Shown here piece by piece: positions 1-64,000 of a DNA stretch of 64,000 nucleotides. The position numbers were made by a program, and so were the translations under genes. Position 1 is the first letter of the stretch; each line of letters opens with the position of its first letter. Below the pieces are notes generated by a model that saw only the letters and a program-made list of their open reading frames with translations, was not told the origin of the DNA and made no database searches. The stretch is from Microbacterium sp. 5K110 (GTDB taxonomy: Bacteria; Actinomycetota; Actinomycetes; Actinomycetales; Microbacteriaceae), in assembly GCF_005774735.1 (NCBI RefSeq), contig NZ_VBUM01000002.1, forward strand, positions 62,001-126,000, read 5' to 3'.

Positions 1-1430
1 TCGAAGACGTCCAGGTCAACTTCGACGGCATCACGTACGCCAAGGGCGGGTCGGTTCTCAAGCAGCTGGCCGCGTGGGTCGGCATCGAGCAGTTCTTCGC
101 CGGTGTCGCCGCGTACTTCCAGAAGCACCAGTGGTCGAACACCGAGGTCGGCGACCTCCTCGCCGAGCTCGAGGCCACGAGCGGCCGCGACCTCGGCGAC
201 TGGGCGAAGAAGTGGCTCGAGACGGCGGGCGTCAACACCCTCTCCCCCCTTATCGAGCAGGACGAGCACGGGTCGATCACGCGCTTCGCGATCGTGCAGA
301 CGGCACCGTCGGACTACCCGACGATCCGTCCGCACCGCCTCGCGGTCGGGTTCTACTCGCTCGACCGGTCCGGTCGCCTCGAGCGCGTGCACCGCGCCGA
401 GCTCGACGTGGACGGTGACCGCACCGAGGTGCCCGAGCTGCGCGGCATCCGTCGTCCCGACCTCGTGCTCCTGAACGACGACGATCTCGCTTACGCGAAG
501 ATCCGTCTCGACGAGCGGTCGCTGGCCACGGCGATCGCGCACCTGAAGGACATCGCCGACCCGCTGGCTCGCTCGCTCGTCTGGGGCGCCGCATGGGACC
601 AGACCCGGGATGCCGAGTCCTCGGCGACCGACTACATCGATCTGGTGCTGCGCAACATCGGCGCCGAGACGGAGTCGACCACCGTCCGCACGACCCTCGC
701 CCAGCTGCAGCTCGCCGCCAACAGCTACGTCGCCCCCGGGAAGCGCGCGGAGGCCCGTGAGCGGGTCGCCGACGGGCTGTGGGAGCTGGCCCAGGCTGCC
801 GAGTCCGGCAGCGACAGCCAGCTGCAGTTCGTGACGGCCTTCGCGTCGGCCGCGGCCACGCCCGCCCACGTCGAGACCGTCCGGGCGCTGCGCGACGGTG
901 AGACCGTGCTCGAGGGTCTCGAGATCGACACCGACCTGTCGTGGCAGCTCCTCGTGGCCCTCGCCGCGGGCGGATCCGTCACCGCGGCCGACATCGACGC
1001 GGCGCGCGCGGCCGACAACACGGCCAAGGGCGGCGAGTTCGCGGCCCAGGCCCGGGCCGCCCTGCCCTCCCACGAGGCGAAGCAGGAAGCGTGGAGCTCG
1101 CTCATCGATCGGGCGGACGCCCCGAACACGATCGTGCGCGCGGCCGCTCTCGGCTTCACCCACCCGGCCACGGTCGACGTGCTGGCCGATTTCGTCGAGC
1201 CGTACTTCGCGATGCTGCTGCCGATCTGGGAGAGCCGCAGCTACCAGATCGCGCAGTACCTCATCGTGGGGCTGTACCCCGCGGCCCTGGCGAACCGCGC
1301 GCTGCGTGACGCCACCCGCGCCTGGCTCTCGTCGCACTCCGACGCGGCGCCGGCGCTGCGCCGCCTGGTGAGCGAGAACCTCGCGGGCGTCGAGCGCGCG
1401 CTCGCGGTGCAGGAGCGCGACGCGCAGTAG
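1..1430 (+). CDS. pepN: Aminopeptidase N (M1 metallopeptidase), C-terminal part
   Basis: The gene enters from the left edge, reading from base 3; about 475 C-terminal residues are visible. The family removes N-terminal residues from peptides in the cytoplasm using a zinc held by a HExxH motif, which lies off the window. What is visible starts in the late catalytic domain, with the conserved ITYAKGGSVLKQL segment and the following helical stretch, then continues as the all-helical ERAP1_C-like domain typical of the actinobacterial enzyme. It stops at TAG and is followed by a strong hairpin. The identification rests on the ITYAKG signature, the helical C-terminal domain, and its place beside glbO, ettA and ssb, a neighbourhood I recall from mycobacteria. 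Confidence 0.9.
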   Translation, partial: EDVQVNFDGITYAKGGSVLKQLAAWVGIEQFFAGVAAYFQKHQWSNTEVGDLLAELEATSGRDLGDWAKKWLETAGVNTLSPLIEQDEHGSITRFAIVQTAPSDYPTIRPHRLAVGFYSLDRSGRLERVHRAELDVDGDRTEVPELRGIRRPDLVLLNDDDLAYAKIRLDERSLATAIAHLKDIADPLARSLVWGAAWDQTRDAESSATDYIDLVLRNIGAETESTTVRTTLAQLQLAANSYVAPGKRAEARERVADGLWELAQAAESGSDSQLQFVTAFASAAATPAHVETVRALRDGETVLEGLEIDTDLSWQLLVALAAGGSVTAADIDAARAADNTAKGGEFAAQARAALPSHEAKQEAWSSLIDRADAPNTIVRAAALGFTHPATVDVLADFVEPYFAMLLPIWESRSYQIAQYLIVGLYPAALANRALRDATRAWLSSHSDAAPALRRLVSENLAGVERALAVQERDAQ

Positions 1431-1440
1431 GTCGAGTCCC

Positions 1441-1479
1441 CGTACGCCCCCTTCCCGCTCCGGCGGGAGGGGGCGTACG
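1441..1479 (+). terminator. Hairpin terminator after pepN
   Basis: A 16-17 bp GC-rich stem (arms 1442-1458 and 1463-1478, TCCG loop, one bulged base) lies 12 bases after the pepN stop. No U-tract follows, as is common in actinobacterial terminators. Confidence 0.7.
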
Positions 1480-1549
1480 TACGTCTGGAGATGTACATAC
1501 GGGTCAGAGATCAGCCGTGCGGGGGACGCGCCGGTGTGGGGGTGATTCC

Positions 1550-1555
1550 TAGCCT
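1550..1555 (+). promoter_or_regulatory. -10 element of leaderless ABC exporter promoter
   Basis: TAGCCT ends 6 nt before the ATG at 1562, so transcription is expected to begin on the start codon itself. No Shine-Dalgarno sequence is present, and no convincing -35 TTGACA is seen. Confidence 0.6.
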
Positions 1556-1561
1556 GGACAC

Positions 1562-2473
1562 ATGATCGTCGCAGACCACCTCACCAAGCGCTACGGCACA
1601 CGCACGGCCGTGTCCGACGTCTCCTTCACCGTGCCGCCGGGCCGGGTCACGGGCTTTCTCGGGCCCAACGGCGCCGGCAAGTCGACCACGATGCGCATGA
1701 TCGTGGGGCTCGACCGCCCCACCGCCGGCAGCGTCACCGTCAACGGCACCCCCTACGGCCGCCTCGCGGCTCCCCTCACCGAGGTGGGTGTGCTGCTGGA
1801 CGCCAAGGCCGTCCACACCGGGCGCTCGGCCCGCAACCACCTCCGGGTGATGGCGGCCACGCAGGGCATCGACCGCCGTCGTGTCGACGAGGTCATCGAC
1901 CTCACCGGCCTCGCCTCGGTCGCCGACAAGCGGGCCGGCGGCTTCTCGCTGGGCATGGGGCAGCGACTGGGGATCGCCGCGGCGCTGCTCGGCGACCCCC
2001 ACACCCTCATCCTCGACGAGCCCGTCAACGGCCTCGACCCCGAGGGCGTGCGCTGGGTGCGCGAGTTCGTCCGTCACCTGGCTGCCGAGGGACGCACCGT
2101 GCTGCTGTCCAGCCACCTCATGAGCGAGATGGCCCAGACGGCCGACCATGTCATCGTCCTCGGTCGTGGCGCGGTCCTGGCCGACGCACCGTTGAACGAC
2201 CTCGTGCGGTCGTGGACGTCCGAGACCGTCCTCGTCCGATCTCCCGACCTCGCGCGTCTCGTCGACGTCCTCTCCCCGACGGGGGTCACCGCGACCCTCG
2301 ACGCGCCCGGGCTGGCCAGCCTCACGGGGGCGAGCGCCGCCGACATCGGCGATCTCGCCGCCCGCCACGGCATCCCCCTGCACGAACTGACCCCGCGCAA
2401 CGGTTCCCTCGAGGACGCCTACCTCGCCCTGACCGACGACGCGATCGAGTACAAGACGAAGGAACTCGCATGA
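1562..2473 (+). CDS. ABC transporter ATP-binding protein (CcmA/NatA-type exporter)
   Basis: A 303-residue ATPase subunit. Walker A GPNGAGKST is at residues 34-42, a variant signature FSLGMGQR at 128-135 and Walker B TLILDEP at 148-154, followed by the SSHLMSEM switch region. The degenerate SLGMGQ signature and the roughly 90-residue C-terminal extension are typical of the DrrA/NatA-like group that powers two-component exporters. The gene overlaps the permease gene by 4 nt (ATGA), so the two are translationally coupled. The substrate cannot be read from sequence; drug, bacteriocin or lipid export are all seen in this family. The start is supported by a leaderless promoter. Confidence 0.9.
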   Translation: MIVADHLTKRYGTRTAVSDVSFTVPPGRVTGFLGPNGAGKSTTMRMIVGLDRPTAGSVTVNGTPYGRLAAPLTEVGVLLDAKAVHTGRSARNHLRVMAATQGIDRRRVDEVIDLTGLASVADKRAGGFSLGMGQRLGIAAALLGDPHTLILDEPVNGLDPEGVRWVREFVRHLAAEGRTVLLSSHLMSEMAQTADHVIVLGRGAVLADAPLNDLVRSWTSETVLVRSPDLARLVDVLSPTGVTATLDAPGLASLTGASAADIGDLAARHGIPLHELTPRNGSLEDAYLALTDDAIEYKTKELA

Positions 2474-3258
2474 CCGCCCTGACCTCCCCGCGCCGCGCCA
2501 CGTTCACCCGGGCCGCCAGCGGGCCGACCTTCCTCCGCAGTCTGCGCAGCGAACTGCTCAAGCTCACGACCGTGCGCTCGACCTGGTGGGCCCTGGGAAT
2601 CGGTGCCGCCCTGACGGTGGCCATCGCGTTCCTCTACATGTCGGCCGCAGAGGGCGGTAATCCGATCTTCGGGGTCCTCGTGTCGGCCCAGTTCACGATG
2701 CTCGTGGCCGGCGTGCTGGGCGCGATCGCCGTCACGGGTGAGTACGCCACCGGCATGATCCGCTCGACGATGACCGCGACCCCGCGGCGCGGGCAGGCCG
2801 CGCTGGCCAAGGCCGTCGCGATCGCCCTGGTCGTGGGAGCGGCGACCGTCCTGACCTACCTGATCGGTCTCGCGGTCACGATTCCCACGGCGTCCACCGC
2901 CGTGGTCTGGTCGGATCCGGCGCAGTCCCTTCTTCCCCTCGTGCTGGGTGTCTGCGCCATGGTCGTCTATGCGCTCATCGGCACCGGGTTCGGGCTGATC
3001 GTCCGCAACGGGGCCGGAGCGATCGCGGCGACCGTCGGAGTGCTGTTCGTGGCGCCGATCGCGGTGGGCCTCTTCCAACTCGGCGGGGAGTCGTGGCAGT
3101 GGCTCGTCGATCTCGGACGCTATCTCCCGGTCTCGGCGGGGTCGACGCTGACGGCGATTCCCACCGCGGACATCCTTGTCCCGGCGTTGACACTCGTCGC
3201 CTGGGTCGTCGGACTCGTCGGCATCGGCACGGTGCTGCTGCAGCGCCGCGACGCGTGA
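2470..3258 (+). CDS. ABC transporter permease
   Basis: A 262-residue membrane protein beginning at the ATG that overlaps the upstream ATPase stop. It has about six hydrophobic segments: one after the basic N-terminal region (around residues 40-60), then five more ending with a C-terminal helix just before LLQRRDA. The opening region carrying FLRSLRSELLKL(TT)VRS is characteristic of ABC-2 permeases such as NatB/YhaP and their actinobacterial relatives. With the preceding ATPase it should form a homodimeric exporter in the cytoplasmic membrane. No substrate-binding protein is present, in keeping with export. Substrate unknown. Confidence 0.85.
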   Translation: MTALTSPRRATFTRAASGPTFLRSLRSELLKLTTVRSTWWALGIGAALTVAIAFLYMSAAEGGNPIFGVLVSAQFTMLVAGVLGAIAVTGEYATGMIRSTMTATPRRGQAALAKAVAIALVVGAATVLTYLIGLAVTIPTASTAVVWSDPAQSLLPLVLGVCAMVVYALIGTGFGLIVRNGAGAIAATVGVLFVAPIAVGLFQLGGESWQWLVDLGRYLPVSAGSTLTAIPTADILVPALTLVAWVVGLVGIGTVLLQRRDA

Positions 3259-3270
3259 CGTCGGATCAGT

Positions 3271-3311
3271 GAGGGATGCCTCGGTGCTCAGCGGGCACCG
3301 AGGCATCCCTC
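3271..3311 (+). terminator. Perfect 16-bp terminator hairpin after ABC permease
   Basis: Arms 3271-3286 and 3296-3311 are exactly complementary with a 9-nt loop. The arms contain GGATGCC and GGCATCC, the heptamer that is over-represented in this window, arranged as an inverted pair. Confidence 0.85.
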
Positions 3312-3313
3312 GT

Positions 3314-3319
3314 TAGCAT
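3314..3319 (+). promoter_or_regulatory. -10 element of leaderless mscS-glbO promoter
   Basis: TAGCAT ends 7 nt before the ATG at 3327. It covers another in-frame ATG at 3318, which therefore cannot be the translated start if this promoter is used. Confidence 0.55.
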
Positions 3320-3326
3320 GAACCCG

Positions 3327-4604
3327 ATGTCTGTTCTCGCCTCCGCACCAGAGCCCTCCCCCAGCCCGACCTCGCCCTCCGACCTGGCCGACCCGTCGAC
3401 GTGGGCGTGGATCGGCGACCGCCTGCTCGAGTTCGGCGGCACCGTGCTGCGGATCCTCGGGATCATCATCGGCGTGATCGTGGCTGCCTGGGTGCTCCGC
3501 GTCATCATCCGGCGCGTGGTGGACCGCATCGTCAACGGAGCCAAGAGCAAAGCGCGGGTCGATGACACGCAAGCCCTCGACCGCTCCCCCCTCAGCGCCG
3601 TCCGCCTCGTGCAGCGCACCCGCACGCTCGGCACGATCCTGCAGAACATCGTCAACGTCGTCCTCGTCGTGGTCGCCCTCGTGTGGATCGCCGGGATCGT
3701 CGCTCCCAACGCCCTGGCATCCCTCACCCTGCTCACCGCGGCGGTGGGTGCGGGACTCGGCTTCGGCGCTCAGAACATCGTCAAGGACGTGCTCAACGGG
3801 ATCTTCATCGTCGCCGAGGACCAGATCGGCATCGGCGATGTCGTCGATCTGGGGCTGGCCACCGGCATCGTGGAGTTCGTCAGCGTGCGCATCACCCACG
3901 TCCGCGATGTCAACGGCACTCTCTGGTACGTCCGCAACGGCGAGATCACGCGGATCGGCAACATGTCGCAGGGGTGGTCGCGCGTCATCATCGATCTCGC
4001 CGTCCCCACGGATGCGGACATCGACGATGTCGAGAAGGCGATGCTCGGCGCCGCGAAAGCGCTGGCCAAAGAGACGAAGTGGCGCTCGCGCATCATCGAG
4101 CAGCCCGAGATCTGGGGCCTGGAATCCATCAGCGGCGACGCCCTCGTCATCCGGCTCGTGATGAAGACCCGGTCGAGCGCGAAGGACGATGTCGCCCGCG
4201 AACTTCGCGTGCGGCTGAAGCGCGCGATCGACGCGATGGGTCTGACGCTCCCGCAGCTGAACTCGATCGTCCTGACCGGCGCCGAGGGCGCGCAGAGCGT
4301 GCGCGGCGCCCACCCGCCCAAGACGAAGCCGACGCCGGTCACCACGGCGACGGAGCGCCCGGTGTGGCGCCCCCGGCGCCGCAAGCTCGCGGTGTCCGAC
4401 ACCGTCCTGGATCAGGACGCCGTCGCCGCCGAGATCGCGGCCGAGAAGGCGCAGCCGCGCCCGAAGAAGCCCCGGCCGGCCACGACGGACGCGGTCCCCG
4501 CCGCCGAAGCCTCGACCGGTCCGGCCGCACCTCCCGCCGCCGACGACGTGGTCAAGCCCACCCCTCCCGCCGTGCGGGCCGATGACGACGGAGCACCCGC
4601 GTGA
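3327..4604 (+). CDS. MscS-family mechanosensitive ion channel
   Basis: A 425-residue inner-membrane channel expected to open under hypo-osmotic tension. A hydrophobic helix at about residues 35-62 is followed by a second hydrophobic segment and the pore-lining TM3, seen as the glycine/alanine-rich AAVGAGLGFGAQNIVKD motif that defines MscS. The beta domain and the mixed C-terminal vestibule follow. After the vestibule comes a low-complexity Pro/Ala/Lys tail of about 110 residues that is not part of the usual fold. The stop overlaps the globin start (GTGA). I chose ATG 3327 because of the leaderless promoter; an in-frame ATG at 3318 is the alternative. Confidence 0.9.
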   Translation: MSVLASAPEPSPSPTSPSDLADPSTWAWIGDRLLEFGGTVLRILGIIIGVIVAAWVLRVIIRRVVDRIVNGAKSKARVDDTQALDRSPLSAVRLVQRTRTLGTILQNIVNVVLVVVALVWIAGIVAPNALASLTLLTAAVGAGLGFGAQNIVKDVLNGIFIVAEDQIGIGDVVDLGLATGIVEFVSVRITHVRDVNGTLWYVRNGEITRIGNMSQGWSRVIIDLAVPTDADIDDVEKAMLGAAKALAKETKWRSRIIEQPEIWGLESISGDALVIRLVMKTRSSAKDDVARELRVRLKRAIDAMGLTLPQLNSIVLTGAEGAQSVRGAHPPKTKPTPVTTATERPVWRPRRRKLAVSDTVLDQDAVAAEIAAEKAQPRPKKPRPATTDAVPAAEASTGPAAPPAADDVVKPTPPAVRADDDGAPA

Positions 4605-5083
4605 GCGAACCGATCACCTTCTACGAGCAGGCCGGCGGCATGGAGACGTTCCGCCGACTGGTCGATGCGTTCTACCGGGGCGTCGCCGGCGACGAAGTCC
4701 TCAAGCCGATGTACCCGGAAGAGGACCTCGGCCCTGCGGCAGACCGGCTGACCCTCTTCCTGGCGCAGTATTGGGGCGGCCCGTCGGAGTACAGCGAGAA
4801 GCGCGGGCACCCGCGCCTGCGGATGCGGCACATGCCGTTCCACGTCGACCCGGACGCCCGCGACCGGTGGCTGCGCCACATGCGCGCGGCGGTGGACGAG
4901 ATCGCCCTCCCCCCGGCACTCGAGGCACCGCTGTGGGACTACCTCGAACGTGCCGCGCGCGCCATGGTCAACACGTTCGAGCCGCGCGGCATCGGTCCGG
5001 TGCAGGGCGGACGCCCCGCCACCGGGCTGCCCGTGAGGGCGGCGGAGACGCCCCGGCAGGACGGTGGCGCCCCGGTCGGCTGA
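4601..5083 (+). CDS. glbO: Group II truncated haemoglobin (GlbO/trHbN-II type)
   Basis: A 160-residue haem protein of the 2-over-2 globin fold. The group II signature residues align with mycobacterial GlbO at a constant offset: Tyr B10 at 25, Tyr CD1 at 38, the proximal His F8 at 77 (RHMPF context) and the group-defining Trp G8 at 90. The YWGGP..YSE.RGHPRLRMRH core is intact. The family binds O2 with high affinity and is implicated in O2/NO chemistry or peroxide handling. It starts with GTG overlapping the mscS stop by 4 nt, so its translation depends on the channel gene. The C-terminal 35 residues beyond the globin fold are Pro/Gly/Arg-rich. Confidence 0.95.
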   Translation: MSEPITFYEQAGGMETFRRLVDAFYRGVAGDEVLKPMYPEEDLGPAADRLTLFLAQYWGGPSEYSEKRGHPRLRMRHMPFHVDPDARDRWLRHMRAAVDEIALPPALEAPLWDYLERAARAMVNTFEPRGIGPVQGGRPATGLPVRAAETPRQDGGAPVG

Positions 5084-5101
5084 CCTCCGCCCTGCCTCGT
5101 C

Positions 5102-5908
5102 TCAGCGACCGAAGAAGTCGCCCAGGCCCGGCAGATCGAAGCCCGAGATCTGCTCGCCGATACCGCTGAGCCCCTCGCCGGCTCCCGAGAGGGCGTCCTG
5201 CGCTCCCCCGGCGACGTCGCCGAACGCGTCGGCTCTGAGCCCGGATGCCAGAGCCTCGACGTCGAGCCCTTCCGCGAGCCCGGCGAAGTCGACGCCCGCG
5301 TTCATCGCCTGAGCCAAAAGGGGTGCCGCGACCGCGCTCACGATCGCTCCGCCGGCCACGGCGGCGAGCAGTCCACCCGCGCCGATCACGCCGGCCCCGA
5401 CGAGTCCGCCACGGCCCGCTCGCGCCAGCAGCGCCGACATCCGGCCGGGGCGCTGCGCCTCCGCACGGCCCGCCGCGCGGGCGAGGTCGGCGGGCGCGTC
5501 GCTGCGGGGACGCTCGTGCGGTGCGAACTCGGCATCCATGCGTCCCCGCACGTGCGCGCGCTGCGCCGGGGACAGGCGCTCGAATGCGTCGCGGTGCAGA
5601 CGTTCCACCTGATCGGGGTCGGCCGTACGCAGGAGGTAGTCGTAGCGGGCGATTGCGGCGCGGTCCTCGGACCTCAGCGCCGCGGCCTCGGCCGCGGGCG
5701 GTGCATACCCGTGCCCCGGTGCCACGGGGGTGGCGGAGGATGCCGCGGGAGCGTCACGGCGATCACCGGTGACGGCACCCGCGGCGGTACGGACCAGATC
5801 TCGCCAGTCCGTGCCTCCACCGGAGCCGGTCGACGACGCGGGCCGCGACGTGGAGGCCTTGTCCACGGCACGGGAAGCGAGATCGAACAGACGGGAGAAC
5901 TTCGACAC
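5102..5908 (-). CDS. Conserved hypothetical protein with Gly/Ala-rich hydrophobic centre
   Basis: A 268-residue protein not assigned to a known function. The N-terminus (SKFSRLFDLASRAVDK) is amphipathic and basic. A low-complexity linker follows, then a helical block around residues 75-130 with a DPDQVERLHRDAFERLSPAQR core, then a Gly/Ala/Val-rich segment at about 155-205 that looks like one or two membrane-inserting helices. The end is acidic and Gly/Asp/Leu-rich. Relatives in Microbacteriaceae are, as I recall, sometimes labelled cation-transporting ATPase, but none of the P-type motifs (DKTGT, TGES) is present. Start is GTG with an AGAGGTG ribosome-binding site. It converges on glbO with only 18 bases between stops. 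Confidence 0.7.
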   Translation of the reverse strand: MSKFSRLFDLASRAVDKASTSRPASSTGSGGGTDWRDLVRTAAGAVTGDRRDAPAASSATPVAPGHGYAPPAAEAAALRSEDRAAIARYDYLLRTADPDQVERLHRDAFERLSPAQRAHVRGRMDAEFAPHERPRSDAPADLARAAGRAEAQRPGRMSALLARAGRGGLVGAGVIGAGGLLAAVAGGAIVSAVAAPLLAQAMNAGVDFAGLAEGLDVEALASGLRADAFGDVAGGAQDALSGAGEGLSGIGEQISGFDLPGLGDFFGR

Positions 5909-5982
5909 GGGGACACCTCTCGACGGGCGGCAGGCTGCCGCGACGTCAAGGTCTCTTCCGTTCCGAGGAACCGGTGCCCCCG

Positions 5983-6000
5983 GAGCCCAACCGTGGGCTC
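5983..6000 (-). terminator. Short hairpin, possible terminator
   Basis: Arms 5983-5989 and 5994-6000 form a 7-bp stem with an ACCG loop, downstream of the minus-strand gene ending at 6080. The remainder of 5909-6079 shows no gene. Confidence 0.4.
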
Positions 6001-6079
6001 GTGATGACGGGGACGCCGTCGAGGAATACTCCCCTTGCGTGGTTTCGACGGTACCGACGGCGCCTATGAGGTCGCTGGG

Positions 6080-6748
6080 TCAGCGCCCCGTCGCCCGGAC
6101 CGCGGTGAGTCCCGAACGCACCGGCCCGCGCACGAGGACATGCCCGCGGCCGAGCGTCACCCGCGTCCACACCCCGCTCGTGCGGAGCACAGCCTGCTCG
6201 GCGCCCGCGATGAAGCCCAGAGCGTACGCCGCGAAGGCCGTGCCGAGCGGCAGACCCCCCAGCGCCTCGTCCGCCTGGCCCCAGATCTGCGCGCGTACCG
6301 TCCGGACGACGTCCTCGCCGGGGTCGGCGGGAAGCGCGTCGGCGACGGCGGCGATCCCGTATTGTGCGCGCGCGGCCAGGACCGCGCTGTCGATCGCATC
6401 GGCCGGCTCCCATCCACCGCGCGGTGGGGAGACGCCGGCCCACGCCGGCGCGCTCGCGATCTCGGGGAGCACGACCGCGGAGGCGTCGTCCGGCGCGAGC
6501 CGGAGCGCTGATGCCTCCACCACCAGGTCGCACTCCAGCTCCGGGTCGACGGCGGACACCCGGATGCCGAGCACCGTGGGCGTGGCATCCAGGAGTCCCC
6601 GTGGGGCGAGCGGCGCCGCCGTGGTCACGAGCACACCGCCTTCGGCGCGAAGACGGACGGATCCGTCGCCGAGTCGGACGGCGCGGGAGGCGAAGGTCAG
6701 CAGGTCGGCTGACGCCTGCGGGTCGGGGAACAACAGGCGCGCGGACAC
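6080..6748 (-). CDS. Conserved hypothetical protein (actinobacterial)
   Basis: A 222-residue soluble protein I cannot assign. The start at GTG 6748 is chosen over longer in-frame options because those would run into the divergent tesB gene and because a TAGTTT -10 hexamer sits 7 nt upstream. The sequence has alternating beta-like hydrophobic stretches in the first half. A helical second half carries a GEDVVRTVRAQIWGQ segment and a small-residue-rich GTAFAAYALGFIAGAE helix that could pack against a membrane or another helix. No catalytic motif stands out. It is divergent from a TesB thioesterase, 52 bases apart. Confidence 0.75.
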   Translation of the reverse strand: MSARLLFPDPQASADLLTFASRAVRLGDGSVRLRAEGGVLVTTAAPLAPRGLLDATPTVLGIRVSAVDPELECDLVVEASALRLAPDDASAVVLPEIASAPAWAGVSPPRGGWEPADAIDSAVLAARAQYGIAAVADALPADPGEDVVRTVRAQIWGQADEALGGLPLGTAFAAYALGFIAGAEQAVLRTSGVWTRVTLGRGHVLVRGPVRSGLTAVRATGR

Positions 6749-6755
6749 CCGCCCT

Positions 6756-6761
6756 AAACTA
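6756..6761 (-). promoter_or_regulatory. -10 element, leaderless promoter of the 6080-6748 gene
   Basis: TAGTTT on the minus strand ends 7 nt before GTG 6748. It supports the shorter start of that gene. Confidence 0.45.
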
Positions 6762-6800
6762 TCAAGAGGCGCAGAGCTCTGTGCCGGAACGGGAGTGAGC

Positions 6801-7670
6801 GTGACCGACGCCATCGACCCCGTCGCCTCGTTGCTCGCGGTGCTCGATCTCCGCGACGCGGGCGCACGGACCACCGAGGACATCTTCACCGGCGTATCTC
6901 AGCCCATGCCGTTCGGCCGCGTCTACGGCGGTCAAGTGCTCGCGCAGTCCGTCGTCGCGGCCTCGCGGACGCTGCCGCCGGAGCGCACCGTGCACTCCAT
7001 GCACGGCTACTTCCTGCGCCCGGGCGACCCGTCCGACGGGATCACGTTCTCGGTCGACCGCATCCACGACGGACGGTCTTTCTCGACCCGGCGGACCCAG
7101 GCCTTTCAGGCGGGCGTGCCGATCTTCTCGATGATCGCGTCGTTCCAGGACGACGGTCCCGGTCTCGAGCACGCGGAGCCCATGCCCGAGGGCGTTCCGC
7201 AGCCCGAGGATCTGCCGCCGATCGACGACGACGCCCTCCACCCGATGAGCCGACGCATATTCTCGGAGCGTCCCGTGGACGTGCTGCACGTGCCCTCGCC
7301 GGTCTACACCTCTGTCGAGGGCCCGCACGTTCCCCGACAGGCGGTGTGGATGCGCACCCGGCGCACGCTCCCCGACGATCCCGCGATCCACCGCGCCGCC
7401 TTGGCGTACCTGAGCGATCTCACGATCCAGGAGCCCATCCTGCGCGGCCACGGGGTGCCGTGGAACGCGCCGGGCTTGCGGGTGGCGAGCCTGGACCACG
7501 CGATGTGGTGGCATCGCCCCGGCCGGGCCGACGACTGGCTGCTGTACGTCCAGGAGTCGCCGAACGCGCGCGGCGGGCGCGGACTCTCGACCGGACGGAT
7601 CTACACCCGGGACGGCATCCTGCTCGCGAGCGTCGCGCAAGAGGTCATGGTGCGGGTGCCGCAGGAGTAA
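6801..7670 (+). CDS. tesB: Acyl-CoA thioesterase II
   Basis: A 289-residue double-hotdog thioesterase that hydrolyses acyl-CoA to free fatty acid and CoA. The N-terminal hotdog contains FGRVYGGQVLAQ and the SMHGYFLRPGD block; the C-terminal hotdog has the HAMWWHRPGRADDWLLY block that carries the conserved Asp of the TesB catalytic network. Length matches the family (about 286). The start is GTG 6801, preceded by GGGAGTGA. The next gene, a second hotdog thioesterase, is convergent, 27 bases away. Confidence 0.92.
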   Translation: MTDAIDPVASLLAVLDLRDAGARTTEDIFTGVSQPMPFGRVYGGQVLAQSVVAASRTLPPERTVHSMHGYFLRPGDPSDGITFSVDRIHDGRSFSTRRTQAFQAGVPIFSMIASFQDDGPGLEHAEPMPEGVPQPEDLPPIDDDALHPMSRRIFSERPVDVLHVPSPVYTSVEGPHVPRQAVWMRTRRTLPDDPAIHRAALAYLSDLTIQEPILRGHGVPWNAPGLRVASLDHAMWWHRPGRADDWLLYVQESPNARGGRGLSTGRIYTRDGILLASVAQEVMVRVPQE

Positions 7671-7697
7671 CCGCGCCGACCGGGGGTTCGAGTGCGG

Positions 7698-8226
7698 TCA
7701 GCGCCCCGCGGCGCGGCGGCGGTACTCGATGGGGGCGCCCACGTACGGAGCCCAGGCGCGGCGTTCGGTCTCGGTCCACCGAATCGGACGTCCGCTCGCC
7801 GTGTCGACGAGCACGACGACCGCGGTCGCCCGCGCGTAGAGCACGGGATCTTCGACGCCGATCGGGCTGAAGACTTCGAAGCAGATGTCGGCGCTGGAAC
7901 CGCCCATGGCACCGATCCAGAGGCGCACGTCGAGCGGCCGCTGGCTGTACGGCACCGGGCGCAGGTACTCGATCTCTTGCCGAGCGATGAGGGTCGCCCG
8001 CTCTCCTCCGCTCTCGAGCACGTCCATGTCGAATACCGCCGTCGGCAGCGGGTCGCCGTCGTCGTCGCCGCGCCAGAAGGCGCGCAGACGCGCCTCTTCG
8101 AGGAGTTTGAGCATCGAGGTGTTGTTGACGTGCCCGAGCGCGTCGAGATCGCCCCACCGCAGCGGGATCGGCACGTGGAGGCGCCGGGGAGCGGTCTCCG
8201 CCGCTCCCCGGGCCTCTTCGCGGGAC

Positions 8227-8234
<8 letters not shown>
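7698..8234 (-). CDS. Single-hotdog acyl-CoA thioesterase (4HBT family)
   Basis: A 178-residue thioesterase of the 4-hydroxybenzoyl-CoA thioesterase type. The diagnostic RWGDLDALGHVNNTSMLKLLEEAR segment is near the N-terminus (longest quoted part D-x-D-A-x-G-H-V-N-N), with Asp and His in the usual active-site positions. FWRGDDDGDP and the EIEYLRPVPY strands complete the fold. I take the start as GTG 8234, which overlaps the ettA stop by 8 nt and implies cotranscription with ettA. An association between a thioesterase of this kind and ettA is also, as I recall, present in mycobacteria. Confidence 0.88.
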
Positions 8235-9906
<1,672 letters not shown>

Positions 9907-10004
9907 CGAGGAGTACCACCTTCGATCGGGGATGAGGGCCGCGCCCTCCCGGGGCCGCGGAGTCGAATCTCAGCGGAGCGCCCGGGCGCGCAGAAGTCCC
10001 CTCC

Positions 10005-10010
10005 AGCCTA
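10005..10010 (-). promoter_or_regulatory. Probable -10 element for ettA
   Basis: TAGGCT on the minus strand would start an ettA mRNA near 9998, leaving a leader of about 90 nt before the ATG at 9906. The 180-base gap 9907-10087 otherwise holds nothing I recognise. Confidence 0.45.
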
Positions 10011-10087
10011 GCAACGACACCCTGAACGCCGACCGTCGGCGCGCACCGCGCCCGCGATCGCACATCGGCGCAAGATCGACGAGCCGG

Positions 10088-10576
10088 TCACCAATCGATG
10101 GCGCGCGTCTGTCCGATGAGGCATCCCCCCGCGGTGAGCCCCGGCAGGACGGCGGCGACCGGATCGCCGATCGAGGGTCCGACCTGTCCGACGAGGCAGT
10201 CGTCCTGCCACCGGACCGAGAACTCGATGCTCTCGGCGGCGTTGCCGATCGTGGTCTGATCGGCCGTGACCTGCATGGCGGCCTTCTCGAAGCCGGCGGC
10301 CACGAGCGCATCGACGTAGGCGCGGCCCGCGGCGCGGTCCGGGCCCGCCCACACGGTCCGGACGACCTGGGTGAACAGCGGGAGATTTTCGGCGGCCGAG
10401 CCGTCCGCGACGAACGACGGAGCGACGGGCGGCGCGGAAGACGACGCCGTCGGGGCCGACGCCGAGGGGGCCGTGACGGTGGGGGCGGCCTCCGGCGTGA
10501 CGGGCGTGCACCCCGCCAGCGCCAGGGCCGCAGCCAGAGCCAGCAGTGCGGCCGGTCGTCGGTTCAGGCGGATCAC
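10088..10576 (-). CDS. Small lipoprotein (DUF6993-like)
   Basis: A 162-residue exported lipoprotein. The signal peptide (MIRLNRRPAALLALAAALALAGC) has a basic start, a hydrophobic core and a lipobox ending at Cys23. A Pro/Thr/Ser/Ala-rich linker then leads to a compact domain of about 110 residues with Cys pairs (DDCLVGQ and GGCLIGQ) likely to form a disulfide outside the cell. I associate the domain with DUF6993, of unknown function, from memory. Start GTG 10576 is supported by a TAGACT leaderless promoter 7 nt upstream. Confidence 0.8.
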   Translation of the reverse strand: MIRLNRRPAALLALAAALALAGCTPVTPEAAPTVTAPSASAPTASSSAPPVAPSFVADGSAAENLPLFTQVVRTVWAGPDRAAGRAYVDALVAAGFEKAAMQVTADQTTIGNAAESIEFSVRWQDDCLVGQVGPSIGDPVAAVLPGLTAGGCLIGQTRAIDW

Positions 10577-10583
10577 CCGCCCG

Positions 10584-10589
10584 AGTCTA
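10584..10589 (-). promoter_or_regulatory. -10 element, leaderless promoter of lipoprotein gene
   Basis: TAGACT on the minus strand lies 7 nt before the GTG at 10576. Confidence 0.6.
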
Positions 10590-10617
10590 CGGACAGGCCG
10601 CGCGCCCCTCGTCCCGC

Positions 10618-11148
10618 TCAGAACGGTGTCGGATCGCCGGCATCCACCAGTGCCGGTGTCGCGCGGGCATCGTCGGGATCCGGTGTCGTCGAGCCGTCCC
10701 TCGGATCAGCCGGCGACTCGCCCGGCACCGCCCACGCATCACCGTCGGCCGCGGACGTCGCCCCCTCGTCGGGTTCCCCACCGGTCTGTGCGCGGGAGCC
10801 GCGCGTGAAGACGGAGCTGCCCCAGCGCAAGTCGTGGCCGATCGCATCGGCGGTGATGTCGGCGCTCACGCCGCGCTTCGCCTCGGTCTCCCATTCCCGC
10901 AACCGGAGTCGTCCGGCGACGATCACCCGCTCCCCCTTGCGGAGGGACGCGAGCGCGTTGCGCCCCAGTTCTCCGAAGACCGAGACGGAGTAGTAGTTGG
11001 TGTGCCCGTCGACCCACTGTCCGCGTTCGCGGTCGAATCGGCGTTCGCTCACCGCCAGGCGGAACGCGGCGATCGGATCACCGCCCCGCGTGGCCCGCTC
11101 TTCGGGGTCGCCCACGACGTTGCCGACGAGGGTGATGTGGTCGCTCAT
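10618..11148 (-). CDS. ssb: Single-stranded DNA-binding protein
   Basis: A 176-residue SSB. The OB-fold occupies residues 1-115, recognisable from ITLVGNVVGDPEER, the FRLAVSERRFDRERGQW loop, TNYYSVSVFGELGRNALASL and the KGERVIVAGRL strand. The remaining 60 residues are an acidic, Asp/Pro/Ala-rich disordered tail ending in GDPTPF rather than the usual DDDIPF. It is probably a second SSB paralogue, since the housekeeping ssb normally sits between rpsF and rplI; that is inference. The start ATG 11148 has a GAGGAC ribosome-binding site. A 13-bp perfect hairpin lies just upstream. Confidence 0.92.
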   Translation of the reverse strand: MSDHITLVGNVVGDPEERATRGGDPIAAFRLAVSERRFDRERGQWVDGHTNYYSVSVFGELGRNALASLRKGERVIVAGRLRLREWETEAKRGVSADITADAIGHDLRWGSSVFTRGSRAQTGGEPDEGATSAADGDAWAVPGESPADPRDGSTTPDPDDARATPALVDAGDPTPF

Positions 11149-11172
11149 GATGGTGTCCTCTCGTAGGTGTGC

Positions 11173-11207
11173 GCTCCGGCATCCGCGTGCCCGACGGATG
11201 CCGGAGC
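11173..11207. other. Intergenic hairpin upstream of ssb, built from GGCATCC/GGATGCC
   Basis: Arms 11173-11185 and 11195-11207 are perfectly complementary (13 bp, 9-nt loop). It lies between divergent genes, so it is not a terminator for either neighbour, yet it has terminator-like structure and contains the over-represented heptamer in inverted copies. Confidence 0.7.
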
Positions 11208-11373
11208 CACCGCCAGGATGACCGGGCTCGACCGGGCGGCGTGGGCCGGAACAGCACTTCCGTGGAGAACTCGCGCGGTCGCCGACCTGGGGAGGATTCG
11301 CACCCGATCCCCCCACGACGGGCCTCCGGCGAGCGGCGACCTCGGGGGCGGAGGCGATGTCGGAGGCCCCTCG

Positions 11374-11379
11374 TACCGT
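11374..11379 (+). promoter_or_regulatory. -10 element, leaderless promoter of small ORF
   Basis: TACCGT ends 6 nt before ATG 11386, which supports the reality of the short gene downstream. Confidence 0.5.
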
Positions 11380-11385
11380 GAGGGC

Positions 11386-11643
11386 ATGAGCACCGCACTG
11401 TGGAACGACCTCGCACCGGCGCCGCGCCCGGCCGGGTGGGGCGCGGCGACGCACGTCGCCGTCGGCCTGTGGCGCATCGCCGATCCGCGCGGCGTCGTCG
11501 TGGGCCACGTCCGTGCGATCGCCGCCGACGGCGGCTGGCGCTATGCGGCCGAGCGGTTCCACGGCGCGACCGGGCGGTTCCGTCGGCTCGGTGAGTTCTG
11601 GTCGGCCGCCGATGCCCTGGACTGCCTCCGCTACGCCCGGTGA
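11386..11643 (+). CDS. Small hypothetical protein
   Basis: An 85-residue protein that I do not recognise. It is rich in Trp, Ala and Arg with an even strand-like pattern (THVAVGLWRIADPRGVVVGHV, GGWRYAAERFHGATGRF) and a short helix ADALDCLRYAR at the end, suggesting a small all-beta plus helix fold. No signal peptide or membrane segment. Support for it being real comes from the leaderless promoter spacing and codon use like its neighbours. It could be a lineage-specific regulator or an orphan domain. Confidence 0.6.
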   Translation: MSTALWNDLAPAPRPAGWGAATHVAVGLWRIADPRGVVVGHVRAIAADGGWRYAAERFHGATGRFRRLGEFWSAADALDCLRYAR

Positions 11644-11718
11644 TCGGGCGGGACGGCGGTGCATGCTCGGCGCGTCCCCGGGGCCGACCGAGCCCCGCGC
11701 CTACCGCGGCGCAGGACG

Positions 11719-13137
11719 TCAGACCACCGCCGTCAGGTCGTCGAGCGCCGCGCCCGCCGTCGCTCCCCTCACGTCCTCCCACGCGGCGCGGAGGACCGCG
11801 ACGGCTCGTTCGAGCGTGTGCGGCGCGGCGGTGAACGGGATCCGGAGCCGACGGTCGTGGCCGCCGTCGACGGCGAACCGCGAGCCGGCCGACAGCAGCA
11901 GACCGCGGGCGCGCGCGTTCATCACCAAGGGGGTACTCACCGGCTCACCGATACCGACCCACAGCGAGACGCCGCCGTTCACGGACGGGACGTCCCACTC
12001 GGGGAACGCGCTCGCGAGCGTGCCGACGAGCGCATCGCGTCCGCCGCGCAGCACGTCGGCGCGCTGCGCACTGATCTCGTCCAACCGACCGATGAGGCGG
12101 GCGGCGACGGCCTGCTCGAACTCGGGCGTACCGAGGTCGTGCACCGGTCGGCCGCTCGCCAGACGGCGAACGACGTCGGAATGCGCGCGCACCCAGCCGA
12201 CCCGCAGGCCACCCCAGACGGTCTTGCCGAGGGATCCGACGCGGATGACGCGATCGAGGTCGGGAAACGCGGTCCCCGTCGTCCTTCGATCGATGTCGAG
12301 CTCCGATGTCGTCTCGTCGAGCACCAGGAACGTGCCCGCTCGTTGCGATCCGTCGACGAAGGAGTCCACCTCCCCCGGGCTCATCGTGCGGCCCGTGGGG
12401 TTCTGGAAGTCCGGCATCAGGTAGGCGAGAGCGGGGAGCACGCGGGCGAACGTCTGCGCGGCGCGATCGAGATCCCATCCGTCGTCGGTCGACACCGGAA
12501 CACCGACGAGCCGCGCGCCCGCGGCACGGAAGGCGTCCGCCCCGTGCGGATAGGTCGGCGTCTCGATCAGCACCCGATCGGCGCGGGACAACAGCACCGA
12601 GGCGATGAGGTGGAGCGCACTCTGCGCACCGGTGGTCACGAGGATCTGGTCGGCGCGCGTGGGCAGCCCGCGGTCGCGATAGCGCTGCGCGATCGTCTCG
12701 CGCAGATGCGGGTCGCCGACCACGTCGTAACCGGTGCGGGCGACGAGGGCGGCGGCATCCCGCGCCACCTCCGAGATCACCGCCGGAAGACCGGGCCATG
12801 CCGGTGGACTCGCCTGCTGCAGGTCGATCACACCGTCGCGGCGGTCATCCGCCCCGGGGTCGTTGCGGCGCAGGGGCAGAGTGACGCTGCCGCTTCCCCG
12901 GAGGCTCTCGATGTGCCCGGAGTCTCGCAAGCTCCGGTAGGTGGCAGCCACGGTCGTGCGGCTGAGGGCCAGCGCCGCCGCAAGCTCGCGCTCCGCCGGA
13001 AGCGCCGTGCGAGGGGCGATGCGATTGTCGAGACAGAGCAGACGGATGCCGTCCGCCAGCGATTCGTAGGCGGGGCCGCGGCCGCGCCACCCGCCGAGCG
13101 CTTGCGCGAGGGCACGCGCTGAGATCCGGGAGTCCAT
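11719..13137 (-). CDS. MocR-type transcriptional regulator (GntR HTH + aminotransferase fold), YczR-like
   Basis: A 472-residue regulator. A winged-helix GntR domain (residues about 20-85, with LPAERELAAALALSRTTV as recognition region) is joined to a fold-type I aminotransferase-like domain (about 115-470). PLP contacts are visible: Lys305 in SLGKTVWGG, Asn246-Pro in DFQNPTG, and Asp274. MocR proteins sense PLP or an amino compound rather than catalyse transamination. The gene is divergent from a YczE-family membrane gene, a pairing described for the YczR subgroup of MocR regulators. The start ATG 13137 is leaderless (TATTCT 6 nt upstream). Confidence 0.92.
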   Translation of the reverse strand: MDSRISARALAQALGGWRGRGPAYESLADGIRLLCLDNRIAPRTALPAERELAAALALSRTTVAATYRSLRDSGHIESLRGSGSVTLPLRRNDPGADDRRDGVIDLQQASPPAWPGLPAVISEVARDAAALVARTGYDVVGDPHLRETIAQRYRDRGLPTRADQILVTTGAQSALHLIASVLLSRADRVLIETPTYPHGADAFRAAGARLVGVPVSTDDGWDLDRAAQTFARVLPALAYLMPDFQNPTGRTMSPGEVDSFVDGSQRAGTFLVLDETTSELDIDRRTTGTAFPDLDRVIRVGSLGKTVWGGLRVGWVRAHSDVVRRLASGRPVHDLGTPEFEQAVAARLIGRLDEISAQRADVLRGGRDALVGTLASAFPEWDVPSVNGGVSLWVGIGEPVSTPLVMNARARGLLLSAGSRFAVDGGHDRRLRIPFTAAPHTLERAVAVLRAAWEDVRGATAGAALDDLTAVV

Positions 13138-13143
13138 GGGGCC

Positions 13144-13190
13144 AGAATAGACCGATTGGACCTCTTGGCTACACCCAATCTCGTGATTGG
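13144..13190. promoter_or_regulatory. mocR/yczE divergent promoter with GATTGG operator repeats
   Basis: TATTCT (minus strand, 13144-13149) is the mocR -10. GATTGG occurs as a direct repeat at 13154-13159 and 13185-13190, start-to-start distance 31 bp, close to three helical turns. An inverted copy CCAATC at 13175-13180 forms a palindrome with the second. All three copies lie inside the 61-bp intergenic region, the expected place for a MocR operator. Confidence 0.65.
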
Positions 13191-13198
13191 ATTTGGCC

Positions 13199-13807
13199 GT
13201 GGCATCCAGGATCCTTCGTCTTCTCATCGGCCTCGCCCTCTACGGATTCGGGTGCGCCCTGACCGTCGCCGCTGGACTGGGTGTCGACCCGTGGACCGTG
13301 TTCGCCGAGGGACTCTCGCGCGTGACGGGTGTGGGCGTCGGCTGGATCACGAACATCGTGGGCCTCGGTGTGCTGCTGCTGTGGATCCCGCTCCACCAAC
13401 GGCCCGGGGTCGGCACGATCGCGAACATCCTCCTCGTCGGCACGAGCATGCAGCTCGCTCTCGGAGTACTTCCCCACCCGCACTCCCTCCTGTGGCAAGC
13501 CGCGATGCTGGGCGCCGGCGTCGTCACGGTGGCGGTGGCATCCGGCCTGTACATCGGTGCGCACTTCGGCCCCGGGCCGCGCGACGGTCTCATGACGGGC
13601 CTGCACGCCCGCTTCGGATGGCCGATCTGGGCGTGCCGCCTCGGCGTCGAGGGCACGGTGCTCGTCGCGGGGTGGCTGCTCGGCGGCACCGTCGGGATCG
13701 GGACGGTCGTCTTCGCGCTCGGCATCGGACCCCTCGTGCACGTGGCGCTGCCGCTCTTGGCCGCACCCGAGCCGCAGCGACGTCCTCGTCGCGCGGCCCG
13801 GGTGTGA
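13199..13807 (+). CDS. YczE/YitT-family integral membrane protein
   Basis: A 202-residue polytopic membrane protein with five predicted helices: about 3-23, 45-62, 70-90, 98-120 and 150-180. The LIGLALYGFGCALTVAAGLGVDPWTVF opening (G-L-G-V-D-P-W-x-V-F core) and the GPGPRDGLMTGLHAR loop are characteristic of YczE/YitT proteins. The transported or modified substrate is unknown. Its divergent partner encodes a MocR regulator, so it is probably the target gene. GTG 13199 is the likely start; TTG 13187 in the operator region is possible but would overlap a GATTGG copy. Confidence 0.85.
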   Translation: MASRILRLLIGLALYGFGCALTVAAGLGVDPWTVFAEGLSRVTGVGVGWITNIVGLGVLLLWIPLHQRPGVGTIANILLVGTSMQLALGVLPHPHSLLWQAAMLGAGVVTVAVASGLYIGAHFGPGPRDGLMTGLHARFGWPIWACRLGVEGTVLVAGWLLGGTVGIGTVVFALGIGPLVHVALPLLAAPEPQRRPRRAARV

Positions 13808-13817
13808 CGAGCGGTGG

Positions 13818-14027
13818 TCAGTGCTCCCGGAATTCGGGTCGGTCGCTCCCCGGCCTCAGGTGCGAGTGCAGGGCGTTCTTGGCGATCGCCATCGTGGGAT
13901 AGACCCCGAGACGCTCGTCCTTGCCCGCCATGTGCACGGCATAGCCCTCGGCATCCTGCTGGATCTTGCCGACCACGCCGTTCGGCCCGTGGGCGACCCA
14001 GAGTCGTCGCGTCGTCGTCTCAGACAT
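13818..14027 (-). CDS. Small conserved hypothetical protein
   Basis: A 69-residue soluble protein, no recognised family. The pattern is a short beta-meander (RRLWVAHGPNGVVGKIQQDAEGYAVHMAG) followed by one helix (TMAIAKNALHSHL). It has a textbook ribosome-binding site (AAAGGAG, 5-nt spacing before ATG 14027), unusual in this window where many genes are leaderless, and suggests strong translation. Convergent with yczE, 10 bases apart. Confidence 0.75.
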   Translation of the reverse strand: MSETTTRRLWVAHGPNGVVGKIQQDAEGYAVHMAGKDERLGVYPTMAIAKNALHSHLRPGSDRPEFREH

Positions 14028-14130
14028 GTTTTCTCCTTTCGTTCGACCTGGCCGGAGAGTACGCCCGCGGGCGGCGGCCCGCCAGGGGGTCGACCACGCC
14101 GTGCGCGGTCACCGATATCCTGGACCCCGA

Positions 14131-14203
14131 CCCCCAGTAGCTCAGTGGATAGAGCAGCGGCCTTCTAATCCGCCGGTCGCACGTTCGAATCGTGCCTGGG
14201 GGA
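14131..14203 (+). tRNA. tRNA-Arg (anticodon TCT)
   Basis: A 73-nt cloverleaf. The acceptor stem 14131-14137 pairs perfectly with 14196-14202, with discriminator A14203. The D stem is 14140-14143/14152-14155, the anticodon TCT at 14164-14166, and the T arm 14179-14195 with loop TTCGAAT. The 3' CCA is not encoded. It reads AGA, a rare codon at this base composition. A TATCCT -10 element lies 9 nt upstream at 14116-14121. Confidence 0.97.
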
Positions 14204-14228
14204 CCGAGATGGCGACCGACCCCCTCAC

Positions 14229-14234
14229 TAGACT
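14229..14234 (+). promoter_or_regulatory. -10 element, leaderless orn promoter
   Basis: TAGACT ends 6 nt before the ATG at 14241. Confidence 0.6.
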
Positions 14235-14240
14235 GAAGGG

Positions 14241-14867
14241 ATGGTAGGCGCATCTGAGAACGACCGGCTCGTGTGGATCGACTGCGAGATGACGGGCCTC
14301 GATCTCGCCGTCGACGAGCTCGTCGAGATCGCGATCGTCGTGACCGACTTCGAGCTGAACGTGCTCGACCCGGGTTTCCAGATCGTCATCAAGCCCGACG
14401 ATTCGGCCCTGGCGAACATGGGCGAGTTCGTCACCGAGATGCACCGCTCGTCGGGTCTGCTCGACGAGATCCCGAACGGTGTGAGCCTCGCGGATGCCGA
14501 ATTCCAGGCGCTCGAGTACATCCAGCGCTTCGCACCGCTCGAGGGCAAGGCACCGCTCGCGGGCAACACCATCGGCACCGACCGGATGTTCCTCGCGAAG
14601 TACATGCCGCGGGTCGACCGTTGGCTGCACTACCGCAACGTCGACGTGTCGAGCATCAAAGAACTCTCGCGCCGCTGGTATCCGCGCGCCTACTTCAACG
14701 CCCCGGCCAAGAACGGCGGCCACCGCGCCCTCGCCGACATCCTCGAATCCATCCGCGAGCTCGCCTACTACCGCAAGGCCGTCTTCGTTCCCGAGCCCGG
14801 CCCCTCGAGCGACGAGGCGAAGGCTGCCGCATCGTCGGTCGTTTCGTCGTTCGCGCGCGACGTATGA
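14241..14867 (+). CDS. orn: Oligoribonuclease
   Basis: A 208-residue DEDDh 3'-5' exonuclease that degrades di- to pentanucleotides, including pGpG from c-di-GMP turnover. The catalytic acids are visible: DCEMTGLD near residue 14 (Exo I), GNTIGTDRMFL (Exo II) and the HRALADILESI block (Exo III with the h-type His). Length is the usual 180-200 plus a short Ala/Ser tail. It lies between two tRNA genes, an arrangement I recall from other actinobacteria. Confidence 0.97.
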   Translation: MVGASENDRLVWIDCEMTGLDLAVDELVEIAIVVTDFELNVLDPGFQIVIKPDDSALANMGEFVTEMHRSSGLLDEIPNGVSLADAEFQALEYIQRFAPLEGKAPLAGNTIGTDRMFLAKYMPRVDRWLHYRNVDVSSIKELSRRWYPRAYFNAPAKNGGHRALADILESIRELAYYRKAVFVPEPGPSSDEAKAAASSVVSSFARDV

Positions 14868-14903
14868 CATAATCGTTCAGTTGTCCGCTGCGGCAGACAC
14901 ATG

Positions 14904-14976
14904 GTGGCTATAGCTCAGTTGGTAGAGCACCGCGTTGTGGTCGCGGGGGTCGCGGGTTCAAGTCCCGTTAGCCACC
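14904..14976 (+). tRNA. tRNA-His (anticodon GTG)
   Basis: Acceptor stem 14904-14910 pairs with 14969-14975; the discriminator is C14976 and the preceding base G14903 provides the tRNA-His-specific G-1. Anticodon GTG is at 14937-14939, with a standard T loop TTCAAGT. CCA is not fully encoded. It is followed by a strong terminator hairpin. Confidence 0.97.
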
Positions 14977-14985
14977 CCAGCATCG

Positions 14986-15010
14986 AAGGCCCGCCTCCCA
15001 GGCGGGCCTT
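14986..15010 (+). terminator. Terminator after tRNA-His
   Basis: 11-bp perfect stem AAGGCCCGCCT/AGGCGGGCCTT (14986-14996, 15000-15010) with a CCC loop. Confidence 0.9.
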
Positions 15011-15105
15011 CGTCATTCCCGCCGAGACCTCGCGGGACTCGTAGAATCGATCGGACGACGCGGCTCGGCATCCCGTCGCGATCGTCCGCTCAGCAGGGAG
15101 GCCTC

Positions 15106-15483
15106 ATGCACGAAGACGTCGACGCGCTCCCTCCCCTCGACCTGGATGCGACCGCGTTCGAGGCCCTCGTCGTGGCCGAACTCGACCATCTCCCCGACGA
15201 CATGGTCGACGGTCTCGACAACGTCGTCTTCGTGGTCGAAGACCGCCCGGAGGACGGATCGCTCGATCTGCTCGGCCTGTACGACGGGTGGGCGCTGACC
15301 GAACGTGAACGCTACGGCAGCGGCGAGCTGCCGGATCGGATCATCCTCTACCGCGAGCCGCACCTGGCCGCGTGCACCGACGAGGACGAGCTGCGCGACG
15401 AGATCCACACGACCCTGGTCCACGAGATCGCGCACTTCTACGGGATCGACGACGCCCGACTGCACGAGCTGGGGTGGGCGTGA
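15106..15483 (+). CDS. Metallopeptidase, zincin-1 family (PF06262-like)
   Basis: A 125-residue minimal zinc peptidase. The metal site is HEIAHFYGIDDARL near residue 107 (HExxH plus downstream acid), as in the zincin_1 family whose Thermus and actinobacterial members are small single-domain proteins. The first half is acidic. Physiological substrate unknown. Start ATG 15106 has the ribosome-binding site GGGAGG. Its stop overlaps the clpS start by one base (TGATG), so it is the first gene of a three-gene coupled operon. Confidence 0.88.
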   Translation: MHEDVDALPPLDLDATAFEALVVAELDHLPDDMVDGLDNVVFVVEDRPEDGSLDLLGLYDGWALTERERYGSGELPDRIILYREPHLAACTDEDELRDEIHTTLVHEIAHFYGIDDARLHELGWA

Positions 15484-15776
15484 TGGCCGGTCTGGCATCT
15501 CCCGAGCTCGACGAACTCACCGAGATCGAGGTCGCTCCCCCGGTCTCGTGGCAGACCGTCGTCTGGAACGACCCGATCAATCTGATGAGCTACGTCGTCC
15601 ACGTCTTCCGGTCCTACTTCGGTTTCGACGCGGACACCGCGCACCGTCTGATGCTCGCCGTGCACCACGACGGCCACGCGGTGGTCGCCCGTGGCCCGCG
15701 CGAGGTCATGGAAGTCCACGCTCAAGCCATGCACGACTTCGGCCTGTGGGCCACGGTTCGGAAGGACCCCGCATGA
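15483..15776 (+). CDS. clpS: ATP-dependent Clp protease adaptor ClpS
   Basis: A 97-residue adaptor that delivers N-degron substrates to ClpAP/ClpCP. The signature WQTVVWNDPINLMSYVVHVF has the Asp-Pro and the Asn-Asp pair lining the N-degron pocket. The AVHHDGHAVVARG segment and the C-terminal EVHAQAMHDFGLWATV helix and strand complete the fold. It starts on the final base of the metallopeptidase stop and ends by overlapping the DUF2017 gene, so all three are translated together. Confidence 0.96.
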   Translation: MAGLASPELDELTEIEVAPPVSWQTVVWNDPINLMSYVVHVFRSYFGFDADTAHRLMLAVHHDGHAVVARGPREVMEVHAQAMHDFGLWATVRKDPA

Positions 15777-16279
15777 ACGACCGCATCGTCGTCCTCGAGG
15801 TCAGCGGCCTCGAGGCACTGCACCTGGCGGGCATCGTCGGGCAGTTCCGCGACCTCGTCGTCGGTACCGGGCACGAGGACGACCCCGCGGTCGCGCGGCT
15901 CTTGCCCGACGCCTACCCCGACGACGAGGCCGCCAGCCGCGAGTTCCGCCGCCTCACCGGCGCCGACATGCTCGACCGCCGCGCCGAGGACGCGCGGACG
16001 GTCCTCGACACCCTGGGGATGGACGGCGTCGCCCTCGATCCGACGAGCGACCCCGACACGACGATCACGGTCGCGCTGGGCGAGAACGAAGCCCGCGCGT
16101 GGATGCGCACCCTCTCGGCGGTGCGCCTCGTGCTCGCCACGCGGCTCGGCATCCAGGACGACGACGACCATCGCCCGGATGACGCGCGCTTCGGCATCTA
16201 CGACTGGATCGGCTACCGCTTGGATGGGCTCGTCACGGCGCTCGACCGGAATCTGGACGCCCCGCCGACCGAGCACTGA
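15773..16279 (+). CDS. DUF2017 family protein
   Basis: A 168-residue helical, acidic cytoplasmic protein. The layout (EALHLAGIVGQFRDLV, LLPDAYPDDEAASREFRRLTGADML, WMRTLSAVRLVLATRLG, ending YDWIGYRLDGLVTAL) matches the actinobacterial DUF2017 family that is regularly found next to clpS. Function unknown; the ATGA overlap with clpS suggests a stoichiometric role in the same proteolytic pathway, which is inference. Confidence 0.9.
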   Translation: MNDRIVVLEVSGLEALHLAGIVGQFRDLVVGTGHEDDPAVARLLPDAYPDDEAASREFRRLTGADMLDRRAEDARTVLDTLGMDGVALDPTSDPDTTITVALGENEARAWMRTLSAVRLVLATRLGIQDDDDHRPDDARFGIYDWIGYRLDGLVTALDRNLDAPPTEH

Positions 16280-16291
16280 GGGCCCTCTTCG

Positions 16292-16885
16292 CTACGGCAG
16301 GCAGAGGACCAGCGACGCGAGCGTCTGCGGCTCGTCGCGCACGAGGTGCTCGTCTTCTTGCTTCGCCCATCGCTCCCAGTGCGGACGATACGTGTCACCG
16401 TCGCGGTGCAAGGCACGGTCCTTCCGCGAGCGATCCGGTGCGTCCAGCCACACGCGGACGTCCGCCAAAGGGGCTGCGGCAGCGGTCAACAGCCCCGATC
16501 CCTCGACGACGAGCGGGAGCGACGGATCCACCGCATGAGCCTCGGCACGTTCGCCGGCCTCCCAGTCCCAGCGCTGCCACACGCCGATCGTCCCCTTCGC
16601 GTGCGGGAGCAGGATCGTCTCGCGCGCATAGCGCGCACCGTCGGCCAGCCCGTCCCACCCCGGGTAGAGATCGTCGAGCGCCACCAGCTGCACACGACCC
16701 CGGCCGGGCCACGTGCTCACCAATCGCCGGGCCAGAGAGCTCTTTCCCGCGCCGCTGCGACCGTCGATGAGCACCACCGGATTGGCCGCCCCCACCGCCG
16801 CCACGCGCGCCGAGACAGCCCCGACCGCGACGGTCAGGGCCTCGTCGAGGGGATCGGCGCTACTTCTTGAGGGCGCGGATGACAC
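16292..16885 (-). CDS. P-loop nucleoside/uridine kinase-like ATPase
   Basis: A 197-residue protein with a clear P-loop GRSGAGKSS at residues 42-50, followed by a LVALDDLYPGWDGLA stretch equivalent to the D-D-F/Y substrate loop of the uridine/pantothenate-kinase group, and the DWEAGERAE helix. The lid region RKDRALHRDGDTYRPHW fits a phosphotransferase. The substrate cannot be named. I place the start at GTG 16885, which overlaps the upstream gene by 26 bases; internal starts would remove little. It is convergent with the DUF2017 operon, 12 bases apart. Confidence 0.8.
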   Translation of the reverse strand: MSSAPSRSSADPLDEALTVAVGAVSARVAAVGAANPVVLIDGRSGAGKSSLARRLVSTWPGRGRVQLVALDDLYPGWDGLADGARYARETILLPHAKGTIGVWQRWDWEAGERAEAHAVDPSLPLVVEGSGLLTAAAAPLADVRVWLDAPDRSRKDRALHRDGDTYRPHWERWAKQEDEHLVRDEPQTLASLVLCLP

Positions 16886-17180
16886 GGCTGAGGGCGCGAC
16901 CGGCGACCCACACGAAGGGAATCGCGACGGCGAGCAGCGACACCAGGTTCGGGTCGAAGCGCAAGTCGTCACCGCGGCGGATGTAGGCACCCAGGGGCAA
17001 CGTGTAGCCGCCGCCCCCGCCGCCGCCGTTGCCCTGCTCGTCGGAGCCCCCGCCGAAACCGGCCCAGGTCAGGGCGACGGGGACGATGCGCACGCCGTCG
17101 ACGTCCTGCTGCTCTCCGTAGGCGGACGTGACGCCGAAGCTGGTGGCCTGCTTGCCGAGTTCCAATGCGATGTTGGGCAT
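16860..17180 (-). CDS. Small membrane-anchored protein resembling GerW/YtfJ family
   Basis: A 106-residue protein. The N-terminal half (ALELGKQATSFGVTSAYGEQQDVDGVRIVPVALTWAGFGGG) resembles the domain of YtfJ/GerW, which in Bacillus is a spore-germination protein but is also common in non-sporulating actinobacteria. A poly-Gly linker follows, then RRGDDLRFDPNLVSL and one C-terminal hydrophobic helix (about 80-98) ending in basic residues. That order suggests a soluble domain tethered by a tail anchor. The family assignment is by pattern and moderate only. It is probably cotranscribed with the kinase-like gene that overlaps its end. Confidence 0.6.
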   Translation of the reverse strand: MPNIALELGKQATSFGVTSAYGEQQDVDGVRIVPVALTWAGFGGGSDEQGNGGGGGGGYTLPLGAYIRRGDDLRFDPNLVSLLAVAIPFVWVAGRALSRVIRALKK

Positions 17181-17243
17181 GTCCCCACCGTACCGGGCAC
17201 CACCGACGAGGCCCAGGGGCGTTGCGTCCGAGACGCCGCCGTG

Positions 17244-18509
17244 TCAGTGCTCGTACGAAGGTCGCGGATTCGTCGGCAGCGCTCCCCCACCGCGGGCGGG
17301 GCCCAGGAGCGAACCGCGCGTCACGGCGCCGCGGCCGAACCGCGCGGCCGCGCCGTCGAGCGCGCCCTCGACGCGGCGCCATTCGGCGTCGTCGTCCCAC
17401 AGCGTCGCCGCCATCGCCGTGGGCCGCAGCTTCTCGCCGCGCACCCCGACGAGTCGAACCGCCTGGCGACGGTCGATCCCGTCGAACAGCTCGATGGCCG
17501 CGTCGCCGATCCGCTGGCCGACCGACGTCGGTTCCGTGAGCGTGCGGGAGCGGCTGAGGGTCGTGAAATCGCTGAAGCGGACCTTGATCGAGATCGTGGA
17601 GGCCTCGAACTGCTGGCTGCGCAGCCGCGCGCCCACGCGGTCGGCGAGGCGCCGCATCTCGACGTGCAGCGTGGCGGTGTCGGAGATGTCGGTGTGGAAG
17701 GTCTCTTCGTGGCCGACGCTCTTCTCGACCCGCCCGGTGTGCACCTCACGGGCGTCGATGCCGCGCGCGAGGTGCCAGATGCGTTCGCCCATCGCCGAAC
17801 CGAGCACCTTCTCGAGCGCGGGGCGTGGGGTGTCGAGGACATCGGCGATGAGGCGGATGCCGCGAGACTCCAGGGCTTCGGCCGCTTTCGGCCCGACGCC
17901 CCACAGCGCACGCACGGAGCGTGGACGCAAGAAGGCCTCGGTGTCGGCCTCGGCCACGACCAGCAGCCCGTCGGGCTTGGAGATCGTCGAAGCCATCTTC
18001 GCGACGTGTTTGGTCGCGGCCACGCCGATACTGCACGTCAGGCCCGTCCTCTCCTTCACACGCGCGCGCAGATCGCGTGCGATGGTGCCGGGGCTGCCCC
18101 ACAGCCGTCGTGCTCCTCGGACGTCGAGGAACGCCTCGTCGATCGACAGGGGCTCCACCAGGGGCGTGATCTCGTCGAAGATCGCCATGACCTGACGGGA
18201 CATCTCGGTGTAGCGCGAGTAGGGCGGATTGACCACGATCGCCGTCGGACACATCCGCAGCGCGATCGCGACGGGCATCGCCGACTTCACCCCGTAGCGG
18301 CGCGCCTCGTACGACGCGCTCGAGACGACACCCCGCCCTTCGGATCCGCCGATGATGAGCGGCTTGCCCGCGAGAGACGGGTCGTCGAGCACCGCCACCG
18401 AGGCGAAGAACGCGTCCATGTCGACGTGGAGGATGCCGGTGCCCGTGTCGTCGGCACCGGCCGGCGAGACGATGCGTCCCGTACCGTCTCCGCGTCCCAT
18501 GGCATCCAT
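17244..18509 (-). CDS. dinB: DNA polymerase IV (Y family)
   Basis: A 421-residue translesion polymerase. Catalytic carboxylates are seen in ILHVDMDAFFASV near the N-terminus and LSIDEAFLDV around residue 120. SYEARRYGVKSAMP is the steric-gate and nucleotide-binding segment, and the GVGPKAAEALESRGI helix-hairpin-helix and the little-finger domain follow. The enzyme bypasses lesions and generates frameshifts. ATG 18509 is chosen because GGGGGAG precedes it; ATG 18500 and 18530 are alternatives. The C-terminus lacks an obvious beta-clamp QxxLF motif, ending in PRPSYEH. I found no LexA-type GAACnnnnGTTC box upstream, so SOS control is not evident. Confidence 0.95.
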   Translation of the reverse strand: MDAMGRGDGTGRIVSPAGADDTGTGILHVDMDAFFASVAVLDDPSLAGKPLIIGGSEGRGVVSSASYEARRYGVKSAMPVAIALRMCPTAIVVNPPYSRYTEMSRQVMAIFDEITPLVEPLSIDEAFLDVRGARRLWGSPGTIARDLRARVKERTGLTCSIGVAATKHVAKMASTISKPDGLLVVAEADTEAFLRPRSVRALWGVGPKAAEALESRGIRLIADVLDTPRPALEKVLGSAMGERIWHLARGIDAREVHTGRVEKSVGHEETFHTDISDTATLHVEMRRLADRVGARLRSQQFEASTISIKVRFSDFTTLSRSRTLTEPTSVGQRIGDAAIELFDGIDRRQAVRLVGVRGEKLRPTAMAATLWDDDAEWRRVEGALDGAAARFGRGAVTRGSLLGPARGGGALPTNPRPSYEH

Positions 18510-18709
18510 TCTCCCCCGGGCCTCCGACATCGTGGGCCCGGGGTGCGGAAGCGCCAGTGCGACGTGCGTAGTCTCAGCGATTCGCGCAACCTCAGTCGAT
18601 GGCGCGCGCGCCTCACGGAGTTCGCGCGAATCACCGAGTTTCCGCGCGCGCCCTCGCCGCTCATCGCCTCGGCACGACGCGAGACCCGTTGCGGCAGCCC
18701 GGGAACGAC

Positions 18710-18755
18710 GGATGCCACGGCCCACCGATGCGCGACCGGTGATGCCGTGGCATCC
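18710..18755 (-). terminator. Terminator after gatB
   Basis: Arms 18710-18720 and 18745-18755 (GGATGCCACGG with its complement) form an 11-bp stem around a 24-nt loop, just beyond the gatB stop. Again it is built from an inverted heptamer pair. The rest of 18510-18709 is GC-rich with no gene seen. Confidence 0.7.
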
Positions 18756-18763
18756 GGGGTGTC

Positions 18764-20281
18764 CTATTGCGCGGCGGCGCGCTCCAGTACGAGCTCGCGC
18801 ACGCGCGCGGCGTCGGCCTGGCCCTTCATCGCCTTCATGACGGCGCCGATGACCGCACCAGCGGCCTGCACCTTGCCGTCGCGGATCTTCGCGAGCACGT
18901 CGGGCTGCGCGGCGAGGGCGTCGTCGATCGCGGCGATCAGTGCGCCGTCGTCGGAGACCACGGCGAGGCCCCGAGCATCGACGACCTCTTGCGGAGTGCC
19001 CTCGCCGGCGATGACGCCCTCGAGCACCTGGCGCGCGAGCTTGTCGGTGAGCGTTCCGGCGTCGACCAGCTGCTGCAGCGCGGCGACGTTCTGCGGGCTG
19101 ACGAGGTCTGCCGGCTCCCGCTCTTCGGCGTTCGCGATGCGGCTGATCTCGCTCAGCCACCACTTGCGGGCGGCGGCGGGCGTGGCGCCCGCGGCGACGG
19201 TGGCTTCGACCTCGTCGAGCAGGCCGGCGTTGACGACGCCCTGGAAGTCGATGTCGGCGAAGCCCCAATCGGCCTTTAGGCGGCGACGCCGTGCGGCCGG
19301 CGGCTCCGGCAGAGCGGCGCGCAGTTCCTCGATGAGCTCGGGCGCGGGAACCACGGGGAGCAGATCGGGCTCCGGGAAGTAGCGGTAGTCGTCGGCATCC
19401 GACTTGGGGCGACCCGGCGACGTACGTCCTGTGTCTTCGTGCCAGTGCCGCGTCTCCTGCGTGATCGTGCCGCCCTTCGCGAGAATCGCGGCCTGTCGCT
19501 GGATCTCGTACCGCACGGCGCGCTCGACCGACCGCATCGAGTTGACGTTCTTCGTCTCGGTGCGGGTGCCCAGCTTCTGTTGACCGCGGGGGCGCAGCGA
19601 CACGTTCGCATCGCAGCGGAGGTTGCCGCGTTCCAGACGCGCCTCGGAGATACCGAGAGCCCGCACGATGTCGCGGATCGTCGCGACGTACGCCTTCGCC
19701 AGCGCCGGAGCTGCGTGCTCGGCGCCGAAGATCGGCTTCGTCACGATCTCGACTAGCGGCACACCCGCACGGTTGTAGTCGACGAGCGAGTACTCCGCGC
19801 CCTGGATGCGGCCGGTGGCTCCACCCATGTGCGTGAGCTTGCCCGCATCTTCTTCCATGTGCGCGCGCTCGATCGGCACGGTGACGATCGTGCCGTCTTC
19901 GAGTTCGACCTCGACCGAGCCCTCGAAGGCGATCGGCTCGTCGTACTGCGAGATCTGGTAGTTCTTGCCGAGGTCGGGGTAGAAGTAGTTCTTCCGTGCA
20001 AAGCGGCTGGACGGCGCGATCGAACAACCGAGGGCCAGGCCCAAGCTGATCGACGAACGGATCGCCTCGGCGTTGACGACCGGCAACGCGCCCGGCAGGC
20101 CCATGTCGACCGGCGCGACGAGGGTGTTGGGGGCGGCGGCGTGGTTCGCCTCGTTCGCGGGGTTCGGCGCGGCCGAGAACATCTTGGTCGCGGTGTTCAG
20201 CTCGACGTGCACCTCGAAACCGAGGACGGGCTCGAACATCTCGAGCGCCTCGTCGAAGTCCATTAGCGCATCTTTCGCCAT
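18764..20281 (-). CDS. gatB: Aspartyl/glutamyl-tRNA amidotransferase subunit B
   Basis: A 505-residue kinase/tRNA-binding subunit of the GatCAB complex, which converts Glu-tRNA(Gln) (and Asp-tRNA(Asn)) into the amidated forms. Diagnostic parts: [17 protein letters not shown] at the start, the [20 protein letters not shown] block, [10 protein letters not shown], the [15 protein letters not shown] strand, and the C-terminal YqeY-like tail with [16 protein letters not shown]. It begins on the last base of the gatA stop (TGATG). Confidence 0.98.
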
Positions 20282-21801
20282 CAGCGCGACGCTCCGTTCG
20301 TGAGAGAGGGGGCCTGATCCAGGAGCGGACCGCCCCACTGGTCGACCAGCAGTGCCTCGAGCGCGGCGCCGACGCGGTACAGACGGGCGTCTTCGCGCGC
20401 GGGGGCGAGGAACTGGATGCCGACGGGCAGACCATCTTCCGCGGCCAGTCCGCTCGGGATCGAGATGCCGGGGACCCCCGCGAGGTTCGCGGGAATCGTC
20501 GTCACGTCGTTGAGGTACATCTGGAGCGGGTCGTCGATCTTCTCGCCCAGGCGGAACGCGGTCGTCGGTGCCGAGGGAGTGGCGATGACGTCGACCTCGG
20601 CGAAGGCGGCGTCGAAGTCCTGCTGGATGAGCGTGCGCACCTTCTGGGCGCTGCCGTAGTAGGCGTCGTAGTACCCCGCGGACAGCGCGTATGTGCCCAG
20701 GATGATGCGGCGCTTGACCTCGGGGCCGAAGCCCGCGTCGCGCGTGGCGGCCATGACGTTCTCGACCGTGGGGGTGCCCTGCGGCGTGACGCGCAGACCG
20801 AAGCGCACCGAGTCGAACTTCGCCAGGTTGCTGGACGCCTCGGCGGGGAGGATCAGGTAGTACGCGGCGACGCCGTATTCGAAGTGCGGCGCGCTGATCT
20901 CGACGATCTCGGCGCCCTGCGCCTCCATCGCGGCGAGCGACGCGCGGAAGGAGTCGGAGACGCCCTTCTGGAAACCGCGGTCGTCGAGTTCGCGGATGAC
21001 GCCGACCTTGAGGCCCTTCAGCACCTCGCCGGTCGCACCCTCGCGGGCGGCGGCGGCGAAGGACGGCCACGCGTCGGACAGCGACGTCGAGTCGTGCGGG
21101 TCGTGGCCGCCGATGACGTCGTGCAGGAGGCCGGAGTCGAGCACGGTGCGCGTCACGGGTCCGACCTGATCGAGGCTGGATGCCAGGGCGATCGCGCCGT
21201 AACGGCTGACTCCGCCGTAAGTCGGCTTCACGCCCACCGTGCCGGTCACGTGCGCGGGCTGACGGATCGAACCGCCCGTGTCGGAGCCGAGCGCGAGGGG
21301 GGCCTCGAAGGCGGCGACGGCCGCGGCCGAGCCACCGCCCGAGCCACCGGGGATCCGATCGAGGTCCCACGGGTTGCGCGTGGGACCGTACGCCGAGAAC
21401 TCCGTCGACGACCCCATGGCGAACTCGTCCATGTTCGTCTTGCCGAGCGGCACGAGCCCCGCCGCACGGGAGCGCGCGACGACCGTGGCGTCGTAGGGCG
21501 ACATGTAGCCCTCGAGGATCTTCGATCCGCTGGTCGAGGGCATGTCGGTCGTGACCAGGACGTCCTTGACGGCCAAGGGCACACCCGCGAGCTCGCCGAG
21601 CTGCTCGCCGGCCGCGCGGCGGCGGTCGATGTCGGCCGCGACGTCGAGGGCGTGGTCGCTCACGTGGAGGAAGGCGTGGACGTCGCCGTCGACGGCGGCG
21701 ATGCGGTCGAGGTGCGCCTGCGTCGCCTCGACGCTCGACACCTCTTTCTCGGTCAGTGCGGCGGCGAGGTCGGCGGCGCTCAGGCGCGTGAGATCGGTCA
21801 C
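20281..21801 (-). CDS. gatA: Aspartyl/glutamyl-tRNA amidotransferase subunit A
   Basis: A 506-residue amidase-signature enzyme that releases ammonia from glutamine for the GatB reaction. The Ser-cisSer-Lys triad is carried by VPLAVKDVL (Lys), the glycine/serine-rich [13 protein letters not shown] region and [12 protein letters not shown] (nucleophilic Ser). Start GTG 21801 overlaps the gatC stop by 4 nt (GTGA), giving a fully coupled gatC-gatA-gatB operon. Confidence 0.98.
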
Positions 21802-22097
21802 CGCTCCTCCCCCAGGATCGCGGTCACCCGGAACCGGCCGTCGGCCTGGTCGGGAGCATTCTGCAGCACCTCGTCGCGGGTGAGCGTGACGCCCACGACA
21901 TCGGGGCGGAAGACGTTGTTCAGTGGAATCGGGTGGCTCGTCGCGACGACGTCGGGCGTTGCCACCTCGGACACCTTGGCGATGTTGTCGACGATGGCAT
22001 CCAGCTGCCCGGTGAGGCGTTGCACCTCGTCGTCGCTCAACTGGATCCGAGCGAGCACACCGAGATGGCGCACGAGATCAGGGGTGATTTCAGACAC
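21798..22097 (-). CDS. gatC: Aspartyl/glutamyl-tRNA amidotransferase subunit C
   Basis: A 99-residue assembly subunit that wraps around GatA and GatB. The pattern [17 protein letters not shown], the [15 protein letters not shown] helix and [10 protein letters not shown] match the family, and length is standard. Start GTG 22097 is leaderless, with TAGACT 6 nt upstream; it is the first gene of the operon. Confidence 0.97.
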
Positions 22098-22103
22098 CCG
22101 GCA

Positions 22104-22151
22104 AGTCTAGTTCGCGACCACCGCGCGCCGAGACCCACCCCCACCTACGCT
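22104..22151. promoter_or_regulatory. Back-to-back leaderless promoters for gatCAB and the acyl-CoA ligase
   Basis: TAGACT (minus, 22104-22109) lies 6 nt before GTG 22097, and TACGCT (plus, 22146-22151) lies 6 nt before GTG 22158. The two -10 elements are 36 bp apart, so the upstream promoter halves overlap and the promoters may compete. Confidence 0.6.
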
Positions 22152-22157
22152 GGAGCG

Positions 22158-23846
22158 GTGACGAGCTTCGAACCGCCTCGCCCCTGGACCGCCAGCTATG
22201 CCCCCGGAGTCCCGGAGGACCTCGACCCGCAGTCGGGGTCGCTCGTCGACATCCTCGACGCGTCCACCCGCGACTACCCCGACGCCCCGGCGTTGGAGTT
22301 CTTCGGCCGCGAGACCACGTACGCCGAGTTGTCGGCCGAAGTCGCCCGCGCCGCGGCGGCTCTCGCCGCGTACGGTGTCCGCGCCGGCGATCCGGTCGCG
22401 ATCGTGCTGCCCAACTGCCCGCAGCACATCGTCGCGTTCTACGCCGTCCTGCGGCTCGGCGCCGTCGTCGTCGAGCACAACCCGCTCTACACCCCGCGCG
22501 AGCTGCGGAAGCAGTTCGAGGACCACGGCGCGAAGCACGCGATCGTGTGGAGCAAGGTCGTGGCCACGGTGCAGGAGTTCCCCGCCGATCTGCAGATGGA
22601 CACACTCATCTCGGTCGACGTGACGCAGGCCATGCCGTTGCGCATGCAGGTCGCGCTTCGTCTGCCCATCGCCAAGGCGCGCGAGGCACGCGCCGCCCTC
22701 ACCGAGAAGACCTCGGATGCCACCCCCTGGGCCGAGGTGGTGCGACACGATCCGCTGCCCGAGGCTCACCCACGGCCGACCGAAACCGATCTCGCGATCA
22801 TCCAGTACACGAGCGGCACGACCGGCATGCCGAAGGGCGCGATGCTGTCGCACGCGAACCTTCTCTCCAACGCCGCACAGTCGCGCGCGTGGGTGCCGTC
22901 GATCGTGCGGGGCCAGGGGTGCGTCGTCTACGCCGTGCTCCCGATGTTCCACGCCTACGGCCTGACCCTCTGCCTGACCTTCGCGATGTCGATGGGCGCG
23001 CGCCTGGTGCTGTTCCCGAAGTTCGATCCCGATCTGGTGCTCGCGGTGACGAAGAAGCACCCGGCGACGTTCCTGCCCCTTGTGCCGCCGATCGCAGAGC
23101 GTCTGCTCGCCGCCGCGGAGGCCCAGGGGGTGTCGCTCGCCGGGACCGAGATCGCGATCTCCGGCGCGATGGCACTCCCCCACGATCTCGTGGTGCCGTT
23201 CGAGAAGGCCACGGGCGGATACCTCGTGGAGGGCTACGGGCTCAGCGAGTGCTCCCCCGTGCTCATGGCCAACCCGGTCGCCGAGAACCGTGTCCCCGGC
23301 ACCGTGGGGCTGCCGCTTCCCGGCACGGAGTGCCGCGTCGTCGATCCGGATGATCCCCGAACGGATGTCGAGCCGGGCGGACGCGGCGAGCTGCTCGTGC
23401 GCGGTCCGCAGGTGTTCTCGGGCTATTACGGCAAGCCGGAAGAGACCGACGCGGTGTTCGTGGATGGATGGTTCCGCACCGGCGACATCGTCACGATCGA
23501 CGACGGCGGCTTCGTCCGCGTCGTCGACCGCATCAAGGAGCTCATCATCACGGGCGGCTTCAACGTCGCGCCCACCGAGGTCGAGAACGTTCTGCGCCAG
23601 CACCCCGCCGTCGCCGATGTGGCCGTCGTGGGCATTCCCAGCGATCACTCCGGCGAGGACGTGGTCGCGGCGGTCGTTGCCGCACCCGGCTCCGACCTCG
23701 ACCCCGAAGAGGTGCGGACCTTCGCGCGGGGCATCCTGACGCCGTACAAAGTGCCCCGGCGCGTCGTGGTCGTCGACGAGCTGCCGAAGTCGCTGATCGG
23801 CAAGGTGCTGCGGCGCCAGGTCAAGGAGCGCCTGCTGTCGCACTGA
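22158..23846 (+). CDS. Long-chain acyl-CoA synthetase (AMP-forming, FadD-like)
   Basis: A 562-residue adenylate-forming enzyme. The AMP-binding P-loop is YTSGTTGMPKGAM. EGYGLSECSPV supplies the adenine motif, WFRTGDIVTIDDGGFVRVVDRIKELI contains the ribose-binding Asp and hinge Arg, and the C-terminal catalytic Lys lies in LPKSLIGKVLRR. It activates carboxylic acids as CoA thioesters; a medium- or long-chain fatty acid is the best guess from overall similarity to FadD. The window also holds two acyl-CoA thioesterases, the opposing reaction, but they are not adjacent. Confidence 0.92.
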   Translation: MTSFEPPRPWTASYAPGVPEDLDPQSGSLVDILDASTRDYPDAPALEFFGRETTYAELSAEVARAAAALAAYGVRAGDPVAIVLPNCPQHIVAFYAVLRLGAVVVEHNPLYTPRELRKQFEDHGAKHAIVWSKVVATVQEFPADLQMDTLISVDVTQAMPLRMQVALRLPIAKAREARAALTEKTSDATPWAEVVRHDPLPEAHPRPTETDLAIIQYTSGTTGMPKGAMLSHANLLSNAAQSRAWVPSIVRGQGCVVYAVLPMFHAYGLTLCLTFAMSMGARLVLFPKFDPDLVLAVTKKHPATFLPLVPPIAERLLAAAEAQGVSLAGTEIAISGAMALPHDLVVPFEKATGGYLVEGYGLSECSPVLMANPVAENRVPGTVGLPLPGTECRVVDPDDPRTDVEPGGRGELLVRGPQVFSGYYGKPEETDAVFVDGWFRTGDIVTIDDGGFVRVVDRIKELIITGGFNVAPTEVENVLRQHPAVADVAVVGIPSDHSGEDVVAAVVAAPGSDLDPEEVRTFARGILTPYKVPRRVVVVDELPKSLIGKVLRRQVKERLLSH

Positions 23847-23861
23847 CCGCCGTTCCCGAAC

Positions 23862-23885
23862 GGGCCGGTGGATCATCCGCCGGCC
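23862..23885. terminator. Bidirectional terminator between acyl-CoA ligase and ligA
   Basis: GGGCCGGTGGA pairs with TCCGCCGGCCC (one T-G wobble) in the 63 bases between convergent stop codons. Confidence 0.65.
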
Positions 23886-23909
23886 CCTCTGCGTCGGGGC
23901 TCGGCGGGA

Positions 23910-26363
<2,454 letters not shown>

Positions 26364-26412
26364 GGGACGGCCCCCGACATCACCTGCGGGGGTTGCCGCG
26401 CGGACACGTGCG

Positions 26413-26477
26413 GGAGGAGATTCCGGGAGCGGAGGACGGATGTCGCGCTGGACCGTCCTCCCTTCGCCGAAACTCCT
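26413..26477 (-). terminator. Nested hairpin after mnmA
   Basis: An inner perfect 9-bp stem GGAGGACGG/CCGTCCTCC (26431-26439, 26453-26461) is enclosed by an outer GGAGGAGATT/AACTCCTCC pairing. It lies in the 146-base gap between mnmA and ligA, both on the minus strand. Confidence 0.6.
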
Positions 26478-26509
26478 CCGTTGCCCGAAGGCGCGACGGT
26501 GTCGTCGGC

Positions 26510-27607
26510 TCACGCCTCGACGGGAACCGCCGATACCGTGCGGTCGATCGTGAACTGCCCGATCACGCGCGTGCCGTCGTACAGCACGGCGGTCTGTCCG
26601 GGCGCGACGCCGTCGAACGGCTCCGCGGGCCGCACCGTCACGACGCCGTCTTCGAGCACCGCCGACGCGGGCACCGGATCCGCGTGGGCACGGATCTGGA
26701 CGTGGCAGTCGAACGTGGCGGACGCGGGCGCACGGCCCGCCCAGGTGAAGCGCTCCCCCGCGATCTCGGCACACGCCAGTGCCTCTTTCGGGCCCACCAC
26801 CACGGTGTTGTTCACCGGACGCACCTCGAGGACGAACCGGGGCTTGCCGTCGGCCGCGGGAACACCGAGCTGCAGTCCGCGCCGCTGTCCGACGGTGAAT
26901 GCGTGCGCCCCCTCGTGCGTGCCGACGACGGCGCCGGCGCGGTCGAGGATCTCGCCGCGCTCGGCGCCCACCTTGTCGGCGAGCCAGCCGCGCGTGTCGC
27001 CGTCCGGGATGAAGCAGATGTCATGGCTGTCGGGCTTCTGCGCGACCGACAGCCCGCGCTCCTCGGCCTCCGCCCGCACGACGGCCTTCGAGGGCGTCGT
27101 TCCGAGCGGGAAGTACGTGTGCGCGAGCTGTTCGGCGGTGAGGACACCGAGAACGTAGGACTGGTCCTTCGCGGCATCCGAGGCCCGGTGGAGTTCGCGC
27201 CCCCGGGGAGTGTCGACGAGGGTGGCGTAGTGCCCGGTGCACACCGCGTCGAAACCGAGCTCGAGCGCACGCTCCAGGAGCGCGGCGAACTTGATCTTCT
27301 CGTTGCAGCGCATGCACGGGTTCGGGGTGCGGCCGGCGCGGTACTCCGACACGAAGTCGTCGATGACGTCGTCGCGGAACCGCTCCGAGAAGTCCCACAC
27401 GTAGAACGGGATGCCGAGCTTGTCCGACGCGCGTCGAGCGTCCATGGCGTCCTCGATCGTGCAGCAGCCACGGCTGCCGGCACGCAGCGTCCCTCCGGCG
27501 CGCGAGAGCGCGAGGTGCACACCGACGACGTCGTGCCCCGCCTCCACCGCGCGGGCCGCAGCCACCGCGGAGTCCACACCACCGCTCATCGCCGCAAGAA
27601 CTCGCAT
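26510..27607 (-). CDS. mnmA: tRNA-specific 2-thiouridylase
   Basis: A 365-residue enzyme that thiolates U34 of tRNA-Lys, -Glu and -Gln. The PP-loop [10 protein letters not shown] at about residues 9-18 binds ATP; the catalytic cysteines are in [12 protein letters not shown] and [10 protein letters not shown], spaced as in MnmA. It sits 9 bases after the cysteine desulfurase stop, and the desulfurase can supply its persulfide sulfur. It nevertheless has its own TAGACT promoter overlapping that stop codon. Confidence 0.97.
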
Positions 27608-27613
27608 CGTCCC

Positions 27614-27619
27614 AGTCTA
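27614..27619 (-). promoter_or_regulatory. mnmA leaderless promoter embedded in desulfurase stop codon
   Basis: TAGACT (minus) ends 6 nt before ATG 27607. Its first three bases are the TAG stop codon of the upstream desulfurase gene. Confidence 0.55.
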
Positions 27620-28801
27620 CGAACCACCCGCTGAACGGGCGCCGGATGCCACGGCCCGCTCGTACGCGGACGGAAGCGCCGCCAGCAGCGCGTCGACATC
27701 GGCGTCGGTCGACGTGCGTCCGAGCGTCAGGCGCAGCACCGATCGCGCGGCGCGGTCGTCGAGGCCCAGAGCGAGCACCACGTGAGACGGTTCGGCGACA
27801 CCGGCTTGGCACGCCGACCCCGTCGAGACGGAGATGCCCGCCATGTCGAGCAGGAACAGCAGCGTCTCGCCCGCTGCCCCCGGGAACAGCAGATGGGCGT
27901 TGCCCGGCAGGCGGTCGGCCGGGTCGCCGAGCAGGCGCGCGGCCGGAACCGCCCCCAGGATGCCGCGGACCATCCGTTCACGCAGCGCCCCGAGCCGGGC
28001 CGACTCGCGCGCACGCTCCGCCTCGGACGCCACGGCCGCCGCCGCGAACGCCGCGGCCCCCGCGGCATCCTGCGTCCCGGCGCGGAGCCCGCGCTGCTGC
28101 CCCCCGCCGTGGACCAACGGCGTCATGCGCGCATGGCGAGACACGACCGCCGCGCCGACACCGATCGGACCGCCGACCTTGTGGGCCGACACCGACATCG
28201 CCACCAGGCCGTGCGCGCCGCTCCCCTCCCCGCGCCAGCGCGCGAAGTCGACGTCGACGTGTCCGAGGGCCGACACGGCGTCGAGGTGGAGGGGCACGCC
28301 GGCCGCCCCCGCCGCGCGCGCCAGGCCCGCGGCATCCTGGATGGTCCCGACCTCGTTGTTGGCCACGAGCGCCGTCGCGAGGGCTGCCCCGGGCAGCGCC
28401 GCGGCGAAGGCGTCGACAGGGATGCGCCCGAACGCGTCGAGGCCGACAGGCCGCACGCGCGCCCCGCCCTCGGCTACCAGCCACCCCACGGTGTCGAGCG
28501 TCGCGTGATGCTCCCCGTCGGGCAGCACCACGGCGTCGGTCGCGGCCGCGCGCGACCACCAGAGACCCTTGAGCGCGAGATTCGCCGCCTCGGTCCCACT
28601 CGAGGTCAGCACGACCTCGATCGGCTGACATCCGAGCACGTCGGCGAGCTGCTCGCGGGCATCCTCGAGCAGACGCCGCGCGGCCTGTCCGGCGCCGTGG
28701 ATCGAGGACGGGTTGCCCAGCACCTCGTGGGCCGAAAGCCACGCGTCCCGGGCTTCGGGTCGAAGCGGGGTGGTGGCCGCGTGGTCGAGATAGACCGGCA
28801 T
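27617..28801 (-). CDS. Cysteine desulfurase (NifS/IscS class)
   Basis: A 394-residue PLP enzyme that takes sulfur from cysteine as a persulfide. The PLP lysine lies in SVSAHKVGGPIG and the catalytic cysteine in STGSACQAG. The N-terminal YLDHAATTPLRPEAR and the HHATLDTVGWL stretch match the class I (IscS-like) layout. Being directly upstream of mnmA, its likely duty is tRNA thiolation, with Fe-S cluster assembly probably served by a separate suf locus; that is inference. GGGGAGGG precedes ATG 28801. Divergent from glgX. Confidence 0.95.
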   Translation of the reverse strand: MPVYLDHAATTPLRPEARDAWLSAHEVLGNPSSIHGAGQAARRLLEDAREQLADVLGCQPIEVVLTSSGTEAANLALKGLWWSRAAATDAVVLPDGEHHATLDTVGWLVAEGGARVRPVGLDAFGRIPVDAFAAALPGAALATALVANNEVGTIQDAAGLARAAGAAGVPLHLDAVSALGHVDVDFARWRGEGSGAHGLVAMSVSAHKVGGPIGVGAAVVSRHARMTPLVHGGGQQRGLRAGTQDAAGAAAFAAAAVASEAERARESARLGALRERMVRGILGAVPAARLLGDPADRLPGNAHLLFPGAAGETLLFLLDMAGISVSTGSACQAGVAEPSHVVLALGLDDRAARSVLRLTLGRTSTDADVDALLAALPSAYERAVASGARSAGGS

Positions 28802-28835
28802 TCGCCCTCCCCGGTGTCCCGTGCGTGTCCTTCAC

Positions 28836-28841
28836 TACCCT
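28836..28841 (+). promoter_or_regulatory. -10 element, leaderless glgX promoter
   Basis: TACCCT ends 7 nt before ATG 28849. Confidence 0.5.
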
Positions 28842-28848
28842 AGGACGC

Positions 28849-30939
28849 ATGGTCCCACCCGAAGCGGCCCTCTCGCTGCGCCCTGCCCTCCTCGCCTCGT
28901 CTCTCGACGACCTCGGCGTGCGGCTCGGCCCCGACGGCGGAACCCTGCGGGTGTGGTCGGCGAACGCCGACACGATGCACCTGGTGGTCTTCGACGACGT
29001 CGACCTCGATTGGGCCGTCGAGACGCTCCCGATGACCCGCGTCGGCGACAGCGTGTTCGAGGCATCCACTCCGCTCCTGCGCCCGGGGGCGCGCTACGCG
29101 GTGCGGGCGGGCGGTCCGCTGGGTCCCGGCAACACCTTCAACCCGCAGTCGCTGCTCATCGAGCCGTATTCGCGGGGCCTGGTCTCGGGCGGCTTCGGCG
29201 ACTGGCGGTCGGTGGTCGTCGACGGCGGGTTCGATTGGGGCGGAGTGACCAAGCCCCGGGTGCCGATGGACCGCACCGTCATCTACGAGGGCCACGTGAA
29301 GGGCCTCAGCAAGCGGCATCCGCACGTGCCTCCGGCCCTCCACGGCACGTATGCCGGTCTCGCCCACCCGGCGATGATCGAGCACTTCCGCTCGCTGGGC
29401 ATCACCAGCGTCGAGCTCCTGCCCGTCCACGCGTTCGCCACCGAACCGCGCCTGCTGCAGCTCGGGCTGACCAACTACTGGGGCTACAACTCGCTGAACT
29501 TCTTCACACCGCACGCCGGCTACGCCACCGCCGCGAGCCGCGCCGAGGGGCCGGAGGCGGTGCTCCGGGAGTTCAAGGGAATGGTCAAGCTCCTGCACGA
29601 AGCCGGCCTCGAGGTGATCCTCGACGTGGTCTACAACCACACCGCCGAAGAGGGCATCGGCGGTCCGCGCACGGGTCTGCGCGGCCTGGACAACCGTTCG
29701 TACTACCGGCAGACCGACGAGGGCGCGTACATCGACGAGACCGGGTGCGGCAACGCCGTGAACACGGCGACGGATGCCGCGGCGCGTCTCGTGCTCGACT
29801 CGTTGCGGTATTGGGCGAACGACGTCCAGATCGACGGGTTCCGGTTCGACCTGGCCGTGACGCTCGGTCGCGATGAGCACCACTCCTTCACTCCCGATCA
29901 CCCCCTGCTGCAGGCCATCCGCGACGACGAGCGCCTGGCGGGGACCAAGCTCATCGCCGAGCCGTGGGACGTCGGAATGGGCGGCTGGCAGACCGGCAAC
30001 TTCGGCGACGGCTGGCACGAGTGGAACGACCGGTACCGCGACCGGGTGCGCAACTTCTGGCTCAGCGACATCGACTACGCCCGTCGCGCCGACACGGCAC
30101 CGGTGGGTATCGGCGGCTTCGCGACGCGCCTGGCGGGGTCGTCCAACACGTTCTCCGAGGAACGCGGGCCGCTCGCGAGCGTCAACTTCGTCACTGCCCA
30201 CGACGGCTTCACGCTGCGCGATCTGGTGTCGTACGACGTCAAGCACAATCTCGGCAACGGCGAGCAGAACCGCGACGGCGCCGACACGAACCGTTCCTAC
30301 AACCACGGCGCCGAAGGAAAGACGGACGACCCGCGCATCCTCGCCACGCGCCGCAAGGCGATGCGCAACCTCCTGGGCACGCTGCTGCTCTCGGCGGGCG
30401 TGCCGATGATCACGGCGGGCGACGAGATGGGGCGCACCCAGCGCGGCAACAACAACGCCTACTGTCACGACTCGTCCCTCACCTGGCTCTCGTGGGACCT
30501 CGCCCCGTGGCAGCAGGACCTCTTCGCCCACACGCAGCGGCTCCTCGCCCTGCGGCGCGAGAATCCGGCGTTGCGTCCCCGCCATTTCGCCCGCCTCGGC
30601 GAACGCATCCCGTCCGCGTCGGTGATGGACTGGTTCGACGAGCACGGCGAGACGATGTCGAGCGAGCGCTGGACGAATCCCTCCCACCGGACGCTGCAGT
30701 ACCTCGCCACCTCGACGCCGGAGGACGAGGATCTCAATCGCATCCTGCTCGTCGTGCACGGCAACGAGCGCCCCGTCGAGGTGACGCTCCCGGTCCTGGG
30801 CGACGACGTCGAGTACGTCTCGCTGTGGTCGAGCGCCGACGAATCCCCCCAGCACGACGCGCCCCGCTTCCTCCCCGGAGATATCGTCCCGTTGGCGGAG
30901 ACGTCCATGCGTCTGTTCCGCGTCGACGCCCGCGACTGA
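28849..30939 (+). CDS. glgX: Glycogen debranching enzyme GlgX (isoamylase type)
   Basis: A 696-residue GH13 enzyme that cleaves alpha-1,6 branches of limit-dextrin glycogen. A CBM48-like N-terminal domain (LGVRLGPDGGTLRVWSANAD) precedes the barrel. Catalytic nucleophile Asp is in IDGFRFDLAVTLGR, acid/base Glu in LIAEPWDVG, and TAHDGFTLRDLVSY is the typical GlgX region. Fixed motifs VVYNHTAEEG and GDEMGRTQRGNNNAYCHD are present. It opens the glgX-glgE-glgB cluster on the plus strand, and the three together debranch, extend and branch alpha-glucan. Confidence 0.94.
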   Translation: MVPPEAALSLRPALLASSLDDLGVRLGPDGGTLRVWSANADTMHLVVFDDVDLDWAVETLPMTRVGDSVFEASTPLLRPGARYAVRAGGPLGPGNTFNPQSLLIEPYSRGLVSGGFGDWRSVVVDGGFDWGGVTKPRVPMDRTVIYEGHVKGLSKRHPHVPPALHGTYAGLAHPAMIEHFRSLGITSVELLPVHAFATEPRLLQLGLTNYWGYNSLNFFTPHAGYATAASRAEGPEAVLREFKGMVKLLHEAGLEVILDVVYNHTAEEGIGGPRTGLRGLDNRSYYRQTDEGAYIDETGCGNAVNTATDAAARLVLDSLRYWANDVQIDGFRFDLAVTLGRDEHHSFTPDHPLLQAIRDDERLAGTKLIAEPWDVGMGGWQTGNFGDGWHEWNDRYRDRVRNFWLSDIDYARRADTAPVGIGGFATRLAGSSNTFSEERGPLASVNFVTAHDGFTLRDLVSYDVKHNLGNGEQNRDGADTNRSYNHGAEGKTDDPRILATRRKAMRNLLGTLLLSAGVPMITAGDEMGRTQRGNNNAYCHDSSLTWLSWDLAPWQQDLFAHTQRLLALRRENPALRPRHFARLGERIPSASVMDWFDEHGETMSSERWTNPSHRTLQYLATSTPEDEDLNRILLVVHGNERPVEVTLPVLGDDVEYVSLWSSADESPQHDAPRFLPGDIVPLAETSMRLFRVDARD

Positions 30940-31010
30940 GCACGGTGCCTCCGACTCGCCGACCTGTCAAGACCCGGGGCAAGCCCTGCGGGAACGTCGT
31001 CCCCCCACGG

Positions 31011-31016
31011 TAGGTT
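31011..31016 (+). promoter_or_regulatory. -10 element, leaderless glgE promoter
   Basis: TAGGTT ends 7 nt before GTG 31024, giving glgE-glgB a promoter separate from glgX. Confidence 0.55.
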
Positions 31017-31023
31017 CGGACTC

Positions 31024-33111
31024 GTGGCCACCACGACGACGATCCCCTCGCCCGTTTCCCCCTGGCGCAGTGGCGCCTCGATCCCGGTGCGTCCGGTCAA
31101 ACCGACGCTCTCGACGAAGGGGGTCGTGACTCCGCGCATCCCCTTGGCGCTCCCCCATCCGCAGGTGCCGGGCGGACGGTTCCGACCGTCGGCTTTCGTC
31201 GGCGAGGCCGTCCCGTTCACCGTCACGGCCTTCCGCGAAGGGCACGACCGCATCGGCGTCCACGTACGTCTGTTCTCGCCCTCGGGCGACGAGTCCCTGC
31301 ACCGCCTGTCGCCGCTCAACGACGGCTTCGACCGGTGGAGCACCCTGGTCGCTCCGCTCGAGCAGGGCGTGTGGCGGTTCCGCTTCGAGGCGTTCGCCGA
31401 TGACTTCGCCACGTGGGAGCACGCCGCCGACGTCAAGATCGCCGCCGGCGTCGACGCGGCGCTCATGCGCGAGATGGGCGCGCAGCTGTTCGACCGCGCC
31501 CGCGGAGAGAAGAAGCGTCCCGGCAGCGACAAAGACCTGCTGTACGCCGCCGCTCGGACGCTGCGCGACCCCGACACCCACGACGACATCGCGCTCCAGG
31601 TCGTACGGGACCCCGAGATCGCGGCTCTGTTCGCCGCCCGGCCCATGATGAGCCTCGTGTCCGTCGGGAAGGACGCTGAGCTCCTCGTCGAGCGCGAGCG
31701 CGCCGGTGTGGGCGCCTGGTACGAGTTCTTCCCCCGCTCCGAGGGCGCCACGCGCGCCGAGGACGGATCCGTGATCAGCGGGACGTTCCGCACCGCCGTC
31801 GACCGACTCCCCGGCGTGGCCGGCATGGGCTTCGACGTCCTGTACCTCCCGCCGATCCACCCGATCGGCGAACGCAACCGCAAGGGTCCGAACAACACCC
31901 TCGTGACGGCCCCCGGCGACCCGGGGTCCCCGTGGGCCATCGGCGGACCGGCGGGTGGTCACGACACCGTGCACCCCGACCTCGGCACTCTCGAGGACTT
32001 CCGCGCCTTCGTCGTCGCGGCGCGTGAGAACGGCATCGAGGTCGCGCTCGACCTGGCCCTGCAGGCCTCACCCGACCACCCCTGGGTGACCGAGCACCCG
32101 GAGTGGTTCACGACCCTCCCCGACGGCTCGATCGCCTACGCCGAGAACCCGCCGAAGAAGTACCAGGACATCTACCCGGTGAACTTCGACAACGATCCCG
32201 ACGGCATCCGCGCCGAGGTCCTGCGCATCGTCCGCCACTGGATCGCCCAGGGCGTGCGCATCTTCCGCGTCGACAACCCTCACACGAAGCCCCTGCAGTT
32301 CTGGGAGTGGCTGATCGCCACGGTCAGCGCCGAAGACCCCGACGTCGTGTTCCTCGCCGAGGCCTTCACACGTCCGGCGCCGCTGCAGGGACTCGCGATG
32401 GCCGGTTTCCAGCAGAGCTACACGTACTTCACCTGGCGGAACACGAAGGAGGAGCTCGAGGAGTTCTTCGCCGGCCTCGCCCACGACACGGCCGACTTCC
32501 TGCGTCCGAACCTGTTCGTCAATACGCCCGACATCCTCACCGAGTACCTGCAGTTCGGAGGACGTCCGGCGTACAAGATCCGCGCCGCCCTCGCCGCCAC
32601 CGCGGCTCCGACGTACGGCGTCTACGCCGGCTACGAGCTGTACGAGAACGTCGCGCGTCCGGGGTCCGAAGAGAACATCGACAACGAGAAGTACGAGTAC
32701 AAATTCCGCGACTGGTCCGGTGCCGAAGCGTCCGGCGACTCCCTGGCGCCCTATCTGCGCCGACTCAACGGCATCCGCCGCGACCACCCCGCGCTGCTCC
32801 AGCTGCGCAATCTCCACGTGCAGTGGAGCGACGACGACGCCATCCTCGTCTACGCCAAGCACCTGGATGCCGCTCTGTCGCCGACCGGCGCGTCGGACAC
32901 GATCATCGTCGTGGCCAACGTCGACCCGCACTCCGCACGCGAGACGACGGTCCACCTCGACACCACGCTCTGGGGCGTCGAACCGGGCGCGCCGTTCGAG
33001 GTCGAAGACCTCGTGACCGGCCAGGTCTGGACGTGGACCGACCACAACTTCGTGCGCCTGGACGCATTCGCCGAACCCGTGCACATCCTGCACGTGAAGG
33101 AGACACGATGA
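31024..33111 (+). CDS. glgE: Alpha-1,4-glucan:maltose-1-phosphate maltosyltransferase GlgE
   Basis: A 695-residue GH13_3 enzyme that extends alpha-1,4-glucan using maltose 1-phosphate. The nucleophile is the Asp of IFRVDNPHTKPLQFW and the general acid the Glu of VFLAEAFTRP. PPIHPIGERNRKGPNN and FVNTPDILTEYLQFGG are GlgE hallmarks not shared with plain amylases. The N-terminal 40 residues are low-complexity. Its stop overlaps the glgB start (ATGA). The donor needs TreS/Pep2 or GlgC/GlgM; none of these is in the window. Confidence 0.96.
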   Translation: MATTTTIPSPVSPWRSGASIPVRPVKPTLSTKGVVTPRIPLALPHPQVPGGRFRPSAFVGEAVPFTVTAFREGHDRIGVHVRLFSPSGDESLHRLSPLNDGFDRWSTLVAPLEQGVWRFRFEAFADDFATWEHAADVKIAAGVDAALMREMGAQLFDRARGEKKRPGSDKDLLYAAARTLRDPDTHDDIALQVVRDPEIAALFAARPMMSLVSVGKDAELLVERERAGVGAWYEFFPRSEGATRAEDGSVISGTFRTAVDRLPGVAGMGFDVLYLPPIHPIGERNRKGPNNTLVTAPGDPGSPWAIGGPAGGHDTVHPDLGTLEDFRAFVVAARENGIEVALDLALQASPDHPWVTEHPEWFTTLPDGSIAYAENPPKKYQDIYPVNFDNDPDGIRAEVLRIVRHWIAQGVRIFRVDNPHTKPLQFWEWLIATVSAEDPDVVFLAEAFTRPAPLQGLAMAGFQQSYTYFTWRNTKEELEEFFAGLAHDTADFLRPNLFVNTPDILTEYLQFGGRPAYKIRAALAATAAPTYGVYAGYELYENVARPGSEENIDNEKYEYKFRDWSGAEASGDSLAPYLRRLNGIRRDHPALLQLRNLHVQWSDDDAILVYAKHLDAALSPTGASDTIIVVANVDPHSARETTVHLDTTLWGVEPGAPFEVEDLVTGQVWTWTDHNFVRLDAFAEPVHILHVKETR

Positions 33112-35246
33112 CCGCTCTTCCCCCGGAACTCCTGGATGCCGTCGCCCACGGCGCCCACCACGACCCGCACAGCGTCCTCGGCGTGCACGAGACCGCGGAC
33201 GGGTGGGTCATCCGCACGCGTCGGCCCCTCGCGCGTGAGGTGGTGGCCCGGTTCGACGACGACTCGACCCTCGCTCTCACGCACGTGCGCTCCGGCGTCT
33301 GGGAGGGACGCGTTCCCACCTCCCCCGGCCGCTACCGGGTGCACGCGACCTACGACGGCGGCGGCGACCATCTCGCCGACGACGGCTATCGCCACGCGCC
33401 GTCGGTCGGCGAGCTCGACCTGCACCTGATCTCGGAGGGGCGCCACGAAGAGCTGTGGCGCGTGCTCGGCGCGCACGTGCGCGAGCTCGACGCGTCTGCG
33501 GGCACGGCGTTCACCGTGTGGGCGCCCGACGCCCGCGCCGTGCGCGTCATCGGCGACTTCAACGGGTGGGACGGCTCGGGCAGTGCGATGCGCTCGATGG
33601 GCGGAAGCGGCGTCTGGGAGCTCTTCCTCCCCGAGGTCGGTGTCGGAGCGCGCTACAAGTTCGAGATCCTCACCCGCGCAGGAGCCTGGATCCAGAAGGC
33701 CGATCCGATGGCCCGCCTCGCCGAAGTCCCCCCGGCCACCGCCTCCGTGGTGACCGCGTCCGACTACCGCTGGGCGGACGACGAGTGGATCGAGGAGCGA
33801 TCGACCACCGCGCCGATCGACCGGCCCATGTCGATCTACGAACTGCACTTCGCGTCGTGGCGCCCGGGCCTGTCGTACCGTGACGGGGCCGACGAGATCA
33901 TCGACTACGTCACCGCCCAGGGATTCACGCACGTCGAGTTCCTCCCACTGTCCGAGCACCCGTTCGGCGGGTCGTGGGGCTATCAGGTCTCGGGCTACTA
34001 CGCCCCCACCAGCCGTTTCGGCGACCCCGACGATCTCCGGTACCTGATCGACCGTCTGCACCAAGCGGGCATCGGCGTGATCATGGACTGGGTCCCCGGT
34101 CACTTCCCCAAGGACGAGTTCGCTCTCGCGCGATTCGACGGCGAGCCGCTCTACGAGCACCCCGACCCCCGCCGCGGCGAGCACAAGGACTGGGGCACGC
34201 TCATCTTCGACTACGGCCGCAACGAGGTGCGCAACTTCCTCGTCGCCAACGCGCTGTACTGGTTCGAGGAGTTCCACGTCGACGGACTGCGCGTGGATGC
34301 CGTGGCATCCATGCTCTACCTCGACTACTCCCGCAACGACGGCGAGTGGGCCCCGAACCAGTTCGGTGGGCGCGAGAACCTCGAGGCCATCCGGTTCCTG
34401 CAGGAAGTCAACGCCACCGCGTACAAGCGATACCCGGGCATCGCCATGATCGCCGAGGAGTCGACCAGCTTCCCGGGGGTCACCGCGCCCACGGGCCACG
34501 CCGGCCTCGGGTTCGGCTTCAAGTGGAACATGGGCTGGATGAACGATTCGCTCCAGTACATCGCGCGCGACCCCATGTATCGCTCGCACCACGAGGGCGA
34601 GCTGTCGTTCTCGTTCGTGTATGCGTTCAGCGAGAACTTCATCCTCCCTATCAGCCACGACGAGGTCGTGCACGGCAAGGGGAGCCTCTTCGGGCGGATG
34701 CCGGGCGACCACTGGCAGAAGCTCGCGAACATGCGGGCGTTCCTGGCCTACATGTGGGGTCACCCCGGCAAGCAGCTGCTGTTCATGGGCCAGGAGTTCG
34801 GCCAGATGTCGGAGTGGTCGGAGTCGCGCGGTCTGGATTGGTGGATGCTCGACCAACCCTCGCACGCGCAGCTGCACTCGTTCGTCGCGGAGCTGAACCG
34901 GGTCTACCGCGCGCACGCCCCCCTGTGGTCGCGCGACCACGACGGAGCCGCGTTCTCGCGCCTGGGCGCTCCGGCGTGGAACCCCAACGTCCTCGCCTTC
35001 GCCCGCCGCGACCACCACGGCAACACGGTCGCCGTGGTGTGCAACTTCTCCGGCGTCCCGCTCGGCGACTTCCCCCTCGATCTGCCTGAGGCCGGCACGT
35101 GGACGGAAGTGCTCAACAGCGATGCCGAGGCGTTCGGCGGCTCGGGTCAGGGCAACCTCGGCTCGGTCACGACCGACGCCCGCGGGAGCGCCGTCCTCAC
35201 GGTTCCGCCGCTCGGCGTCCTCTGGCTGCACCACCGCGCCGGCTGA
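33108..35246 (+). CDS. glgB: 1,4-alpha-glucan branching enzyme
   Basis: A 712-residue GH13_9 enzyme that makes alpha-1,6 branches. It has two N-terminal beta domains (a GlgB-N domain to about 110, then CBM48 with GTAFTVWAPDARAVRVIGDFNGW). The barrel carries the nucleophile in VDGLRVDAVASMLYLDYSR, the acid in MIAEESTSFPG, and the histidine in ISHDEVVHGKGS. Length is normal for this family. Translation is coupled to glgE, so chain extension by GlgE and branching by GlgB are made together. Confidence 0.98.
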   Translation: MTALPPELLDAVAHGAHHDPHSVLGVHETADGWVIRTRRPLAREVVARFDDDSTLALTHVRSGVWEGRVPTSPGRYRVHATYDGGGDHLADDGYRHAPSVGELDLHLISEGRHEELWRVLGAHVRELDASAGTAFTVWAPDARAVRVIGDFNGWDGSGSAMRSMGGSGVWELFLPEVGVGARYKFEILTRAGAWIQKADPMARLAEVPPATASVVTASDYRWADDEWIEERSTTAPIDRPMSIYELHFASWRPGLSYRDGADEIIDYVTAQGFTHVEFLPLSEHPFGGSWGYQVSGYYAPTSRFGDPDDLRYLIDRLHQAGIGVIMDWVPGHFPKDEFALARFDGEPLYEHPDPRRGEHKDWGTLIFDYGRNEVRNFLVANALYWFEEFHVDGLRVDAVASMLYLDYSRNDGEWAPNQFGGRENLEAIRFLQEVNATAYKRYPGIAMIAEESTSFPGVTAPTGHAGLGFGFKWNMGWMNDSLQYIARDPMYRSHHEGELSFSFVYAFSENFILPISHDEVVHGKGSLFGRMPGDHWQKLANMRAFLAYMWGHPGKQLLFMGQEFGQMSEWSESRGLDWWMLDQPSHAQLHSFVAELNRVYRAHAPLWSRDHDGAAFSRLGAPAWNPNVLAFARRDHHGNTVAVVCNFSGVPLGDFPLDLPEAGTWTEVLNSDAEAFGGSGQGNLGSVTTDARGSAVLTVPPLGVLWLHHRAG

Positions 35247-35262
35247 CACCGCGCACCGCGAG

Positions 35263-35300
35263 ACGACGAAGGCCCTGTCCGGAGACAGGGCCTTCGTCGT
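35263..35300. terminator. Bidirectional terminator after glgB
   Basis: A perfect 17-bp stem (35263-35279 with 35284-35300, CGGA loop) in the 58 bases between convergent glgB and the thioredoxin-like gene. Confidence 0.95.
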
Positions 35301-35304
35301 TCGG

Positions 35305-36240
35305 TCAGAACAAGAGGGATGCCAGGCGCGAACGAGCCCGGATGACGCGGGCGTCCTCATCGCCGACGAGACCGAAGAGCTCCAGCAGGCGCTCACGCAC
35401 CGGGGCACGACTCTCGGACGGCAGCGAGGCGAACAGGTCGAGCAGCCGCGCGAAGGCGTCGTCGACGTGTCCGCCGGCGACGTCGAGGTCGGCCACGAGG
35501 AACTGGGCCTCGAAGTCGGTCGGTGCCGCGGCTGCGGCGGCCCGTGCGGCCTGCAGATCGGCACCCTGCACGCGGTCGAGCAGCCGCACCTGACCGAGCC
35601 CGGCGCGCGCGTCGGCGTCGCGGGGGTTCTCTTCGAGGGCGCGCTCGTAGGCCGCGATGGCGCGGGGGTAGTCGCCCTCTTCGATGGCGGCGAACGCTTC
35701 GGCATGCAGGGGCGGCAGAGGGGTCTCGGCGGGTTCCTCCGCGGCGTCCTCCGCACCCTCGACGGGCACCGTACCGGTGACGCCGTGCTGCGCGGCGAGC
35801 TGCAGCAGCTGGGCGAACACCTCGCGCACCTGCTGTTCGGGGACCGCGCCGGTGAACAGCGGCACGGGCTGACCGGCCACGAGGGCCACGACCATGGGGA
35901 TGGACTGCGCGCGGAAGCCCTGAGCGAGCTGCGGGTTGGCGTCGACGTCGACCTTCGCCAGCACGACCTTGCCCGCCAGCTCGGTGACGACCTTCTCGAG
36001 AACAGGGCTCAGTTGCTTGCACGGGCCGCACCACTCGGCCCACAGGTCGACGACGACCGGCACGCTGCGTGAGAGCTCAAGGACCTGAGGGAACGACGCG
36101 TCGGTGACGTCGGACACCAGCGACGCAGGAGCAGCCGCGGACGCACCTGCGGCGGACTCGGCGGGCGGCTGCGGACGGTTGCGCAGCGACGACAGGTCGA
36201 CGGCGCCGCGCAGGACGGATCCGGGGGTGGGAGTGCTCAC
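35305..36240 (-). CDS. Thioredoxin/tetratricopeptide co-chaperone (CnoX-like)
   Basis: A 311-residue cytoplasmic protein with a thioredoxin domain (about 40-150) followed by TPR-like helices. The active site is WAEWCGPCKQL, Cys71 and Cys74. The TPR part includes DYPRAIAAYERALEENPRDADARAGLGQ. E. coli CnoX (YbbN) has the same two-part design and protects folding substrates from oxidation; here the CxxC is the standard CGPC, so redox activity is likely too. Translation starts on GTG 36240, overlapping the upstream membrane protein gene (GTGA). Confidence 0.88.
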   Translation of the reverse strand: MSTPTPGSVLRGAVDLSSLRNRPQPPAESAAGASAAAPASLVSDVTDASFPQVLELSRSVPVVVDLWAEWCGPCKQLSPVLEKVVTELAGKVVLAKVDVDANPQLAQGFRAQSIPMVVALVAGQPVPLFTGAVPEQQVREVFAQLLQLAAQHGVTGTVPVEGAEDAAEEPAETPLPPLHAEAFAAIEEGDYPRAIAAYERALEENPRDADARAGLGQVRLLDRVQGADLQAARAAAAAAPTDFEAQFLVADLDVAGGHVDDAFARLLDLFASLPSESRAPVRERLLELFGLVGDEDARVIRARSRLASLLF

Positions 36241-38039
36241 GGGGACACCTTCGCTTCGAGGAGGCTGGAACGGTAGCCCAGGAGCCGGATCTTGTCGTCC
36301 GATCCCTGGCTGGGCACGTAGAAGAAGATCTGGTCGGAGTAGGTCGTGGTGAAGCCCGTCGCCGACTGGTCGACGCCGGTCAGTGCCTTCACCGCGGGGT
36401 TGTTGTCGAGCTTGATGACGGCATCCGCGTTCGTCGGCTTGGCGGTGTCGCTCTCGTATACATTCACCGCGACGATCGCACCGGTGTCGAGAGTCGCGAG
36501 GGCGATGGGCGACGCGGGGCCCGCGGAAGCCGCGAAGCTGATCTCGGCGGTGCCCTGGCCCGTCTGGTTCAGCTCATCCGTGCGCTTGCGCTTGTTGTCC
36601 TCGATCGCCGGCAGGAGCAGGTCGTTCGCAGTGTCGAACAAAGCCCACGACGCGCTGTTCTGACCGTTGTTGATCAGATCGGCGTACGCCGCGGCCACCT
36701 TGTCCGGGGCCATGACGAGGAATGAGGAGTCCGGCGGCACCTGCGTCGCCCCCACGTAAGGAGCGGCCAGTTCCGGCAGGTTTGTGGATGCCTCGAGGTT
36801 GCCGATGTACGACACGCGGTACTCCGACCACGGGTCGTCCTGAGTCATCATCATGATCGACGTCGTGGGGGCGGCGGTGTCGCCGGACTCGACCACGGTC
36901 ATCACGGTGCGCGGCCAGCCGCCCGTCGTCTGCGGCAGGATGATCTGCACCGGATCCGCGGGAATCGCCGGAAGCGCCGGGCGATCCGGGAGGGCGGCGC
37001 GCAGGGTGTAGTTGGTCTTGCGCTCGGCCAGGGCCGGTCCGGTCAGGCGCGTCTCGGCCGCGGCGACGTCGAGGGCGGCGTCGGCCTGGCCCACGGTCGT
37101 GGCGATGCGCGAGACGATGCTCTCGGCCTGCGACTCGGTGACCACGGGCGGGAACTGTCCCTCGGGCACGATGACGGTAGGTGTCGGACTGGGGCTCTCG
37201 CTCGCAGCGAGCTGAGGCCAGGCGTCCGCGGAGCAGCCGGCGAACAGAGCCGCCGACAGACCCAGCGCCGGGACGGCGATCAATACACGGCGCTGGGGTC
37301 CCCACGGCCGGCGGCCCCGAGCATCCGGCGACGAGCTGATCACGCCCTTCTCAGCGGCGTCGGCATCGGCGATCGAGATCGGTTCGGTGACCGGCAGGGG
37401 CAAGCCCTTGCGGCGCGGGCGGCGCGATCGCCGGACGTGTCGGATGCCGAGCAGATACAGCACGATGCCCGCGAGGAGCGCGACGGCTCCCCCGGCGATC
37501 AACGGCCCCGCCCACGGAGTCGAGTTGTCGATGGGCCACGTGAGCGTGACGTCGGAAGGGGCCGGAGCGGTCCCGTCGCTCGCGACGAGCACACTCATGT
37601 CGGCCGGCAACTGCAGCGTCGTCGCGAGCGATCCGGTCTGCTGGAACTCATCGAGCCACAGGTCGGAGCCCGCGGGTGTGCGTGCGGCGGTCGCCTCTGT
37701 CGCGGGGCTCGTGGTCGACGCGCGCACGAGACCCGTCGCGACGGCGTTCTCGGCACCGAGCGTCACGGCCGTGTAGGGGACGTCGGCGAGCCAGGCCCGC
37801 ATGTCGGCGGTGCGACCGTACGAGACGAAGACCTCGCCGTCGCCGACCACGCGGAGCGATTGCGCCCCCGGCAGGCTGCCGAGGACCGCGCCGTCGATCA
37901 GCGTGTACGCCGTCGAACCGTCGGTCTGAATCGTCTCCGTGGCCTCGGAAGGCCCCTGGAAGACGGTGCGCTGAGCGATGCCCGCGCCGATCATGGCAGC
38001 GGCGATGACGAACGCCACCACGGCCCAGACGAATCTCAC
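36237..38039 (-). CDS. Large membrane protein of unknown function with internal lipobox
   Basis: About 600 residues, no recognised family. A first TM helix (residues 4-22) leads to an external domain of about 150 residues. A second TM helix (177-198) is followed by a very basic cytoplasmic stretch (RHVRRSRRPRRKG) and an acidic loop. A third hydrophobic segment (252-268) ends in LFAGC with Cys269, exactly like a lipoprotein signal peptide. A Pro/Ser/Thr linker and a 300-residue external domain follow. An in-frame GTG at 37343 could start the last part alone. Start choice is uncertain (GTG 38039, GTG 38048 or ATG 38051). Coupled to the thioredoxin/TPR gene. Confidence 0.75.
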   Translation of the reverse strand: MRFVWAVVAFVIAAAMIGAGIAQRTVFQGPSEATETIQTDGSTAYTLIDGAVLGSLPGAQSLRVVGDGEVFVSYGRTADMRAWLADVPYTAVTLGAENAVATGLVRASTTSPATEATAARTPAGSDLWLDEFQQTGSLATTLQLPADMSVLVASDGTAPAPSDVTLTWPIDNSTPWAGPLIAGGAVALLAGIVLYLLGIRHVRRSRRPRRKGLPLPVTEPISIADADAAEKGVISSSPDARGRRPWGPQRRVLIAVPALGLSAALFAGCSADAWPQLAASESPSPTPTVIVPEGQFPPVVTESQAESIVSRIATTVGQADAALDVAAAETRLTGPALAERKTNYTLRAALPDRPALPAIPADPVQIILPQTTGGWPRTVMTVVESGDTAAPTTSIMMMTQDDPWSEYRVSYIGNLEASTNLPELAAPYVGATQVPPDSSFLVMAPDKVAAAYADLINNGQNSASWALFDTANDLLLPAIEDNKRKRTDELNQTGQGTAEISFAASAGPASPIALATLDTGAIVAVNVYESDTAKPTNADAVIKLDNNPAVKALTGVDQSATGFTTTYSDQIFFYVPSQGSDDKIRLLGYRSSLLEAKVSP

Positions 38040-38093
38040 GCTACACACCATCCCCACCGGCGACTCGGGCGGCCACCGAAGAATCGACGTTTC

Positions 38094-38167
38094 AGACTAG
38101 CTGAGGCCGGCTGAAAGTTCGCGGCGAGGCCCGGCGGTGCCGTGACCACGCTCGCTCTCAGTATCCT
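38094..38167. promoter_or_regulatory. Divergent promoters of the membrane-protein gene and AI-2E transporter gene
   Basis: TAGTCT on the minus strand (38094-38099) and TATCCT on the plus strand (38162-38167) are the best -10 candidates. Both would leave leaders of 40-50 nt, so these two genes are not leaderless. Confidence 0.45.
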
Positions 38168-38213
38168 TTCGACACGGGCGCGGTCGCGCCCTCCGGAGGC
38201 AGGAGTCGCCAGG

Positions 38214-39287
38214 ATGAAGATCCACAATCCCTTCAGAGTCGCATTGCTCGCGACCCTCGGCGTCGGAGTCGGCCTCCTGGTCATCGGCAGCGTCCAAAAT
38301 CTGTCGACGATCCTGCTGTATGTCGGGACCGCGCTGTTCCTGTCGCTGGGTCTGGACCCTGTCGTGTCGTTCCTCGAACGCCGTGGGTTGCCGCGATGGG
38401 CCGCCGTGCTCCTGACGATCCTCGGGGTGCTGGGCATCTTCGCCGGGATCATCATCATGGTCGTTCCGATCATCGTCAGCCAGATCACGCAGCTCGTCGG
38501 GCAGATCGAAGCGCTCCTGCGTCCGGGGCAGTGGAACCAGCTCGTCGTGAACGTGCAGGACTGGGCCACCACGACGTTCCCCTGGCTCCGGCTCGACGAG
38601 GTGTGGGCCGGCGTCCAGCACTGGTTCTCCACGCTCGATGTGGGCTCGATCTCGACGATGGTCGGCAACAGCCTGCTGACGGTCGGTGGGGCGCTGGCCG
38701 CGGGGCTCGGCGGCGCATTCATCGTGCTCATCCTCACGATCTACTTCACGGCGTCGACTCCGTCGCTGAAGTCCGCGGTGTACCAGCTCGTCCCGGCATC
38801 CAAGCGCGCCCGCTTCATCGAACTCTCCGAGAAGATCACCGATTCGGTGGGCTACTACGTCATGGGTCAGGTGAGCCTGGGGGTGATAAACGGCATCCTG
38901 AGCGCCATCTTCCTCACGATCATCCAGGCGCCCTTCCCCGCGGTCCTGGCCGTGATCGCGTTCTTCTTCTCGCTCATCCCGCTCGTCGGAACGCTCACGG
39001 GCTCCACGATCATCGTTCTGACCTGCCTCATTCCGGGGCTCGGTTCGCCGACCATCGCGATCATCGCGCTGGTGTACTACCTCGTCTACATGCAGATCGA
39101 GGCGTACGTGATCTCGCCGCGCATCATGAACCGCGCCGTGTCGGTGCCGGGATCGGTCGTGGTGATCTCGGCACTCGCCGGTGGCGCGCTCCTGAACCTG
39201 CTGGGTGCGCTCATCGCGATCCCGGTCGCCGCGAGCATCCTCATCATCTACCGCGAGGTCATCATCCCGCGGCAGAACGAGCGCTGA
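38214..39287 (+). CDS. AI-2E family transporter (TqsA/PerM-like)
   Basis: A 357-residue polytopic membrane protein. Two N-terminal helices (about 7-27, 32-48) and a strongly hydrophobic third precede a soluble loop (about 95-150). The conserved GQVSLGVINGILSAIF, FFFSLIPLVGTLTG and YLVYMQIEAYVISPRIM segments define the family. Members export small molecules (AI-2 in TqsA) or Na+/H+; the cargo here is unknown. ATG 38214 has a GGAGGCAGGAG region upstream. No relation to quorum sensing can be inferred from the name. Confidence 0.93.
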   Translation: MKIHNPFRVALLATLGVGVGLLVIGSVQNLSTILLYVGTALFLSLGLDPVVSFLERRGLPRWAAVLLTILGVLGIFAGIIIMVVPIIVSQITQLVGQIEALLRPGQWNQLVVNVQDWATTTFPWLRLDEVWAGVQHWFSTLDVGSISTMVGNSLLTVGGALAAGLGGAFIVLILTIYFTASTPSLKSAVYQLVPASKRARFIELSEKITDSVGYYVMGQVSLGVINGILSAIFLTIIQAPFPAVLAVIAFFFSLIPLVGTLTGSTIIVLTCLIPGLGSPTIAIIALVYYLVYMQIEAYVISPRIMNRAVSVPGSVVVISALAGGALLNLLGALIAIPVAASILIIYREVIIPRQNER

Positions 39288-39290
39288 GGC

Positions 39291-40013
39291 TCAACCCTCG
39301 GCGGGCTCGTCCCACTGCAAGGGCAGAGGCAGCGCGTCGGGGTTGACCGCGGCGACGATCTCGGTCAGGACGCGACGGGTCTGGTTCTCGCCCACCCACA
39401 GGTGCTTGCCACCGTCGACGGCGATGAGCTGCGCGTGCGGGATCGACGCGAAGCGTTCGCGGGCCTCGTCGGGGCGAAGATAGTCGTCGAACTCCGGGAC
39501 GAGGACGATCACCCGGCGCGAGTCCCCGGCCCACGCGGCGACCTCGTCGGCCGACGCGCGGTGAAGAGGAGGCGAAAGGAGGATGACGCCCTCGATGTCG
39601 TGGTCGCGCCCGTACTTCAGCGCGAGTTCGGTGCCGAACGACCACCCCACGAGCCACGGGCGTGGCAGCCCGCGCTCGCGGACGAAGTCCACGGCGGCGG
39701 CGACGTCGAACACCTCGGCCGTTCCCCCGTCGAACGCCCCGTCGCTGGTGCCGCGCGGCGACGTGGTGCCGCGCGTGTTGAACCGGAGCACCGCGAGGTC
39801 TGCCAGGGCGGGGAGCCGCCCCGCGGCCTTGCGGAGGATGTGCGAGTCCATGAACCCGCCCGCCGTGGGCAGCGGGTGGAGGGTCACGAGCGTCGCCACC
39901 GGCGCGCGATTCTCGGGGAGAGCGAGCTCGCCCACGAGGGTGAGACCGTCGACGGTCTCGAACTCGACGTCCTCTCGGCGCGCGGGCAGCAGCACGGGGC
40001 CGCGTATCTCCAT
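39291..40013 (-). CDS. Alpha/beta hydrolase
   Basis: A 240-residue soluble hydrolase. The nucleophile elbow is GWSFG (Ser125), the acid is expected in PEFDDYLRP and the His in DGGKHLW. TLHPLPTAGGFMDSHILRKAAGRL resembles the dienelactone-hydrolase/YfbB-like group acting on small esters. Substrate unknown. Its start overlaps the stop of the small zinc-ribbon gene upstream (TGATG), and it converges on the AI-2E gene 3 bases away. Confidence 0.88.
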   Translation of the reverse strand: MEIRGPVLLPARREDVEFETVDGLTLVGELALPENRAPVATLVTLHPLPTAGGFMDSHILRKAAGRLPALADLAVLRFNTRGTTSPRGTSDGAFDGGTAEVFDVAAAVDFVRERGLPRPWLVGWSFGTELALKYGRDHDIEGVILLSPPLHRASADEVAAWAGDSRRVIVLVPEFDDYLRPDEARERFASIPHAQLIAVDGGKHLWVGENQTRRVLTEIVAAVNPDALPLPLQWDEPAEG

Positions 40014-40300
40014 CAGGCGATCCTCCAACAGTGTGTGTGCCAATGCCGTCGTGCAGCGAGATCGGCCGCCTCGCCGAGGACTCCGTCCGCCCGCCACACC
40101 ACGAGGTGAGCGACGCCCACCTCGACCGTACGACCGCAGCCGGGACAGATGTAGGCCTTCCGCGCCTGGGCCGCCGACAGCGGCTGCACCGTCCACTCCG
40201 CGCCGCGCTTGACCTCGGTGCGCTTCCACCCGGCGATCAGGCGATCGAGTGAGGCGTCGGCGCGATCGCGCGACGGCCGCCGCTTGCGGGATCGTGGCAC
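40013..40300 (-). CDS. Small zinc-ribbon-like hypothetical protein
   Basis: A 95-residue basic protein. A CPGC motif (AYICPGCGRTVEVGVAHLVVW) is followed by HWHTHCWRIA, which together could bind one zinc through Cys2-His/Cys. The N-terminus is Arg/Lys-rich (PRSRKRRPSRDR), so nucleic-acid binding is possible. Homologues in the family are, as I recall, annotated ATP/GTP-binding protein without visible support; no P-loop is present here. GTG 40300 lies 7 bases after the transglycosylase stop. Confidence 0.75.
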   Translation of the reverse strand: MPRSRKRRPSRDRADASLDRLIAGWKRTEVKRGAEWTVQPLSAAQARKAYICPGCGRTVEVGVAHLVVWRADGVLGEAADLAARRHWHTHCWRIA

Positions 40301-40307
40301 GACCCGC

Positions 40308-41021
40308 TCACCACCAGTGGTTGCTGGTCCAGAAGGCGTACGCCTCGGCCCAGCTGCCGTACCGACCCGTCGCGTATCCGGTCGCCCACCGGAGGTTGTC
40401 GACGGGGTCGTACCCGTTGCCGGGCACTTTGCTGCACGGGAGTGCCTGAACGAGGCCGCACGCACCCGAGGAGCGGTTCGTGGCGTTGGGGTTCCATCCG
40501 CTCTCGCGCTTGACGATGTAGTCGACGTACCCCATGTCGGCCTCGGAGATACCCGCCGCCGACATCCACTCGCTCGGCGCGCCGCCGCCCGAGTACAACA
40601 CCGGACCGCCGCCGCCGCTGGACGCCTCCGAACCCGACCTCGACGACGTGGCGACCGGAGTCGGAGTGGGGGTCGGCTTCGGCTTCACGTAGACGTTGTA
40701 GCTCGAACGATCGAGAGTGGGCGCTTGCTTCTCACCGCCGGTGGACACGTGCTGCGAGTCGCCGAGACCTTCGGCGTACAGCGTCACCGTTTGCGGCTCG
40801 TCGGCCTGGGCCCGCAGGATCGCCCCGCCCATCGGGCCGACGTAGGCACCCGTGAAAGCGAGCGCGGCGCACGCCGCAAAGACGCCGACAACGCCCCGGC
40901 GCCGCGTCCAGTGCGGACCTCGGCGGCTCGACGGCGCCGGATGGACCACGTCGACCGCGACCAACCCGCGACGGGCTGCCCGTCGGGACGTCGCGCGCGT
41001 GAGGTCGGTTCCGGAAGTCAC
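40308..41021 (-). CDS. Membrane-anchored lytic transglycosylase (SLT fold)
   Basis: A 237-residue cell-wall enzyme. A basic cytoplasmic N-terminus (residues 1-43), one TM/signal helix (44-68), a Pro/Thr/Lys and Gly/Ser linker (about 110-145), then a short SLT domain. The catalytic Glu is E173 in VKRESGWNPNATN; GACGLVQALPCSK and WATGYATGRYGSWAEAYAFW are typical of the actinobacterial type. It cleaves peptidoglycan glycan strands. Start GTG 41021; a TAGTAT element lies 10 nt upstream. Confidence 0.9.
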   Translation of the reverse strand: MTSGTDLTRATSRRAARRGLVAVDVVHPAPSSRRGPHWTRRRGVVGVFAACAALAFTGAYVGPMGGAILRAQADEPQTVTLYAEGLGDSQHVSTGGEKQAPTLDRSSYNVYVKPKPTPTPTPVATSSRSGSEASSGGGGPVLYSGGGAPSEWMSAAGISEADMGYVDYIVKRESGWNPNATNRSSGACGLVQALPCSKVPGNGYDPVDNLRWATGYATGRYGSWAEAYAFWTSNHWW

Positions 41022-41069
41022 AGTGCGCTCGATACTACCGGTGTGCTCGGCGGGGGTGCCACGCCCAGC

Positions 41070-41639
41070 TCAACCGACCGCCAGCATGACTTCGATGACC
41101 GCATCCAGCACGGCATCCACCTGCGTCTCGCGGTAGCCGCCGCGCTGCAGGCGGAACGCCACGGAACGGACCTGCTCCGGGGTGATCGGATCGCCGGCGA
41201 CGAGGTAGCGCGCGATACGGTCGGCGACGATGTCCACTTCGTGCACGCTGTAGCCGTAGTGCAGGACCCCCACGCGGTCGAAGCGCTCACCCGGGGGACG
41301 AGCCAACCGGTCGAGCACGACCTGAGCGGTATCGCGCGTCTCGGCGACCCAGGCGCGCGCGCCCAGGCGGGACAGCGCGTAGTCGCGTTCGCGGGCGGCG
41401 AAGGCGTCCTCGACCCGGCCGAGGGCCGCATCCACCGGTCCGACGGCGTAGCCGCCCCGGACGAGGGGGAAGGCCGCGGACCGGACCTCGGTCGAGCGGA
41501 GAGCCCCGGGTTCGTCGGCCTCGAAAGCCTCACGAGCCTTCTCGAGGAAGGCATCCACAGCCCGCTTCTCGTACCCTTTTCGACGTCCGGGCGCGGAGGG
41601 GAACGGAGCGGGCGGACGGGTCGTCGCAATCTCGGTCAT
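41070..41639 (-). CDS. DivIVA-type repeat protein (DivI1A domains)
   Basis: A 189-residue protein containing four copies of a GY-x(5)-VD-x(10) helix-start motif at residues 22-39, 63-80, 129-146 and 168-185. The second and fourth are each preceded by a matching EVRSAAFPLVRGGY / EQVRSVAFRLQRGGY segment, showing a tandem duplication of a roughly 106-residue unit. The GY-VD motif resembles the N-terminal membrane-curvature-sensing segment of DivIVA/Wag31. No coiled coil is evident. It overlaps cdsA by 4 nt, tying it to envelope synthesis. Role in polar growth is inference. Confidence 0.85.
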   Translation of the reverse strand: MTEIATTRPPAPFPSAPGRRKGYEKRAVDAFLEKAREAFEADEPGALRSTEVRSAAFPLVRGGYAVGPVDAALGRVEDAFAARERDYALSRLGARAWVAETRDTAQVVLDRLARPPGERFDRVGVLHYGYSVHEVDIVADRIARYLVAGDPITPEQVRSVAFRLQRGGYRETQVDAVLDAVIEVMLAVG

Positions 41640-42682
41640 GACACCCCCAGGGGAGACAGAACGTAGTACATCGCCAACGCCGCCGTGGCGGAGGGCAGGA
41701 TCGAGTCGAGCCGGTCGAGCACCCCGCCGTGACCCGGCAGCCAGGAGCTCATGTCCTTGATGCCGAGGTCGCGCTTGAGCATCGACTCGCCGAGGTCGCC
41801 GACCGTGGCGGTGGCGAGGACCACGGCGCCGAAGATCAGCCCCGTCCACCAGGGCAGCTGCAGCATGAAGACGGCCAGCAGCACCCCCGCGATGAGAGCG
41901 GCGACGAAAGCTCCGGCGAAGCCCTCCCACGTCTTCTTCGGGCTGATGCGGGGGGCCATCGGATGCCGCCCGCCCCGGCCGAACGTCAGACCCGAGACGT
42001 ACGCACCCGTGTCGGCGACGACGGCGAGCACGAGGAACGCGAGGACCCACCACTCCCCGCCGTCCTGGGCCAGCAGGATCATGGCCATGCTGGTGAGGAA
42101 CGGCACGTAGAGCTGCACGAAGGCGCCGACCAGCACGTCGGCCACGACGTCCCTCGGGGATCGTCCGTCGCCGGCGTGCAACTGTGCGGTGAGCCGCCAG
42201 ACCACGACGATCGCGACCGCGGCGAGCGTCGCCACCCAGTGCAACCACAGCCCCACGAAGAAGCCGCTCGCCAGGAGCAGCACTCCCGCCGCGAGCTGCG
42301 GGATGACGTCGACCCGCCGGCCGGAGACCTGCAGCGCGCGGGAGAACTCAAACACCGCGAGGGCCATGGCCCCCAGCGCGAAGAGAGCGAAGAGCCCCTT
42401 GATGAAGATCAGCGAAGCGACGACCACGACGCCGATCGCCACGCCGATGAGACTGGCCACGATCAGATCGCGGCCGGTCCGCTCCTTGATGCGCTCGTTC
42501 GCCTGGTCGAACTCCGCCCGGGCGTGCGCGATGTGCTGTTCGGCATCCGTGCGCATCGCGCGCAGCTGCGATTCGATCGCGGTCACGCCTTCGCCGGTGG
42601 CCGGCGCACGGCGCGCCGGATCCCCCCTCCGGCGGGAGGGAAGGTCGGGCGCCGTCTCATCGGCGTCGGGGGCCTCGGGCAC
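41636..42682 (-). CDS. cdsA: Phosphatidate cytidylyltransferase
   Basis: A 348-residue integral membrane enzyme making CDP-diacylglycerol. About eight TM helices follow a hydrophilic N-terminal extension of some 75 residues that looks like a short coiled coil (QLRAMRTDAEQHIAHARAEFDQANERI). The CdsA signature S-P-K-K-T-W-E-G-F plus KRDLGIKDMSSWLPGHGG-(x)-LDR-D is intact. It follows frr by 3 bases and overlaps the DivIVA-repeat gene. GTG 42682 is the start. Confidence 0.97.
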   Translation of the reverse strand: MPEAPDADETAPDLPSRRRGDPARRAPATGEGVTAIESQLRAMRTDAEQHIAHARAEFDQANERIKERTGRDLIVASLIGVAIGVVVVASLIFIKGLFALFALGAMALAVFEFSRALQVSGRRVDVIPQLAAGVLLLASGFFVGLWLHWVATLAAVAIVVVWRLTAQLHAGDGRSPRDVVADVLVGAFVQLYVPFLTSMAMILLAQDGGEWWVLAFLVLAVVADTGAYVSGLTFGRGGRHPMAPRISPKKTWEGFAGAFVAALIAGVLLAVFMLQLPWWTGLIFGAVVLATATVGDLGESMLKRDLGIKDMSSWLPGHGGVLDRLDSILPSATAALAMYYVLSPLGVS

Positions 42683-42685
42683 GGT

Positions 42686-43240
42686 TCAGACCTCGAGCAG
42701 TTCAGCCTCTTTGCGCTTGAGCGCCTCGTCGATCGCGTCGACGTGCGCCCGCGTCACACCGTCGAGCTCCTTCTCGGCGCGGACGAGCTCGTCTTCGCCG
42801 ACGTCGCTCTTGAGCGCGTCCAGGTCGTCCTTGGCCTTGCGGCGGAGGTTGCGCACCTGCACCTTGGCATCCTCGCCCTTGCCGCGCACGATCTTCACGT
42901 ACTCTTTGCGGCGGTCCTCGGTCAGCTCGGGCATCGTGACGCGCACGATGTTGCCGTCGTTGGTGGGGTTCACGCCGAGGTTCGGCATGTCGCGGATCGC
43001 CTGCTCGATCGCCTTGAGCGCCGACTTGTCGTAGGGGTTGACCACGAGCGTGCGGGCCTCGGGGTTGTTCAGCGACGCCAACTGCGCGAGAGGCGTGGGC
43101 GAGCCGTAGTAGTCGACCAGGATCTTCTGGAACATCTGGGGGTTCGCGCGCCCGGTGCGGACGGTCGCGAAGTCCTCCTTCGCGGCCTCCACGGCGCGGT
43201 CCATGCGCGCTCCGGCATCGGCGAGGACATCGGCGATCAC
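42686..43240 (-). CDS. frr: Ribosome recycling factor
   Basis: A 184-residue RRF that, with EF-G, splits the post-termination ribosome. [36 protein letters not shown] and the [16 protein letters not shown] helix match the family throughout. GTG start. It lies 74 bases after pyrH in the usual pyrH-frr-cdsA order. Confidence 0.98.
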
Positions 43241-43314
43241 GGTGACTCCATTCGTTGGTACTGACTTGTCAGTCTAGCCGCGCGCGGGCCCGGAGCCCGG
43301 GCCCGCGCCGCGCG

Positions 43315-44034
43315 TCACGAAGTGACGAGAGTGCCGATGGTCTCGCCCAGCAGCGCACGCGTGACGTTGCCCGTGGGCTCCATCCCGAACACGCGCATGT
43401 CCATGCCGTTGTCCATGCAGAGGCTGAACGCGGTCGAGTCCACGACCTTGAGGCCCTTCTGCAGGGCGTCGTTGTAGGTGAGGTGGTCGAGCTTCGTCGC
43501 CGAGGGATCCACGCGCGGGTCGGCGGTGTACACGCCGTCGACACCGTTCTTGGCGACGAGCACCTCGGTCGCACCGATCTCGAGGGCGCGCTGGGCGGCG
43601 ACGGTATCGGTGGAGAAGTACGGCAGGCCCGCACCGGCGCCGAAGATGATGACGCGCCCCTTCTCCATGTGCCGCACCGCGCGACGCGGGATGTACGGCT
43701 CGGCGACCTGGGTCATCGAGATCGCCGACTGCACGCGGGTGGCGGCACCGGCCTGCTCGAGAAAGTCCTGCAGGGCGAGGGAGTTCATCACCGTGCCGAG
43801 CATGCCCATGTAGTCGGCGCGGCCGCGGTCCATGCCGCGCTGGCTGAGCTCAGCCCCGCGGAAGAAGTTGCCGCCGCCGACGACGATCGCGATCTCGACG
43901 CGATCCACCGCCTCGGCGATCTCACGGGCGATCTGGCTGACGACGTCGGGGTTGACTCCCAACTGTCCTCCCCCGAAGGCCTCACCGGAGAGTTTCAGCA
44001 GTACGCGGCGTCGTCTGGTCGCTTCATCGATCAC
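43315..44034 (-). CDS. pyrH: UMP kinase
   Basis: A 239-residue amino-acid-kinase-fold enzyme phosphorylating UMP to [20 protein letters not shown] at the N-terminus, [11 protein letters not shown], the [16 protein letters not shown] and [20 protein letters not shown] segments are diagnostic. GTG 44034 follows GAGAGGACAC. It is separated from tsf by a strong terminator, so pyrH begins a new transcript. Confidence 0.98.
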
Positions 44035-44106
44035 GTGGGGTGTCCTCTCGTCTTGATCAAACTACTGCCCCCGCTGCGCCGACCGATACGTCGCGCGCGC
44101 AGGGAA

Positions 44107-44138
44107 AAGGCCCGGGATGCCGTGGCATCCCGGGCCTT
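44107..44138 (-). terminator. Terminator after tsf
   Basis: A perfect 15-bp stem, 44107-44121 with 44124-44138, followed on the transcript by a CCTTTTCCCT run. It contains GGATGCC-GT-GGCATCC back to back. Confidence 0.95.
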
Positions 44139-44149
44139 GTCATCGATGC

Positions 44150-44977
44150 TTACGCGCCGACCTTGAAGCGAGCGAAGTCGGTCAGGGTGAGACCGGCGTC
44201 GGAGGCGACCTTCGCGACGGACAGCTTGTTGTCCTTGGCATAGTCCTGGTCGAGCAGCGAGACCTGCTTGAAGAACGCGTTGACGCGGCCTTCGACGATC
44301 TTCGGCAGGGCGGCCTCGGGCTTGCCCTCGTTGCGGGAGATCTCGGTGACGATCTCGCGCTCCTTCTCGACGTCGGCCTCCGGCACGTCGTCGCGGGTGA
44401 GGAACGAAGGGTTGGCGAAGGAGATGTGCTGCGCGATGCTGCGCGCGGTCTCCGCGTCGTCGCCGGTGTAGGCGAGGACGACGCCGACCTGGGGCGGGAG
44501 GTCCTTGCTGGTCTTGTGCAGGTAGACCTCGAACTTGTCGCCGCGGATGGTGCGGACGCGACGGAGTTCGACCTTCTCGCCGATGATGGCGGCCTCGTCC
44601 GAGATGAGCTGCTCGACGGTCTGGCCGTCGGCGTCGGCGGCGAGGGCGGCCTCGACCGAGTCGGCACCGGCGGCGGCCGCAGCGGCCACGACCTTGTCGG
44701 CGAGAGCGATGAAGCGGTCGTTCTTCGCGACGAAGTCGGTCTCGCACGCGAGCTCGAGGAGCGTGACGGCACCCTCGGTCTCACGGGCGGTGACAAGGCC
44801 CTCGCTCGTGGAGCGGTCAGCGCGCTTGGCGTTGCCCTTCGCGCCCTTCAGGCGCAGGATCTCGACGGCCTTCTCGACGTCGCCGTCGGCCTCTTCGAGC
44901 GCCTTCTTGGTGTCGACCATGCCGGTGCCGAGCTGCTCGCGCAGAGCCTTGATGTCGGCGATCGTGAAGTTTGCCAT
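44150..44977 (-). CDS. tsf: Elongation factor Ts
   Basis: A 275-residue guanine-nucleotide exchange factor for EF-Tu. N-terminal ALREQLGTGMVDTKKALEEADGD (the TDF-like contact region), the ELACETDFVAKNDRF core and the C-terminal QVSLLDQDYAKDN match the family. Length is normal. It is preceded by its own promoter and a long hairpin. Confidence 0.98.
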   Translation of the reverse strand: MANFTIADIKALREQLGTGMVDTKKALEEADGDVEKAVEILRLKGAKGNAKRADRSTSEGLVTARETEGAVTLLELACETDFVAKNDRFIALADKVVAAAAAAGADSVEAALAADADGQTVEQLISDEAAIIGEKVELRRVRTIRGDKFEVYLHKTSKDLPPQVGVVLAYTGDDAETARSIAQHISFANPSFLTRDDVPEADVEKEREIVTEISRNEGKPEAALPKIVEGRVNAFFKQVSLLDQDYAKDNKLSVAKVASDAGLTLTDFARFKVGA

Positions 44978-45018
44978 GGTGTGGCGTCTCCTTGTCGTTG
45001 TGCGTTCTGATGTGAGCT

Positions 45019-45069
45019 CGGCGGGGCCGTGAGCGCCCTGGGGCGCGGTCACGACCCCGCCGGATCGTA
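45019..45069 (-). promoter_or_regulatory. tsf promoter and 5' hairpin
   Basis: TACGAT (minus, 45064-45069) would start RNA near 45057, inside a near-perfect stem of about 19 bp (45019-45038 with 45041-45062). The hairpin therefore sits at the 5' end of a tsf transcript. For read-through RNA from rpsB it would act as an attenuator. Confidence 0.55.
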
Positions 45070-45106
45070 GCCTGTGCGGGTGACGCCGCGGTGAGCGGCG
45101 GCGGGC

Positions 45107-46033
45107 TTACTTGCTGTCGGTGGCCTCGGCGTCGGCGACCTCGGCGGCCTCTTCGCCCGACGCGTCGGCGACGGCCTCGTCGTGGGCCTCGGCGCCGGCG
45201 GCGTCGTCAGCCGACTCGGTCGCGGCCTCGACGGCCTCGGCACCGGTCTCGGCGGGTGCCTCGGTCGACTCGGCGGGGGTCTCGAGCAGCTCGCGCTCCC
45301 ACTCGGCGAGGGGCTCGGCGGCCTCTTCCTCACCGGCGGGCTGGTGACGCTGGATCAGGCCCTCGGCGGCGGCGTCGGCGATGATGCGCGTGAGCAGGCT
45401 CACGGAGCGGATCGCGTCGTCGTTGCCGGGGATCGGGTACTGGAACTCGTCGGGGTCGGCGTTCGTGTCGAGGATGCCGATGACGGGGATGCCGAGCTTC
45501 TTGGCCTCGTCGATGGCGAGGTGCTCGCGCTTGGCGTCGACGACCCAGATCGCCGAGGGGGTCTTCTGCAGGTTGCGGATACCACCGAGCGACTTGTGCA
45601 GCTTGTCGAGCTCGCGCTTCTTGAGCAGGAGCTCCTTCTTGGTGAAGCCGCTCTCGGCCGGGTTCTCGTAGTCGAGCTCCTCGAGCTCCTTCATGCGGGC
45701 GAGGCGCTTCGACACCGTCTGGAAGTTGGTGAGGAGGCCACCGAGCCAGCGCTGGTTGACGTAGGGCTGGCCCACGCGGGTGGCCTGCTCGGCGAGGACT
45801 TCCTGCGCCTGCTTCTTGGTGCCGACGAAGAGGATGGTGCCGCCGTGCGCGACGGTCTCCTTGACGAACTCGTAGGCCTTGTCGATGTACGACAGCGACT
45901 GCTGGAGGTCGATGATGTGGATGCCGGAGCGCTCGGTCAGGATGAAGCGCTTGACCTTCGGGTTCCACCGACGGGTCTGGTGTCCGAAGTGCACGCCGCT
46001 GTCAAGCAGCTGGCGGATGGTGACGACGGCCAT
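45107..46033 (-). CDS. rpsB: 30S ribosomal protein S2
   Basis: A 308-residue S2. The conserved core runs to about residue 235 ([20 protein letters not shown]-like start, [33 protein letters not shown]). A further 70 residues form an acidic Ala/Glu/Asp-rich low-complexity tail absent from E. coli S2. Such tails are frequent in actinobacteria and are probably disordered. It leads the rpsB-tsf pair. Confidence 0.98.
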
Positions 46034-46348
46034 GGTCGTACTCCTGTTCTGGGCGCTTTTCACGCCGTGGTTGCGGTTGTTCGCGCCGTTCGATCGAGCG
46101 GCGAGCCTGGTGCCCGGCGCACACCCGCCTTTCCGCCGGAGCGGAGGACCGTGGGGTGTGGATGCCGCGCGATGCGCTGATCCGGAGACCAGTGCGCTGC
46201 GCTGTGGGCACGCGGAGTCATCCCGAGAGACGGGATGCGTCCTCCAGCATACAGGACGGCTCCTCCCCACGCGGCCTGGTTCGAGGGCCGTGCACGGAAC
46301 GGTCCGCGATGCCCGCGGCGGCTCCCCCGTCCCCGGCAGCATCGAGGC
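46034..46348. other. 315-base divergent intergenic region, rpsB leader
   Basis: Between rpsB (minus) and the LytM gene (plus). TATGCT (minus, 46246-46251) is the best rpsB -10, giving a leader of about 205 nt. Close to its 5' end is a hairpin CATCCCG-AGAGA-CGGGATG (46220-46238). The leader is long enough for S2 autoregulation. No small gene was seen. Confidence 0.5.
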
Positions 46349-46864
46349 ATGAACGCTCGACTCACGACCGCGCAACGGTGGAGCATGCTCCTCACGATCG
46401 TCGTGATCGCGGGGGCCGGGGGCGTCGGACCGGCGTGGGCCGGTGTCGACGATCCGCTCGCGCACCGCGGATGGGTGTGGCCGGTCGACGCCGTGCAGAT
46501 CGTGCGGCCGTTCGAGGCGCCCGTGCACCGGTACGCAGCCGGCCATCGCGGCGTGGATCTCGGATCGGTCGGGAGGGTCCGCTCCCCCGCGGCCGGGACG
46601 ATCGCGTTCGCCGGGTCCGTCGCCGGTCGCCCTGTGGTGACGATCGACCACGGCGACGGCCTGGTCACGACGTTCGAGCCCGTGACGACGCTGCTCCGCG
46701 TCGGCGATGCCGTCGCCCGCGGCGATCAGGTCGGCGAGGTGGCCGAGGGAGGCCACGCGGCGATGGGCACGGTGCACTTCGGGGTGCGCTGGAACGGCGA
46801 CTACGTCAATCCGCTGCGTCTGCTCGGCGGAGTGCCGCGGGCGGTGCTGCTCCCGTGCTGTTGA
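46349..46864 (+). CDS. Secreted LytM/M23-fold protein, probably degenerate
   Basis: A 171-residue protein with a signal peptide (to about residue 31, AWA-G cleavage) and a LytM domain. The zinc ligands H66 and D70 (HRGVD) and H143 are present, but the two catalytic histidines of LytM are replaced: the Y-x-H motif reads FEP at 109-111 and the HxH motif reads TVH at 141-143. It is therefore likely a non-hydrolytic regulator in the manner of EnvC/NlpD rather than an endopeptidase. The protein ends in CC. The position between xerC and rpsB is conserved in actinobacteria. Confidence 0.85.
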
Positions 46865-46880
46865 GGGTGATGGCGGTCGC

Positions 46881-47504
46881 TCAGCCGATGCGGTTGCCGC
46901 GTCCCTCGACCGCGCTTTCGCCGATGCCGCCGGCGGCGGTGACGGTGTTGTCCTGTCCGCGGACGAGGAGCGACGAGATCGCGCCGCCGACCGTCACGGT
47001 CGCACGGTCGCCACTGAGGTCCAGTCGTCCGACGGCTCCCGCGACGGCGAGGGCGCTGTCGTTGCCCTGGCTCGTCGCGCTGTCGATGGATGCCGCGACG
47101 ACGCGGATGCGGTCACCGGCGAGGGTCAGCACACCGATCGTGGCGCCGCTCGCGTCGACGGTGAGAGCGGAGCCCGACACCGTGAGCTGAGCGCACGTTC
47201 CCTCGACGCGGACCGCCCGCTCACCGCCGTTGACCGACGCGGTGCCCCCGTCGCCGCAGTCCGTCAGCGCACCGTCGGCGGCACCGCGGGCGGAGTCCGG
47301 GCTCCGCGAGGGAGCCGTCGAAGGCGCGGCCTCGACACTCGGCGTGTTCGACGGGGTCGGTACAGCGCTCGAGGAGGTGCCGGAAGTGGCGGGTGGCGGC
47401 AGCCGGGTGATGACGGGTTGGGGCGCGAGTCCGCAGCCGACGAGCACCGAGACTCCGACGAGCACCCCGATCACCGAGGCGGCGAGTCGTGCGCGACGGT
47501 TCAC
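46881..47504 (-). CDS. DUF3060-type lipoprotein
   Basis: A 207-residue lipoprotein. Lipobox LVGC with Cys24, then a Pro/Ser/Thr linker to about residue 75. The last 130 residues are a run of short beta repeats ([34 protein letters not shown] and following), the right-handed-helix pattern of DUF3060 proteins. No enzymatic residues. Inserted between xerC and the LytM gene. Start GTG 47504 is leaderless. Confidence 0.82.
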
Positions 47505-47510
47505 ACGGCA

Positions 47511-47516
47511 ACGCTA
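47511..47516 (-). promoter_or_regulatory. -10 element, leaderless promoter of DUF3060 gene
   Basis: TAGCGT on the minus strand ends 6 nt before GTG 47504. Confidence 0.5.
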
Positions 47517-47617
47517 CGACGCCGCGTGGAGGGGAGCCAAGCGCAACCGCGGTGCGTGTCGGTGCGTGTCAGCCGCGCGAATGCGCGGGCGCACGTGCCG
47601 GGAGCGGTCCGTGTGCG

Positions 47618-48523
47618 TCAGGCGCGCGGGTGCGCCAGCCGATACGCATCCCGCAGACGTTCGGCGGAGACGTGCGTGTAGATCTGCGTCGTGCCGAGGC
47701 TGGCGTGACCGAGGATCTCCTGCACCGAACGCAGGTCGGCGCCGCCGTCGAGGAGGTGGGTGGCGGCGGAGTGGCGCAGGGCGTGCGGTCCGAGCGACTC
47801 GGTTCCCACGACGGGCGCGACGATGCGCGAGACGAGGGTGTGCACGGCGCGGGGTCCGAGGCGGCCTCCGCGCGCGCCGAGGAAGACGGCGGGCCCGCCG
47901 CCCCCGTCGCCGCGGTCGACGAGCCCGGCGCGGCCCCGGACGAGGTAGGCGTCGAGCGCGTGCGCGGCGGGGACGCCGTAGGGAACGACGCGTTCCTTGT
48001 CTCCCTTTCCGCGCAGCCGCAGAGTGCGGCGCTCGTGGTCGATGTCGTCGAGGTCGAGCCCGCAGATCTCCGAGACGCGCGCGCCGGTGCCGTAGAGGAT
48101 CTCGAGGAGGGCGTGGTCGCGCAGCGCGACGGGGTCTCCGGACCGGGCTGCGCTCTCGGCGTCGGCGAGCAGCCCGTCGAGAGCCGGTGCCGTCGCGACC
48201 CGGGGAAGGCTCCGTCCCCGCTTGGGGGCCACGAGCCGTTGCCCCGGGTCCGCGTCGATGAGGCCCTCGTCCTGCGCCCAGGCGAGGAAGCCTTTCGCCG
48301 CCGACGTGCGACGTGCGGCCGTGGCCTTGCTGAGACCGGCGGTCGCGGCATCCCACTGCCATTGCCGCAGCGCCTCGATGTCGACGTCGCGCACGTCGGG
48401 ATCTCCCGCTGCCCGCACGAGATCGACGAGATCGGACCGGTATGCGCGGACCGTCGCGGGCGAGAGCCGGCGCACGTCGCCGAGGTGGCTCAGGTAGCCC
48501 TCGACCGCCTCGGAGATGCGCAC
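47618..48523 (-). CDS. xerC: Tyrosine recombinase XerC
   Basis: A 301-residue recombinase resolving chromosome dimers at dif. A SAM-like N-terminal core-binding domain precedes the catalytic domain with Arg in GTGARVSEICGL, Lys in LRGKGDKER, His-x-x-Arg in HALRHSAATHLL, and His and nucleophile Tyr in LGHASLGTTQIYTHVS. No adjacent att-like repeats or mobile cargo, and its place beside dprA is the conserved housekeeping locus. GTG 48523 is taken as start because the preceding in-frame codons are Arg-rich non-conserved sequence. Confidence 0.94.
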   Translation of the reverse strand: MRISEAVEGYLSHLGDVRRLSPATVRAYRSDLVDLVRAAGDPDVRDVDIEALRQWQWDAATAGLSKATAARRTSAAKGFLAWAQDEGLIDADPGQRLVAPKRGRSLPRVATAPALDGLLADAESAARSGDPVALRDHALLEILYGTGARVSEICGLDLDDIDHERRTLRLRGKGDKERVVPYGVPAAHALDAYLVRGRAGLVDRGDGGGGPAVFLGARGGRLGPRAVHTLVSRIVAPVVGTESLGPHALRHSAATHLLDGGADLRSVQEILGHASLGTTQIYTHVSAERLRDAYRLAHPRA

Positions 48524-48756
48524 GGGACAAGACTGCCCCTGGCGCGCGATGCGGGCGGCGTGCGACGCGCGTGATCGGCGGAGAATCTGCGCGGAGCGAG
48601 GGCGGCGACGTCCGCGGCGCGGTGAACGGCGGATCATCTACGCGCGCCGGGGGCGGCGGTGGCGTCCCCGGCGCGGAACACGACGCTGCATCTGCCCGCC
48701 GCTGCCGAGGCCGGGAGCGCACCCCGGCCGCGGTGCTTCGTTGCGCGGGGAGATCC

Positions 48757-49917
48757 TCACCGCGCGGAGAGCGAACGCCACCGGCCGTCGTCGTCCCGCA
48801 CGGCACGCCCTTCGAATTCGGCGAACCCCAGCCGCGCACGCGCGTCATCCGGGGAGAACCCGGCGCGACGGGCGATGTCGTCGACATCCCGCCCGGCGCG
48901 CGGTGACAGGGCGTCGAGAAGTCGCGTGGTGTCGTCGGTGCGGCCCTCGGCGCCGCCTTCCGAGGACCCGGTGACTCGCTCCCCGAGCATTTCGCGAACG
49001 TCGGCCGCCGAGGTCACGCACACACCGTCGAACTCTCGGAGCACGCGATGACTGCCGGCCGACGCCGCGCTCGTAATGGGTCCGGGAACCGCGCCGAGCG
49101 CGCGCCCGAGCTGCGCCGCGTGCGCGGCGGTGTTGAGCGATCCGCTCCGGTGGCCCGCCTCGACGACGACGACCGCATCCGCCAGAGCAGCGATGAGTCT
49201 GTTTCGAGCGAGGAATCGCCACTTGGTGGGGGTCGCCCCGCACGGCGTCTCACTGACCACAGCGCCCGACACCGCGACACCGGCAAGGAGGCTCTCGTGC
49301 CCGCGGGGATAGGCGCGGTCCACGCCGCCCGCGAGGAAGGCGACGGTGCTCCCCCCGGCCCTCAATGTCGCGCGGTGTGCCGCTCCGTCGATCCCGTACG
49401 CGGCCCCGGAGACCACGATCACGCCGTCGGAGGCCAGCTCGGCGGCGAGGTCCGTGGCGACGCCCTCTCCGTAGGGTGTCGCCGCGCGCGCACCGACGAT
49501 CGCGACCGTGGCGGCGCCCGCGAGTCGGCCCAGGTCTCCTCGCGTCCAGAGCGCCGGCGGCGTGTGCACACCGAGATCATCGAGGCGATCGGGCCAGCGC
49601 GGATCGGGCGGAACGATCAGCGCAGCGCTCGCCCGACGGGCAGCCTCCAGCGTCGATCGGACGAACTCGGGCTTCTGGCGGGGGCGCCATCGCTCGCGAG
49701 CGGCATCCCACTCGTCGTCGGTGTCCGTCGTCGCGATGCGGAGCGCCTCGATCGCGCCGTACCGGGCGATCAGCTCGCCGGCCGCGCCGTCGCCGGGCTC
49801 AGCGAGCACGGTCCACCACACCCGGGCGTAAGCGTCGGCGAGGTCGACGCCTCCCGCGACGCCCAGACCGTCCAGGGCCTCGACCACCGCATCCGCGGAA
49901 TGCTCGATGCCGTTCAC
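48757..49917 (-). CDS. dprA: DNA-processing protein DprA
   Basis: A 386-residue protein loading RecA on incoming single-stranded DNA. The Rossmann-like core shows VAIVGARAATPYGEGVATDLAAEL, GIDGAAHRATL, FLAGGVDRAYPRGHESLL, and TKWRFLARNRLIAALADAVVVVEAG with GSLNTAAHA. A C-terminal winged-helix (DprA_WH-like, RAGRDVDDIARRAGF) is present. It marks at least potential DNA uptake ability. Coupled to yifB by GTGA. The 233 bases between xerC and dprA hold no gene. Confidence 0.95.
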   Translation of the reverse strand: MNGIEHSADAVVEALDGLGVAGGVDLADAYARVWWTVLAEPGDGAAGELIARYGAIEALRIATTDTDDEWDAARERWRPRQKPEFVRSTLEAARRASAALIVPPDPRWPDRLDDLGVHTPPALWTRGDLGRLAGAATVAIVGARAATPYGEGVATDLAAELASDGVIVVSGAAYGIDGAAHRATLRAGGSTVAFLAGGVDRAYPRGHESLLAGVAVSGAVVSETPCGATPTKWRFLARNRLIAALADAVVVVEAGHRSGSLNTAAHAAQLGRALGAVPGPITSAASAGSHRVLREFDGVCVTSAADVREMLGERVTGSSEGGAEGRTDDTTRLLDALSPRAGRDVDDIARRAGFSPDDARARLGFAEFEGRAVRDDDGRWRSLSAR

Positions 49918-51437
49918 GCGACACTCCCCTGTCGAAGGAACAGCGCTCGCCCCACGTCATCGCCGTGCAGGCGATCTCGACCGGCGAGATCTGCCACGGT
50001 CCACGCCACCCGCAGCAGACGGTCGTACCCGCGCAGCGTGAGCGAACCGCGTCGCAGAGCCGTGTCCAGAGGACGAAGAATCTCGCCGTCCGGGAGCGCG
50101 GGGCCCCGCAGCCAGGTACCGGGCACATCAGCGTTGCGTCGCCAGGGCGTATCCGCCCATCGCTGCGCTGCGCGTTCTCGGGCGCTCCGCACGATGGCGC
50201 GTGCCTCGGTCGTCGTCACCAGGGGCGATCCGCCGTCGCGGAGTGCGCGCGACACGCGCTGCAACCGCAGGTCGAGGTCGATGCGGTCGAGCAGCGGTCC
50301 CGAGAGTCTGCGCGTGTACCGCCGAATCGCCTGCGGCGCGCACTCGCACACTCCGCCGGGAACGCCGTACTGCCCGCACGGGCACGGGTTGGTGGCCACG
50401 ACGAGCTGGAACCGGGCCGGAAAGGTCGCGGACACCCCTGACCGGTGCAGCTGGATGACACCGTTCTCGAGCGGTTGCCGGAGAGCGTCCAGCACCGACG
50501 CGGGAAACTCGCCGCCCTCGTCGAGGAACAGCACGCCCTCGCTCGCGCGTGCGATGGCCCCCGGCCGCACGACTCCGGATCCTCCCCCGATCAGGGCGGC
50601 CGCACTCGCACCGTGGTGGGGGCTTTCGAACGGCGGCGTCCGAGACAGTCGCGTCACCACCTCTCCGGACAGCGACCGGACCGAGGCGACGGACAGCGCG
50701 GCATCGTCGTCCAGATCGGGCAGGATGCCGGGGAGACGGCGCGCCAGCATCGTCTTCCCCGCGCCCGGCGGGCCGCTCATGAGCAGATGGTGTCCACCGG
50801 CGGCGGCGACGATCAGGGCCTCCACGGCGTCGGGCTGCCCCACGACATCGGCGAGATCCAGGACCTCCCCGACGGACGCCGGCTCGTCCGCGGCCAACAC
50901 CGCCGGAAGATCCGGCGCCTCGCTCGAGCCTCCGTGCCAGCGCACGACCTCTGCGAGGCAGACGGCTGCGCGCACCTCGATGCCCTCGACGAGCGCCGCT
51001 TCCGCCGCATTCGCGACCGGCACCACGACCCGCGACCTGCCCGCGCGTTGCGCGGTCAACACCGCCGGGAGAACCCCCGGGACCGGGCGAAGACGACCGT
51101 CGAGGCCCAATTCGCCGATGTGTACCGTGTCAGCGACGCGGGCGGCATCCATCGTCCCCGTCGTCGCCAGCGCGGCGACCGCGATCGCGACGTCGAACGC
51201 CGACCCGCGTTTCGGCAGGCTCGCGGGCGACAGGTTCACCGTCAGCCGTCGCTTGGGCAGTTCGAGCCCGCGATTGGTGCAGGCGTTCCGCACCCTCCGC
51301 CCGGCCTCACCGAGGGCCTTGTCGGGGAGCCCGATGATCGCGAACTCGGGCGTCTGGGGCGAGAGGTCGGCCTCGACCTCGACGAGGTCGCCGCGCACGC
51401 CGGTCAGGGCCACGGCCCACGTCCGCGCGACGGTCAC
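49914..51437 (-). CDS. YifB/ComM-family Mg-chelatase-like AAA ATPase
   Basis: A 507-residue protein. An N-terminal ChlI-like domain (LVEVEADLSPQTPEFAIIGLPDKALGEA), then Walker A GPPGAGKTMLARRLPGILP, a Walker B region around GVLFLDEGGEF, the CPCGQYG metal-like loop and the sensor domain. ComM, the best-studied member, drives branch migration during natural transformation. Together with dprA next door it supports competence potential. GTG 51437 overlaps the yraN stop. Confidence 0.94.
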   Translation of the reverse strand: MTVARTWAVALTGVRGDLVEVEADLSPQTPEFAIIGLPDKALGEAGRRVRNACTNRGLELPKRRLTVNLSPASLPKRGSAFDVAIAVAALATTGTMDAARVADTVHIGELGLDGRLRPVPGVLPAVLTAQRAGRSRVVVPVANAAEAALVEGIEVRAAVCLAEVVRWHGGSSEAPDLPAVLAADEPASVGEVLDLADVVGQPDAVEALIVAAAGGHHLLMSGPPGAGKTMLARRLPGILPDLDDDAALSVASVRSLSGEVVTRLSRTPPFESPHHGASAAALIGGGSGVVRPGAIARASEGVLFLDEGGEFPASVLDALRQPLENGVIQLHRSGVSATFPARFQLVVATNPCPCGQYGVPGGVCECAPQAIRRYTRRLSGPLLDRIDLDLRLQRVSRALRDGGSPLVTTTEARAIVRSARERAAQRWADTPWRRNADVPGTWLRGPALPDGEILRPLDTALRRGSLTLRGYDRLLRVAWTVADLAGRDRLHGDDVGRALFLRQGSVA

Positions 51438-51796
51438 AGCGCGTCCTCGAGGTGCTCCAGGCGGGCCGTGCGGGGATCGGCGCCGATCAGCGCGATCGCG
51501 TCGATGCGCAGCCGACGGGAGCGCGCCTCGTCGGGGTGTACCGCGATCCACGCCATCGCCAGGCGCCACAGGCGTGTCGCCTTGCGTCTGTCGATCGCCT
51601 CGAACGGGTGCCCGAACGCCTCGCTCGTCCGGGCCTTCAGCTCCACCACGACGAGCGATCCCGCGGTCTCGGCGACGATGTCGAGCTCGCCCTGCGGACA
51701 TCGCCAATTGCGGTCGAGGATCCGGTACCCGTTCGCGGTCAGGTGGCGGGCGGCCCGTTCTTCACCGGCTCGTCCGAAGTCGTCTTTCGCTGCCAT
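51434..51796 (-). CDS. YraN family (UPF0102) endonuclease-like protein
   Basis: A 120-residue protein of the PD-(D/E)XK-like fold. GRAGEERAARHLTANGYRILDRNWRCPQGELDIVAETAGSLVVVELKAR contains the E-x-D...E-x-K residues. The RRKATRLWRLAMAWI helix follows. No established role; genetic context with dprA/yifB suggests recombination or repair. ATG 51796. Confidence 0.92.
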   Translation of the reverse strand: MAAKDDFGRAGEERAARHLTANGYRILDRNWRCPQGELDIVAETAGSLVVVELKARTSEAFGHPFEAIDRRKATRLWRLAMAWIAVHPDEARSRRLRIDAIALIGADPRTARLEHLEDAL

Positions 51797-51889
51797 GCCC
51801 GAGAGCGTGGCATCCGGTCGACGACCGCCGCGGGCCGAGAGACCCGAATCGGGGACGGCCGACGAAGAACGACGGCTGGGGAGGAGCCG

Positions 51890-52213
51890 TCAGTTGTCGA
51901 GCGACAGCTCTTCGGGCAGCTGGAAGTCGCGACGAGAGAGTTCTTCGACGTTGACGTCCTTGAACGTCAGCACGCGCACCGACTTCACGAAACGGTCGGC
52001 GCGGTAGATGTCCCACACCCACACGTCGGTCATCGAGATCTCGAAGTAGAAGTCGTGCTCGGTGTCGCGGCGCACGACGTTCACGTCGTTGGCGAGGTAG
52101 AACCGGCGTTCGGTCTCGATCACATACTGGAACTGCGAGACCACGTCGCGATACTCGCGGTACAGGGCCAGTTCGAGTTCGCGGTCGTAGTCCTCGAAGA
52201 CGTCGTCATCCAT
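51890..52213 (-). CDS. DUF2469 family protein
   Basis: A 107-residue acidic protein. The sequence DYDRELELALYREYRDVVSQFQYVIETERRFYLAN and FYFEISMTDVWVWDIYRADRFVKSVRV is characteristic of this highly conserved actinobacterial family between rnhB and yraN. Function unknown. TAGGAT at 52223-52228 (minus) lies 9 nt upstream of the ATG, so it has a near-leaderless promoter of its own. Confidence 0.93.
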   Translation of the reverse strand: MDDDVFEDYDRELELALYREYRDVVSQFQYVIETERRFYLANDVNVVRRDTEHDFYFEISMTDVWVWDIYRADRFVKSVRVLTFKDVNVEELSRRDFQLPEELSLDN

Positions 52214-52268
52214 GGTGCTTCCATCCTAGGCGCGGGACGCGGCGGCGGCAGACCGTCCGCCGTGGGGG

Positions 52269-52922
52269 TCAGAACAGCGTCGGCGCCGCCGCGATCGCCC
52301 ACGAGTGCCGGTGGTGCACGCTCATGCCGTGCACGCTGATCGCCTCGCGATGGTCGCGGCTCGCGTAGCCCTTGTTGCGCGCCCAGCCGTACGCGGGCAG
52401 ATCATCGTGCAGGTGGGTCATGAGCGTGTCGCGCGCCACTTTGGCGATGACGGATGCCGCCGCCGCACTCGCGCAATCACGGTCGGCCTTCACGATCGGC
52501 TTCACGCGCAGCCCGCGCTCCCCCGCCGCAGTGATGTAGTCGTGGTTGCCGTCGAGGATCACCAGCGCATCCTCGGGCACGATCCCGTGCGCGCGGAGGT
52601 CGGCGATCGCGCGGACCGCGGCGAGACCCAGGGCACGGATGATGCCGATCTCGTCGATCTCCTCGGAGCTCGCCCAGCCCACCGCGCTCTCTTGAACGAA
52701 GGCCGCCGCACGGGCGGCCACGTCGGGCCGGCGCGCCTCGGGCACGAGCTTCGAGTCGCGCAGTCCCGCCGGCACCCGCTTGCGCGACCGCGTCGGATCG
52801 ATCACCGCCGCCCCCACGGCGACCGGTCCCGCCAGAGCCCCGCGGCCCACCTCGTCGCACGCGATGATGATCGCGTGCTCCTTGAGCAGCCGCCGCTCGA
52901 GAGTGAGGGTCGGCTCGATCAC
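52269..52922 (-). CDS. rnhB: Ribonuclease HII
   Basis: A 217-residue enzyme removing ribonucleotides from DNA. The first catalytic Asp-Glu pair is in IIACDEVGRGALAGP, the third acid in VILDGNHDYI, and the ADRDCASAAAASVIAKVARD block is diagnostic. GTG 52922 overlaps the lepB stop by 4 nt. Confidence 0.97.
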   Translation of the reverse strand: MIEPTLTLERRLLKEHAIIIACDEVGRGALAGPVAVGAAVIDPTRSRKRVPAGLRDSKLVPEARRPDVAARAAAFVQESAVGWASSEEIDEIGIIRALGLAAVRAIADLRAHGIVPEDALVILDGNHDYITAAGERGLRVKPIVKADRDCASAAAASVIAKVARDTLMTHLHDDLPAYGWARNKGYASRDHREAISVHGMSVHHRHSWAIAAAPTLF

Positions 52923-53662
52923 GGCGCGCTCTCGGGCGCGGGCACCCCCGCGAACACCTCGTGATGGAAGTCGATCAGCCCGAAGCGGTCGAACGGCCAC
53001 GTGATGACGAACGCGCGCCCCACGACGTTGTCGATCGGCACGAAACCCTTGCCGGGCTGCTCCTGGTTGTAGCGCGAGTCCTTCGAGCTGTTGCGATTGT
53101 CGCCGAGCACCCACAGCGATCCGTCGGGCACGGTGATGTCGTACGGGAAGGGCTCGGGCGCCGTCGCGCCGGGCGACAGCTTCACGTACGACTCCTCGAG
53201 CGGGACCCCGTTGACGGTCGTCTGACCGAGCGCGTTGCAGCACACGACGTGGTCACCGGGGGTGCCGATGACGCGCTTGATGAGGTGGTCGTCGCTGTCC
53301 GGTGCCGACAGGCCCACGAGCGACAGGAGCCAGTCCGTCGCCTCGACGAGCGGCGGTCGCTGTGCCTGCGGGGTCACGGGAAGCCAGCCACCCGGATCGC
53401 GGAAGACGACCACGTCTCCGCGGGAGTAGTCGCCGAACCGCGGCGTGAGCTCGTCGACCAGGATCCGGTCGTTCTGCAGCAGCGTATTGTTCATCGACGC
53501 CGACGGAATGTAGAACGACCGCACCACGAAGGTCTTGACGAGGAACGACACCACCAGGGCGATCACGAGGATCACCACGACGTCACGCGCGAACGTCAGA
53601 GCTCCCCGCCGACGACGGGTCGTCGGGGCGGATGCCGGTGCAGCTGCGGTTTCGTCGCTCAT
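52919..53662 (-). CDS. lepB: Signal peptidase I
   Basis: A 247-residue membrane protease cleaving signal peptides outside the membrane. One TM helix (about 24-45), the catalytic Ser56 in YIPSASMNNTL, the general base Lys129 in HLIKRVIGTPGD, and the C-terminal GDNRNSSKDSRY box. An Ala/Thr-rich, Arg-containing cytoplasmic tail precedes the TM helix. ATG 53662 has GAAGGATC upstream. Confidence 0.97.
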   Translation of the reverse strand: MSDETAAAPASAPTTRRRRGALTFARDVVVILVIALVVSFLVKTFVVRSFYIPSASMNNTLLQNDRILVDELTPRFGDYSRGDVVVFRDPGGWLPVTPQAQRPPLVEATDWLLSLVGLSAPDSDDHLIKRVIGTPGDHVVCCNALGQTTVNGVPLEESYVKLSPGATAPEPFPYDITVPDGSLWVLGDNRNSSKDSRYNQEQPGKGFVPIDNVVGRAFVITWPFDRFGLIDFHHEVFAGVPAPESAP

Positions 53663-53780
53663 GTTGATCCTTCGCCGGGCTCACCGCACACCGGAAGACC
53701 GCGGGTCAAGCCTCGCACATTCCGACGCGCTCACCGAACGTTCCCGGCATCCGATCAGACAGGATGCCGCCGCAGACGAC

Positions 53781-53810
53781 GAACGCCCCGCGACGGATCG
53801 CGGGGCGTTC
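53781..53810 (-). terminator. Terminator between rplS and lepB
   Basis: Perfect 13-bp stem 53781-53793 with 53798-53810, CGGA loop. Confidence 0.9.
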
Positions 53811-53822
53811 GGGGAAGCGGAC

Positions 53823-54170
53823 TCAGCGGTCGCGCTTCTCCTTGATCTTGGCCTTCTTGCCACGCAGGTTGCGCAGGTAGTAGAGCTTCGCGCGACGCAC
53901 GTCACCACGGGTGACGACCTCGATGTGGTCGATCACGGGGCTGTGCACGGGGAAGGTGCGCTCGACACCGACCTGGAAGCTGACCTTGCGGACACAGAAG
54001 GTCTCGCGCACACCGTCGCCGGAGCGACCGATGACGACACCCTGGAAGACCTGGATACGCGAGCGGCTGCCCTCGGTGATGTTGACGTGCACCTTGACGG
54101 TGTCGCCGGGGGCGAAGACGGGGATGTCGGAGCGGAGCGAAGCCGCGTCGACGGAGTCGAGGATCTGCAT
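53823..54170 (-). CDS. rplS: 50S ribosomal protein L19
   Basis: A 115-residue L19 at the 30S-50S interface. [47 protein letters not shown] and the basic C-terminus [17 protein letters not shown] match. ATG 54170 is preferred over GTG 54179 because AGGAAG gives correct ribosome-binding spacing only for the former. Confidence 0.97.
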
Positions 54171-54304
54171 GATCGTCACTTCCTGCGACCGCCACAGGTC
54201 GATCGCACGATAAGAATGGGAAAAAGTGAGGCGTGCCCGAGGCCGCGGATGCGGCGGACTCCCCTGAGGCAGAGCCGGTCAGGGCACAAACGCCTATTCT
54301 GCCA
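54171..54304 (-). promoter_or_regulatory. rplS promoter and 134-nt leader
   Basis: The 11-mer TGGCAGAATAG (minus strand, 54294-54304) is shared exactly with the rpsP promoter. The leader contains complementary segments (GTGCCC near the 5' end with GGGCAC further down, and inner GC-rich pairs), compatible with a structured L19 autoregulatory leader. Confidence 0.5.
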
Positions 54305-54330
54305 CGGACGGGAGCACCGGCCAAACCGGC

Positions 54331-54822
54331 TCAGTCCGCGGCGGGCTTCTCCGAGATGACGATGACGTCGCCGTCGACCGTGGGACGCGGCTGCTCCCGC
54401 GTCGGCGGGATGTAGCCGGTGCCGTCGGCGGTGTGGAGTACCGCGATACCGCTGCGCGCCTCGGCCCACAGCTGCGCCGCCGAAGACCACACCAGAGCGA
54501 GCGCGCCGACCACTCCGAGCACCAGGAGGGGGAAGAAGATCCGCACGTCGTAGAACCCGAGCGCGACGATCGAGAGCTGCCAGACGCCGACCCCGATGAC
54601 GTCGCGCCAGGATGCCGCCCGCTCCAGACGCACGCTCCCCCGCGCGCGCACCAGGAGCGCGATCACGATGTGCGAGACGAACACCGCCGGAGCCGCGACG
54701 AGGAGCCACAGGAGGGCCCAACCGCTCCCGCCGCTGAAGACGATCCACCCGATGAAGAGCCACAGGGGCAGGACGAACGCGGCGGGGAACAGCCAGCTCA
54801 GGAAGAGTCGACGCAGCATCAT
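54331..54822 (-). CDS. Membrane protein of unknown function
   Basis: A 163-residue protein with about four hydrophobic helices (8-28, 33-58, 78-95, 95-112) followed by a 45-residue hydrophilic tail (ARSGIAVLHTADGTGYIPPTREQPRPTVDGDVIVISEK). The family is not recognised; too few helices for a typical transporter. Leaderless start at ATG 54822 (TACGCT 6 nt upstream). Confidence 0.75.
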   Translation of the reverse strand: MMLRRLFLSWLFPAAFVLPLWLFIGWIVFSGGSGWALLWLLVAAPAVFVSHIVIALLVRARGSVRLERAASWRDVIGVGVWQLSIVALGFYDVRIFFPLLVLGVVGALALVWSSAAQLWAEARSGIAVLHTADGTGYIPPTREQPRPTVDGDVIVISEKPAAD

Positions 54823-54828
54823 GCACGA

Positions 54829-54834
54829 AGCGTA
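54829..54834 (-). promoter_or_regulatory. -10 element, leaderless promoter of the 54331-54822 gene
   Basis: TACGCT on the minus strand ends 6 nt before ATG 54822. Confidence 0.5.
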
Positions 54835-54950
54835 CGCGGCGACACTGTGCGGCGACTATGAGCCCGGATGCCGCCGTCCACACGCCGCGCACGTCTCCAC
54901 ATCGGTTGCGATCTTCGGGGACAATGGGAGGCTGACGAAGGGAACCACCG

Positions 54951-55733
54951 ATGATCGAACTGCGCACACCGGCCGAGATCGACGCCATGCGCCCGGCCGG
55001 CCGATTCGTCGCCGAAGTGCTGGCGACGCTGCGCGACGAGACGAAGGTGGGAACCAACCTCCTGCACCTCGACCGTCGCGCGCACGACATGATCCGCTCG
55101 GCGGGCGCGGAGTCCTGCTACATCGACTACCACCCGTCGTTCGGTGCGAGCCCCTTCGGCAAGGTGCTGTGCACCTCGATCAACGACGCCGTGCTGCACG
55201 GGCTCCCCTTCGACTACGCGCTGCGCGACGGCGACCTCGTCTCGCTCGACTTCGCCGCATCGGTCGACGGCTGGGTCTCCGACTCCGCGGTGTCCTTCGT
55301 CGTCGGCACGCCCCGCGACGAGGACCTCGCCCTCATCGACACGACGCAGCGCGCCCTCGCCGCAGCGATCGACGCCGCCACCGTCGGCCACAAGATCGGC
55401 GACATCTCCGCGGCCGTCGCGGCGATCGCGCACGGCGACGGCTACTCGATCAACACCGATTTCGGCGGACACGGCGTCGGGCGGACGATGCACGGCGACC
55501 CGCACGTCGCCAACGACGGCAAGGCCGGGCGCGGATACCCGCTGCGGGACGGACTCGTCCTCGCGCTCGAGCCGTGGTTCCTGCAGACGACCGACCAGCT
55601 CATCACCGACCCCGACGGCTGGACCCTGCGCAGCGCCGACGGCTCGCGCGGAGCGCACTCGGAGCACACCGTCGCCATCACGACCGACGGGCCGATCGTG
55701 CTCACCGACCGGTCGTTCCTCGGCGTCGACTGA
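54951..55733 (+). CDS. map: Methionine aminopeptidase, type I
   Basis: A 260-residue pita-bread metalloenzyme removing initiator Met. Metal ligands lie in SLDFAASVDGWVSDSA (two Asp), GHGVGRTMHGDP (His), LALEPWF (Glu) and the final Glu in GSRGAHSEHTVAI. No N-terminal SH3-type zinc extension. A GAAGGGAACC site precedes ATG 54951. Lone plus-strand gene between two minus-strand blocks. Confidence 0.97.
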   Translation: MIELRTPAEIDAMRPAGRFVAEVLATLRDETKVGTNLLHLDRRAHDMIRSAGAESCYIDYHPSFGASPFGKVLCTSINDAVLHGLPFDYALRDGDLVSLDFAASVDGWVSDSAVSFVVGTPRDEDLALIDTTQRALAAAIDAATVGHKIGDISAAVAAIAHGDGYSINTDFGGHGVGRTMHGDPHVANDGKAGRGYPLRDGLVLALEPWFLQTTDQLITDPDGWTLRSADGSRGAHSEHTVAITTDGPIVLTDRSFLGVD

Positions 55734-55793
55734 TCATCATCGCGGTCGTGGCATCCGGCGACGGATGCGGATGCCACACCCCCGCGGGCCGCG

Positions 55794-56483
55794 TCAGTCG
55801 GGCAGCAGGTCGGGCCGACGCTCGCGGGTGCGCTCGATCTGCTGCTCGCGCCGCCACGTCGCCACCGCTCCGTGATTGCCGCTCAGCAGCACGGGCGGCA
55901 CATCACGGCCGCGCCACGAGGCCGGCTTGGTGAACGAGGGGTACTCCAGCAGACCGTCCTCGTGCGATTCCTCGACGAGGCTCTCGGGGTTTCCGACGAC
56001 GCCGGGGATCAAGCGACCGATCGCCTCGACCATCGCCATGACGGCGACTTCTCCCCCGTTGAGCACGTAGTCGCCGAGACTCAGCAGGCGGACACGACCG
56101 AGACCGGCCGCGTAATCGAAGACGCGCTCGTCGATGCCCTCGTAGCGTCCGCACCCGAACACCAGGTGGTCCTCGTGCGAGAGCTCGCGCGCGATCTTCT
56201 GTGTGAAGCGCTCACCCGCGGGCGACGGGAAGACGATCACGGGGGGCTCCGCGGCATCCTGGGCGATGTCGTCGAGAGCGAGACCCCACGGCTCGGGCTT
56301 CATCACCATGCCCGCTCCACCGCCGTACGGGGTGTCGTCGACGGTCCGATGACGGTCGTGCGTGTAGTCCCGCAGGTCGTGGACGCGCACGTCGAGCAAC
56401 CCGGTCTGACGGGCCTTGCCCAGGAGCGACACCTCGAGGGCGTCGAAGATCGTCGGGAAGATCGAGACGACGTCGATGCGCAC
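55794..56483 (-). CDS. trmD: tRNA (guanine37-N1)-methyltransferase
   Basis: A 229-residue SPOUT methyltransferase making m1G37. N-terminal [43 protein letters not shown], and the knot [33 protein letters not shown] are intact, as is [25 protein letters not shown] 56483 begins one base after the rimM stop. Last gene of rpsP-KH-rimM-trmD. Confidence 0.98.
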
Positions 56484-56484
56484 G

Positions 56485-57141
56485 TCAGTCCCCGTGGGAG
56501 TCGGCGTCGCCTGCCTCCGCCGCGTCATCCGCATCGGCGGCGTCGTCGCGGGGCGCATCGTCCTCGCCCGGAAGCTCTTCGAAGAGACCGGCCGGCGGGG
56601 TCACGACCACGCGTCCTGCCTCGATGTCGACCTCGGGGACGATCGCGCTCACGAACGGCACGAGGACGTCGGCATCCTCGCCACGGCCCGTGGGACGCAC
56701 GATCAGGAGATCCTGCGCGGGGAAGTGATCCACGCGCGCGACCCGGCCGATGACGGCTCCGTCCCGCACCACGTCGAGACCGACGAGCTGGTGGTCGTAC
56801 CACGCGTCGTCTTCAGCGGGGGCGGCCTGGGAGTCCTGGTCGATCCAGAGGATCGCCTTCACCAGCTCTTCGGCGGCGTTGCGGTCGTCGACGCCCTCGA
56901 AGAAAGCCACGGGGTGGGAGTTCATCCAGCGGAACTCCCGCACCTTCAGCTCGCGGCCGTGCCACGGCGAGGACTCGGGGACCTGAAGGGTGAACGTGTT
57001 CCCGGGGACGAAACGCCCCTCGGGGTCATCGGTGTACAGCTCGAGCTTGAACGCGCCCTTGAGGCCGTGGGCCTTGACCAAGCGGCCCACACGGAGCTGG
57101 GTCTTGGCGGGCTCTGCGCCCGCGGTTTCGCCGGCCGACAT
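56485..57141 (-). CDS. rimM: 16S rRNA processing protein RimM
   Basis: A 218-residue 30S maturation factor. The RimM N-terminal barrel ([20 protein letters not shown]) and the PRC-barrel half ([35 protein letters not shown], ending [22 protein letters not shown]) are clear. The last 35 residues form an Asp/Ala-rich acidic tail. Its ATG shares a base with the KH-gene stop region. Confidence 0.97.
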
Positions 57142-57371
57142 CAGTCGTCGGCAACGTCGACGCGGACGCGCTGCCCGTCGGCGAGGGCCGTGATGAGCGT
57201 GCGCAGCGCCTTGGCGGTGCGACCGCCGCGCCCGATCACGCGACCCCGATCATCGGGGTGCACGCGAACCTCCAGCACCTCGCCGCGGGGCGAGGTGGAG
57301 GAACGGATGGTCACGGCATCGGGGTGATCGACGATCCCCTTGACGACGTGTTCGAGCGCGGCGGACAGCAC
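57141..57371 (-). CDS. khpA: KH-domain RNA-binding protein (KhpA/YlqC)
   Basis: A 76-residue single KH domain. The GxxG loop is GRVIGRGGRTAKALRTLI. In Gram-positives KhpA pairs with KhpB and influences cell-size and mRNA stability; between rpsP and rimM is its standard place. GTG 57371. Confidence 0.95.
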   Translation of the reverse strand: MLSAALEHVVKGIVDHPDAVTIRSSTSPRGEVLEVRVHPDDRGRVIGRGGRTAKALRTLITALADGQRVRVDVADD

Positions 57372-57376
57372 GGGAC

Positions 57377-57787
57377 TTACTCTGCCGAGGTCTCGGCGGC
57401 GGGCGCCTCGTCGGCAGGAGCCGCGTCGGCCTTCTTCTCTGCCTTGGGCTTGACGACCGACTTCTTGGAGGCGTCGACCTCGAAGGCGGCCTTGGGCTCG
57501 CGGACCTTGACGGTGGACTTCGCGTCCTTGTCGCCCTTGAAGGTGCCCCAGTCGCCCGTGAGCTTGAGGATGGCGCGCACCTGCTCGGTCGGCTGAGCGC
57601 CGACACCGAGCCAGTACTGGGCGCGCTCCGAGTCGACCTCGATGAACGAGGGCTCCTCGGTCGGGTGGTACTTGCCGATCTCCTCGATCACACGACCGTC
57701 GCGCTTGGTGCGCGAGTCGGCGACGACGATGCGGTAGTACGGCGCACGGATCTTGCCGAGACGCTTGAGACGGATCTTGACAGCCAC
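57377..57787 (-). CDS. rpsP: 30S ribosomal protein S16
   Basis: A 136-residue S16. [35 protein letters not shown] and [18 protein letters not shown] are diagnostic. The core ends near residue 90; an Ala/Lys/Glu tail of about 45 residues follows. GTG 57787 with ribosome-binding site AGGAG. Confidence 0.97.
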
Positions 57788-57920
57788 GAAAACTCCTGGA
57801 TGGTGGAAAGCGAACGAACCGAACGCCTGGAGCGTGGGGTGCACACCCGGCGGAAGCTCAAAAAGGCGGACCGACACTGGATAGAGGGTCGAGTGGTGGG
57901 TCCGACCCTCTATTCTGCCA
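57788..57920 (-). promoter_or_regulatory. rpsP promoter and leader with 5' hairpin
   Basis: The 11-mer TGGCAGAATAG (minus, 57910-57920) matches the rplS promoter exactly. Immediately downstream an 11-bp perfect inverted repeat (57881-57891 with 57903-57913, 11-nt loop) begins inside the promoter 3' end, so it may be both DNA palindrome and 5'-terminal RNA hairpin. Confidence 0.6.
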
Positions 57921-57978
57921 GATGACACGGCGGGTAGCGAACCCGCTGACTGCCGTGGCGCCGTGTCAGACTGACCGC

Positions 57979-59142
57979 ATGAGGCTCCCCTTCGCACCGT
58001 CCGCGCGTTCCTCGGTGGGACTGGAGTGGGAGCTCATGCTCGCCGACCGTGAAACAGGCGATCTCGTCCCCCGCGCGCCGGAGATCCTCGACCTCGTCGA
58101 AGAGGCCACCTCGCTGGAACGCTTCACCGTCACCGGCGAGTTGTTGACCAACACGGTCGAGGTCACCAGCGGTGTGGGCCAGACCGTCGCCGCGGCCGTC
58201 GACGACATCGCGGACGCCATCGCCGCCCTGCGCACGCAGACCGAGCCGCGCGGCATCGAGTTGCTGTGCGCCGGCAGCCACCCCTTCGCGCAGTGGTTCG
58301 ACCAGGAGGTCACCGACAAGACGCGCTACCACACGCTCATCGAGCGCACCCAGTGGTGGGGGCGGAACATGATGATCTGGGGCGTCCACGTGCACATCGG
58401 CGTCGACGACGTCGACAAGGTCATGCCGATCATCAACGCGCTGACCGTCTACCTCCCGCACCTGCAGGCCCTGTCGGCATCCAGTCCGTTCTGGGCGGGC
58501 GAACGCACGGGCTATGCCTCCAACCGCGCCCTCGTGTTTCAACAGCTGCCCACCGCGGGTCTGCCATGGCAACTGCGTGAGTGGGGGGACTTCGAGGCGT
58601 ACCTCGACGACATGGTGCGCACCGGGGTGATGGCGGATGCCAGCGAGGTCCGCTGGGATATCCGTCCGGCGCCCCACTGGGGCACCGTCGAGATCCGCGC
58701 GTGCGACGGCATGTCGACGTTGCCCGAGCTCGCCGCCGTCGCGGCGCTCGCGCAGTCGCTCGTCGAGCACTTCTCGCGCATCCTCGACGCCGGCGGCGAG
58801 CTCCCCGGCATCCCGCCCTGGTACGCCCGCGAGAACAAGTGGCGCGCCGCCCGCTACGGGCTGGACGCTCGCGTGATCGTCGACCGGGAGGGCACTCAGC
58901 TCCCCGTGCGCGACCACCTGTTCACCACGATGGAGCAGCTCGCCGACGTCGCCACGGAGCTGAAGTGCGCGCGGGAATTCGCGGGACTCGAGACGATCCT
59001 CGCCACGGGCGGCAGCTCGGCGCGCCAGATCGCGGTCGCCGACGCCGCCGACGGCGATCTGCGGGCCGTGGTGCAGCATCTGATCCGGGAGTTCCGGGGC
59101 GGACCGACTCTCCGCGAACACCTCGCCTCGCTGCGCGTCTGA
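57979..59142 (+). CDS. Carboxylate-amine ligase, YbdK-type glutamate--cysteine ligase
   Basis: A 387-residue ATP-grasp-like ligase of the GCS2 family. [26 protein letters not shown], the [10 protein letters not shown] strand, [44 protein letters not shown] and the [21 protein letters not shown] segment match YbdK proteins. They couple glutamate to amines and show weak glutamate-cysteine ligase activity. As actinobacteria usually rely on mycothiol, the true product is uncertain. Start ATG 57979 has CAGACT 6 nt upstream, a variant leaderless -10. Confidence 0.9.
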
Positions 59143-59180
59143 GCCCCCGGACTCCGCGCGGACTCATAGCTTCGCGGCCG

Positions 59181-59186
59181 TAGGAT
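59181..59186 (+). promoter_or_regulatory. -10 element, leaderless promoter of SGNH gene
   Basis: TAGGAT ends 6 nt before ATG 59193. Confidence 0.6.
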
Positions 59187-59192
59187 CGCGCC

Positions 59193-59915
59193 ATGATCCG
59201 TCGGCCCCCTGTCGCGATGACACTGCTCGCCGCCCTCGCGGCCGGCGGGATCGCCACCCTCAGCGGGTGCGCCCCCGCCGCCGGCGAACCGGTGCCCGCG
59301 CTGACCTTCGCCGTCCCCACCCCCGCGGCGGCGCACCCGGTCACGGCGTCGACGCCTGCCGTCCGAATGGTCACGCTCGGCGACTCGCTGATGTCCGGCT
59401 CCGGTCTGCCGTGGGGCGAGGCCTGGCCCGAGCTCCTCGCCGCGCGCGAGGGAGTCACCTTGACGAACCTCGCGTGCGGCGGGATGGGATTCGTCGTCGA
59501 CGGCGAATGCGGCACCGCCTACTCCGGCTTCTCCCCCGCGATCGCTGCGCTGCAGCCCGAGCTCATCATCGTGCAGTCCTCGAGCAACGACTTCTGGCAG
59601 GACCCCGACGAGATCCGCACGGACACCGACGACACGGTCGCTCAGCTGCACGAGGCCGCGCCGGATGCTCGGATCGTCGGGTTGAGCACCATCTGGAACG
59701 ACGACCCGGACGTTCCGGACGACACCGCCACGACCTCCGACGCCCTGCACGAGGCGATCGACACCGTCGGGGGGACCTTCATCGACGTCGGACAGCCCCT
59801 GGCCGGGCACCCCGACTGGATGCAGGCCGACGAGGTTCACCCCACCGCCCGCGGTCAGCGGGCCATCGAGCAGACCGTGGTGTCAGCGCTGCAGAGCGCC
59901 GGCGTCCTGCCCTGA
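59193..59915 (+). CDS. SGNH/GDSL hydrolase lipoprotein
   Basis: A 240-residue exported esterase-like protein. A lipobox TLSGC puts the lipid on Cys26; a Pro/Ala/Thr linker follows. Catalytic block I is TLGDSLMSG (Ser65), block II around CGGMGF (Gly), block III SSSNDFW (Asn131), and block V DEVH (Asp212, His215). Substrate unknown; wall or polysaccharide deacylation is plausible for a membrane-tethered member. Confidence 0.9.
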   Translation: MIRRPPVAMTLLAALAAGGIATLSGCAPAAGEPVPALTFAVPTPAAAHPVTASTPAVRMVTLGDSLMSGSGLPWGEAWPELLAAREGVTLTNLACGGMGFVVDGECGTAYSGFSPAIAALQPELIIVQSSSNDFWQDPDEIRTDTDDTVAQLHEAAPDARIVGLSTIWNDDPDVPDDTATTSDALHEAIDTVGGTFIDVGQPLAGHPDWMQADEVHPTARGQRAIEQTVVSALQSAGVLP

Positions 59916-59924
59916 TCCCGGGGC

Positions 59925-61469
59925 TCAGCCGCGGCCGAGCATCTTCTGCAGCTCGGCGAGATCAGCCTCGCTCGGCGCCTTCTGGCCGCCCAGGCCGAAG
60001 CCCGAGCCGGTCGCCGGAGCAGCCGCAGCGATGCCGGCGTTCTCGGCGGCGCGCTTGGCGGGGTTGCCCGACCGCGACCCCTTCGCCTTCTGCTGCTTGC
60101 CGCGCTTGGACGACGCGCCGGGCTTTCCGCCGACGGGGCCCATACCCGGGATGTTGGGCACACCGCCGCGCGCGACGGTCTTCATCATCTTGGCGGCCTG
60201 GTCGAAGCGCTGCACGAGCTGGTTCACATCGGTCACGGTCATTCCCGAGCCGCGGGCGATGCGCAGACGACGCGAGCCGTTGAGGATCTTCGGGTTGCGA
60301 CGCTCGACGAGCGTCATCGAGCGGATGATCGCCTCGGTGCGGTCGATCTCGCGCTCGTCGAAGTCCTCGAGCTGCTGCTTCATGGAGCCCATACCCGGGA
60401 GCATCCCGAGCATCTTCTTCATGGAGCCCATCTTCTTCATCTGCTGCATCTGCTCGAGGAAGTCCTCGAGCGTGAAGGTCTCGGTCGCGAGCTTCTCGGC
60501 GACCTTCATCGCCTCGGCCTCGTCGAACGCCTGCTGCGCCTGCTCGATCAGGGTGAGGATGTCACCGAGGTCGAGGATCCGGGATGCCATGCGGTCGGGG
60601 TAGAAGGGTTCGACATCGTCGAGCCCTTCACCGGTCGAGGCGAAGATGATCGGGCGACCGGTGACCGAGGCCACCGACAGGGCGGCACCACCGCGCGCGT
60701 CGCCGTCGAGCTTGGACAGCACGACGCCGGTGAAGTCGACACCGTCCTGGAAGGCCTTCGCCGTGTTCACGGCATCCTGACCGATCATCGCGTCGATGAC
60801 GAAGAGCACTTCGTCGGGCTGGGTCGCCGTGCGGATGTCGGCGGCCTGCTTCATCAGCTCGGCGTCGACACCGAGACGACCGGCCGTGTCGATGATGACG
60901 ATGTCGTGCTGCTGACGCGTCGCGTAGGCGACGCCGTCGCGGGCCACCTTCACGGGATCGCCCACGCCGTTGCCGGGTTCGGGCGCGTAGATCGCGGCAC
61001 CCGCGCGCTCGGCGACGACCTGCAGCTGGTCCACGGCGTTGGGTCGCTGGAGGTCGCACGCCACGAGAAGCGGGGTGTGGCCGTCCTTCTCGAGCATCTT
61101 GGCGAGCTTGCCCGCGAACGTCGTCTTACCCGAACCCTGGAGGCCCGCGAGCATGATCACCGTCGGCGGGTTCTTGGCGAACTGCAGGCGGCGCTGCTGA
61201 CCGCCCAGGATGCCCACGAGCTCGTCGTTGACGATCTGCACGACCTGCTGCGCCGGGTTCAGGGCGCGGTTGACCTCGTCGCCGAGGGCGCGTTCGCGCA
61301 CCGCCGCGGTGAACTCCTTCACGACGGGCAGGGCGACGTCGGCGTCGAGCAGGGCGCGACGGATCTCGCGAACCGTCCCGTCGACGTCGGCGGGGGTCAG
61401 CTGCCCCTTCTTGCGCAGATTGCGGAAGGTCTCTGTGAGCCGGTCGGAGAGAGTGCCGAAAGTCGCCAT
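59925..61469 (-). CDS. ffh: Signal recognition particle protein Ffh
   Basis: A 514-residue SRP GTPase. NG domain G1 GLQGSGKTTFAGK, G3 IIDTAGRLGVD, G4 region VLSKLDGDARGGA. The M domain is methionine-rich around residues 340-400 (EQMQQMKKMGSMKKMLGML) with the RRLRIARGSGM RNA-binding motif near 405. The Gly/Ala-rich tail after residue 430 is longer than in E. coli. TAGAAT at 61479-61484 (minus) and GGAGG just before the ATG are the expected start signals. Convergent with the SGNH gene. Confidence 0.98.
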   Translation of the reverse strand: MATFGTLSDRLTETFRNLRKKGQLTPADVDGTVREIRRALLDADVALPVVKEFTAAVRERALGDEVNRALNPAQQVVQIVNDELVGILGGQQRRLQFAKNPPTVIMLAGLQGSGKTTFAGKLAKMLEKDGHTPLLVACDLQRPNAVDQLQVVAERAGAAIYAPEPGNGVGDPVKVARDGVAYATRQQHDIVIIDTAGRLGVDAELMKQAADIRTATQPDEVLFVIDAMIGQDAVNTAKAFQDGVDFTGVVLSKLDGDARGGAALSVASVTGRPIIFASTGEGLDDVEPFYPDRMASRILDLGDILTLIEQAQQAFDEAEAMKVAEKLATETFTLEDFLEQMQQMKKMGSMKKMLGMLPGMGSMKQQLEDFDEREIDRTEAIIRSMTLVERRNPKILNGSRRLRIARGSGMTVTDVNQLVQRFDQAAKMMKTVARGGVPNIPGMGPVGGKPGASSKRGKQQKAKGSRSGNPAKRAAENAGIAAAAPATGSGFGLGGQKAPSEADLAELQKMLGRG

Positions 61470-61478
61470 GATCCTCCG

Positions 61479-61484
61479 ATTCTA
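61479..61484 (-). promoter_or_regulatory. -10 element of ffh promoter
   Basis: TAGAAT on the minus strand, 9 nt before the ATG at 61469, with GGAGG in between. Confidence 0.55.
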
Positions 61485-61486
61485 CC

Positions 61487-61508
61487 GGCGGCGGCGCCGT
61501 TCGCCGCC
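61487..61508 (-). terminator. Short hairpin after TetR gene
   Basis: GGCGGCG/CGCCGCC stem (61487-61493, 61502-61508), directly after the TetR stop and overlapping the upstream region of ffh. Confidence 0.45.
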
Positions 61509-61512
61509 CGAC

Positions 61513-62070
61513 TCAGGCGCGCGCCTCCGCGAGGGCCGTGGCGAGGAGGTCTGCCAGGCCCGGACCGCCGGCGGTGTGCTCCGCCCAGGCCCACACCGCC
61601 GCGAGCACCGCGGCGGCCACCGCACCCCCGCGCACCTGCGCCCGCAGCCGCTCTTCGCCCTCGCTGACCAGCCGGGCCGAGACCTCGCGCTGCAGCCGGA
61701 ACTGGCGCTGGGCGCGGTCGCGGTCCAGTTCGGCGGAGAGACCCATGACATCGGCGTTCGCGATCGCCAGCGCGAGGGCGTCGGGCGCGAAGTCCCGACC
61801 GATGCAGACGAGCGCCTCCGTCGGCGACGCGGCGGACTCCGTGAGTGCCGCGATGGCCTCGTCGACCCGCTCATCGAACCCCGACCACAGCACGTCGCTC
61901 TTCGCCGAGAAGTAGTTGAAGAAGCTCGAGCGGCTGACGCCCGCCCGCTGCGTGATGTCCGAGACGGACGTCGCGTCGTACCCCTGCTCGAGGAACAGCT
62001 CGCAGGCCGCCTCCGAGAGCACTTCCCGCGACGAGGCGCGCGGACGACCGCTGCGGGATTCGGAGGCCAT
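61513..62070 (-). CDS. TetR-family transcriptional regulator
   Basis: A 185-residue repressor. The N-terminal HTH (about residues 14-60) reads VLSEAACELFLEQGYDATSVSDITQRAGVSRSSFFNYFSAKSDVL, a standard TetR domain. The ligand-binding half is helical and not specific to a known ligand. ATG 62070 is leaderless (TAGGCT 6 nt upstream). Divergent from lipB across 67 bp carrying a TTGGA-N5-TCCAA palindrome, its likely operator. Confidence 0.92.
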   Translation of the reverse strand: MASESRSGRPRASSREVLSEAACELFLEQGYDATSVSDITQRAGVSRSSFFNYFSAKSDVLWSGFDERVDEAIAALTESAASPTEALVCIGRDFAPDALALAIANADVMGLSAELDRDRAQRQFRLQREVSARLVSEGEERLRAQVRGGAVAAAVLAAVWAWAEHTAGGPGLADLLATALAEARA

Positions 62071-62076
62071 GCGAAC

Positions 62077-62120
62077 AGCCTAGGACGCGTGGCTCGTGTG
62101 TATTCTTGGACGCAATCCAA
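62077..62120. promoter_or_regulatory. tetR/lipB divergent promoter with palindromic operator
   Basis: TAGGCT (minus, 62077-62082) serves the regulator. TATTCT (plus, 62101-62106) is a good lipB -10, starting RNA near 62113. The palindrome TTGGACGCAATCCAA (62106-62120) covers that start site, and is also where the regulator's own -35 region begins. Confidence 0.55.
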
Positions 62121-62137
62121 CAAAGGCGGGAGCGCGG

Positions 62138-62776
62138 ATGCTCGACATCGACCACGTGGGGCTCGCCCCGGACTACGTGCCGTACCTCGACGGCTGGACC
62201 CGGCAGCGGGCGGTGCACGCCGACGTCGTGGCGGGAGTCCGCCCCGACACTCTTCTGCTGCTCGAGCACGAGGCCGTGTACACCGCCGGTAAGCGCACCG
62301 AGGCGCACGAGCGCCCGACCGACGGCACGCCCGTCATCGACGTGGACCGCGGCGGCAAGATCACATGGCACGGCCCGGGCCAGCTCGTGGGCTATCCCAT
62401 CGTCCGACTCCCCGAACCCCTCGACGTCGTCGCGCACGTGCGCCGGCTCGAAGGGCTGCTCATCACTGTCCTCGCCCGCCACGGCGTCGACGGCTTCCGC
62501 GTCGAGGGACGCAGCGGCGTGTGGGTGCGCCGCCCCCTCGGCACCGACAAGATCGCGGCGATCGGCGTCCGCGTAGAGAGAGGCGTCACCATGCACGGCT
62601 TCGCCGTCAACTGCGACAACACGCTCGCGGGCTTCCGCGGCATCATCCCGTGCGGGATCACGGATGCCGGCGTCACCACGGTCAGCGAAGTCGTCGGGGC
62701 CGAGGTCTCCCCCGCCGACGTCGTCGGCTCCGTCGAGGACGTCTTCCGGGCCGAGTACGCGGCGGTGGCGGCATGA
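62138..62776 (+). CDS. lipB: Lipoyl(octanoyl) transferase
   Basis: A 212-residue enzyme transferring octanoyl from ACP to E2/GcvH lipoyl domains. The catalytic Lys138 ([10 protein letters not shown]) and Cys172 (GIIPCGITD) are in place; [17 protein letters not shown] and HGFAVNCDN are diagnostic. Length normal. Overlaps lipA by 4 nt. Confidence 0.97.
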
Positions 62777-63807
62777 GCGCCTGCGGGACCGGCACCGCCC
62801 AGGGTGCGGCATCCACCGCCCCGAACGGGAGGAAGCTCCTGCGTCTCGAGGTGCGGAACGCCGAGACCCCGATCGAACGCAAGCCCGAGTGGATCAAGAC
62901 CAAGGCGCGCCTCGGGCCCGAATACACCGCGCTGCAGAACCTCGTGAAGACCGAGGACCTGCACACGGTCTGTCAGGAGGCGGGCTGTCCGAACATCTTC
63001 GAGTGCTGGGAGGACCGCGAGGCGACGTTCCTCATCGGCGGCTCGCAGTGCACACGGCGCTGCGACTTCTGCCAGATCGACACCGGCAAGCCCGCGGACT
63101 ACGACACCGACGAGCCTCGCCGTGTCGCCGAGAGCGTCTCGCGCATGCAGCTGCGCTACGCCACCGTGACGGGCGTCGCGCGCGACGACCTGCCCGACGA
63201 GGGCGCCTGGCTGCACGCGGAGACCGTGCGGCGCATCCACGCCGAGAACCCGGGAACAGGCGTCGAAATCCTCGCGACCGACTTCTCGGGCAACCCGGCG
63301 CTGCTCGACGAGGTCTTCTCATCGCGGCCCGAGGTCTTCGCGCACAACGTCGAAACGGTGCCCCGCATTTTCAAGCGCATCCGCCCCGCCTTCCGGTACG
63401 AGCGCTCCCTCGGCGTGCTGACCGCCGCGCGCGAGGCCGGACTCATCACGAAGTCCAACCTCATCCTCGGCATGGGCGAAGAGCCCGAAGAGGTCGTGCA
63501 GGCGCTCCAGGACCTGCACGACGCCGGCACCGACATCATCACGATCACGCAGTACCTGCGTCCCACACCGCGCCACCTGCCGGTGCAGCGGTGGGTCAAG
63601 CCCGCCGAGTTCGTGGAGTTCAAAGAGGAGGCCGAGCGCATCGGGTTCCTCGGCGTGCTCGCCGGGCCCCTCGTGCGCTCGTCCTACCGCGCGGGTCGCC
63701 TGTGGGCGCAGTCGATGGTGTCGAAAGGACGCGAGATCCCCCCGCACCTCTCCCACCTCGCGAAGGACATCGCCGGAGCCGACGCCGGCTTCGCCCAGGC
63801 GGTGTGA
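62773..63807 (+). CDS. lipA: Lipoyl synthase
   Basis: A 344-residue radical-SAM enzyme inserting two sulfurs in octanoyl groups. The auxiliary cluster uses Cys67, Cys72, Cys78 (CX4CX5C) and the radical-SAM cluster Cys93, Cys97, Cys100 (CX3CX2C). Downstream [11 protein letters not shown]-like, [10 protein letters not shown] and [13 protein letters not shown] segments, and the C-terminal [10 protein letters not shown], are complete. Coupled to lipB. Confidence 0.98.
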
Positions 63808-63861
63808 CGCCGGACGGGCCGACGCCGCGGGGGCGCACGGGCGACCGCGCCGCTCCGCGCA

Positions 63862-64000
63862 TCATTCCCGTTCGCACGCTCGGGTTCCCTCGCCCGGGGC
63901 CGGCGTCCGCCGATGCCGGCTGATCGGTGAGACCAGCGGCATCCCCGAGGCGGGGTCGGTCACGATGACGGACTCGATGCCGAACACCTCTCGCACGAGA
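63862..64000 (-). CDS. ABC transporter ATP-binding protein (siderophore/Fe3+ type), C-terminal end
   Basis: Only the last 45 residues are in the window. VREVFGIESVIVTDPASGMPLVSP matches the C-terminal signature of FecE/FhuC/FepC-like ATPases in actinobacteria (FG-x-x-x-x-V-x-x-D-P-x-x-G-x-P). A short Arg/Pro tail follows. The rest of the gene lies to the right. Convergent with lipA, 54 bases apart. Confidence 0.75.
   Translation of the reverse strand, partial: LVREVFGIESVIVTDPASGMPLVSPISRHRRTPAPGEGTRACERE

Follow-up and report, generated by a model that had tools for sequence, protein, structure and literature searches.

The gene described here, found in the window (the whole stretch of 64,000 nucleotides of Microbacterium sp. 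5K110 that was analysed), is indicated by comparison with its relatives to have arisen by the fusion of two genes that were once separate and overlapped. It is quite likely that the product is a polyprotein born of this fusion, which LspA cuts into a membrane fragment and a lipid-anchored lipoprotein; in some relatives the polyprotein is probably cut by SPase I. The parts of the gene, and the gene that follows it, are listed below.

36237..38039, minus strand: fused gene of 600 amino acids, with a GTG start at 38039 and a TGA stop at 36237-36239
37965..38036, minus strand: TM1, residues 2-25, with the N-terminus expected inside (inferred topology), from hydropathy and a model helix at 2-25
37512..37964, minus strand: extracytoplasmic beta-sandwich (jelly-roll-like) domain, residues 26-176, predicted from the model and weak fold matches
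37425..37511, minus strand: TM2, residues 177-205, from hydropathy and the model
37287..37424, minus strand: basic cytoplasmic linker, residues 206-251, of low confidence in the model
37341..37343, minus strand: in-frame GTG at residue 233, proposed as an alternative start, unconserved among the relatives compared
37236..37286, minus strand: TM3, residues 252-268, the putative hydrophobic core of an internal signal peptide with the lipobox LFAG, from hydropathy and the pattern in homologues
37233..37235, minus strand: lipobox Cys269, from the sequence and homologues
37149..37232, minus strand: linker rich in Ser, Pro and Thr, residues 270-297, from the sequence
36789..37148, minus strand: predicted NTF2/cystatin-like domain 1, residues 298-417, from a fold match of the model to the PARC6 IMS domain
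36240..36707, minus strand: second alpha+beta domain, residues 445-600, possibly also NTF2-like, from a weak fold match to DotI (Z 5.8)
35305..36240, minus strand: thioredoxin and TPR gene, downstream, with a 4-nt overlap (GTGA) with the fused gene

An open reading frame at 36237-38057, which the earlier note had reported without a strand, is present on the minus strand, and the residue numbers used there match a start at GTG 38039. In seven of the nine closest relatives fetched (L002 and L005-L010) the frame opens one codon ahead of the position of this GTG, so that the start at 38039 is probably common to them. Among relatives with a name, the nearest by their best segment are Microbacterium testaceum FXH-28 (91%), Microbacterium sp. 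CSI-V (90%) and M. enclense ZYFD042 (89%). It had been claimed that the third hydrophobic segment forms a lipobox after two TM helices and is followed by a linker and a soluble domain, and each of these elements is seen in the sequence. The segment terminates in AALFAGC and is preceded by a basic stretch (RRSRRPRRKG...); Cys269 is the sole cysteine of the 600-residue protein. The basic n-region, hydrophobic core and lipobox of a lipoprotein signal are all found, the signal beginning near residue 252, after the two TM helices, and not at the N-terminus.

The C-terminal half is, by sequence comparison, a lipoprotein domain distantly related to the SCO2278 family. It aligns over nearly the entire model of the SCO2278 family lipoprotein (NCBIfam NF053531, positions 25-317 of 320), and the same model matches, at an E of 0.1 or better, 21 of 24 sequences in alignment A2. 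The scores, 60.7 bits (E 1e-16) for the whole protein and 63.1 bits (E 1.9e-17) for the domain, are both below the cut-off of 210; the window's domain differs further from that family in standing behind two TM helices and in having an internal signal. In the open-licence full-text literature, SCO2278 is mentioned in a figure legend of a single paper. Pfam gave no match for the C half, and the N domain found no convincing family in Pfam or NCBIfam, the matches being weak and scattered.

A full-length AlphaFold model, built on a 105-row alignment, has a mean pLDDT of 90.2 and a pTM of 0.83. Such a pTM is high for two ordered halves, and the model therefore suggests that the halves are packed against each other. 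Between about residues 205 and 280, a region that includes TM3, the model is poorly defined, and TM3 itself appears as a helix of only 11 residues at low confidence. Modelled alone, the C domain reaches a pLDDT of 92.6, and its first half is predicted to be NTF2/cystatin-like. The best fold match of that half is the intermembrane-space domain of PARC6 (Z 9.6, rmsd 2.9 Å over 116 residues), and the matches of the predicted structure to NTF2-like or cystatin-like entries range from Z 5.7 to 9.6; no convincing sequence match was found for this fold. The intermembrane-space domain of ARC6/PARC6, which we take to have the NTF2-like fold, resembles the first half of the C domain at the fold level only, with 10% identity, and no function is transferred from it. 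The fold search with the N domain gave weak matches at best. Amongst these is CDC50A, the two-TM subunit of P4 flippases, which has the same layout of TM helix, beta ectodomain and TM helix as the N half (Z 8.1-8.6). The fit is weak (60 residues at 1.8 Å or 136 at 8.2 Å), there is no sequence match, and the resemblance may be one of common arrangement only.

The protein is widespread. In samples drawn from its genus, family and order it was detected in 58 of 59, 149 of 150 and 231 of 297 genomes, respectively, and the C-domain profile matches 43 of 197 genomes of the class sample. With f1 denoting the window gene's own family and f2, f3 and so on the other families sampled, the samples centred on other families gave 41/41 in f7, 70/80 in f6 and 11/13 in f8. 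Both halves lie in one frame in 205 of the 226 order-wide loci (some genomes being represented twice). The other 21 comprise 18 pairs of true neighbouring genes, two loci at contig edges (L016 and L115) and one frame change (L078). The split in L115, from f7 genome G450, is apparent only, being due to the contig edge, and in L078 the frame changes beside a repeated segment that is probably an error of assembly, so that this locus is not counted as a true split. Odd single cases of this kind, together with L262 at another contig edge, are what might be cited for the fusion being an artefact of annotation or assembly; this explanation is hardly credible and was rejected, since about 200 genomes of f1, plus those of f6 and f7, have a single open frame.

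The 18 split loci span nine families (f2, f3, f4, f8, f9, f13, f14, f15 and f20) and point to the ancestry of the fused gene. In each arrangement a gene for a protein with a TM helix, a beta domain and a second TM helix is followed by a gene for a lipoprotein with an N-terminal signal. All 17 loci that could be scored have a start codon for the lipoprotein with an SD match of at least 4 (at least 5 in 13 of them), placed 19-43 residues before the Cys. Relative to the end of the first gene, the position of this start ranges from 4 bases before to 1 base after, and in 14 of the 17 it falls in a 4-base overlap. More distantly within the class, the genes are likewise separate in a further seven loci, from f5, f18 and other families, and f37 has 12 loci with a separate C gene, the N half being undetected within the locus.

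In a tree of 69 C domains, the fused members of f1, f6 and f7 form one clade (support 96/88), and a second, separate fused row lies in f8; a third change of label is accounted for by L115, the row at a contig edge. Fusion in f8 was seen in a single genome (G371, 90% complete), and the genes are separate in the others of that family in which the C half was read, so that a second origin of the fusion is no more than possible. In one of the 41 f7 genomes searched (G689, locus L380) the gene is split again, with GGAGG eight bases upstream of a GTG start that overlaps the end of the first gene. If this is not a sequencing error, it provides an example of a separate start and indicates that the halves can still function apart; fusion is therefore not indispensable.

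Two products might also be obtained from the fused gene by internal initiation, the fused frame then being incidental, and the earlier note had offered the GTG at 37343 as the start of a distinct lipoprotein gene. Evidence for this includes the split relatives, in which there are two genes, each with its own start, and the re-split locus L380 with its GGAGG motif. The GTG at 37343 is in frame with the fused gene and is retained in L003 and L257. However, in L002, L258, L264, L004 and L016 it is replaced by another valine codon that is not a start codon, and a separate gene beginning there was rejected because the codon is not conserved. Nor does a more general form of internal start fare better. 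ATG, GTG and TTG are all missing from the 30 codons ahead of the TM3 helix in 72 of the 198 distinct fused frames, and in that stretch a start whose SD match reaches at least 5 is found in 8 of the 198, which is no excess over four control windows in the same genes (7, 18, 9 and 31 of 198). The stretch from the N domain to TM3 ranges from 17 to 245 amino acids, with 46 different lengths among the 198 frames, and the reading frame is kept throughout, which would be needless if the halves were translated separately. Internal initiation is thus very unlikely, and we return to the polyprotein.

The 198 distinct fused frames, from which identical sequences had been removed, comprise 185 from f1, eight from f6, four from f7 and one from f8. 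The earlier note had proposed that the significance of Cys269 be judged by its conservation, and the residue is conserved, not invariant, which makes the motif more than a chance match: 181 of the 198 frames have Gly, Ala or Ser followed by Cys after TM3 (176/185 in f1, 0/8 in f6, 4/4 in f7 and 1/1 in f8). Given how much the segment joining the N domain to TM3 varies in length, the Cys stands out. In a wider sample of f7 each of the 30 fused frames has it, including three from genomes counted before. Amongst 40 named loci, both halves are in a single frame in 39, and none of these lacks the Cys, which the pattern detects in 38 and inspection by eye in L289 (TTGC). The titles name Microbacterium, Plantibacter or Microbacteriaceae for 36 of the 39 and are less specific for the other three; L262 is cut by a contig end, and L289 and L291 are partly cut. 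Outside the locus set there are matching genomes from the same genus (25, with open frames of 509-721 amino acids) and from the family sample (6). The commonest lipoboxes among the 181 are LSGC (47), LAGC (39) and LTGC (29), and the 25 residues ahead of the hydrophobic core carry a mean net charge of +6.2 in f1. A role for Cys269 in a disulfide was considered and rejected: the lipobox Cys is the sole cysteine in 165 of the 181 proteins that have one, and retention for a disulfide is therefore unlikely. The fused proteins that lack the lipobox mostly have no cysteine at all (14 of 17).

The polyprotein might simply remain uncut, as a three-TM protein with the C domain tethered via TM3 and Cys269 unmodified or just lipidated. 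TM3 of the window's protein is indeed hydrophobic enough to span the membrane, and the Cys has been lost in 9 of the 185 f1 frames, at four or five places on the C-domain tree as we read it, so that lipidation is dispensable in those members. What is retained behind the highly divergent linkers is, however, a lipobox pattern and not hydrophobicity alone, and in the sister family f6, where the lipobox is missing from all 48 distinct fused frames, the third helix ends in SPase-I-like sites such as PAQA, PAHA and PASA. A plain membrane anchor needs neither a lipobox nor an SPase-I-like site, and both therefore count against it. In the 47 f6 frames with a located helix, AxA follows the helix in 42 and PAxA in 22; when the same residues were shuffled 1000 times, the means were 27.2 and 5.3 and the maxima 37 and 12, respectively. 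The AxA signal stands out only in this larger f6 set, which was enlarged after a test on the first 17 frames without the Cys, where AxA was found in 15 with no excess over alanine-rich shuffles (mean 11.6, maximum 15). Amongst the nine f1 frames without the Cys, AxA lies in the tested window in eight, and the ninth, L203, has AVA at the edge. The uncut form is accordingly an unlikely one. The simplest reading of these patterns is that TM3 would serve throughout the fused lineages as a cleavable signal peptide of one type or the other, ending in a lipobox or an SPase-I-like site, with LspA as the candidate peptidase in most and SPase I in some. The window's protein has the lipobox in place of an SPase I-type internal site; the f6 relatives fit the latter in their sequences.

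A further motif is found next to the TM3 core, the Tat-type pattern RRx followed by two hydrophobic residues, which was considered as a possible sign that TM3 is exported by Tat. It occurs in 93 of the 198 frames, with a shuffled mean of 26.7 and maximum of 38, and in none of the eight from f6; the positive-inside rule may explain much of the excess.

The course of events would then be as follows. A single polyprotein would be translated from the fused gene, and TM1 and TM2 would be inserted co-translationally, leaving the basic linker in the cytoplasm. TM3 would be inserted from the inside to the outside, like the signal peptide of the ancestral lipoprotein; Lgt would lipidate Cys269, and LspA would then cut before it. 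The products would be a three-helix membrane fragment and a lipid-anchored lipoprotein with a tandem NTF2-like domain, made in equal amounts, and they would probably stay bound together on the outer face of the membrane. The action of Lgt and LspA at this internal site, raised in the earlier note, gains from the conservation of the Cys, the ancestry in split genes and the exchange for SPase-I-type sites, and it is from these that we infer the lipidation and cleavage themselves. The genome encodes one Lgt and three LspA homologues, all above the Pfam cut-offs.

The coupling to a thioredoxin/TPR gene that had been pointed out in the earlier note holds well beyond the window, where the two genes share the 4-nt overlap listed above. 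The same neighbour follows 196 of the 198 fused loci and all 19 loci scored as split (the contig-edge L115 included). Its protein is predicted to be cytoplasmic. Our guess is that a complex of the two halves might contribute to the assembly of the envelope or to quality control.

Bradyrhizobium FbcH is a fused precursor of cytochromes b and c1, in which the internal signal peptide of the second half is cut by signal peptidase. It shares with the window's gene a gene fusion and an internal signal peptide, and differs in that the signal is of the SPase I type and the proteins are unrelated. Another partial parallel is provided by LtaS of Staphylococcus aureus, described as a polytopic protein cut by SpsB between Ala217 and Ser218, which frees the extracellular domain (PMC10865820). 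Like the window's protein, for which the cut is our proposal, LtaS as so described has several TM helices and an internal signal peptidase site; it differs in being one protein and no product of a gene fusion, in not being served by LspA and in having no lipid anchor, and homology is not claimed. VirB6-3 and VirB6-4 of Anaplasma have been described as predicted lipoproteins with several TMDs, and the passages on them do not state that the lipobox is internal (PMC7648143). The titles, openings of abstracts and passages covered in the open-licence full-text literature showed no published case of LspA cutting a protein internally.

Taken over the main fused clade (f1, f6 and f7) and the one f8 genome, we lean towards a natural polyprotein family, in which two partner genes were fused at least once and possibly twice, the internal lipoprotein signal peptide was retained for processing, and the peptidase class acting at this fixed position changed several times from LspA to SPase I (about five times, judging from the tree). 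Signals of lipoproteins are normally sought at N-termini, and lipoproteins within polytopic proteins could therefore escape the standard predictors. If the proposed processing is correct, this would be the first lipoprotein known to us that matures from an internal signal peptide, and it would provide a natural system in which to ask if a signal formed by the third helix of a membrane protein is acceptable to Lgt and LspA. This would be a processed polyprotein conserved throughout a family, with LspA apparently acting at the internal site in some lineages and SPase I in others, and the question is raised of why two coupled genes should have been given up in favour of a single one whose product requires cutting.

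Own-genome homologues of the two lipoprotein-processing enzymes comprise one Lgt and three matches to LspA (PF01252), all over the cut-off:

C113:116856-117281, LspA homologue 1
C103:214-630, LspA homologue 2
C89:92634-93041, LspA homologue 3

The region between the N domain (the β domain that follows the first membrane helix) and TM3, the internal signal peptide-like segment, varies in length: in genomes of the window's own family, loci L072-L075 carry approximately 135-215 additional residues there, with the frame intact. In a single genome of family f7 (L380, G689:C11), the fused gene is split again at approximately 2900-2950 in the locus, and the lipoprotein has its own GTG start, which is preceded by GGAGG and overlaps the first gene's 3' end. 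In L078 (G090:C13), a segment of approximately 20 residues is present twice and the frame changes, which is probably an assembly error. One of the split genes, L108 in family f3, has a Tat-like n-region, TTRRTFLAGG.

Eleven f7 genomes (G287, G450, G460, G488, G676, G678, G680, G681, G683, G691 and G212, in the last at C1:498424-499059) contain a second, distant N-domain-like match close to the fused gene (E values of 6e-12 to 3e-4); this could be a paralogue of the membrane-protein portion. In the window itself, beyond the end of the thioredoxin-TPR gene, opposite-strand ORFs at 31024-35246 resemble, by eye, GlgE and GlgB of glycogen/maltosyl-phosphate metabolism.

Immediately N-terminal to the hydrophobic core of TM3, twin arginines occur in 93 of the 198 distinct fused frames (shuffled mean 26.7, maximum 38). 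It is possible that TM3 in the fused homologues is assisted by Tat; a similar possibility has been discussed for three-TM actinobacterial Rieske proteins (PMC9360617).
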